From the NCBI GenBank assembly GCA_021779915.1, contig JAJXZR010000020.1:1-32849 (forward strand): DNA of 32,849 nt. The letters are read 5' to 3'. A program made the position numbers and the translations under genes. This document shows positions 1 through 32,849 of this stretch, piece by piece (the first letter of the stretch is position 1; each line of letters starts with the position of its first letter). The DNA comes from a bacterium (GTDB lineage Bacteria; Patescibacteriota; Minisyncoccia; CAIUEV01). The notes beneath the pieces were generated by a model, which was not told where the DNA came from, made no database searches, and saw only the letters and a program-made list of their open reading frames with translations.

Positions 1-3000
1 TGTTGTATTGCCAGTGCCACTGACCGTCAAAACCCCACTTGCGAGGAGATTACCGCTTGTGTTTATATTTCCACCCTGAACATCAAGTTTTTGCCCAGGT
101 GCTGTCGTCCCGATGCCGACGTTGCCGGCTATGGTTGTATTTCCTGTACCTTGAACTGTTAGGTTTCCGGTTTGTAGAACATTCCCCGATGCATCAACAC
201 TCATCTTCATATTCCCGCTTGCTCTAAAATTTAATGTTCCAGGATAATCTAAATAAGAACCAGTTGGAGTCATATATAATTGCCCTAGATAAGCTGAGGA
301 GTTTTCAAAATATAAAGTTGCTCCACTTGCGTCTCCAGATTTTATTTGTGCGATAGCTGTTCCACTAGCACTAACGACACTTAATTTATAACTAGGCACT
401 GTCGTCCCGATGCCGACGTTGCCGCCGTTGAGAAGGGTCATCGATACGGCATTGTTGACTCCGAATTGAAGCGGGTTCGTTCCTGCCGCGGCGACGATGC
501 CCGCATACGCGGTGTCTCCGCTCAACAAGCCGCCCCCGGCACTGTTCTCTCTTCCGAAATAAAACTCGCCGCCAGTGTTGATTATTGAACTATAAGCATA
601 GTTGGTTCCCGTTGTCGACGTGAGTTTCGTATGCGCCGTGGCCGCCTGAACATCCAACGCCGCGCCCGGACTCGCCGTCCCGATGCCGACGTTGCCTTGG
701 ACAATGAGACCATTGCTCGGTGCCGCGGTCGTAACATACCCCGAACCGATTGCCGCCCCGCCGTAGAGATTGAGTACGTTGGCGTTGATGGGCGATGAAC
801 CTCCTATGGTGACAGAAGTATCACCGCTTCCGCCACCGGGCAACATGACGATGCCTCCCAGGTAGTTCGACTGGATGCTTGCTTGGTGCGCGGTGCCGCC
901 GTTATAGCCCTTCAAATAAAGAAAGGCATTCCCGCTTCCGCTACCAGGTGTAATCATGACGCCCACGTCGCTGCCCCCGCCTTCAACATCCAATTTGCTC
1001 CCCGGACTCGCCGTCCCGATGCCGACGTTGCCGCTTATAATCATTCCTCCTGACGGTGCCGCCGTAGCATAATATGTGCCAGCAGAAATACCACCATTAA
1101 CACCGAGTACTGATCCTGGACGGGTATTTCCTATGCCTACGTTACCACCATCTCCTGGATTACTGGAAGGGTTTAATAGAAGAGGAGTAAATGCTACTCC
1201 TGACCTTGCCGAGGCAATTACTCCAGAACCGTTTGTCCCTAATGAGGAGTCATAACCAACATGGAGTTGTTCGGTCGGGATACTAGCGTTAGCTAAGACT
1301 AATTGAGCCTCGGTAACGACAAAACCATTAGTTGTCGCGGTAGTATCTCGCACCACATGCAAAGCTGTCCCAGGTGCCGTCGTCCCGATGCCGACGTTGC
1401 CCGCTATTGATGAATTGCCAGTACCACTGACCGTCAAAACTCCACTTGCGAGGAGATTACCGCTTGTGTTTATATTTCCTCCCTGAACATCAAGTTTTTG
1501 CCCAGGTGCCGTCGTCCCGATGCCGACGTTGCCTTCTATTGCTAAACCGTTTGCCGGTGCCCCAAGCAAGGCGTACGTGCTTCCAATATTCGCACTTCCC
1601 GCAACTGACAGTGTTGTGCCCGGTGCCGTCGTCCCAATCCCCACATTTCCGCTCGTGTCCATGTACATCCCGGTGTTTGAGCCGGTTTTGATTTGTAAAG
1701 CGCGGGTGGTGCCGGTGCCGAGGGCGGTTGAAGAGAGTGTCATTACGTTGGAGTTGAAAGACAGTTGTCCCAATTCATAGTTGCTGGCATCAGTATAGGA
1801 ATTGTACATTTTGAGACTGGCTGGTCCAAGGAACAGATCACTCCAGCGATGAGTGGCATCACCCAAAGCATAGGTATTATCGGCTGATGGCAGAATATTA
1901 CCCGTGGCTGTCAATGTTCCTCCGACTGTCAACGCTCCAGTGAATCGACCATCGCCGTTGACGTCAAGTTTGTAGGCCGGGTTCGTCGTCCCGATGCCGA
2001 CGTTGCCTGTGTCCAGAACTGTCAGGTTTTCCGTACCGGAGTGGTTCATTATAGAAAATCGGTCAACGGCATCAGCTGTAAAGTGGGTTGAAAAACCCAT
2101 TGCCTGACCCGAACCGCCTGCGGCTTTCATCAGCGCAATCAAATTGCCGGTATAGCCTGTGCTTGGCAACTGCATAACCAAACTTTGCCCGAACTGATCA
2201 TAGCCGGTAATATTCATCACTCCTGTGTTCCCTGTTCCTGATTGACCGACAACTTGTAATTTTACCCCCGGAACTGCTGTCCCAATTCCCACATTTCCTC
2301 CCGTGAATAAAGCTGAGTAAGTGGCGTTGGAAAAAGTTGAGGTGCCGGTGAAAGTGTTAGCGGAAGTTCCTGTTTGCGTGTAAGCTCCGTCATTACTGAT
2401 ACCCGATATTCCGGTCAGTGATCCGGTATTTGAGATATCCCAGTCAGATGAATCAATCGAGATTAAGTTTAGTCCTGAGCCGATCGTTATTGCACCGGTG
2501 GAAGTGCCGGTGTTGATGTTGGTAGCAAAATTGGACGAGGCGTTAAGATTGATGACCGCGCCACTGACATTAGCGCCCAAATTAGCCGTGATTAAGCCAT
2601 TGGAAGTGATTCCGCTGGTAGCGGTAATCAGGCCTGAAATTGTTGGAGTAGCGGTCCAATTGGTTCCGGAAACTGTTAGATTTCCTCCTAAATTGGTAAG
2701 ATAGTTGCCTGAGACGATAAAAGTGTTGTCCAAAGTGGTAGCACCGTGCATAGTCAGTGTTCCCGGGGTGGTGGTTGAACCGATAGTATTGATTGATGAA
2801 GATCCGGAACCGATTGTATTTACTGAGGAAGTACCGCTACCAATGCTGTTGGTTGTAGAATTTCCCGCTCCAAAGGTATTGGTAGTGGAATTGCCTGTAC
2901 CAACCGTAGTGTTGCCGGAAGAAGACAAATTGCCGATAATATCGGTCTGGCCTGTGATATAGGTGTTGTGGGCGATGATACCGTTTCCGACAAAGTTGTG

Positions 3001-6000
3001 GGTTCCCTCCACTTCAATATCCCAAACTTGTTCCGGTGGAAGCTCCGTAATCTTCTTAATTTTAGCAAATTCAGTCTCTCCATACTCGTTTTCTCCCTTT
3101 AATTTTTCCCCTTCCTCTACCACCGCTATCCTATCTCCTTCCTTTAAATAAACCACTTTTGTCCAATTTGCGTTTTTCATTTCTTCCTGATAGCTTCTTT
3201 CTAACGTGGGGGTGGCTTGGTGTGGATCCCGACTTGTCAATCGAGGATCTGGGGGTTCGATTCCCCCCACCTCCACGTTACGAATATTATAAGATTTGAC
3301 ATATTCATTAACTTCGCTACAATTATTGCAGATTGACAAGTCGGGAATCTGCACTAAGCTAGATCCTGCCAACGAATCCGCGTTCATCGCGGATTTTTGG
3401 TTTTCTGGGGCATTTTCTTGTTTAATAGCAAAATAAGGATGATTGCCGGTTGTTCTGATCTTTTTTCCATCTTCAGTTTCCAATTGATAAATCGGCTTTA
3501 CACCCATATCCAACAACCCTTTGATTTTTCTAGGCACCAATTGACCGGTTTTTTCGTCCAAAGACAAAATCTCTTCTCCACCCTTGACTTCATCTATCCT
3601 AATCTCCTTACTTTCCCGCTTTTTTTTCTTTCCCCTTTCCACTAATTTCGTGTCTCCTGTCACGCACTGCCCGTTGACTTCAAACTTATGAGTCGGATTT
3701 GTTGTTCCAATTCCGACATTGCCAGAATTAGTCGCCAAATAGGTTCCTCCGGTTGTTTGCATATCCCCATTGACATCCAATTTATAACTTGGGGCCACAT
3801 TGCCAATTCCCACTTTCCCGCTCGTATCCACTGACAGGTACTCATTCGTTCCTTCCATGATTCGCAAATTGCCTTCACTAGCTCCGTTCGTTTCTTGAAT
3901 GGACAATTTCCAGTCCCGAGCCGTCGTCGTTTCACTGGCGTTGGAATAAACATGAAGCGAAGTAGGACCGAGATAAAGATCGCGGTAACGAAGAGCCGAT
4001 GAGCCGATATCATAGGTGTCATCGAGTAATGGCAAGATGTTACCGGTGCTGACACTGCTCGCTACAAGGTTCGGAATTGTCACGTTACCCGTTCCAAAAG
4101 TTACCGGATTGTTATTAGTGGTGTTGATATAGAGCGTGCCGGAAGTGTTGTTCAAAACCGGTGAGGCGCCCGTGAGAGAAATAAGGGTGGACGCTAACGT
4201 GGTCGTGGCGCTATTTATCGTCGTAGTGGCCGTGCTGTTGATTGTCGTAGTAGTACCGTTTAGAGTAGTATTAGCATTAACAGTGGTATTGCCGTTAAGT
4301 GTCGTCGTGCCAGCTACCGTGGCCGTACCGTTGGTTTTGAGATTGCCACCCAGCGTCGTCAGTCCGGTACCGGTATTAATGGCACTATTAGATGTAGTGT
4401 TTAAATTGAGATTGCCCGCCGAATTGACGTTGATATTACCGGAAGTTGTAGTTGTTAAGCCTAGGTTACCCGCTGTGTTGGTCCAACCGGAAGCTCCGCC
4501 GGAAGTTAAGGTAAGAATACCGGTAGAGTTGCCAATATTACTGGCGTTAGTACCGGCCGTGTTAATGTTGGCGAGACCCGTGATATTCGTGGTTCCGTTA
4601 ATTATGAGTCCCGCATTACCGGTAATGAGTCCGTTGGCAGTGAGACCGCTGGTGGCAGTGATAAGCCCTGATATCGTCGGCGTAGCCGTCCAAGAAGTCG
4701 GATTAACGACAAGACTAAGACCGCAGATTGTAGTTACCGCTCCGTTTCTGCCTAGAGTCAGTCCAGTTTGAGTGGCTCCACCCAACACCAAAGTTCCCGC
4801 CGATCGAGTGTCAATGGTTCCCCCTCCGGCAATGAGGATGTTACCATTAACATCTAAAGCTTCCGTTGGGTGAGCCGTGTTTATTCCGACTCTATCTGAA
4901 ATATCGGCAGTTCCTAAAATGGAAAGCTGGTTGGTTGGACTGGCTGAACCAATCCCCATTTTTCCTTCCACAACTAGTCCATTGGCTGGGGCACTCACTC
5001 CGGCATAATTACTACCAATGGAGACATTCCCCTTGATAGAAAGTTTACTTCCGGGAGCACCGGTATTAACTCCAACGTTTCCCCCAGCAACGATTAGTTG
5101 GTTTCCTCCTACAAAAAGTCCATCTGTTGGAAGGAAAAGTGTTCCAGTCATCGTATCTCCATCTTGGTTGACATAGACAGGATCAAGAGTTGAAGAATAG
5201 TTAGCGGTGGTTAGGAGGGTCCCGGATGTTCCTGCAAAAGTGTAAGTGGAATTTTGATTGAGGTCTCCCATAGCTAATGTTCCATAGTAGGTATCTCCGT
5301 TGGATTCCAGCATTCTAAGGTGGGAGTTAGCGTTGTTTAAGGTGATGTCGTATTCTCCTGTCTGGTTCCAATCCTTGGTTAATGGTCCTAGTTCTAGGGT
5401 TGAGTCGGTTCCTTCTCCCTGGGTGGCTCCCTGGATGCCAGACCCACTCGTAATCGATTGGACATAGTTTCCAGTGGTGTCAGTTTTAAGGGCGATAGAG
5501 TCCGGTTGGATGGTAGTGATTCCGTCTTGGCTCATTAGAATGTCTCCGGTTACTTTGATTGACTTCCAATCATAGCCGGAGGCAATTAGGATGTTGCCTT
5601 GGGTTGGAGTAGTATCCGTGAAATCATTGTTACTTAGTTTCTCTGTGGTTTTGCACTGCCATTTGTTTTCTGTTTCATTCCAGATGTAGGATTCCCCATC
5701 CCTGCAGAGTTTTTCGTTGAGAGAGAGTTTGTAGTCGTTTCCTTGTTTAGTGGTTTGAATGGGAGAGAAGGAATCAATCGTACGGGCGTATTGCGATACG
5801 CCCGTACTCTCATCCATTGTGCCCTGTTCCGACTGGTTCAGGATGTCATCCCGGGCTCCGACCCGGGATCCAGTAACTTGTTCGCTTCCATTCGTATTTC
5901 CTTTTTGGGCGGACACAAGGCCAGCCCCTACATCGTTTTTATTTGGATTTTCGTCATTGGTCATTGATTCGTCATTCGTTATTCGTCCTTCGTCATTAAA

Positions 6001-7419
6001 AATATTACCATTCACCCCTTTTTCCTGACCAATCTCATTCTTTCCTATGCCAAGCATTCCCCTCTCAAGCATACTCTTCATTGCTAAGGCTCCCCAAGAA
6101 AAGAGGGAGATAATGAGAATCATTAGGACTCCGTTGAGGACTTTTCTGGTGGAAGTTGGAGCGTATTGCAATACGCCCGTACTGGATGGTTCAGTAGTTT
6201 GCCCCATGTTAAATGGTCCAGAACTGTGCCCTGTATCGAATAGTACAGGGTCTAATATCGATTGGCTCTTGGGAATAGGAAGAGACGCAAGAGTCGGTTT
6301 TGTATCTTCTTTTTTCTCCAGATCGGTAAAGGACAAGAACGTCCCTTCAGAAATCGGCATGATTGGTACGGGGACGTCTTCCATACCCTCTAGTTCGGGG
6401 GCTATACTCTGTACCGTCTGGTTTGGAGCTTGCCCCGTAACGTCTGGCTCGGGGCTGTGCCCTGTACCGTCTGGTACAGGGTCGTTCCTCGCAGAATCCA
6501 ACGACTTGTTCCAGATATCGGCATAATCGTCGGGGGTATCTTTATTGGGCGGGAGAATATTGGGCGGGAGAACCCCGCCCCTACGGATTTCCTCTGTTTC
6601 ATGTTTTATGTTCCATGTTTTATTCTCTTCTTCTTCCTCTTCCTCGACCGCCGTAGCTTTAGCGAAGGCTGGTTCCTCGGCTCGCCGTAGCCCTGCGAAG
6701 GAGGCCTCCTCATCAAACACAAAACCCGAGTCATGACGAAGGGACAAGGGAGTTGGAATATGCTCTCTTTCGTTTCCGATTTTTTCTTTTTCTATCTGTT
6801 TTATCGGTTTCTCTGCTGGTATCTCGCCTTCTCTAATTCTAACAGTAATATCGGCAATTTGGGAGATTCTGATGAGATTATCTTCCTTTAAAAGAGAACC
6901 CGACCCGAGTTGGTTTCCTCCCCTTTCGAAGGAGAGGTGGCCGGAGGCCTGAGAGGTTTGTTCCTCCGCATCCAAATTTTTTGACCTCTCCGTCTCGATG
7001 CGAGTCGCCTCCCCTTGAAAGGGGGAGGAAGAAATATCTTTGTTTATTCCTAAATTCTCATTCTTAAATTCCACATCTTCCTTAGGATTTTGAATTTTGT
7101 CATTGATTCGCCATTTGCTTGCCCCGTACTGAATAGTTCTGGGGTCATTCGTCATTTGTAATTTCAATCCATCTTTTATCCCCATCTGTCTTATCGTTTC
7201 ATGTGATTTATCAGAGAGCTTAGCGATTTCACTGAAATTAAAACCGTTTTGAAGCAGGTAAAGGATCATTTCCGTCTGGACTTCCGATTTTCCTTGGTAA
7301 TAAACTCTCTTTTTTCGAAGCAACGAATAAGAACCTGCCCCGAATTTCTCGAGAAGCATTTGTTTAGCCGACTCAATCCTCTTTTTTTTAAATTCTTTTG
7401 TTTGTTTTGGTCTTGCCAC
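1..7419 (-). CDS. Giant membrane-anchored fibre-like surface protein with intein (C-terminus beyond window)
   Basis: One reading frame stays open from a GTG at 7419 (an ATG at 7359 is the alternative) to the left edge, at least 2473 codons. Residues about 1-90 are basic, with a helix-turn-helix-like stretch (FSEIAKLSDKSHETIRQMG). Residues about 105-420 are a low-complexity linker assembled largely from dispersed palindromic repeats. One hydrophobic helix lies at about 425-447 (VLNGVLMILIISLFSWGALA). The rest is probably outside the cell: about 14 copies of a GNVGIGT...KLDV module, tail-fibre-like segments (DDTYDIGSSALRYRDLYLG), and Thr/Asn- and Gly/Ser/Asn-rich repeats near 4185-4330 and 2790-2920. 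VGIGT modules are known from bacterial fibre and adhesin-like proteins. An intein occupies residues 1252-1485. I infer a surface fibre or adhesin; the ligand is unknown and the end of the protein, perhaps a chaperone or anchor domain, is not visible. No clear Shine-Dalgarno site precedes either start. Confidence 0.85.
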   Translation of the reverse strand, partial: MARPKQTKEFKKKRIESAKQMLLEKFGAGSYSLLRKKRVYYQGKSEVQTEMILYLLQNGFNFSEIAKLSDKSHETIRQMGIKDGLKLQMTNDPRTIQYGASKWRINDKIQNPKEDVEFKNENLGINKDISSSPFQGEATRIETERSKNLDAEEQTSQASGHLSFERGGNQLGSGSLLKEDNLIRISQIADITVRIREGEIPAEKPIKQIEKEKIGNEREHIPTPLSLRHDSGFVFDEEASFAGLRRAEEPAFAKATAVEEEEEEENKTWNIKHETEEIRRGGVLPPNILPPNKDTPDDYADIWNKSLDSARNDPVPDGTGHSPEPDVTGQAPNQTVQSIAPELEGMEDVPVPIMPISEGTFLSFTDLEKKEDTKPTLASLPIPKSQSILDPVLFDTGHSSGPFNMGQTTEPSSTGVLQYAPTSTRKVLNGVLMILIISLFSWGALAMKSMLERGMLGIGKNEIGQEKGVNGNIFNDEGRITNDESMTNDENPNKNDVGAGLVSAQKGNTNGSEQVTGSRVGARDDILNQSEQGTMDESTGVSQYARTIDSFSPIQTTKQGNDYKLSLNEKLCRDGESYIWNETENKWQCKTTEKLSNNDFTDTTPTQGNILIASGYDWKSIKVTGDILMSQDGITTIQPDSIALKTDTTGNYVQSITSGSGIQGATQGEGTDSTLELGPLTKDWNQTGEYDITLNNANSHLRMLESNGDTYYGTLAMGDLNQNSTYTFAGTSGTLLTTANYSSTLDPVYVNQDGDTMTGTLFLPTDGLFVGGNQLIVAGGNVGVNTGAPGSKLSIKGNVSIGSNYAGVSAPANGLVVEGKMGIGSASPTNQLSILGTADISDRVGINTAHPTEALDVNGNILIAGGGTIDTRSAGTLVLGGATQTGLTLGRNGAVTTICGLSLVVNPTSWTATPTISGLITATSGLTANGLITGNAGLIINGTTNITGLANINTAGTNASNIGNSTGILTLTSGGASGWTNTAGNLGLTTTTSGNINVNSAGNLNLNTTSNSAINTGTGLTTLGGNLKTNGTATVAGTTTLNGNTTVNANTTLNGTTTTINSTATTTINSATTTLASTLISLTGASPVLNNTSGTLYINTTNNNPVTFGTGNVTIPNLVASSVSTGNILPLLDDTYDIGSSALRYRDLYLGPTSLHVYSNASETTTARDWKLSIQETNGASEGNLRIMEGTNEYLSVDTSGKVGIGNVAPSYKLDVNGDMQTTGGTYLATNSGNVGIGTTNPTHKFEVNGQCVTGDTKLVERGKKKKRESKEIRIDEVKGGEEILSLDEKTGQLVPRKIKGLLDMGVKPIYQLETEDGKKIRTTGNHPYFAIKQENAPENQKSAMNADSLAGSSLVQIPDLSICNNCSEVNEYVKSYNIRNVEVGGIEPPDPRLTSRDPHQATPTLERSYQEEMKNANWTKVVYLKEGDRIAVVEEGEKLKGENEYGETEFAKIKKITELPPEQVWDIEVEGTHNFVGNGIIAHNTYITGQTDIIGNLSSSGNTTVGTGNSTTNTFGAGNSTTNSIGSGTSSVNTIGSGSSSINTIGSTTTPGTLTMHGATTLDNTFIVSGNYLTNLGGNLTVSGTNWTATPTISGLITATSGITSNGLITANLGANVSGAVINLNASSNFATNINTGTSTGAITIGSGLNLISIDSSDWDISNTGSLTGISGISNDGAYTQTGTSANTFTGTSTFSNATYSALFTGGNVGIGTAVPGVKLQVVGQSGTGNTGVMNITGYDQFGQSLVMQLPSTGYTGNLIALMKAAGGSGQAMGFSTHFTADAVDRFSIMNHSGTENLTVLDTGNVGIGTTNPAYKLDVNGDGRFTGALTVGGTLTATGNILPSADNTYALGDATHRWSDLFLGPASLKMYNSYTDASNYELGQLSFNSNVMTLSSTALGTGTTRALQIKTGSNTGMYMDTSGNVGIGTTAPGTTLSVAGSANIGSTYALLGAPANGLAIEGNVGIGTTAPGQKLDVQGGNINTSGNLLASGVLTVSGTGNSSIAGNVGIGTTAPGTALHVVRDTTATTNGFVVTEAQLVLANASIPTEQLHVGYDSSLGTNGSGVIASARSGVAFTPLLLNPSSNPGDGGNVGIGNTRPGSVLGVNGGISAGTYYATAAPSGGMIISGNVGIGTASPGSKLDVEGGGSDVGVMITPGSGSGNAFLYLKGYNGGTAHQASIQSNYLGGIVMLPGGGSGDTSVTIGGSSPINANVLNLYGGAAIGSGYVTTAAPSNGLIVQGNVGIGTASPGAALDVQAATAHTKLTSTTGTNYAYSSIINTGGEFYFGRENSAGGGLLSGDTAYAGIVAAAGTNPLQFGVNNAVSMTLLNGGNVGIGTTVPSYKLSVVSASGTAIAQIKSGDASGATLYFENSSAYLGQLYMTPTGSYLDYPGTLNFRASGNMKMSVDASGNVLQTGNLTVQGTGNTTIAGNVGIGTTAPGQKLDVQGGNINTSGNLLASGVLTVSGTGNTT
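1414..1534 (-). repeat. Internal duplication in the fibre gene (second copy at 7-127)
   Basis: About 120 bp here are nearly identical to 7-127, offset by 1407 bp (exactly 469 codons). Both copies encode the same module containing KLDVQGGNINTSGNLLASG between two VGIGT motifs. The near identity contrasts with the strong divergence of the other modules and points to a recent duplication or gene conversion. Confidence 0.85.
2965..3666 (-). other. Intein (234 aa, no recognisable homing endonuclease) inside the giant fibre protein
   Basis: The fibre module is interrupted after VNGQ by a Hint-type segment. It begins with Cys1 (CVTGDTKLVERG, block A) and has a block B TTGNHPYF with the expected Thr and His. 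It ends with block F (VWDIEVEGTHNFVGNGIIA) and the terminal His-Asn, followed by Thr as the +1 residue. All catalytic residues expected for class 1 protein splicing are present and the frame is open on both sides. Splicing would remove 234 residues and join VNGQ to TYITGQTD. No LAGLIDADG or HNH motif is seen, so it is a mini-intein by content. The linker between the two halves (about residues 85-165) is longer than a minimal one and contains the tRNA-like palindrome described separately. It could instead act as a self-cleaving Hint domain. Confidence 0.85.
3203..3281 (+). repeat. tRNA/tmRNA-like foldback sequence inside the intein coding region
   Basis: Read on the plus strand, 3208-3275 resembles a tRNA. 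A 7-bp acceptor (GGGGGTG with CACCTCC) is followed by a perfect T arm (GGGGG, loop TTCGATT, CCCCC) and a discriminator A. In the middle is a GATCC-CGA/TCG-A-GGATC stem with loop CTTGTCAA. The acceptor helix extends outward to 14 bp through TAACGT/ACGTTA. There is no D stem and the length is only 68 nt, so it is not a normal tRNA. The 5' part also resembles the tRNA-like domain of tmRNA. On the minus strand it reads in frame as GGIEPPDPRL. A 15-bp inverted copy of the middle stem (3228-3242) occurs at 3331-3345, and a GC hairpin with T run follows at 3375-3398. Whether any RNA is made is unknown. Confidence 0.6.
5779..7152. repeat. Cluster of palindromic repeat units within the N-terminal part of the fibre gene
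   Basis: Several unrelated palindromes lie in the coding sequence of the linker. They include a perfect GTACGGGCGTAT/ATACGCCCGTAC hairpin at 5779-5806 (half copy near 6162-6183) and a GTCATCC...GGATCCAG unit at 5844-5873. CCCTGTACC/GGTACAGGG lies near 6459-6483, GGGCGGG units near 6547-6583 and a CGCCGTAGC unit near 6650-6710. TCCTCCCCTTTCGAAGG-type arms occur at about 6915-7030 and a TTGCCCCGTACTGAAT unit at about 7123-7152. Related units are seen outside the gene, for example near 9098-9265, 18466-18493 and 24664-24789. All keep the reading frame open. Confidence 0.75.
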
Positions 7420-7627
7420 GAATTGCTCTGTTATCTTGTTTATTGCCCTTTCTTTTTCTATTTGTTTTCTTGCAACAAATTCTCCTGGATATATAATAAG
7501 AGGGGCAATTTATCATGTCAAGTTTTTTGCAATAATTGGAAAAAATTCATTGATTATTTATTCATCTTGAGATTCGGTTTAGAAAAATTTTATGAAAAAT
7601 TTAGAATTGGGGGAACAGAATGGGGGC

Positions 7628-8182
7628 AAATTATTCTAATTGTTCTAATTAACCTAATTGACCTAAAAAATGACCAAGGAACCACAATCTTCAGAGGATA
7701 GCAAGAAATATGATCTTGAAGAAAGAACAGCTAGGTTTGGAGAAGATGCAATAGAATTGTTAAAAAGAGTTCCAAAAAATGAGATAACTCGAGCGATAAT
7801 CAATCAGTTGTCGAAATGTTGCACTAGTGTTGGTGCGAATTATTGTGAAGCAGACGATGCAGAAAGTTCAAAGGATTTTAAACATAAGATTGGAATTTGT
7901 AAGAAAGAATCAAGAGAAGCAAAGCATTTCTTTCGAATGTTAGACAAAGCTGTCCCTGAGCTGAGAGAGGGGTCTGTAAAAATGTGGATGGAAGCGAAGG
8001 AACTGAATTTAATTTTTAATGCGATCTATAGAAAAGTGAGAAAGTAATTATAATTATTCTAATTAACCTAATTGCTTTAATTATTCTAAACAAAATCCTA
8101 TAAAAACCAATTCCCAATTTTTTAATTCTTACTTGGTGCTTTTTTAGGTCAATTAGGTTAATTAGAACAATTAGATCAATTT
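7628..8182 (+). mobile_element. Foldback element with 42-bp inverted ends enclosing a four-helix-bundle gene
   Basis: The left arm 7628-7669 and right arm 8141-8182 are inverted repeats of 42 bp with about two mismatches, built on TCTAATTAACCTAATTGACC. The four-helix-bundle gene starts at the base following the left arm. A partial, direct copy of the left arm lies just after the gene (8046-8090). No transposase is present. A related non-coding element lies at about 21662-21800, sharing the AACCTAAAAAAGCACC border. The design resembles the stem-plus-protein organisation of 23S rRNA intervening sequences, but here it sits between protein genes. Confidence 0.7.
7670..8047 (+). CDS. Four-helix-bundle protein (23S rRNA intervening-sequence type)
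   Basis: The 125-residue protein is mainly helical. It matches the pattern of the four-helix-bundle family associated with 23S rRNA intervening sequences (often labelled S23 ribosomal protein): an RFGEDAIELLKRVPKNEITR-type first helix, a QLSKCCTSVGANYCEAD second helix, DFKHKIGICKKESREAKHFF third helix and a Trp/Glu-rich last helix. Length is typical. The ATG directly abuts the left inverted arm of the enclosing element and there is no Shine-Dalgarno site, so translation may depend on the element's RNA fold or be leaderless. Known members bind nucleic acid or act as accessory proteins in retroelements; the role here is not known. It is the only plus-strand gene in the left third of the window. 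Confidence 0.85.
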   Translation: MTKEPQSSEDSKKYDLEERTARFGEDAIELLKRVPKNEITRAIINQLSKCCTSVGANYCEADDAESSKDFKHKIGICKKESREAKHFFRMLDKAVPELREGSVKMWMEAKELNLIFNAIYRKVRK

Positions 8183-9286
8183 ACAGTCGCTACTACCCTG
8201 AATATTACTCGGTTCTTTTTTTCTCTTAATGCAAAGAAAATAATAAATTATTAAGCAATAAAAAAACACCCCCGCCGTAGCGCCCCTAAATAAAAATTTT
8301 GTGAGCTGGGGGGGTGTTCCCCCCAGAAGGAAGACACCGGAAACAACAACCCGGCTGTGTCATCCCGGGCTTGACCCGGGATCCACTCCGTTGTTTTCTC
8401 TGGTGCCCTCCGAACTGGGGGGTCTTGGAAACTTTTTCAAGATTTGCATCATTTATTGTATTTCTGCAAAACTTGAAACTTTTAAGATTGTTTAAGTTTT
8501 TATAATAAACAATCTTCTAGATTCCTCCTCCTTAAATTAGAATCTAACTATATATAGTAAAGTGCTTCTACCGAATTTATCGAGAACCTCTGGGAAGAGC
8601 AACTGTTTCGAACTTTTTGTTCTTCACAGAGGTTCACCGAATAAAACCCCTTCCTTTTTCTTTTGATTTTAATTTGTTTTCTATTTTGTCTCACAAAGAG
8701 GAGAAGGAGGGTTCTATCCTCTCCTCTTTGCAGATTCCTGGATCTTTTATGTTTTTGTTTCTATCTTGCAACCAAAAGCTTTTTTAAATTTGTTTTTATT
8801 TTAAATTTTCTGTTTGGAATTATAGTAAATTAATCTAATTGTGCAATTTGTGTAAAAAAATTATAAAAACAGCATAATATCCTGTGGAAAAGATTAATCT
8901 CGATTTTGTTTTTAAGAGAAATATCGGCACCTATTTTTTAGCCCCCAACATTCCCCCACTTTTCCACAACTTTTAAACATTTTCCATGTTTGGTTTTTTA
9001 ATAGGATATCAACCTGTATTATCCCTTATACTTAAGGTGCCATCCTGGACAATCGCACTCAGGATCCAGGTTAGACTCACTAATTATTCTAATTAATTCT
9101 TCCTCTCCTTTCGAAGGGGAGGAAGGTGGCTCATTATTGTTATAGGCTATTTAGCTTTCACAGGGATGAAAAGTGTAATAGAGAAAGCCGAGAAAAAATC
9201 TCGGCTTTACTTTACAAACTTGCTTGCCCCGTACCGACTTGCCCCGTACCGAATGGTTCTGGGGATGGTACTGGGGATAAACTAAT
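8183..9286. other. Gene-free region with repeat units and hairpins
   Basis: No convincing protein gene is visible over about 1.1 kb. It holds a GTGTCATCC...GGATCCA repeat singlet (8357-8390), three strong hairpins (8484-8729), a second degenerate singlet (about 9036-9075), a TCCTCTCCTTTCGAAGGGGAGGA palindrome near 9098-9122, an AAGCCGAGA...TCTCGGCTTT hairpin near 9184-9208 and a TTGCCCCGTACCGA unit near 9225-9265. Two TTTTCCACA words in opposite orientation occur near 8883 and 8959. Confidence 0.6.
8484..8729. other. Three consecutive strong hairpins, possible structured RNA
   Basis: Hairpin 1 (8484-8516) pairs AAGATTGTTTA with TAAACAATCTT. Hairpin 2 (8584-8635) pairs GAACCTCTGGGAAGAGCAA with TTGTTCTTCACAGAGGTTC, 17 of 19 positions, around a 14-nt loop, and is flanked by ACCGAAT on both sides. 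Hairpin 3 (about 8693-8729) pairs CAAAGAGGAGA with TCTCCTCTTTG. I do not recognise motifs of RNase P RNA, SRP RNA, 6S RNA or tmRNA. It could be a non-coding RNA or a run of repeat units. Confidence 0.4.
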
Positions 9287-10144
9287 CTATCCAAAGGCGA
9301 TGAACACGAAGAGAAATACCAGGGTAATAAAAAATAGAATGAGTATCACGATATTTAATATCTTTCTCTGTTTTTTTGCCTTTTCTCCCCAATTTTCATC
9401 TTGAAAAGGAAGAGGATCGGGATATTTCGGGTATATGGCCAGCTCCTGTTCTTTCTCGTTTGGTCTAGTAATTTGTTCTATTGCGTTGTAAAGTTTGTTT
9501 TGAGGGATTGCATTGGCTCTTGTTTTGACTGGAATCGAAACAAGATCGTTATCTTTATTAAGTTTAATGTCCTCGATCTTTTCTACCCCCTCTTGAACTT
9601 GATTGGCCGTATTAAGAAGCTTGCCTAAATCCAAAATGAGTTTCTCGGCAATCTCTCCCCCCTTCTCCCTCTCCTTTTGTGCTTTCGCCACACTAAATGG
9701 TGTCGGTGTCATTCCGGTTTCAATCCGAGATCCACTCCTTATATTTTTTCTCTGATATTCCCTGTAGTCTCTTTTAATTTCTCTCTCTTTGTTTCTTATT
9801 TCCCTTAACACCTCTTTCAAGTCATTCTGGACTTCGTCAAAAATATTTCCACTTTGGACTTTAATCTTCAAACCACCATCTTCCTTCTTTCCGCTTGCTT
9901 TGTACGTTGCAACTTTTTTGTGATATTTCTGGCTTAGTTCTTTTTTTCTGGCTTCCTTTCTTTCATTCATTAAAATCTCGAATTCCTTCACGTTTTCAAG
10001 GGTTGAAAACCAAGTTCCCTTGAGTTTTTCAACTTTCAAATTTCCCCTTCTGGCCATCAAAGAAAGATACCCGACTGCATAAGGGGTAAAAGGAGCCAAC
10101 TCCTTTAGAGGCATCAGTTTTTCATCTTGCTTCGATGGTGTCAT
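9287..10144 (-). CDS. Membrane-tethered protein with helix-turn-helix-like N-terminus
   Basis: This 285-residue protein has three parts. Residues about 10-60 (KELAPFTPYAVGYLSLMARR...GTWFSTLENVKEF) follow the pattern of a helix-turn-helix/excisionase-like domain that I associate with CPR proteins, where a YLS.LARRGKLK helix precedes a W.T strand. The middle is long, charged and helical, probably coiled coil. The C-terminus is one hydrophobic helix (NIVILILFFITLVFLFVFIA) ending the protein, so it is likely tail-anchored with the DNA-binding-like head in the cytoplasm. A palindromic repeat unit is incorporated in frame at about 9706-9735 (encoding SGSRIETGMTP). It lies upstream of the giant fibre gene on the same strand, but a 1.9-kb gap separates them. 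Function unknown. Confidence 0.7.
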   Translation of the reverse strand: MTPSKQDEKLMPLKELAPFTPYAVGYLSLMARRGNLKVEKLKGTWFSTLENVKEFEILMNERKEARKKELSQKYHKKVATYKASGKKEDGGLKIKVQSGNIFDEVQNDLKEVLREIRNKEREIKRDYREYQRKNIRSGSRIETGMTPTPFSVAKAQKEREKGGEIAEKLILDLGKLLNTANQVQEGVEKIEDIKLNKDNDLVSIPVKTRANAIPQNKLYNAIEQITRPNEKEQELAIYPKYPDPLPFQDENWGEKAKKQRKILNIVILILFFITLVFLFVFIAFG

Positions 10145-10289
10145 TTTGATTGATATTACTCATTAACAAGGGAATTATCGTCCCACGCAACCATTTTATT
10201 TTCATTTTTATTCCTTGGCAAATTTTGGATTCGAAGTATTTTTTCTGACTTCCTCTAAATATAAACAAACCCCACCGCACAGCACTTGT

Positions 10290-10438
10290 GTGTCATCCTG
10301 GCCTCCGAGCTGGGATCCAAGAGAATAGTATTAGTCTAATAAAATGTTCTTATGTGTGCTCAGCTTTTTAACAATACACATTGAAATAACATCCTATTAG
10401 CCTAACTAGATCCCCGGTCGACGCGCCGGGGATGACAC
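10290..10438. repeat. REP-like inverted doublet (149 bp)
   Basis: The element is bounded by GTGTCATCC on the left and GGATGACAC on the right. Each end carries its own small hairpin followed by GGATCC or GATCC. The AT-rich centre shares AGAATAGTATTA with the doublet at 12283-12433. It lies in the 350-bp gap between two minus-strand genes, which otherwise shows nothing recognisable. Confidence 0.8.
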
Positions 10439-10494
10439 GGGGGAGTTTATCGATTTTACTGGGAAGTAAGGATGACACACTGTGTTTCTTAAAC

Positions 10495-12084
10495 CTAATT
10501 ACCCAAATAAAATATCTCCGCCTTTCCATCTGTAAAAAACGCATCTCCCGATTGGTTTTGCCCCAGAGTGGGTTCTACCATTTGGAATTCTCTTGTCAAA
10601 GAAACTTCTTTTGTTCCTAGGAGATCGTTAGTTATTCTTTCTCTTTCCTTGTCAATTGCCGGATCAATTGTGTGGGTGGAAAAATAGATGCTGGCTTTTA
10701 ACTTAACAGTTTGGTCAAAATGGGCTGTTCCCACCCAAATCGGTCGGCCGTCCGAAAGAAAGAACGGGGTATTCCAAAAATGAACATGTTCTCTTTCTTT
10801 AATAGAATCTTTTGCTGTGGGCTTTTCAAAACCTATTTCATTGGGTAGCGCATTCCAAAGTGAAGGTACTCCGGGGGCATTGTGATATGGCCTGCCTAAA
10901 ACCGTTCCGGCGACCAGCTTCCAGACATTGCTCAAATTAAGGGGGTCCGACTGAAACCAGCCGGCATCTTTGAAAATCTGAAACAGTTGCCCCTTGTTTC
11001 CCACAATAATCACATTTATCGGCTCCATGGGCTTGCCAACTATGTTCTCGCTCACCCTAGGCGCAAGCTCGAAAATCTTATCAGGAAAATCATTCTCGGG
11101 AATAATAATCTTTTCGCCATTTTTCAGAAACTCATTGCTGAAATTACTCGCTAAAGTCGAATTTTTTGGCAAAGGATGAGTATTGTAAAAATAAATAACA
11201 TAAGAAATCCAAACTATGAACAAAAAGAACAACAGCAAAATTGTTGTTTTTTGATCACTACTTTCAGGAATACAGGCTTCTTTTGTTTTCCTCGGTCCAA
11301 ACCTTTGTTTTGTTTTAAAAACGGTTGAGAGAATAGTGACCCAAGCAATCCCTCCCACAAAACTGGCCAATACATCTGAAAGCCAATGAACTCCAAGATA
11401 AACTCTGGAAAACCCAATAGCAATAATAAAAAATAAAAAGAAAACAACAGTTAGACTCTTTAAAATCCGATTTTTTAGATTAATAAAAATTAAATAGCCT
11501 AATAAACCATAGAATGACATAGCTACGAAAGTGTGACCACTCGGAAAACTATATCCGTTTTCCTGATACAATGCATCTAGAACGCTAGGTCTGGCTCTTT
11601 CCACCAAGTTTTTAGTCAACCAAACAAAAAGTTCTCCACCAGATACAGATATTATTAATAAATAAGCGTAATATCGGCAATTAAGATATGACCATAGAAT
11701 CGTTGTTGCCAGGAGTCCAGAAATAACAATCTCCCATTTTCCCAAATAAGTGATAAACAGCATCTCCTGGTTTAGAGATGGATTGCGAAAAAATTTAACA
11801 ATATTTAGAGCTCTGACATCTAAATCGACTAGGGCATTGTGGTTGATATACCCAAAAAGTATTTTGGCAAAAAGATAGACAAATAAGAGAAATATCAGGG
11901 TTCCTATTGAAAAATACAGACCATATTTTTCCTTTTTTGAAAGTCTTTTTCTTAAGAAGAAATACGTCTTGGGATGTTTCTCCACAACTTTCTGAAATTG
12001 AGGATTCTCCTTCACTTCTTCCTTAATCCCCTCTTTCGCTCCCCTGAAGATTGATTTTGTGATAGATTTGAGAAATTTGAACAT
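10495..12084 (-). CDS. PAP2-family phosphatase fused to an LssY-like C-terminal domain
   Basis: The N-terminal half is a membrane PAP2 (lipid phosphatase) domain with the three signature motifs: KNLVERARP, SFPSGH and SRVYLGVHWLSD. These supply the Lys/Arg, His and Arg/His/Asp residues for removing phosphate from lipid pyrophosphates or phosphatidic acid. About six membrane helices are visible. After a further helix (TTILLLFFLFIVWISYVIYF) comes an exported domain with LssY-type motifs (NVIIVGNKGQLFQIFKDAGW, GRPYHNAPG, RPIWVGTAHFD, HTIDPAIDKERE). I place the start at the ATG at 12084 (MFKFLKS). The upstream ATG at 12114 would add ten residues encoded by the duplicated tRNA end and is probably spurious. 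A role in recycling undecaprenyl or other envelope lipids is inferred from the PAP2 domain. Confidence 0.85.
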   Translation of the reverse strand: MFKFLKSITKSIFRGAKEGIKEEVKENPQFQKVVEKHPKTYFFLRKRLSKKEKYGLYFSIGTLIFLLFVYLFAKILFGYINHNALVDLDVRALNIVKFFRNPSLNQEMLFITYLGKWEIVISGLLATTILWSYLNCRYYAYLLIISVSGGELFVWLTKNLVERARPSVLDALYQENGYSFPSGHTFVAMSFYGLLGYLIFINLKNRILKSLTVVFFLFFIIAIGFSRVYLGVHWLSDVLASFVGGIAWVTILSTVFKTKQRFGPRKTKEACIPESSDQKTTILLLFFLFIVWISYVIYFYNTHPLPKNSTLASNFSNEFLKNGEKIIIPENDFPDKIFELAPRVSENIVGKPMEPINVIIVGNKGQLFQIFKDAGWFQSDPLNLSNVWKLVAGTVLGRPYHNAPGVPSLWNALPNEIGFEKPTAKDSIKEREHVHFWNTPFFLSDGRPIWVGTAHFDQTVKLKASIYFSTHTIDPAIDKERERITNDLLGTKEVSLTREFQMVEPTLGQNQSGDAFFTDGKAEIFYLGN

Positions 12085-12086
12085 AG

Positions 12087-12151
12087 GCTGGGGCGGTAGG
12101 ATTCGCCCAGTCATCCGACTGGGCGCCAGGCTGAATAACCTGGCGAACCCA
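12087..12151 (-). repeat. Partial copy of tRNA-Gln 3' end interrupted by a 40-bp double hairpin
   Basis: The last part of tRNA-Gln (12187-12212) is repeated exactly 100 bp away at 12087-12105, and the copy resumes at 12144-12151 (CGAACCCA). Between the two pieces, at what would be the T-loop, are two adjoining hairpins: CGCCCAGTC/GACTGGGCG (12104-12125, loop ATCC) and CGCCAGG/CCTGGCG (12124-12145). The copy is not a functional tRNA. It resembles the short duplications left by elements that insert at tRNA 3' ends, but no integrase is nearby. Confidence 0.7.
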
Positions 12152-12187
12152 AATAATTTATTAATCTCTCTGCGCTTGTTGTTCTAG

Positions 12188-12259
12188 CTGGGGCGGTAGG
12201 ATTCGAACCCACGAATGACGGCTCCAAAGGCCGTTGCCTTACCACTTGGCGACGCCCCA
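12188..12259 (-). tRNA. trnQ: tRNA-Gln (anticodon TTG)
   Basis: A 72-nt cloverleaf: acceptor TGGGGCG/CGCCCCA starting with the U1-A72 pair typical of tRNA-Gln, and a D arm with GCC AAGTGGTAAGGC. The anticodon stem is ACGGC/GCCGT around the loop CTTTGGA (anticodon TTG), and the T arm is GTGGG TTCGAAT CCTAC with one wobble. The discriminator is G. CCA is not encoded, since CTA follows, so it must be added after transcription. Confidence 0.93.
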
Positions 12260-12282
12260 AAATTTCCAATAGGGATTCCCCC

Positions 12283-12433
12283 GTGTCATCCCGGGCTTGA
12301 CCCGGGATCCAGGAGAATAGTATTAAAAAAATGGAACTTTATCTTAACTCAGTCTTTTAAAAAAAGTGATAAAATAATGTTTCATTAGTCTATTATTGTT
12401 TCCTGGATCCCAGCTCAGTGTCCGGGATGACAC
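12283..12433. repeat. REP-like inverted doublet (151 bp)
   Basis: Ends are GTGTCATCC and GGATGACAC. The left end contains CCCGGG-CTTGA-CCCGGG followed by ATCCAG; the right end is a diverged inverse (CTGGATCCCAGCTC...GGG). The centre shares AGAATAGTATTA with the 10290-10438 copy, suggesting the two are copies of one element rather than chance pairs of singlets. It lies between tRNA-Gln and the PBP2 gene. Confidence 0.82.
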
Positions 12434-12562
12434 ATATACCACATGAATTAGATGGTTTGGAATTTTATCACTCTTCCTTTTTCCTTCTTTTTTATAATTT
12501 TATCAAGAAAAATATCCTTTTGACTTTCCAAACTTTTTACTTTCCAAACTTTCTAAACCAAT

Positions 12563-14464
12563 TTACTGCTTTTCCTCAAAAAACTTATCCAACACCCTCC
12601 TTGCCACCGGTACAGCACTTTGATACCCTTCTCCTCCTTTCTCTACGAGCACTGCCACGGCAATTTCGGGATTTTCTACCGGAGCGAAAGCGACAAACCA
12701 TGCATGGTATCTTTCATCTCCTCCTATTTGAGCTGTTCCCGTTTTCCCCCCTATCTTTATATTGTATTTTGCTGCAAGATCTTGAAGTTGTCTGCCTGAT
12801 CCGGAATCAGAGCTAATTGTTTCCGTCATTGCTTCCTTAACGGAGTTTAAAACATTGTTTGGAAGGATATTTTCTTTTAAAATTTCCGGTTTGTCTTTTT
12901 CAACTACTTGATGAGATCCTGAATCCTCAACGTAATCCAAAAAATGAGGTTTATAAAGTGTTCCTCCGTTGACTAAAGCGCTGATATAGGAGGCAAGCTG
13001 CAAGGGCGTTACTAACAGATCTCCTTGTCCAATTGATAAATGGTAAGTATCACCAATATACCAGGGTTCTTTCTTATTTTCCTCCTTCCAGGTCGGATCT
13101 GGCACAAGCCCCAAACCTTCTTTTGGTAAATCAATACCGGTCTTATTTCCCAGCCCAAACATTTGGGCATATTTTTTAATATTTTCCGGTCCCAATCCTT
13201 TCTTATCCCCCCACCCCCCTCCAACAATATAGAAATAGGTATTGACCGACTCAGCGATAGCTCTGTCAAGATTAGTCTCACCGTGGTATTTCCAATCTTC
13301 AAAATGCCATTGCCCGACATTAATAACTGCCGGGCACATTAACACTTCGTTCGGAGTAACAACTTTTTCCTGTAGAGCAGCCGCAGCAACCAAAGGTTTA
13401 AAGGTGGATCCGGGAGGGTAAGCACCAAGAACCGCTCTATTAAAAAGGGGTTTTGTACCGTCATTCATTATTTCAGAATATCTTTGGCTAGAAATTCCAT
13501 TCACAAACTCATTGTCGTCAAAAGAAGGATAATTCACCAAAGAAATAATGCCTCCATCCCTAGGATTGATCGCTACAACAGCTCCTCCAGTTCCTCCGCT
13601 TTCTTCAACTTTCTCTTTAAGGGCGCTGTATGCCTCTTTTTGTATATTTTCATCCAAAGTAAGAACTAAATTATTTCCCATAGTTGGCTTCGTACCTCCT
13701 ATGATTCTTTTTGATTCACCCGAAGAATCAACTTCCAATTGGCTGTCCCCCTTTTTGCCTTTTAACAAGTCTTCATACTGAATTTCGAGTCCCTCTTTTC
13801 CGATTGAGTCAGTCATCTGGTATCCCGATTTGTTTTTTAATTCCTGATCGTTTATTTTTCCAGTATATCCTAAAATGTGAGCTACCACTTCTTTTTCAGG
13901 GTAAATTCTTTTCGCTTTTTTATTAATGATAATCCCCTTCCAATTTGCTGAATCCGCTTCAATTCTGATAGCCTCCTCCCTAGGTAGGGCTTCTTTTAGA
14001 AGAACAGGATCAAATGATTCAGGAAGAGCACTAATGTATTTGTTTTCTAGCTCTGATTGTGAAATATCGGCAACATTAGAAACGTCATAAAAAATTGCAT
14101 TTCTTTCTTTTTCATCTTTAGGAATTAATCCAGGAATCATGACCAAATCAAATTGAGGGGAACTGCTTGCTAAAATTTCATGATTTCTATCGTAGATAAT
14201 TCCTCTAGGAGCATTAATGACAATATGTTTGATCCTATTATCTTCCGCTTGTTTTTGGTAATAAGCTCCTTTTGCAACTTGCAGATAGGTGGACCGGACA
14301 AAGAGGATACCTAGTAAAATTACAACAAAAAAAACAAGCCATTCCAGATCTTTTTTTTCTGGGACTTCTTCTTCTCCTTCCCCCACAAAACCGGTACTAA
14401 AATACCCACTAACCTCAATTTCTCCGGAGTGGTTCTTGTTTTTGACATTTCTTGGAGTAGCCAA
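12563..14464 (-). CDS. mrdA: Penicillin-binding protein 2 (peptidoglycan transpeptidase)
   Basis: A class B penicillin-binding protein of 633 residues. It has a short cytoplasmic tail, one membrane helix (about 44-62, LVFFVVILLGILFVR), and a dimerisation domain beginning with APRGIIYDRN. The transpeptidase domain carries the three active-site motifs: STFK (catalytic Ser about 353, in PPGSTFKP), SVN (in ESVNTYF) and KTG (about 574, in GGKTGTAQ). It cross-links peptidoglycan outside the membrane during cell elongation, normally with RodA. The start is a TTG at 14464; a stop lies just upstream in frame and no nearby ATG exists, and no Shine-Dalgarno site is seen. A MreD-like gene lies 125 bp upstream on the same strand, the usual elongasome order. 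RodA is not in the window. Confidence 0.95.
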   Translation of the reverse strand: MATPRNVKNKNHSGEIEVSGYFSTGFVGEGEEEVPEKKDLEWLVFFVVILLGILFVRSTYLQVAKGAYYQKQAEDNRIKHIVINAPRGIIYDRNHEILASSSPQFDLVMIPGLIPKDEKERNAIFYDVSNVADISQSELENKYISALPESFDPVLLKEALPREEAIRIEADSANWKGIIINKKAKRIYPEKEVVAHILGYTGKINDQELKNKSGYQMTDSIGKEGLEIQYEDLLKGKKGDSQLEVDSSGESKRIIGGTKPTMGNNLVLTLDENIQKEAYSALKEKVEESGGTGGAVVAINPRDGGIISLVNYPSFDDNEFVNGISSQRYSEIMNDGTKPLFNRAVLGAYPPGSTFKPLVAAAALQEKVVTPNEVLMCPAVINVGQWHFEDWKYHGETNLDRAIAESVNTYFYIVGGGWGDKKGLGPENIKKYAQMFGLGNKTGIDLPKEGLGLVPDPTWKEENKKEPWYIGDTYHLSIGQGDLLVTPLQLASYISALVNGGTLYKPHFLDYVEDSGSHQVVEKDKPEILKENILPNNVLNSVKEAMTETISSDSGSGRQLQDLAAKYNIKIGGKTGTAQIGGDERYHAWFVAFAPVENPEIAVAVLVEKGGEGYQSAVPVARRVLDKFFEEKQ

Positions 14465-14588
14465 ACGATAGAATTAAAAATGAAAAAATCAAAAATAAAA
14501 ATTTTGGTATCGCCAGTGGCGACTTTTAATTCATTGTCGCGAAGCGACTCCTTAATTTTGCACTTTGCATTTTCAATTTTAAATTGTT

Positions 14589-15080
14589 TTATCTAATCTT
14601 CCCCCTCCCCCCTCGAAGCATAAATAAAGCCCATATTATTACTGATGAAAAATACGTGATACTTATCTTAATCCAAAAATGATAGTCTAGGGAGTATCCC
14701 AAAATCAGAGTTTTTATAGCGATATATGATAAAGTATAGACTATAAAGGCAAATAAAATGAAAATTAGCCCCTCCTTTGGTCTAAAAGCCCATTTTCTTT
14801 TTGCAAACAACAGATAAGTCATAGCTACCACGAACACCACGTATGGGAAGAGATAATAAGGAGAGAAAAACACAAATTTTGAAAAACCCAAACCCAAAAC
14901 AAACGGGGAAATAAAATGCCAAAAACTGAATCGCAACTCGCTCGACTTTCTTAATACGTAAAAACTCCAAATAAAAATCAATATCAAGAGTCCGTCACCC
15001 GACCACCAAGGGAAAAGTGATGTTTGTAGAATCGGAATAATCCAAAATAATAACGTTGCTAAGAGTAATATCGGGAACAT
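14589..15080 (-). CDS. Small polytopic membrane protein, MreD-like
   Basis: A 163-residue protein made almost wholly of about five hydrophobic segments with short charged loops, ending in a basic tail (RGGRGKIR). The N-terminus (LQTSLFPWWSGDGLLILIFI) resembles the start of MreD, where a Gln-Ser/Thr-Ser-hydrophobic stretch precedes a loop and long helix. The position directly before the PBP2 gene matches the mreD-mrdA order of many bacteria. MreD is a membrane partner of the rod-shape complex. Sequence similarity alone is weak, so context carries much of this call; MreC and MreB are not nearby. About 125 bp separate it from the PBP2 gene, containing two small CGCCAGTGGCG and GTCGCGAAGCGAC palindromes. 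Confidence 0.5.
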   Translation of the reverse strand: MFPILLLATLLFWIIPILQTSLFPWWSGDGLLILIFIWSFYVLRKSSELRFSFWHFISPFVLGLGFSKFVFFSPYYLFPYVVFVVAMTYLLFAKRKWAFRPKEGLIFILFAFIVYTLSYIAIKTLILGYSLDYHFWIKISITYFSSVIIWALFMLRGGRGKIR

Positions 15081-15087
15081 AGAATAA

Positions 15088-15320
15088 AATTACTAATTGA
15101 CCTAATTTCTAATTAACCTAATAAAAATTCCAAGAAACAAGAAACAAATCACAAACAAATTTCAAATTAAAAATCACAAATTCCAAACATTTTTCTGTTT
15201 TGAATTTCGAATTTGAAAAATTGTACCTTGTTTGTAATTTGTTTCTTGTTTCTTGGAATTTTTTTTAATTCGGTTTTGGATATTTTATTAGAAATTAGGT
15301 GAATTAGGTGAATTAGAAAT
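15088..15320. repeat. AT-rich foldback element, non-coding
   Basis: The outer arms are TAATTTCTAATTAACCTAAT on the left and ATTAGAAATTAGGTGAATTA on the right. Inside, AATTCCAAGAAACAAGAAAC and GTTTCTTGTTTCTTGGAATT form a perfect inner inverted repeat. It fills the gap between the MreD-like gene and the HAD gene. The right arm is nearly identical to that of the element at 19368-19613. No reading frame is present. Confidence 0.75.
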
Positions 15321-16021
15321 TATTTATCTATCTCATAAATAACGTCTTTTCTCTCCACAATTATCTTCCATTCATCCTTTTCTGCCCGCTTTTTTAATGG
15401 TAGATCGGGATTAAAGGCTATTGGGTGGTCGACTAAAGAAAGAAAACTGGCGTCCGAGTCTGTGTCCCCTACTCCATAAGAATGATGTGTTGAATAATTT
15501 TCTCCACTAACAAGTTCTTTGATTATTTGGCTTTTGTCCATCACGGGAGCAAATTCTTCCTTGCCAGTATAAAGTCCGTTTTTATCAATTTCAAAAACAG
15601 TTCCGTACGCCCGATCGAATTTCAAATATCCGTTGAACTCAGAAACAATTTCCACTGGAGAGCCTGAAATAGCCACCGTAAAATGAGTTTTTTTTAATTT
15701 TTTAAACAAGTTTGAAGTATAGATAAAAAGCCGTCCATGGTGAAATTCCGCCACTCTTTTTGCCACTTTCTTCACTTGGGCGGGATCACAACCCTTTATT
15801 TCCTTGCGGTATAGCCGTACCAAAAGCCTTCTGTATCCATCATAAGTACTTTTATTTTCTAACCAGGCTCTGTAATATTGCACTAGTTTGTTTCGGGATT
15901 TTCTAGAAAATATCCCTTCATAAGAAAGACCTTCTAGAAGCTCAAACTGGAGATTCTTGCGAAACAAGGTTCCATCAATATCGAAAATAGCCAGTGGTTG
16001 TTTTTTGTTGTGATTTACCAT
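15320..16021 (-). CDS. HAD-superfamily phosphatase (SerB-like, subfamily IB)
   Basis: The 233-residue protein has the HAD motifs in order. Motif I is DIDGT near the N-terminus (nucleophile Asp and acid Asp), motif II is SGS in VAISGSPVEI, a conserved Lys lies in the MDKSQIIKEL region, and motif III is GVGDTDSDASFL (metal-binding Asp). A helical cap (about residues 30-95) sits between motifs I and II, the C1-cap arrangement of subfamily IB, which includes phosphoserine phosphatase. The actual substrate cannot be read from sequence. The ATG at 16021 is preferred over a TTG three codons upstream. The stop codon abuts the foldback element at 15088-15320. Confidence 0.85.
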   Translation of the reverse strand: MVNHNKKQPLAIFDIDGTLFRKNLQFELLEGLSYEGIFSRKSRNKLVQYYRAWLENKSTYDGYRRLLVRLYRKEIKGCDPAQVKKVAKRVAEFHHGRLFIYTSNLFKKLKKTHFTVAISGSPVEIVSEFNGYLKFDRAYGTVFEIDKNGLYTGKEEFAPVMDKSQIIKELVSGENYSTHHSYGVGDTDSDASFLSLVDHPIAFNPDLPLKKRAEKDEWKIIVERKDVIYEIDK

Positions 16022-16331
16022 TTTTCTCAATCTTAATTTTTAACTGCTTTTTATTGTAGCCTGAATTTTCCAAAAAATCTCTATGAAAAGAAAAAATGGG
16101 TAAAATAACTAAAAAGATGCAGTTTAAACCCCGGATTCGTCTTTCTAGACTAATTAAACCGACCAAAATACCAAAAAAAACGTTTTTTCTTTTTTCTGCT
16201 TATTTTACCAAAAAAACACAAAATTTAATTTAATTAAAATTTTCGATATTTTAAATCTCTTTTAATTAGCGCTGTTTCATTATTATATTTGAGGTTTTTA
16301 GAAAATTAAGTGGAAATTTGGGAAAGTATTA

Positions 16332-16652
16332 GTTAAAATGAAATGAATTTTGAATTTCAAATTTTGAATAAAAATCTAATGATAAAATGATTTAATTTCG
16401 AAACTTTTGTTTGTTTAAATTATAAAAAATTAAAACATTCAATATTAATTTGAATTTGAGGTACTAGTGTAGAAATCTTGACTTAAAATGTTGTATTCTC
16501 TGTGTCATCCTTGTAGAAGTTAACTAATTCGTTGACACATTTTTTTAAAAAACAATATGACTTAATTGTATTTATAATACTAACTAAATTACTATTTACA
16601 AATCAAGATTTCTACACCAGTACCTGAATTTCAAAATTCATTTCGCTTTAAC
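16332..16652. repeat. Foldback element overlapping the 3' end of lspA
   Basis: The outer arms 16332-16354 and 16630-16652 are inverted (GTTAAA..GAAATGAATTTTGAA). The inner arms 16460-16481 and 16603-16624 are a 22-bp inverted repeat with one mismatch, containing GTGTAGAAATCTTGA. The right outer arm supplies the last codons and stop of lspA. The rest of the 600-bp gap between lspA and the HAD gene is AT-rich, with no gene I can support. Confidence 0.75.
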
Positions 16653-17057
16653 TAATATATACACTCCGATTCCTCCCACCACCATCACATCCGCCAAATT
16701 GAACATCGGCCAGAAGGGGATGAAATTAAAATAGTCAAAGACACAACCATTGACGACTCTTTCAATAAAATTGGCAATCCCTCCCGCTAAAATGACGATT
16801 AGAGCTAGTTGTAAAAACTTCTCCGAAGTACTAGAGAGCAATTTCAGAACCAAAAGCAAAAAAACAAAATTGCCGGCAATCAAGGTAAAATCCCCTCTCA
16901 CCACCCCCCAAGCTCCAAAGTCATTACAAAGACCCTTCACTCCAAGACCATGCAAAAAATAGGTGACAGAAAGATTTAATGCTAATAAGAAGATGAATAG
17001 GGAGAGTTGTTTTTTGGGTTTCATGGGTTTTAGATTATTCATTTGTGTCTGTGTCAT
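16638..17057 (-). CDS. lspA: Lipoprotein signal peptidase (signal peptidase II)
   Basis: A 139-residue membrane protein with four hydrophobic segments and the family's C-terminal signature: GGIANFIERV, then CVFDYFNF with the first catalytic Asp, then FNLADV with the second. It cleaves signal peptides of prolipoproteins next to the lipidated cysteine in the membrane. The usual Asp of NLIDR is replaced by Glu (NFIER), which is not one of the two catalytic positions. The first ATG (17057) lies in the inner edge of a REP-like repeat; ATGs at 17042 and 17024 (MKPKKQ) may be the true start. No Shine-Dalgarno site favours any of them. The last codons and stop lie in the arm of a foldback element. 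Confidence 0.9.
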   Translation of the reverse strand: MTQTQMNNLKPMKPKKQLSLFIFLLALNLSVTYFLHGLGVKGLCNDFGAWGVVRGDFTLIAGNFVFLLLVLKLLSSTSEKFLQLALIVILAGGIANFIERVVNGCVFDYFNFIPFWPMFNLADVMVVGGIGVYILVKAK

Positions 17058-17192
17058 CCCGGGCTTGACCCGGGATCCAGTTAGACTAACAGGGTGTTAT
17101 TTTAATATATATTGTTAAAAAATGAATCAGAGTAACGTTACGTCAGCTTAATATCGTCATCCTGGATCCCGGCTCAGAGGTCGGGATGACAC
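17051..17192. repeat. REP-like inverted doublet (142 bp)
   Basis: Ends are GTGTCATCC and GGATGACAC. The left end has CCCGGG-CTTGA-CCCGGG-ATCCAG, the right end CTGGATCCCGGCTC plus GGTCGGG. It overlaps the possible first codons of lspA. The remaining gap to 17308 contains AAATTGAAAATTG runs around a CGCCCTAGGCG palindrome and nothing else recognisable. Confidence 0.82.
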
Positions 17193-17308
17193 AATAAAGT
17201 AGCCACGGTTTTTCTTTATTTTAAAATTTATAAATTGAAAATTGATTGTCGCCCTAGGCGACCCGCCTCGGACGGGAAAATTGTAAATTGAAAATTGAAA
17301 ATTAATTT

Positions 17309-19231
17309 ATGGATCTCTATCTCTCCTCCCCAATTATTCAACTCCTAGTCCTCGCCTTTATCGCCATTTTTACAGTGATATCATTTAAAAAGCCCTCTTT
17401 TGCTCTTCGGCTTTTCCCAATTATCCTCCCTTTTTATCTTATAAAGCTTTACCTAAACTTACAACTTATTTCCGAGGCGATCAAGTCACATAGTCTTTTA
17501 ATGTTTATCAATTCTTTCTTCAATCCTCTCTACAAAGAATATCCCGTTCTACCACCTAATTTCGGCGAAGCGAAAACCACTGCCCTTCCTACTAATCTTT
17601 TGGAAATCACGATTATCATTTTCCTAATCATCAATCTGGGTCTAGTTTTTAAAGGCATCAGAATCCTCAAAAAAACACGCCTCGGAAAATATTTCCTTTC
17701 CACTTGCTACTTTCTACTTTTCACTGTTGTCCTCAGCACTTTTTTTGGTCTCAATCAAAAAGTCTCTCTCGGTATCGCTAAAAGCTGGTTTTTCCTGCCT
17801 TTTTTTCTTTTCCTCGCCTTACTTCCCTATTTATCAATTCCCCGCTTCCGCGAAAAATACTTAAAGTCTCTCGCTCTTGGGGGAGTGGTTATTGTGGCTT
17901 TAAATCTCCCCTTTTTACTTTTTGACGTCTTGACCTACGACCACCGTCTTTCCGGAATATATCTGTCTCCCAACCACCTCGGAATGGCGTTGGTGCCTGG
18001 GTTTTTAGCCTTGGTTGTGTTGATAGTGAAGAATGAAACATGGAACATGAAACATGAAACAAAACATAAATTCCAAGAAACTCACCTAGGCGAAGTCGAG
18101 ACGAAAAGAAACAAATTACCCGCCCAAGCGAGTCGCCTATGGAGACAAATAAATTCCAATAATCAAGATACAAACACTGAAACAGAAGTTACTGGATCCC
18201 GAGTCAAGCCCGGGATGACACATCATCTCATGTTTTATGTTTTATGCTTCATGTTTTATATTATTCTTCTCTACGCCACAACCTCCTATAGCACCTGGCT
18301 CGGTCTATTTGGTGCTTTATTTTTTCTTGTAATTATCAACAAAAAGAATGTCGCACAATACGATAGTAGCAAGTGGAAAGTGAAAAGTGAAAAGTCTTGG
18401 TGTCGCTTTTTTAGTCAAAAGTGGAAAGTGGAAAGTGGAAAGTGGAAAGTATTTCGTCATTCGCTTGCCCCGTACCGAATGGTTCTGGGGTCATTTCTTT
18501 TTATAATACTCCTCCTCTCCGCCCTCTTCCTTTCCCAACTCCACAATCCAAAACTCCAATCCATCCTCCACGGCAATTATTATTCTTCCTTCCACTCCCG
18601 CCAAATGATTTGGGGTAGTGCGATTGCCATTAGTCAAGATCATTTCCTTTTTGGAGTGGGTCCAGGAAACTTTCAAAAAGCTTATCTTGATTACGCTTCA
18701 AATTTTAAGGAACCCTATATTGAGTGGTCTGCCCCCGAGCCCCACAACGTCTTTCTAGCTTTTTTGACCCAGGTTGGCTTTCTAGGCATTTTGGGCTTTG
18801 TTTTAATCATCTACCTATCTTTTGCTAAATTATTTAGCAAAAATACTACCAAAAATGAAAAAATCATAACTAAACAAAAATTAAATAACCGTGTCATCCT
18901 TGCGAAAGCGAGGATCCATGAAAACGTTAAGAAAAGTTACTGGATCCTCGCTTTCGCAAGGATGACACAAAAAATGAAAAAAATTAAAACCTGCCTACCG
19001 GTAGACAAGGTTGAAAAATTAAGTCATTGGAAATTGATTGAAAATTGTAAATTGAAAATTGTAAATTATAATCAGAAAATTTCCTCCCTCGATCCCTTAA
19101 CTCTCTGGTCTCTCCTTTATCTCGTCTACTTCTTTCTCCACGGCCTAGTCGACACCCCTTATTGGAAAAACGACCTCTCAATCTTGTTTTGGCTCTCTAT
19201 TGCAGTGTTTTGGGGTAAAAGACCAAAGTAA
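17309..19231 (+). CDS. O-antigen ligase/polymerase-like membrane protein (Wzy-type), enlarged by repeats
   Basis: A 640-residue polytopic membrane protein with about ten to twelve hydrophobic segments. The pattern GSAIAISQDHFLFGVGPGNF followed by PHNVFLAFLTQVGFLG is that of the Wzy_C/O-antigen ligase family, which transfers or polymerises lipid-linked glycans at the outer face of the membrane. The protein is longer than usual because charged loops contain repeat-derived stretches: NETWNMKHETKHK (about 18036-18075), VTGSRVKPGMTH (REP unit 18192-18221), WKVESGKWKV (18421-18450), a PYRMV unit (about 18466-18493) and a complete REP doublet (18891-18968). These lie between membrane helices where extra length may be tolerated. 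The ATG at 17309 follows an AAATTGAAAATTG repeat and has no Shine-Dalgarno site. No other glycan genes are adjacent. Confidence 0.8.
   Translation: MDLYLSSPIIQLLVLAFIAIFTVISFKKPSFALRLFPIILPFYLIKLYLNLQLISEAIKSHSLLMFINSFFNPLYKEYPVLPPNFGEAKTTALPTNLLEITIIIFLIINLGLVFKGIRILKKTRLGKYFLSTCYFLLFTVVLSTFFGLNQKVSLGIAKSWFFLPFFLFLALLPYLSIPRFREKYLKSLALGGVVIVALNLPFLLFDVLTYDHRLSGIYLSPNHLGMALVPGFLALVVLIVKNETWNMKHETKHKFQETHLGEVETKRNKLPAQASRLWRQINSNNQDTNTETEVTGSRVKPGMTHHLMFYVLCFMFYIILLYATTSYSTWLGLFGALFFLVIINKKNVAQYDSSKWKVKSEKSWCRFFSQKWKVESGKWKVFRHSLAPYRMVLGSFLFIILLLSALFLSQLHNPKLQSILHGNYYSSFHSRQMIWGSAIAISQDHFLFGVGPGNFQKAYLDYASNFKEPYIEWSAPEPHNVFLAFLTQVGFLGILGFVLIIYLSFAKLFSKNTTKNEKIITKQKLNNRVILAKARIHENVKKSYWILAFARMTQKMKKIKTCLPVDKVEKLSHWKLIENCKLKIVNYNQKISSLDPLTLWSLLYLVYFFLHGLVDTPYWKNDLSILFWLSIAVFWGKRPK
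18192..18221. repeat. REP-like singlet in frame inside the O-antigen-ligase-like gene
   Basis: CTGGATCCC-GAGTCAAGC-CCGGGATGACAC, the inverse orientation of the common unit, is translated as TGSRVKPGMTH without breaking the frame. Confidence 0.85.
18891..18968. repeat. Complete REP-like doublet in frame inside the O-antigen-ligase-like gene
   Basis: GTGTCATCCTTGCGAAAGCG..GGATCC at the left and its exact inverse at the right bound only about 20 bp of centre. All 78 bp are translated (VILAKARIHENV...ILAFARMT) with no stop. The ends match the doublet at 21618-21837 rather than the CCCGGG type. Confidence 0.88.
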
Positions 19232-19367
19232 AATTAATATTACATTGTGAATAACTGGGGAAAACTCTGTGGATGTAAAATTAATGTTACGTTGTCTTTG
19301 AGTAAACTTCCCTACTTGTTTTGTTTGTTATAGAATAAGGGAATGTTTATAGAGTTTAATATTAATT

Positions 19368-19613
19368 AAATTTCTAATTCACCTAATTTCTAATTCACCT
19401 AATAAAAGGCAAAAAGTCTAACGAGAAAGCCAAAAAATTTTACTCCCCCGTGTCATCCCGGGCTTGACCCGGGATCCAGGATACATAGTTAGGCCTGTAA
19501 AATATTCTTTTAATGTTTACCGTTAAGAAAATCGAGGAAAGAACATTTTTTATTTTAAATTTTAACCTTGGGATTTTTATTAGAAATTAGGTGAATTAGG
19601 TGAATTAGAAATT
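19368..19613. repeat. AT-rich foldback element containing a REP-like singlet
   Basis: Arms at 19368-19407 and 19575-19613 are inverted copies of TTTCTAATTCACCTAATTTC-type sequence about 39 bp long. A GTGTCATCCCGGG...GGATCCAG singlet (19450-19480) lies inside. The right arm ends a few bases before the XRE regulator start, so it may act as that gene's leader. The preceding 19232-19367 has a direct repeat (TAAAATTAATATTACATTGT near 19230, TAAAATTAATGTTACGTTGT near 19276) around TGTGAATAA and TGTGGATGT, and no gene. Confidence 0.72.
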
Positions 19614-19619
19614 ATTTCC

Positions 19620-19829
19620 ATGTCCAAATCCCCTTCCAATAAAATCAAAAACAAAGTGCGAGAATTTCGTTTGAAGAAAGGAGTCACTCAAAACGAGCTG
19701 GCGCTTGTTTTAAATGTTACTCGTCAGACCATCATTGCCCTGGAAAAGCAAAGATACTCCCCCTCCCTCCACCTAGCCCTCCGGCTTTCCAAGTTTTTTG
19801 GAGTGAAAGTGGAAGAAATGTTCAAATGA
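19620..19829 (+). CDS. Small XRE-family transcriptional regulator
   Basis: A 69-residue protein consisting of one helix-turn-helix domain of the Cro/C1 type: KVREFRLKKGVTQNELALVL, recognition helix TRQTIIALEKQRYSPSL, then LALRLSKFFGVKVEEMF. It resembles stand-alone regulators such as the YozG group. It probably binds DNA as a dimer; targets are unknown. The start follows the right arm of a foldback element by six bases, so its leader RNA would begin in or after that arm. No partner toxin gene is adjacent; the next gene is an anchored protein about 180 bp downstream. Confidence 0.88.
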   Translation: MSKSPSNKIKNKVREFRLKKGVTQNELALVLNVTRQTIIALEKQRYSPSLHLALRLSKFFGVKVEEMFK

Positions 19830-19943
19830 GTTCATCAAGTTTATCAAGTTCTTAAAGTTTATAAAATTATAAGGATTACTGTTTTTGCCTTTTCTTTATG
19901 AACTTTACAAACTTTATGAACTTTATGAACTTTATGAACTAAT
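19826..19943. repeat. Short foldback with TTTATGAAC tandem repeats
   Basis: GTTCATCAAGTTTATCAAGTTCTTAAAG at the left is roughly inverted by ACTTTACAAACTTTATGAAC at the right, followed by tandem TTTATGAAC units. It fills the space after the XRE gene and could act as a weak terminator; no T run is present. Confidence 0.45.
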
Positions 19944-20013
19944 GTAAAATTTGCCTACTTTTTTTTCTTACTTAAAGATAAAAAGACCTCTTAAAAAATT
20001 AAGAATTAAAAAA

Positions 20014-20337
20014 ATGGAAGAAGAAAAAAATACAACCACTTATTATCTCATCATTCTTTTTATCATTGGCTGTGTTTTTGGCTACGGAATAAAGAGTATG
20101 GCCAAGAACAAATTTACTAGCGGTCCGGATGACAAAAAAATCACGGTTGTGAAGATTCCTTATGATCTTGTAACCGCTCAGAAGAATGCCGATGAAGAGA
20201 TGAAAAAAGCCCAAGCGGCGGCACAGGCGGCACAACAACAGGCAGGTCCTTCAGGACAACAGGGAGCTCCTGATCAAGGAACAGCCGTTCCCGCTCCGAC
20301 AAACGGTGGTCAACCACAAGCTCCGGCAAAACAATAA
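20014..20337 (+). CDS. Short membrane-anchored protein with Ala/Gln/Pro-rich tail
   Basis: A 107-residue protein. After MEEEKNTTTY comes one hydrophobic helix (YLIILFIIGCVFGYGI), then a polar region (ITVVKIPYDLVTAQKNADEE) and a low-complexity tail rich in Ala, Gln, Gly and Pro (AAAQAAQQQAG...PAPTNGG). The topology suggests a signal anchor with the tail outside the cell. I chose the ATG at 20014; an upstream TTG at 19951 would add 21 residues before the membrane helix and is less likely. It is 34 bp from the next gene, a thioredoxin-fold protein with the same topology, so the two probably form an operon. I do not recognise a family. Confidence 0.7.
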   Translation: MEEEKNTTTYYLIILFIIGCVFGYGIKSMAKNKFTSGPDDKKITVVKIPYDLVTAQKNADEEMKKAQAAAQAAQQQAGPSGQQGAPDQGTAVPAPTNGGQPQAPAKQ

Positions 20338-20371
20338 GCATAAAAACTCCATTAAATATTAATCAATCTAG

Positions 20372-21475
20372 ATGTCAAAGAAACACGACAAAAAAGAGAA
20401 AGAGGATGAAAAAGATTGGGAAGACGCTGAAATGGAAGAAGAACAAGAAAAAAAGCCAAAAAACAAGAACAAGGTAGTTCAGAACTATCTTGCCGCTATC
20501 ATCCTGCTTTTGGGGCTTTTAGCCGGAAGCATTTTTGTGGATGTAGCCCAACTGATTAAGGGAGAAGGAATTTCTCTCAAAAGATTGGAGGGACAAGATC
20601 TTTTCACTTATGGCGGAAAGACTTGGGTGGCCTACAACAGCCCGGCTGTAAACCTCACAGTTGTTAACGATGAAAATTGTGACACTTGCAAAGCCGACAG
20701 TGCTATTTTAGGGCTCAAGACTGCCATTCCAACAGTTGTCCCCAGAGAAGTTAGCGTAAATAGCGATGAAGGAAAGGCTCTTCTTCAAAAAACCGGAGCT
20801 AAAATGATACCCGTCTTTATTTTCGACAAATCCATTGAAAAAAGCGAGGTATTCGACAAGATTCAGAATGTCCTCACTCAAAAAGATGACATTTATGTTC
20901 TTGACACTTCTGTTCTTGGAATTCAGGGAAAATACAATGATCTTCCTCCTTTTGCATCTAAAAATCAAGAAGTTCTTGGTAATCCAGATGCCAAAGTTTC
21001 CATTATTGAATTTTCTGATTTCCAATGTCCTTACTGTAAAATGCTTGCTGATGCAATAAGCCAATTGATGAATACGGGCGATTACAAAAACAAGGTCAAG
21101 GTTTCTTTTAAGACCCTTCCTCTTAGCTTTCATGCTCAATCCAATGACGCGGCAATGGCAGCCGAATGTGCCGGCGAACAAGGAAAATTCTGGCCTATGC
21201 ACGATATGCTGTTTGCCAAACAAGCTGATTGGGGAAATGCAAACGACATCACTAAATTCAAGTCTTATGCTGTCCAGTTAAAACTCGACACTGCCAAGTT
21301 TAACCAGTGTCTTGATTCCAAAAAATATCAGGCCGACATTGACGCAGACGCAAATTTAGCCAAAGACTATAATATTAGTGGGACACCCGCCCTGTTCGTT
21401 AACGATCAATTTAACAGCGGAGCCGTCCAGTTCGACGCTCTAAAACAACAGGTTGACGCTTTACTCGCAAAGTAA
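20372..21475 (+). CDS. Membrane-anchored tandem thioredoxin-fold protein, DsbA-like
   Basis: A 367-residue protein with a highly charged cytoplasmic tail (about 1-35), one membrane helix (YLAAIILLLGLLAGSIFV) and two thioredoxin-like parts outside the membrane. The first (about 85-180) has CDTC at 103-106 in a degenerate fold with IPVFIF. The second is a DsbA/thioredoxin_4 domain with CPYC at 219-222 (EFSDFQCPYCK), DMLFAKQADWG and the cis-Pro loop SGTPALFV near 343. This C-terminal form is the NhaA/BdbD-like disulfide oxidoreductase type. Likely role: forming or isomerising disulfides in exported proteins, fitting the Cys-containing secreted proteins elsewhere in the window. A VKOR/DsbB partner is not present here. 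A strong terminator follows at 21500. Confidence 0.87.
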   Translation: MSKKHDKKEKEDEKDWEDAEMEEEQEKKPKNKNKVVQNYLAAIILLLGLLAGSIFVDVAQLIKGEGISLKRLEGQDLFTYGGKTWVAYNSPAVNLTVVNDENCDTCKADSAILGLKTAIPTVVPREVSVNSDEGKALLQKTGAKMIPVFIFDKSIEKSEVFDKIQNVLTQKDDIYVLDTSVLGIQGKYNDLPPFASKNQEVLGNPDAKVSIIEFSDFQCPYCKMLADAISQLMNTGDYKNKVKVSFKTLPLSFHAQSNDAAMAAECAGEQGKFWPMHDMLFAKQADWGNANDITKFKSYAVQLKLDTAKFNQCLDSKKYQADIDADANLAKDYNISGTPALFVNDQFNSGAVQFDALKQQVDALLAK

Positions 21476-21499
21476 AGATTGGTTGTTTTTCCCAAAAAA

Positions 21500-21525
21500 G
21501 ACCTCGATTCGTCGAGGTCTTTTTT
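21500..21525 (+). terminator. Rho-independent terminator after the DsbA-like gene
   Basis: Perfect 8-bp stem GACCTCGA/TCGAGGTC with a TTCG tetraloop, followed by at least six T residues and preceded by an A run, so it could also work in reverse. Confidence 0.95.
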
Positions 21526-21617
21526 ATTTTATTTTGCAATTTGGCTTTTGGAATATACGTATTATTCTCTACTAAACTTCCTTGGAATAAATAGGCTACC
21601 ATCTTCGCTTTGTGTCT

Positions 21618-21837
21618 GTGTCATCCTTGCGAAAGCGAGGATCCAGGAAAATAGAAAATTGCTCTAATTATTCTAATTATACTAATTAACCTAAAAAAGC
21701 ACCCAGTACCAAACAATAATAAAAAATAACTTTTAGAAATTGGTTCTTGGTATTTTGTTTAGAACAATTAGACTAATTAGAGCAATTAGAACAATTAATG
21801 AGCCTAACCTGGATCCTCGCTTTCGCAAGGATGACAC
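21618..21837. repeat. REP-like doublet (220 bp) with a nested AT-rich foldback
   Basis: Outer ends are GTGTCATCCTTGCGAAAGCG and its inverse ending GGATGACAC. Inside lies an AT-rich foldback (about 21662-21800, arms of CTAATTATTCTAATTATACT type) related to the element carrying the four-helix-bundle gene. The nesting suggests one element inserted in the other. This fills most of the gap between the DsbA-like gene and clpB. Confidence 0.82.
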
Positions 21838-21896
21838 GTGTTTATTAGTTTTTTTGAATATTAGTAAACTTATTATCTCAGTAAACTATCACCTTC

Positions 21897-21925
21897 TTGA
21901 AACAACCATTAAAAAATCCTATACT
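21897..21925 (+). promoter_or_regulatory. Sigma-70-type promoter for clpB
   Basis: TTGAAA (21897-21902), a 17-bp spacer and TATACT (21920-21925), close to consensus at both boxes, about 95 bp before the ATG of clpB. No CIRCE-type inverted repeat is evident between the promoter and the gene. Confidence 0.75.
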
Positions 21926-22020
21926 ATGGTATAAATGTGGGCGACAGCCTACTCCAAAATTTTCCATTTTGCCCACCTCGGCGGGGTCTAAACGAAATTT
22001 TTAATTTTAAATTGTTTGCC

Positions 22021-24633
22021 ATGAACTTCACTACTAAAAGCCAAGAAGCGCTTCAAAAGGCCGAAATGATTGTAAGAGAGCTCGGTCAAAATCAAATCAG
22101 CCCTTCCCATCTTTTGTTTTCCCTTCTCAAGCAGGAAGACAGTTTAGTTTTGCCCATCCTTGAAAGATTGGAGATAAACATTGCCAAATTAGATGATGAA
22201 TTAAAAAAATTTCTTTCTAGTTTTCCTAAAATATCCCCGACTAATCTAGACCCCAATTCCCCACTCTATCTTACGCCAGAGCTCGGTCAAGTTTTAGAAC
22301 TAGCTAGAAGAGAGGCAACTTCCTTGAAAGACGAGTTTATCAGTACGGAACATTTATTACTGGCTCTTTCGCAAGGCGGAAAAACAGCCGAACTTTTGAA
22401 TCAATCCGGTGTAAATAAACTAAAAATACTGGAGATTCTGAAGGGTCTTCGAGGGGATCAAAAAATCGACTCGCCTGATCCAGAATCAAAATTCCAAGCT
22501 CTGAAAAAATATACTCAGGATCTAACAGCCCTCGCCCGAGAAGAAAAACTTGATCCCGTTATCGGAAGAGATGAGGAAATAAGACGGATTATCCAAGTTC
22601 TTTCCCGTCGCACCAAAAATAATCCGGTTCTGGTAGGGGAAGCCGGTACCGGAAAAACCGCTGTTGTGGAAGGATTAGCTCAAAGAATCGTAGCCGGAGA
22701 CATTCCAGAAACTCTCAGAGAAAAAGAAGTCCGCTCCCTAGACCTTGGAGCTATCATCGCTGGCACCAAATTCCGCGGAGAATTCGAAGATCGCTTGAAG
22801 GCAATCCTCAAGGAAATAGAAGCGAGTAATGGAAAAGTAATCCTTTTTATCGATGAAATCCATATGCTCGTGGGAGCTGGGGGAACGGATGGCGCCATGG
22901 ATGCAGCTAATTTGTTAAAACCGGCTCTGGCTCGTGGTCTTATTAAAGTTGTAGGCGCTACCACCACCAAAGAATATCGCAAATACATTGAAAAAGACGC
23001 CGCCCTAGAAAGAAGACTGCAACCTGTTTGGCTTAAGGAACCCAGCGTCGAAGACACAATTGCCATCCTTCGCGGTCTCAAGGAAAAATACGAAGTTCAT
23101 CACGGAGTTCACATTCAAGATGACGCCTTGGTGGCTGCTGCCAAATTTTCCAACCGCTACATCAACGACCGTTTTCTTCCCGACAAAGCGATTGACCTGA
23201 TTGATGAAGCCGCTTCATCTCTTCGAATGGAAATTGACAGCATGCCTACCGAACTCGACATTTTTAAAAGAGAAATCCGCCGGCTCGAAATCGAAAAGCA
23301 GGCTTTGCTTCAAGAAAAAAGTATAAAATCCAAAGAAAGACTCAAAGAACTCAAAAAACAACTTTCCGATGTTAAGGAAAAAAGTATGGGACTAGAAACC
23401 CGCTGGCAATCTGAAAAAGACATTATAACCCAAATTAGAAAAGGCAAAGAAGAAGTGGAGAAATTCAAAGGAGAAGCTGAAATTGCTGAAAGAAATGCCG
23501 ATTTTCAAAAAGCCGCTGAAATAAAATATGGTCGAATTCCAGAAAAAGAACAGGAGCTAAAAGAATTTCAGGAGCGTTTGCTTAAACTGCAAAAAGATAA
23601 CCCCATTCTTAAAGAAGAAGTGACTGAGGAAGAAATTGCCACGATTGTTTCTCGCTGGACCGGCATTCCCATTAAAAAAATGATGGAAGGAGAAATTGAA
23701 AAACTAACCGAGTTGGAACAAGAACTCAAGAAAAAAGTGGTCGGACAAGAAGAAGCCATCTCCGCGGTTTCCAATGCTATTCGTAGGAACAGAGCTGGAA
23801 TTGGAGAAATTACCCGCCCCATCGGTTCTTTTATTTTTCTCGGTCCTACCGGAGTCGGAAAAACCGAACTAGCCAAAACATTGGCCGAATTTCTCTTTGA
23901 CAACAAGGACTCTTTTGTTCGCCTCGATATGAGCGAATACATGGAAAAACAGTCTGTCGCCCGCATGATTGGTTCTCCTCCCGGCTACGTTGGATATGAA
24001 GAAGGCGGTCAACTAACAGAGGCGGTTCGTAAAAAACCTTACAGCGTAATTCTCTTGGACGAGATTGAGAAAGCTCACCCAGAAGTTTTTAATGTTCTCT
24101 TGCAAATTCTTGACGATGGAAGGCTGACTGATTCCAAAGGTAAAACAGTTAGTTTCACTAACACCGTTATCATAATGACTTCTAATATCGGGAGCGAGAT
24201 TATTAGCCATTCCACCGAAGATTTAGGTTTTTCCAGCAATAAAAACAAAAAAATTCCTAGTGAGAAAGAAATTGAAAAAAGAGTCAAAGAGGCTCTAGAA
24301 AACCATTTTCGACCGGAGTTTTTAAACCGCATCGATGAAATTGTCACTTTCCACAAACTCTCAAAAGAGAACTTGGAAGAAATAGTAGACATTCAGCTTG
24401 AATTAGTTAAAGAACGACTTAAAGAAAAAAATATCAAGATCACAATAGATAAAAAAGCCAAAGAATGGCTCGCAAAAAGAGGCTACGACCCATTTTTTGG
24501 AGCAAGACCATTAAAACGAGTAATCCAGACCGAGATCTTCAACCCTCTAGCGATGATGATTTTGAAGGGAGAGATAAAAGACAATGGAAAAGTGAAGATT
24601 GGAGCTGGGAAAGATGGAATAGTGGTGAGATAA
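22021..24633 (+). CDS. clpB: ClpB protein disaggregase (Hsp100 AAA+ ATPase)
   Basis: The 870-residue protein from the ATG at 22021 has the full ClpB layout. An N-domain (about 1-145, [12 protein letters not shown]) is followed by the first AAA+ domain with Walker A GEAGTGKT (206-213), Walker B LFIDEIH and the [20 protein letters not shown] loop. A long coiled-coil middle domain (about 400-530) and the second AAA+ domain with Walker A GPTGVGKT (608-615), [11 protein letters not shown] pore loop and LLDEIEKAH follow. The C-terminal part contains [11 protein letters not shown]. The middle domain is the long type that separates ClpB from ClpA and ClpC. It extracts polypeptides from aggregates with DnaK. 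An upstream in-frame start would add 28 unrelated residues and is rejected because FTTKSQEAL is the family's normal start. Confidence 0.97.
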
Positions 24634-24663
24634 AGTTTAATGGGTAAAAAGCGATACTCTCTT

Positions 24664-24789
24664 TCCTCCCTTCAGATGAAAGGGAGGTGCCCGTAGGGCG
24701 GAGGGTTTGAATGCGAAGCGATAGGCTTTTGGAAGCCTTCGGCATCAAATCCCTCGGTCTTCAACCACTCCCCTTCATCTGAAGGGGAG
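24664..24789. repeat. Palindromic repeat between clpB and the histidine kinase gene
   Basis: Ends TCCCTTCAGATGAAAGGGA and CTCCCCTTCATCTGAAGGGG are each palindromic and are inverted relative to each other, around a GC-richer centre with a GCCCGTAGGGC palindrome and TTTGGAAGCC/GGCTTTTGG. The same family of CTCC..GGAG arms is seen near 9098 and inside the fibre gene near 6915-7030. It may terminate clpB transcription. Confidence 0.7.
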
Positions 24790-24875
24790 AAAAGTTTTGT
24801 CCCATTTTCTCTCTTCCAATTTTCCTGCTACAATGTCTTTCAGTTAATAAAACAAAAAAATAAACATAAAAACCA

Positions 24876-26579
24876 ATGGACTTTCAAACTCTCTCACTTT
24901 CGTCTTTTTCTCTTCTGGTCCTTCTTTTTTTCTCGTTCTTCATCCTTTTTCGAAGTTTTTATACTAGAAATAACATCTTCTTTGCTCTTGCCGGTCTTGT
25001 TGCAAGCGGTTGGATTTATCTTGTTGGAGAATACTCTAACGTTGGAGAGTACTCTTTTCTCCTGCTTATTATTGGACTTCCTAATATTTTCCTTTCTCTT
25101 CTTCTCCTTGTAATTTGTTTTATGGAAGAAAAAAGTCAGCAAAAATTTTTTCAGGTTCCGAAATGGACTTATTTCTTTATTTCTCTAGAAAATATAATTC
25201 TTGCCTCCGCAACCATTATTCTCATTTTTATCTCCTTGTTTTCACCTAATTTTGAAGAAGGTTTTTCCAGCTTTTTTCTGGACGCATTTCTTTTCTCTTC
25301 GGTGTGTTTCAGTCTGATTAATAGTTTTGTTATTTCTTACATATCCTGTTTTTCACTTCAAGTCCTTCAGCAAAAAAAAATCTGGCTGATGGAAAAATTA
25401 TTTCTCTTTTTCCTCCTCTCTTTTCTCACTCTTTTTTCTTTCTTTTATATTTCATTAGTTTCCGAAATATACATTCTTTCTAACAGCGATATTGTTTTAA
25501 ATGCTTTTATATTGGACTACTGTCTTTCTGCTTTCGCTATTCCAATTCTCATTGGCGCTTTTGTTTTTCTAGCAAGCTACCTCCACTGGAAACACTTTCT
25601 AAGCTACAAAGTCTCTTTGGCACAAACATTGGGAAGCTTGCTCATTCTCCTAGGTTTTATCAGTATCATTAACTCAACCAGTACAGAAAATTTCATTCTC
25701 CGCTCGATTTTACTTCTTATTCTTCTTGCTCTTTCCCATCTTTTGGTTAAAAGCGTTCTGGGTGAAATAGAAAAAAAAGAAGCAATTAAAAAAACCAGTG
25801 AAGAAATTTTCAAGGCCAATCAAGCTCTAAAGAGTCTCGACCGGGCAAAATCAGATTTCATCTCTTCCGCTTCCCATCAGCTTCGAAGTCCGCTTTCTGT
25901 CATCAAGGGAGTTTCTTCGATGTTGATGGACGATTCCTATGGAAAGCTAGACAAAGCTATCCAAGATGCAATCACAAAGATCTACATCAGCAACGAAAGA
26001 CTTATCGGTCTTATAGAGGATTTATTGGATATTTCCCACTTAGAAGAAGGCAAGGTGGAATTTTCTTTCGTCAAAAAAGATATCAATGAACTCGCCAAAA
26101 GAGCCGTTATGGGTCTCAGCCTTCAAGCCAAAAGCAAGAAGCTTTATCTTAAGTTTCATCCTTGTAAAAAGCCTCTACCGGTCTGGATGGACGAAGCAAA
26201 AACGACTGAGATTGTGAGTAATCTGATTGATAATGCTATTAAATACACCCGAAAAGGTGGAATTACAGTGGAAGTAAAAAAAGCCAAAAACGTTGCTCAA
26301 ATCCTTGTCCGCGACACCGGCATCGGCCTCAAAAAAGATGAGATCAGCCATCTCTTTGAACGCTTTGTTAGAGCCGGTCGAGGTAAAAAATTGAGTACTG
26401 TTGGAACTGGTCTTGGTCTTTACGTCGCGAAAAAAATGACCCTCGCCCAAAAGGCCAAGATTTGGGTAGAAAGCGCCGGAGAAGGCAAAGGAAGCACCTT
26501 TATTGTCGAATTTAAACTAGATCTCGCTTCCCCACCCGACGAAAAATTCATCCAATCGATTTTGAAAGAAAAAAAATAA
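24876..26579 (+). CDS. Membrane sensor histidine kinase (orphan)
   Basis: A 567-residue protein. The first 300 residues contain about eight to nine hydrophobic helices with very short loops, a membrane-embedded sensor with no large external domain. A short coiled linker leads to the HisKA domain with H-box SASHQLRSPL (phospho-accepting His about 334). The catalytic ATPase domain follows, with N-box SNLIDNAIKYTRKGG, G1 VRDTGIGL, F-box LFERFVRAGRG and G2 GTGLGLYVAKK. All catalytic residues look intact. It autophosphorylates on His and passes the phosphate to a response regulator; none is adjacent, so it is an orphan within this window. TACAAT at about 24828 may be a -10 box. Confidence 0.92.
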   Translation: MDFQTLSLSSFSLLVLLFFSFFILFRSFYTRNNIFFALAGLVASGWIYLVGEYSNVGEYSFLLLIIGLPNIFLSLLLLVICFMEEKSQQKFFQVPKWTYFFISLENIILASATIILIFISLFSPNFEEGFSSFFLDAFLFSSVCFSLINSFVISYISCFSLQVLQQKKIWLMEKLFLFFLLSFLTLFSFFYISLVSEIYILSNSDIVLNAFILDYCLSAFAIPILIGAFVFLASYLHWKHFLSYKVSLAQTLGSLLILLGFISIINSTSTENFILRSILLLILLALSHLLVKSVLGEIEKKEAIKKTSEEIFKANQALKSLDRAKSDFISSASHQLRSPLSVIKGVSSMLMDDSYGKLDKAIQDAITKIYISNERLIGLIEDLLDISHLEEGKVEFSFVKKDINELAKRAVMGLSLQAKSKKLYLKFHPCKKPLPVWMDEAKTTEIVSNLIDNAIKYTRKGGITVEVKKAKNVAQILVRDTGIGLKKDEISHLFERFVRAGRGKKLSTVGTGLGLYVAKKMTLAQKAKIWVESAGEGKGSTFIVEFKLDLASPPDEKFIQSILKEKK

Positions 26580-26652
26580 GATGGTCTGAGCTTCTCTTAA
26601 ATTAATATTTTTTCTAGCAATCTTTACTGGAAATTTTTGGATTTCACAGAAT

Positions 26653-26682
26653 AAAAAAGGCAAGAATTAAAATTCTTGCCTT
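26653..26682 (-). terminator. Rho-independent terminator of the small secreted protein gene
   Basis: A 12-bp perfect stem AAGGCAAGAATT/AATTCTTGCCTT (26657-26682, loop AA) is followed on the minus strand by a T run. The stem core AGCAAGAATT/AATTCTTGC recurs at 29839-29865. Confidence 0.85.
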
Positions 26683-26697
26683 CAGTTTCAATTGTTC

Positions 26698-26934
26698 TTA
26701 CCTCCCAAAGAAATCTATGATTACTCGAAATTTTTCAAATACCATTTTTGATACATTTGCCTTGCATTCCCCTTCCTGACCTTGTACACAACCAAACAAT
26801 TCTTGCACTAGTTGTGGCGAAAATTGATTATTGTTCCGAACGATATCCAGACATCTTTCACAATTATCAGAAAAACTCTGAGACGATATCGCCACAAAAA
26901 ACATCACCCCCACAAAAACAAAAAACCTCTTCAT
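26698..26934 (-). CDS. Small secreted cysteine-containing protein
   Basis: A 78-residue precursor with a classic signal peptide (MKRFFVFVGVMFFVAISSQS) and a mature part of about 57 residues containing four cysteines in the order CxxC, C, C (NCERCLD, FGCVQ, GECKAN), which could form two disulfides. I do not recognise the family. An AGGGG sequence lies about 8 nt before the ATG. Its promoter and terminator match those of the secreted-protein pair at 29881-30497, suggesting a common origin, and a membrane DsbA-like oxidoreductase is encoded elsewhere in the window. Confidence 0.7.
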   Translation of the reverse strand: MKRFFVFVGVMFFVAISSQSFSDNCERCLDIVRNNNQFSPQLVQELFGCVQGQEGECKANVSKMVFEKFRVIIDFFGR

Positions 26935-26971
26935 CTTTCAATCCCCTTTTGTGAATGAACTTTGACAATGG

Positions 26972-27000
26972 TTTCTATCATATCGATTGCTTTTAGTCAA
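26972..27000 (-). promoter_or_regulatory. Promoter of the small secreted protein gene
   Basis: On the minus strand TTGACT, a 17-bp spacer (containing AGCAATCGATATGA) and TAGAAA. The spacer and -10 are shared with the promoter at 30534-30562. Confidence 0.6.
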
Positions 27001-27034
27001 CGGATTGACTGTAAGAATTACAAAATACGTCATT

Positions 27035-28204
27035 TTAATAAAAATTATCCGCTGTTACCAACCTGATTTTGGCTTTTGGATATCTATTTTTAAAAGCCTT
27101 ATTAGCTGATTTTCGTTTATATTTTACTTCCACTCCAACGAGGCTATTTCCTTTTTCTAGAACTACATCTATTTCTGATCCTTGTTTTGTTCTCCAATAA
27201 TAAAATTTAAAATTTTTTTCTGAATAACTGTCTTGTTTTATCAGTTCGCTAATTATGAAATTTTCGAATAAAGCTCCCTTGTCCGTCCTTGAATCCAAAT
27301 CAGAAAAATCTCCAATCAGCGCATTCCTAATTCCAGTATCATAGAAAAATATTTTTGTCGCTTTCAAGATTTCATCTCTTTTGTTTTTTGAATAAGGGTA
27401 TAATCGAAACAGAATGAAACTCTGTTCAAAAATTTCAACATATCTCTTGATTGTTCTTTGATCCGCTTTCAAACTATTTGCTAATTCAGAATAGTTTATT
27501 ATATTTCCAATCTGAAAGGCCAGAAGTTTTAATAAATCCTTAGCCAGTTTTTTATCCTCAATCAAATTCAGCTCCAAAATATCCTTAAAAATCAAACTAT
27601 CCACAAAATTTAATAAATATTTTTCATCGTTTGGATTCTTGATCAAATAAGGATATTGCCCATAAACCAGTATGTTGTTTAAAATGCTTTTTATGTCAAA
27701 CCTATACAATTGATCTTTCGAATTATATTTTTTGTCATCAATTAATTTTTCAAGAACATTGAAATTTAAATCATTTTCAACGCCCTTTTGATTCAAATAT
27801 TCAGAAAAGGTAAGAGGAAAAATATTATAATCAATTTTTCTTCCAGCTAAGCTTTCTCCGGTTTTGTTTTTTATATGGAAAGAAGATGATCCCGTAATGA
27901 TTATTCTTATATTTTCCATTTGATCATAAATTATCTTCACGGCTCTGCCAGGATTATCCAAAAGATGAATTTCGTCGATAATAATCTCTTTAGAATCTTT
28001 ATTTATCAACGTTTTATACGTCTCAATATCATAAGTTCCTAAAATTTTCTTAATTGGCTCATTATCAACTAAAAAATAATCCGCCTTGGGAAATATTTTT
28101 TTAACTAGAGTCGTTTTCCCAACTTGCCTGGAACCAAGTAAAATAAGTACTTGCTTGTATTTTCTGAAGTGTTTGCCGATTTTAAAATCAAGATGCCTTT
28201 TCAT
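27035..28204 (-). CDS. AAA+ ATPase with DUF4143 domain
   Basis: A 389-residue protein of the AAA_14/DUF4143 family, common in bacteria and archaea and without a firmly known role. Walker A is GSRQVGKTT near residue 24-32, and Walker B/sensor regions follow (IIIDEIHLLDNPG, IRIIITGSSSFHI, with SLAGRK). Residues about 190-290 contain a winged-helix-like part (NYSELANSLKADQRTIKRYV). The DUF4143 end carries a nuclease-like motif (GSEIDVVLEKG...VGVEVKYK) resembling the E-D-ExK fold of PD-(D/E)xK enzymes. Length is typical. No Shine-Dalgarno site is visible. The neighbours are a toxin-antitoxin pair and other accessory genes, fitting a genomic island. Confidence 0.9.
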   Translation of the reverse strand: MKRHLDFKIGKHFRKYKQVLILLGSRQVGKTTLVKKIFPKADYFLVDNEPIKKILGTYDIETYKTLINKDSKEIIIDEIHLLDNPGRAVKIIYDQMENIRIIITGSSSFHIKNKTGESLAGRKIDYNIFPLTFSEYLNQKGVENDLNFNVLEKLIDDKKYNSKDQLYRFDIKSILNNILVYGQYPYLIKNPNDEKYLLNFVDSLIFKDILELNLIEDKKLAKDLLKLLAFQIGNIINYSELANSLKADQRTIKRYVEIFEQSFILFRLYPYSKNKRDEILKATKIFFYDTGIRNALIGDFSDLDSRTDKGALFENFIISELIKQDSYSEKNFKFYYWRTKQGSEIDVVLEKGNSLVGVEVKYKRKSANKAFKNRYPKAKIRLVTADNFY

Positions 28205-28373
28205 AAAATTATATTACTTTTTAAACATTGAATGTATAAATAGTTATATCTAATTATGCACATCAGCTTATTTATGTCAAATTTCTTTTAACTTTCTTCA
28301 AATCAAATATCCATGCCAATTTTAAGAAGATACTTGAACAAGTTAAGGTTTTAGTTTTATTGTTTTCAGTTTT

Positions 28374-28524
28374 ATGCCCAAACTTAAGGAAGCTATGACT
28401 GCTTATCAAATGAGACTAACCGATAGTTCTTTTGTTAAAAGAAGTTAAGAAATTTTACTCGGAAGATGATGAAGAAAAATATGGAGTGATTGGAATAAGA
28501 GTACAGACAATAAAATTAAAATAG
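28374..28524 (+). pseudogene. Truncated ASCH-domain gene relic
   Basis: The sequence from about 28280 to 28524 matches 31400-31846 at both ends, including the upstream leader, but lacks about 200 bp in the middle. The start (MPKL.EAMTAYQMRLTDSSF) joins directly to the region matching LKEVKKFYSEEEEKKYGVIGIR of the intact gene, out of frame. It is a decayed relative of the ASCH gene at 31485 with an internal deletion. Its tail ends in a stop where the intact copy reads on. Confidence 0.8.
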
Positions 28525-28531
28525 CCTAACT

Positions 28532-28885
28532 TTAAAGTAATTTTTCAACCTCTTTCTTTAATTTTGGCAGGTATTTTATTACTATGCTCCACAAGATTTC
28601 CTCCGAAACCGTATCATAACCGTGAATTATTCTGTTTCTGGTGTCTACAATTTTCCTGGCATCAGAAATTTTAATATTAGGTTCTAATTGCATTATTCTG
28701 CTAATTGCTTCGCCAATTATCTCTAAATTCCTTTCAATTGCCCTTTTAGTTTTAACGTCTTTTTGAAATCCAACAAAACTTTTTGACTTGTCTTTGAAAT
28801 AGCCTTCGATTTCCTCAACAGAAGCAAGAATGTCATAAATCCATGTTCTAACTTTTTTCTGCATAAAATAGCTTTTTATTGGCAT
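28532..28885 (-). CDS. hepT: HepT-type toxin (HEPN domain RNase)
   Basis: A helical protein of 117 residues (110 if the ATG at 28864 is used) of the HepT/DUF86 family. The Rx4HxY active motif is visible as RNRIIHGYD, and the family helix ERNLEIIGEAISRI precedes it. HEPN toxins of this family cleave RNA, and in MntA-HepT pairs the antitoxin inactivates the toxin by adding AMP groups to the Tyr of the motif. It overlaps the upstream mntA gene by 17-38 bp depending on start, so the two are translationally coupled, antitoxin first. Confidence 0.92.
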   Translation of the reverse strand: MPIKSYFMQKKVRTWIYDILASVEEIEGYFKDKSKSFVGFQKDVKTKRAIERNLEIIGEAISRIMQLEPNIKISDARKIVDTRNRIIHGYDTVSEEILWSIVIKYLPKLKKEVEKLL

Positions 28886-29156
28886 TAATTTCTTTTTTCA
28901 GAAATGGGTTTTTAATAGCCTTCTCTTCCAGTAAGTCAACTTTTCTTCCGAGAATTTCTTCCAAAGCGTATTTTAGCTTGAAATAATTGTCTGCGTATCT
29001 TTCCGTACTAATGTCCTTAAAATCAACAACCATATCAACATCGCTGTCTGATTTAAACTTATCTGTTAAAAAAGAACCAAATAAATAGAGCCTGTCCACT
29101 TCATGGTCTTTACACAACCTCTTCATAGAGTTAACATCTCTTTGGTTAATCTTCAT
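28848..29156 (-). CDS. mntA: MntA-type antitoxin (minimal nucleotidyltransferase)
   Basis: A 102-residue minimal nucleotidyltransferase. The GSFx9-10DxD motif is present as GSFLTDKFKSDSDVD, giving the metal-binding Asp pair, and the following LGRKVDLLEE supplies the third acidic residue. Such proteins transfer AMP to the Tyr of HepT. It is the first gene of the pair and overlaps hepT. The N-terminus (MKINQRDVNSMKRLCKDHEV) is normal for the family. Confidence 0.92.
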   Translation of the reverse strand: MKINQRDVNSMKRLCKDHEVDRLYLFGSFLTDKFKSDSDVDMVVDFKDISTERYADNYFKLKYALEEILGRKVDLLEEKAIKNPFLKKEINANKKLFYAEKS

Positions 29157-29227
29157 ATACTTTTAAAATAAATTCTCATCTACCAGCATCCTACCGGAAA
29201 AAATCTTGATTAGCAATAGATAACTAG

Positions 29228-29650
29228 TCACACTCTCTTTAAAACATTGTCTATTCTTTTATAGACCTCATCAAACCCATTTTTAACCATAATAGCAAAG
29301 GATTCAAACCTATCCTCCATTTTTTTGTCAATTCTTTCCTCCAATTCCTTAACAGCAATTTTTATTTCTCTCTTAAAACTCCCCTTCATCTCATTCATCT
29401 CCCCCTTTAAACCCTTAATTTCGCCCTTCATATCACTCATTTCGCCCTTCATGCTATGTATTTCCCCTTTCATGCCATTTATTTTTCCTTTCATACTACT
29501 TATATTACCTTTCATGCCATTCATGTCTACCTTCATAACACTTACATCTCCCTTCGTATCTTTTATATCCTTTTTCATACCCCCTATTTCCCCTTCAATA
29601 TTTTCCAACTTAGACAGAATTCGACTTAAAATTGTTTTTTCTTTAATCAT
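29228..29650 (-). CDS. Coiled-coil protein with ten tandem heptads
   Basis: A 140-residue, soluble, all-helical protein. Residues about 23-93 are ten successive seven-residue repeats of the form xxMKGxI/M (NGMKGNI, SSMKGKI, NGMKGEI, HSMKGEM, SDMKGEI and so on). Hydrophobic residues at heptad spacing predict a long parallel coiled coil. The N-terminal 20 and C-terminal 45 residues (ELEERIDKKMEDRF...GFDEVYKRID) are non-repetitive helices. The repeats are 21 bp in DNA and could change copy number by slippage. No membrane segment, no family assignment; the nearest neighbours are mntA-hepT on the same strand 70 bp away. Confidence 0.75.
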   Translation of the reverse strand: MIKEKTILSRILSKLENIEGEIGGMKKDIKDTKGDVSVMKVDMNGMKGNISSMKGKINGMKGEIHSMKGEMSDMKGEIKGLKGEMNEMKGSFKREIKIAVKELEERIDKKMEDRFESFAIMVKNGFDEVYKRIDNVLKRV

Positions 29651-29834
29651 TTTTTAAATTTATTTTCTTATCTTCATCTAAATCCTTAATAATTATTTTG
29701 TAAAAGCAAAATATAAACTGAAAATCAAGAAAAGCTTAAAAAGGCTGTAAGTCATTTTCTATTCTACTTTTTCAGTCTTATTAAAAATAAAAATTGTATA
29801 ATTTCTTCCAAGGGAAAAGAAAATCACTCAAATC

Positions 29835-29865
29835 AAAAAAAGCAAGAATTTTTAATTCTTGCTTT
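29835..29865 (-). terminator. Rho-independent terminator after the DUF4189 gene
   Basis: Stem AAAGCAAGAATT/AATTCTTGCTTT (29839-29865, loop TTT) is followed on the minus strand by a run of T. It is nearly the same as the terminator at 26653-26682. Confidence 0.85.
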
Positions 29866-29880
29866 TAGTTTTATTAGTTC

Positions 29881-30252
29881 TTAATTATGAGAACAAGCCC
29901 AACAGATAGCCTCACAATTTTCCCCTCCATTTCTTCTACAAGCCCTGGTCGCCGCATCTTCTGCTTCAGAGCGAGTTTTATAGCCCCCATCCCATCCTAA
30001 AATTCCGTTGCTTCCTTTAGCAAGGGATCCGCAACCATTTCTAAACCAGGTTTTCCAAACACAGTCCGGTTTTCCACAACGCATTTCGGCCGAAGCAATA
30101 GCTTCATCGCGAGAGCCATAACCATAGGAGTAGCCCCAAGTATTGGTTTCTGCGGAATAGGCAATCGCTCCATATCCTCCCGCCCACACAGACACGGAAG
30201 AGAAAATCAGCGTCAACGCTAACAAGCAAAAAAACAGGTTTCTTCTTCCCAT
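29881..30252 (-). CDS. Secreted DUF4189-domain protein
   Basis: A 123-residue precursor with a signal peptide (LFFCLLALTLIFSSVSVWA) and a mature domain of the DUF4189 type. It has GYGAIAYS with a GYSYGYGSRDEAIASA repeat, CGKPDCVWKTWFRNGCGSLA, and a second alpha-beta repeat (GGYKTRSEAEDAATRAC). Six or seven cysteines suggest disulfides. The family's function is not firmly known to me. A strong GGGAGG ribosome binding site lies 7 nt before the ATG and overlaps the stop of the preceding gene, so the two are coupled. Such strong sites are unusual for this window. Confidence 0.88.
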   Translation of the reverse strand: MGRRNLFFCLLALTLIFSSVSVWAGGYGAIAYSAETNTWGYSYGYGSRDEAIASAEMRCGKPDCVWKTWFRNGCGSLAKGSNGILGWDGGYKTRSEAEDAATRACRRNGGENCEAICWACSHN

Positions 30253-30257
30253 GAGAT

Positions 30258-30497
30258 TTACCTCCCTTTCCTTTCTTCTCTTAGTTGTCTCTGAAAGTTT
30301 CGGTCAGTTTCCCCAGAAGGATCCTCTCCTGGAGTGATACATCGGCGGGCATTTGGATCAAACCACTTCCCTTCCGGACAATAAACACATTTTCTAGACC
30401 TTGAATCAGGCCAATACCCTTCCGGACACTCAGCCCTCACTGGGACATGGATACAAAAAATTACTAAGAAAAACAGTACTGCAATTGCTATTTTCAC
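30258..30497 (-). CDS. Small secreted Cys-rich protein
   Basis: The start is the GTG at 30497, five bases after AGGAG; the GTG six bases earlier overlaps the ribosome binding site. The 79-residue product has a signal peptide (KIAIAVLFFLVIFCIHVPVRA) and a mature part with two similar cysteine units, CPEGYWPDSRSRKCVYCPEG and KWFDPNARRCITPGE, then a charged tail (RNFQRQLREERKGR). The units resemble short disulfide-bonded knots seen in secreted proteins; I do not recognise a named family. It is the first gene of a two-gene operon with the DUF4189 gene. Confidence 0.75.
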   Translation of the reverse strand: MKIAIAVLFFLVIFCIHVPVRAECPEGYWPDSRSRKCVYCPEGKWFDPNARRCITPGEDPSGETDRNFQRQLREERKGR

Positions 30498-30533
30498 AAT
30501 CACTCCTTTCTTTTAATGAGCTTTTAGTAATGT

Positions 30534-30562
30534 TTTCTATCACATCGATTCTTTTCAGACAA
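30534..30562 (-). promoter_or_regulatory. Promoter of the secreted Cys-rich/DUF4189 operon
   Basis: On the minus strand TTGTCT, a 17-bp spacer (AAAAGAATCGATGTGA core) and TAGAAA. The spacer and -10 match the promoter at 26972-27000. Confidence 0.6.
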
Positions 30563-30679
30563 TAGATTGCAAGATTTTTTCGCCAATTTTCCCCAAACCT
30601 CTTGACAAAACCATACTTAAGTTGAAAATACAGGGTCGGTGAAAATACCGAAAAGTTCATTAAAAATTTGGAGGTTGCG

Positions 30680-31270
30680 ATGAGCAGACTATCTGATTGG
30701 CTGAGAGAAGTGTCTGCGTATGTCGCGACACGATTTAAGAAATCTATTCTTTTTCTTTCCACCTTGGGCGCGTGGATACTGATTGGATGGTTTTATGACA
30801 ATCCTTTGTGGCTTTTGGCTATAAACTCCTTTGGACCAGTTGATGGCAACATTATTATGTCCTTTGGGGCTTTAATAATCAATCTTTGCGCCCTCATTTT
30901 TTATGTGTGGAGCAAGAAAGATTGGCTAACAGTCGACGTTTTAGCCTTAATCAAAGGAAATATTGCTGAGGAAAAAGGTTTTTTTCAAAAGATATGGAAC
31001 ACAGGATTAAACATCCTTGTATGGTGCCTGGAAAATGGGGGCAATACGCTTTCCTTCTTCGCACTTTCCATCTTTGGAGATTCTTTCTTGTCCACAGTTT
31101 ATCTCCGCCACGGAGATTTGGGTTCTCTGAAGAAAAAAGATTTTGTCGTTTTCTTCAGTAGTACCGTCGTAAGTTGCCTATATTGGAGCTTGCGTAATCT
31201 TGGAATATTTGAGCTGGGAAGATATTTGATAAATCTTATTATTAACTTATCAACCCTCCTTGCAACGTAA
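30680..31270 (+). CDS. Membrane protein of unknown function
   Basis: From the ATG at 30680, preceded by GGAGG five bases upstream, the product is 196 residues. About four hydrophobic segments are visible (SILFLSTLGAWILIGWFY, IIMSFGALIINLCALIFYVW, TLSFFALSIFGDSFLSTVYL, DFVVFFSSTVVSCLYWSL) plus a hydrophobic C-terminus. A soluble stretch lies at about 75-100. I recognise no family. It diverges from the secreted-protein operon and shares its strong ribosome-binding-site style; TTGACA at 30602-30607 is a good -35 box but the -10 (AAAATA) is weak. A terminator follows immediately. Confidence 0.75.
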   Translation: MSRLSDWLREVSAYVATRFKKSILFLSTLGAWILIGWFYDNPLWLLAINSFGPVDGNIIMSFGALIINLCALIFYVWSKKDWLTVDVLALIKGNIAEEKGFFQKIWNTGLNILVWCLENGGNTLSFFALSIFGDSFLSTVYLRHGDLGSLKKKDFVVFFSSTVVSCLYWSLRNLGIFELGRYLINLIINLSTLLAT

Positions 31271-31304
31271 AAGACGGCTTTGTAAAACAAAACCGTCTTT
31301 TTTT
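31270..31304 (+). terminator. Rho-independent terminator after the membrane protein gene
   Basis: Stem AAAGACGG/CCGTCTTT with an inner TTTGT/ACAAA pairing and a run of seven or more T. Confidence 0.92.
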
Positions 31305-31348
31305 ATTGGTTTAAATAAATATATTTTGGCATTATTTTTATTTTATAT

Positions 31349-31379
31349 GTCATCCCCGGCGTGTCGACCGAGGATCCAG
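31349..31379. repeat. REP-like singlet
   Basis: GTCATCC-CCGGCGTGTCGACCGAGGATCCAG, close to the right end of the doublet at 10290-10438 (CCCCGGTCGACGCGCCGGGG). No inverse partner is seen before the ASCH gene. Confidence 0.7.
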
Positions 31380-31484
31380 AAAAGCAAAATTAAACTAATA
31401 CCTTTTAAATTTCTTCAAATCAAACATTCGTGCTAACTTTAAAGAAATACTTGAAGAATTTGAGGTTTTGTTGTTTTCAATTTT

Positions 31485-31985
31485 ATGCCCAAACGGAAGG
31501 AATCTATGGCTACTTATCAAATGAGGCTAACTGGTAGTCCTTTCAGAAAAATCGTTGATGGCGATAAGATTATCGAATCAAGACTATACGACAAAAAACG
31601 CCAACAAATTGCTGTTGGTGATAAGATTGAGTTTACTTGTATTAATGAACCAACAAAAAAAGTTTTGACAAAGGTAAGAGCTATGTACTTATATAAATCA
31701 TTTGAAGAACTATTCTCAGATTTTTCCCCAAAATATTTTGGCGATGAATCAAAAAATAATTTGCTAAAGGAAGTTAAGAAATTTTATTCAGAAGAGGAAG
31801 AAAAAAAATATGGGGTGATTGGAATAAGGATACATAAAATTAAAATAGCCCAGATAGCTTTTGCTTACTGGGCTTTTAAAGATTACTTCTCAACTTGTGT
31901 AAATTCAAGAATTAAAAATTTGTATTTAGGAGTAAGCTCAAACAAGTTTATTTTTCGAGAAGTTTTTCTCTGTATTTTTCAATGA
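31485..31985 (+). CDS. ASCH-domain protein
   Basis: A small ASCH (PUA-like, RNA-binding-type) protein. The family core is MRLTGSPFRKIVDGDKIIES followed by RLYDKKRQQIAVGDKIEF, then VRAMYLYKSFEELF and the closing strand YGVIGIRI. ASCH proteins are thought to bind RNA or nucleosides; some are amidohydrolases. The domain normally ends soon after GIRI, but the frame here continues about 45 residues through a hairpin with T run (31846-31876) and overlaps the convergent Nudix gene by 38 bp. The extension is probably a frameshift artefact or decay at the C-terminus. Either M at 31485 or M eight codons on could be the start. Confidence 0.82.
   Translation: MPKRKESMATYQMRLTGSPFRKIVDGDKIIESRLYDKKRQQIAVGDKIEFTCINEPTKKVLTKVRAMYLYKSFEELFSDFSPKYFGDESKNNLLKEVKKFYSEEEEKKYGVIGIRIHKIKIAQIAFAYWAFKDYFSTCVNSRIKNLYLGVSSNKFIFREVFLCIFQ
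31846..31876 (+). terminator. Terminator-like hairpin within the apparent 3' end of the ASCH gene
   Basis: AGCCCAG/CTGGGCT stem with an inner AGC/GCT pair, followed by TTTT. Its place just past the domain end suggests the original stop lay before it. Confidence 0.6.
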
Positions 31986-32553
31986 AATACCTGACGGGGT
32001 AAACAATGTCTTTTTTTAAAGCCTCTTCTAGAAAAAGCCAGACGGGTCTTGTTCCTTCATTGTTTATTTTAATTTCTCCAATATCTTCCAAATTAGTAAT
32101 ATAAAGATGCCACTTATGGTTATCTGCTCCCCGACGACACTCATCTCCAACAATATCTTCTTCTGAAAACAATTTAAAATTATTAGCTACGACGCCGGTT
32201 TCTTCCTGTAATTCTCTTTTTGCGGCCACCTCTGGGTTTTCACCCACATCTAAATGCCCTGCAGGAATAGCAAATGCGAAAGGATAAATAATCCGCTCGA
32301 AGAAAAGAGCTTTTTTTTCTTTGTTGAAAACGAAAACGCCTACACTTTCGTGCCAATATTCTTTGGTTCTTTTATCTACCCACCAAACGGTCTTGGGATC
32401 AATAACAATGAGTCTGGGGGTTTTATTACCACACCGTTCACATAAATAAAATGTTTTTTCTTCCTCAAAGATGCGGTTTATATTCTCGGAATGACATTTT
32501 GGACAGTATTGGTGATATTTATTGTCAGTTGGTAAAGGAAAGCTTATTTTCAT
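31948..32553 (-). CDS. Nudix hydrolase with N-terminal zinc ribbon
   Basis: A 201-residue protein. Residues about 17-42 form a zinc ribbon (CPKC...CERC). The Nudix domain follows with a perfect box: GHLDVGE, seven residues, then RELQEETGV. These provide the metal-binding Glu residues for cleaving nucleoside diphosphate-linked substrates. The arrangement resembles NudC-type NADH pyrophosphatases (zinc ribbon plus Nudix) but is shorter and lacks an evident SQPWPFPxS motif, so the substrate is open. It converges on the ASCH gene. Confidence 0.9.
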   Translation of the reverse strand: MKISFPLPTDNKYHQYCPKCHSENINRIFEEEKTFYLCERCGNKTPRLIVIDPKTVWWVDKRTKEYWHESVGVFVFNKEKKALFFERIIYPFAFAIPAGHLDVGENPEVAAKRELQEETGVVANNFKLFSEEDIVGDECRRGADNHKWHLYITNLEDIGEIKINNEGTRPVWLFLEEALKKDIVYPVRYFIEKYREKLLEK

Positions 32554-32575
32554 ACTCTTAAAGCTTAGATATTAT

Positions 32576-32640
32576 TTGCATTTTTATTTAACATACGATA
32601 TAGTACTTTGTCAAAGGGAAGAGAAACTTTGATAAGTACT
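32576..32640 (+). promoter_or_regulatory. Promoter and overlapping inverted repeat before the right-edge gene
   Basis: TTGCAT (32576-32581), a 17-bp spacer and TATAGT (32599-32604) form a good sigma-70-type promoter. An imperfect inverted repeat, AGTACTTTGTCAAAG and CTTTGATAAGTACT (32602-32616, 32627-32640), starts within the -10 box and covers the expected start of transcription. It could be an operator or an RNA leader hairpin. Confidence 0.6.
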
Positions 32641-32667
32641 TAAACATTTTAGAAAGGGAGATACGCA

Positions 32668-32849
32668 ATGTACGTCTTTCATGATTATTGCAGGGAGTGG
32701 CAAGGTTACAAGCCGTGCATTAAACAGAAAAATGGCGCTACCTTTAGTTGTAATGGTTGTAAATTCTATAAACCCCTACAAAAAAATATTCTTTTGGTTG
32801 AAGCTGGCGGACTTGTGCGCCATGCTTTTCAGGAAATGCAAGTGGATGT
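32668..32849 (+). CDS. Cysteine-containing protein, N-terminus only
   Basis: The ATG follows AGGGAG at good spacing. The visible 60 residues are MYVFHDYCREWQGYKPCI, then TFSCNGCKFYKP (possible metal-binding cysteines), then NILLVEAGGLVRHAF. The ILLVEAGGL stretch resembles a first beta-strand and glycine loop of a Rossmann-like domain, such as in some glycosyltransferases, but too little is visible for a family. The gene runs off the right edge. Confidence 0.7.
   Translation, partial: MYVFHDYCREWQGYKPCIKQKNGATFSCNGCKFYKPLQKNILLVEAGGLVRHAFQEMQVD

Follow-up and report, generated by a model that had tools for sequence, protein, structure and literature searches.

Organization of the locus

The window analysed here is a stretch of 32,849 nucleotides from an uncultured bacterium with a tiny genome (phylum Patescibacteria, class Minisyncoccia). 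An open reading frame for a repetitive surface-fibre protein contains an intein, and the linker of this intein carries a cassette of two predicted RNAs on the opposite strand:

1..7419, minus strand: fibre protein ORF hosting the intein; GTG start, open at the contig end, at least 2473 aa (translation)
2965..3666, minus strand: class-1 mini-intein, Cys1...His-Asn↓Thr (sequence, profiles, AlphaFold, Foldseek)
3412..3666, minus strand: N-terminal splicing part (blocks A and B), residues 1–85 (TIGR01445; pLDDT ~90 over most of it)
2965..3168, minus strand: C-terminal splicing part (WTKVVYLKEGDRIAV...HNFVGNGIIAHN), residues 167–234 (TIGR01443; pLDDT ~90 over most of it)
3203..3404, plus strand: cassette of two RNAs, inserted antisense to the fibre gene and covering the codons of intein residues ~89–155, which are predicted to be disordered (AlphaFold; z –7.0 for a 216-nt fold over the cassette)
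3191..3196, plus strand: weak –10-like box TAGCTT upstream of RNA1 (sequence)
3203..3279, plus strand: RNA1, tRNA-like, with a 12-bp stem (7-bp acceptor, 3208–3214/3268–3274, plus a 5-bp extension; fold), a 2-bp D arm, a long anticodon-type arm and a T arm; G3:U70, A73 (RF00023 at 37.9 bits, covariation, models R1 and R2)
3233..3240, plus strand: anticodon-type loop of RNA1, 8 nt, CUUGUCAA; target of RNA2 (fold, predicted pairing)
3296..3323, plus strand: predicted RNA2 promoter, TTGACA-N16-TACAAT (11/12 consensus)
3330..3404, plus strand: RNA2, antisense RNA, followed by the terminator (complementarity to RNA1)
3374..3396, plus strand: predicted intrinsic terminator of the cassette, 9-bp stem with a T-rich tail to ~3404 (sequence)

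A complete mini-intein at a recurrent site in fibre repeats

The intein, whose coordinates a preliminary description of this DNA had given exactly, comprises 234 aa from Cys1 to Asn234 and is followed by Thr in the translation. All the splicing residues named in that description are in place: C1, block B R-T-T-G-N-H (TxxH), the terminal H-N and the +1 T. PF14890 (Intein_splicing) matches with an E-value of 9e–20 (71.5 bits, cut-off 35.8), and the profile search that the description had proposed was positive, TIGR01443 and TIGR01445 both exceeding their own cut-offs. DnaB mini-inteins are the top solved relatives by sequence. Those of Npu and Ssp are also the top fold matches (Foldseek E-value 4.8e–10, TMt 0.89) to the AlphaFold model, in which the linker has no structure (pLDDT <50 for residues 97–150). 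We thus find a Hint fold with blocks A, B, F and G, together with Cys1, the block-B His, the terminal Asn and the +1 Thr, as in class-1 inteins. Inteins also occur outside nucleotide-binding enzymes, which the preliminary description had given as their usual hosts: intein-like (BIL) domains are Hint domains of variable, nonconserved proteins, as is the host here (PMC7765530). A BIL identity is ruled out by the +1 Thr and His-Asn, since A-type domains are without a +1 nucleophile and the atypical B-type ones without the usual C-terminal motif, whereas the window intein has both. Taken alone, the intein adds one more ordinary member to a known kind. It shares the Hint fold, Cys1, TxxH, His-Asn and a +1 nucleophile with the Npu/Ssp DnaB and Mtu RecA class-1 mini-inteins, and differs from them in its surface-fibre host, its antisense linker cargo and its lack of an endonuclease.

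The intein occupies residues 1252–1485 of the fibre protein, in which Pfam and NCBIfam match intein/Hint families only. Since the membrane segment begins, by eye, only after ~430 N-terminal residues, one would most simply expect splicing to precede export. Insertion directly after a VGIGT/KLDV (KLxV) module of an exported repetitive fibre, as proposed earlier, agrees with our comparison of fibres with and without the insert. Across the family the site is shared, G(Q/H/N)↓C...HN↓TY within fibre repeats. Intein-bearing repeats read LSIAG-H↓C...HN↓TYLTGGLG, and intein-free repeats in other fibres of the family read LSVAG-N-TYLSGNL without interruption, probably the very site that splicing would restore. 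Insertion is therefore precise, into a module that also exists intein-free (LSVAG-N-TYL).

The preliminary description had treated the intein as an isolated oddity, which it is not: we found it at the same site in 21 of 384 genomes of its own class (~5% of those sampled) and in 9 of 380 sampled genomes of the phylum, with up to three fully read inteins in a single fibre protein. Nor are the splicing residues mutated in all orthologues, the outcome named in advance as telling against the intein; they are strictly kept across the complete family members, and only one copy (L028=L061) is broken. Among viral contigs the family has just one match, weak and distant. Because it recurs at one site, several times per protein and with its splicing residues kept, the intein looks, from these sequences, like a selfish element that its repetitive host protein tolerates. 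In the earlier proposal, conditional splicing or C-terminal cleavage outside the cell would let the intein control how long the fibre is, how it is anchored or whether it is released. That the fibre is exported and the splicing residues are intact fits this view, but the recurrence just described and the selfish-type cargo speak against it, and the +1 Thr and regenerated module point to plain splicing. We regard fibre control as unsupported and very improbable, and redox control of splicing as likewise unsupported.

RNA1 is a tRNA-like RNA of a widespread family

What is new at this locus is the cargo, not the intein. The preliminary description had overlooked both the antisense RNA pair of the linker and the toxin–antitoxin genes of sister inteins. 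With G3:U70 and A73, RNA1 has the alanine identity set; it belongs to a family of about 60 relatives across Patescibacteria (62 in the alignment counts). The search covered Patescibacteria, viral contigs, phages and plasmids, and cmsearch matches of 79–97 nt below ~46 bits, judged by length and score to be ordinary tRNAs, were excluded. No RNA1 was found in plasmids or, with one exact pattern, in viral contigs, and in phages only a 28-nt tmRNA end matched. Compensatory changes occur in 26 of 28 pairs, and double-change cells number 197, compared with 55 after shuffling (0/500 shuffles reach the observed value). G3:U70 is present in 56/62 relatives and A73 in 57/62, although the remaining stem covaries; CCA is encoded by 18/62. 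The anticodon-type loop most often has 8 nt, and those of its central triplets that we read are not alanine anticodons. A D-loop GG goes with a T-loop UUC or UCC and a D-loop AG with UGC, a co-variation that is, judged from the alignment, that of a tRNA elbow. Most relatives have TATAAT-like boxes at the position of the weak box upstream of the window copy.

Neither ARAGORN nor Rfam at gathering thresholds calls an ordinary tRNA at 3203–3279, and with a loop of mostly 8 nt we rejected a tRNA with a 7-nt anticodon loop. A tmRNA, with its tRNA-like and mRNA-like tag domains, does not fit either: RF00023 scores 37.9 bits, below its gathering threshold of 47, with 10 nt standing in for ~300 positions inside the model. 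Structure and covariation likewise reject a degenerate tmRNA gene. RNA1 shares the acceptor and T arm, G3:U70 and A73 with the tRNA-like domain of tmRNA, but it is without the mRNA-like domain or tag, and its anticodon-type arm and antisense partner set it further apart. The family is absent from Rfam. YrlA, a bacterial Y RNA with a tRNA-like module, is another case of tRNA mimicry; we know of no antisense partner for it, and no YrlA match was listed in an Rfam scan of 2900–3720 in which overlapping matches of the same clan are hidden.

RNA2 is matched to its own RNA1

A TTGAC-N15–19-TA box is present in all 34 cassettes compared. The first ~28 nt of RNA2 are complementary to the loop, the 5' side of the anticodon arm and the D arm of RNA1, and an exact 16-bp repeat (RNA2 3331–3346 against RNA1 3227–3242) underlies the pairing. 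Predicted duplexes are far stronger for matched than for mismatched partners (–40.7 versus –19.8 kcal/mol, 34 cassettes), and for 30 of the 34 RNA1s the top-ranked partner is their own RNA2 (0/10000 permutations as good). In five cassettes the two RNA genes converge from different strands on a terminator that they share, and RNA2 remains complementary to RNA1. RNA2 would therefore act in trans, and these convergent variants weaken a reading of the cassette as a cis-acting attenuator.

Cassettes and toxin–antitoxin genes share the intein linker

The cassette is carried by six inteins, which apart from one pair share little identity, and by six other coding linkers, all disordered (L060, L067, L113, L117, L118, L125). 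All 12 accepted insertions in coding regions are antisense. Most copies lie in intergenic DNA with ordinary neighbouring genes, so the cassette is not intein-specific. Still, in the class scan three such RNAs lie inside inteins against 0.003 expected, the expectation being crude. RNA1 is sporadic in distribution, with several copies in some genomes and one locus whose synteny is conserved in three genomes (L047, L048, L058) from a single family. RT/Avd-like genes, which would suggest a diversity-generating retroelement, adjoin three RNA1 copies and were not seen beside most.

At the same linker spot, sister inteins carry antisense ParE (L011, L095), antisense DUF433/DUF5615 (L029, L099, L106) or DUF5615 (L016). 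On general background, DUF433/DUF5615 is probably a toxin–antitoxin pair. Seven sister inteins tested hold an in-frame NYN nuclease domain there, three (L026, L027, L087) have no visible cargo, and some carry proteins without an assigned role, for which neither PADLOC nor NCBIfam gave a name.

These distributions bear on three other accounts of the cargo. Toxin genes and cassette might sit in linkers only because insertions are tolerated there, being addictive for themselves while the intein gains nothing. The cassettes in other disordered linkers fit this account, but the strong excess inside inteins (on the crude estimate) and the repeated choice of toxin–antitoxin-type cargo do not, and we hold it to be somewhat unlikely. 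RNA1 and RNA2 could instead be a regulatory or housekeeping pair, with a tRNA-like decoy or a ribosome-rescue or tmRNA-like RNA, an antisense off-switch and a merely permissive linker. Such a role would suit the resemblance to the tmRNA tRNA-like domain with its alanine identity pair, the syntenic locus and the mostly intergenic copies near ordinary genes. It is harder to reconcile with a sporadic, multicopy distribution, a separate tmRNA in the same genome, cassettes inside inteins and other coding linkers (six of each), and a spot shared with protein toxin–antitoxin genes; we judge it unlikely, though deserving of weight. Finally, large inverted complementarity, in-frame antisense insertions in disordered linkers and unrelated genomic sites would be expected of a small mobile palindromic element, like those of Rickettsia, without cargo function. 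Covariation of base pairs and elbow and the RNA1–RNA2 match indicate selection on the RNAs, copies within one genome are diverged rather than a burst of near-identical ones, and no target-site duplication was noticed. A palindromic element is therefore improbable.

A possible all-RNA addiction module

Since sister inteins have toxin–antitoxin genes at the same spot, the RNA pair may be an all-RNA addiction module, and its structure and position make an RNA-only toxin–antitoxin the most likely identity. The mini-intein would splice itself from the fibre protein before export, its linker, the usual place of a homing endonuclease, having been colonised by addiction-type cargo, in the window copy the two RNAs encoded antisense to the fibre gene. 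RNA1 would be a tRNA mimic that has the alanine identity set and whose anticodon-type loop is enlarged. Perhaps alanylated, it could carry a wrong or frameshifting anticodon into the ribosome and harm any cell in which RNA2 is lacking; RNA2 has a predicted promoter of its own and might, by pairing to the loop, unfold the anticodon and D arms. Were RNA1 harmful without RNA2, loss of the intein would be punished. Antisense pairs regulate harmless RNAs too. The weak RNA1 promoter of the window copy, the cassettes outside inteins and the inteins without visible cargo, or with cargo that has no assigned role, also count against addiction. We give even chances to a spliced fibre intein with addiction-type linker cargo whose RNA pair is most likely an RNA-only toxin–antitoxin. 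More tentatively, and somewhat short of even, Patescibacteria inteins may have swapped homing for addiction through antisense toxin–antitoxin modules, one of them a rogue alanyl-tRNA-like RNA curbed by an antisense RNA.

A close parallel is the type VIII toxin–antitoxin CreTA, an RNA toxin with an RNA antitoxin, in which CreT sequesters a tRNA (PMC8501985). Both partners are RNA there and here, where RNA1 is a putative toxin, and two-RNA pairing and a trans arrangement are seen computationally for RNA1 and RNA2. CreA, however, is a CRISPR-repeat-like antitoxin that acts via a type I Cas (CRISPR) effector, and RNA2 by predicted direct antisense pairing to a tRNA-like RNA. Homing-endonuclease inteins likewise nest a second selfish gene in the linker; theirs is in frame and mediates homing, whereas fibre inteins hold antisense toxin–antitoxin or RNA genes or an in-frame NYN domain. 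We found no report in the open-access literature of toxin–antitoxin genes or an RNA pair nested antisense in an intein.

The RNA pair is widespread in Patescibacteria, one of the largest bacterial groups. If our reading is true, it would be a protein-free toxin–antitoxin of ~200 bp whose weapon is a tRNA mimic, and inteins without an endonuclease need not be dying relics but could persist by addiction.

An intact mini-intein in a fibre repeat

The preliminary description had placed an intact mini-intein at 2965–3666, and our analysis bears this out. Translation of the reverse strand yields 234 residues (C-V-T-G-D-T ... A-H-N) followed by T, a full C...HN frame with its +1 T, and Pfam PF14890 (E 9e-20), TIGR01445 and TIGR01443 all score above cut-off. 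The closest solved relatives are DnaB mini-inteins. In an AlphaFold model built with 13 family members, halves 1–85 and 167–234 are confidently modelled (most blocks near pLDDT 90) and match DnaB mini-inteins from Npu and Ssp in Foldseek (E 4.8e-10, TMt 0.89); residues 97–150 are unstructured (pLDDT <50). The intein is almost certainly intact.

Its N-terminal-block profile matched 21 of 384 sampled genomes of the same class and 9 of 380 of the phylum. Nearly all family inteins share one insertion site in the fibre repeat, with ...L-x-V-x-G-(Q/H) directly before C...H-N and T-Y-(I/L) directly after it. Comparison with repeats lacking the insert gave the intein-free form ...LSVAG-N-TYLSGNL, so splicing would restore an ordinary module. 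Several inteins can share one fibre, with three fully read copies at locus L030 and two each at L031 and L034; a profile search found four matches in genome G713. The same fibre intein occurs in MAGs labelled Omnitrophota and Deltaproteobacteria (L027, L033), by transfer or misbinning. The genome containing the window is 1.12 Mb, and its named relatives point to Patescibacteria.

A tRNA-like RNA and its antisense partner

The intein linker holds an RNA cassette:
3203–3279, + strand: RNA1, tRNA-like, in the intein linker
3296–3323, + strand: RNA2 promoter, TTGACA-16-TACAAT
after the 3296–3323 promoter, + strand: RNA complementary to the tRNA-like loop of RNA1
3374–3396, + strand: cassette terminator

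RNA1 is absent from ARAGORN calls and from Rfam matches at gathering thresholds (top match, a tmRNA end, 37.9 bits versus a threshold of 47), and it was negative in both the tRNA test and the tmRNA test. Searches of Patescibacteria, represented by MAGs, with a covariance model recovered about 36 members in the 384 class genomes and further ones elsewhere in the phylum; the RNA1/RNA2 architecture is also present outside inteins. In a 28-sequence alignment, 26 of 28 pairs show compensatory changes (197 such cells versus 55 in shuffles). The D-loop and T-loop co-vary (GG with UUC/UCC, AG with UGC), as expected of tRNA tertiary contacts. We have little doubt that RNA1 is a real, structured, tRNA-like RNA. 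At loci L047, L048 and L058 the cassette lies at an orthologous position within one family, its sequence, acceptor stem included, greatly changed.

The classical alanine identity set is G3:U70 plus A73. The third acceptor pair of RNA1 is G:U in 56 of 62 relatives, other stem positions being free to vary; 57 of 62 have A73, and CCA is encoded in 18 of 62. Two tRNA genes of the genome containing the window (L004, L005), with anticodons read as alanine, also have G3:U70 and A73. Alanylation of RNA1 seems, by a small margin, the better guess. Central triplets of its enlarged loop include GUC, AUC, GCC, ACC, GAC and others, and no alanine anticodons. A minority class has GCC..GGC stems and, in most, U73, which we take to recall glycine tRNAs.

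In 34 cassettes a promoter-like TTGAC-N15-19-TA precedes an antisense segment. Within its own cassette this segment pairs with three parts of RNA1: the D arm, the loop and the 5′ half of the anticodon-type arm. Mean duplex energy is –40.7 kcal/mol for matched versus –19.8 for mismatched pairs, 30 of 34 RNA1s rank their own RNA2 first, and none of 10000 permutations attains the observed pairing sum. A role as cis attenuator of RNA1 is made less likely by five convergent cassettes (L122, L124, L126, L134, L139; the first two closely related). In these the segment lies on the opposite strand, with a shared terminator between it and RNA1, which excludes attenuation there; in such cassettes the antisense RNA must act in trans. 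RNA2 is very probably an antisense RNA against RNA1. Between RNA1 and the RNA2 promoter (e.g. in L053, L054, L056, L066–L068, L070) lies a DnaA-box-like TTATCCACA, exact in 9 of 34 cassettes, with variants in others; the window copy is without it.

Recurrent cargo in intein linkers

We read about 35 complete fibre inteins for linker cargo. Six inteins carry the RNA cassette (the window, L024, L025, L052, L028/L061, L107/L127); in L028/L061 the intein C-terminal block is lost and the cassette intact. The class scan gave three RNAs inside inteins versus a rough expectation of 0.003 (base sizes approximate). Apart from L024/L061 (89%), identities among intein-borne RNAs are 55–68%; each either has its closest counterpart outside inteins or is weakly related to all copies, which argues for about five acquisitions, an approximate count as the RNAs are short. 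Other linkers carry antisense ParE-type toxin genes (L011, E 3e-6; L095, E 4e-9), antisense DUF433 with DUF5615 (L029, L099, L106; E 4e-13 to 8e-24) or antisense DUF5615 (L016, E 3e-13). NYN nuclease domains lie in frame in seven (L030, L033, L034, L074, L082, L094, L098). RNA and protein cargo alike use two positions, before and after the W-x-K-V...EIAV segment. The RNA pair and protein toxin-antitoxin genes are repeatedly resident in the same intein linker. Beyond inteins, other genes host six more cassettes (L060, L067, L113, L117, L118, L125), each antisense, in frame and within a disordered linker.

Some inteins (L031:5185–6261, L034:6001–7023, L076, L105) contain an in-frame domain, FRFEIDQSGRxEELN..., without a Pfam name. 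Those of L032, L085 and L100 carry an antisense gene for a small two-helix membrane protein, a possible toxin; the L032 protein resembles DUF6722, below cut-off. By eye, cassettes at L043 (G000:C21), L039 (G001:C16) and L046 (G230:C7) adjoin diversity-generating-retroelement-like genes, namely reverse transcriptase and Avd-like four-helix proteins. At L050 (G067:C6) a 211-aa ORF separates two oppositely oriented cassettes. The window also encodes an AAA_14/DUF4143 ATPase (27035–28204) and an ASCH-domain protein (31485–31985).

A possible addiction module

The intein itself belongs to a known family; what is new is the RNA pair and its nesting within the intein. Searches of open-access papers turned up no description of inteins that carry toxin-antitoxin genes, nor of an RNA1-like RNA. 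The nearest RNA-toxin system is CreTA (PMC8501985). On paper the pair works like a type VIII toxin-antitoxin, but we do not file it there because toxicity, the defining trait, is one that we infer for RNA1. Computation establishes the intact intein, a structured RNA that combines a tRNA elbow with the alanine identity set, and the trans-capable antisense partner. The parts of RNA1 suggest a route to toxicity: once alanylated, an RNA with non-alanine triplets in an enlarged loop would misinsert alanine or shift the frame. Judged from sequence, the chances that RNA1/RNA2 is a toxin-antitoxin are about even. Because the cargo is antisense and within coding sequence, its loss is coupled to that of the intein, and the intein may, more tentatively, benefit from addiction.
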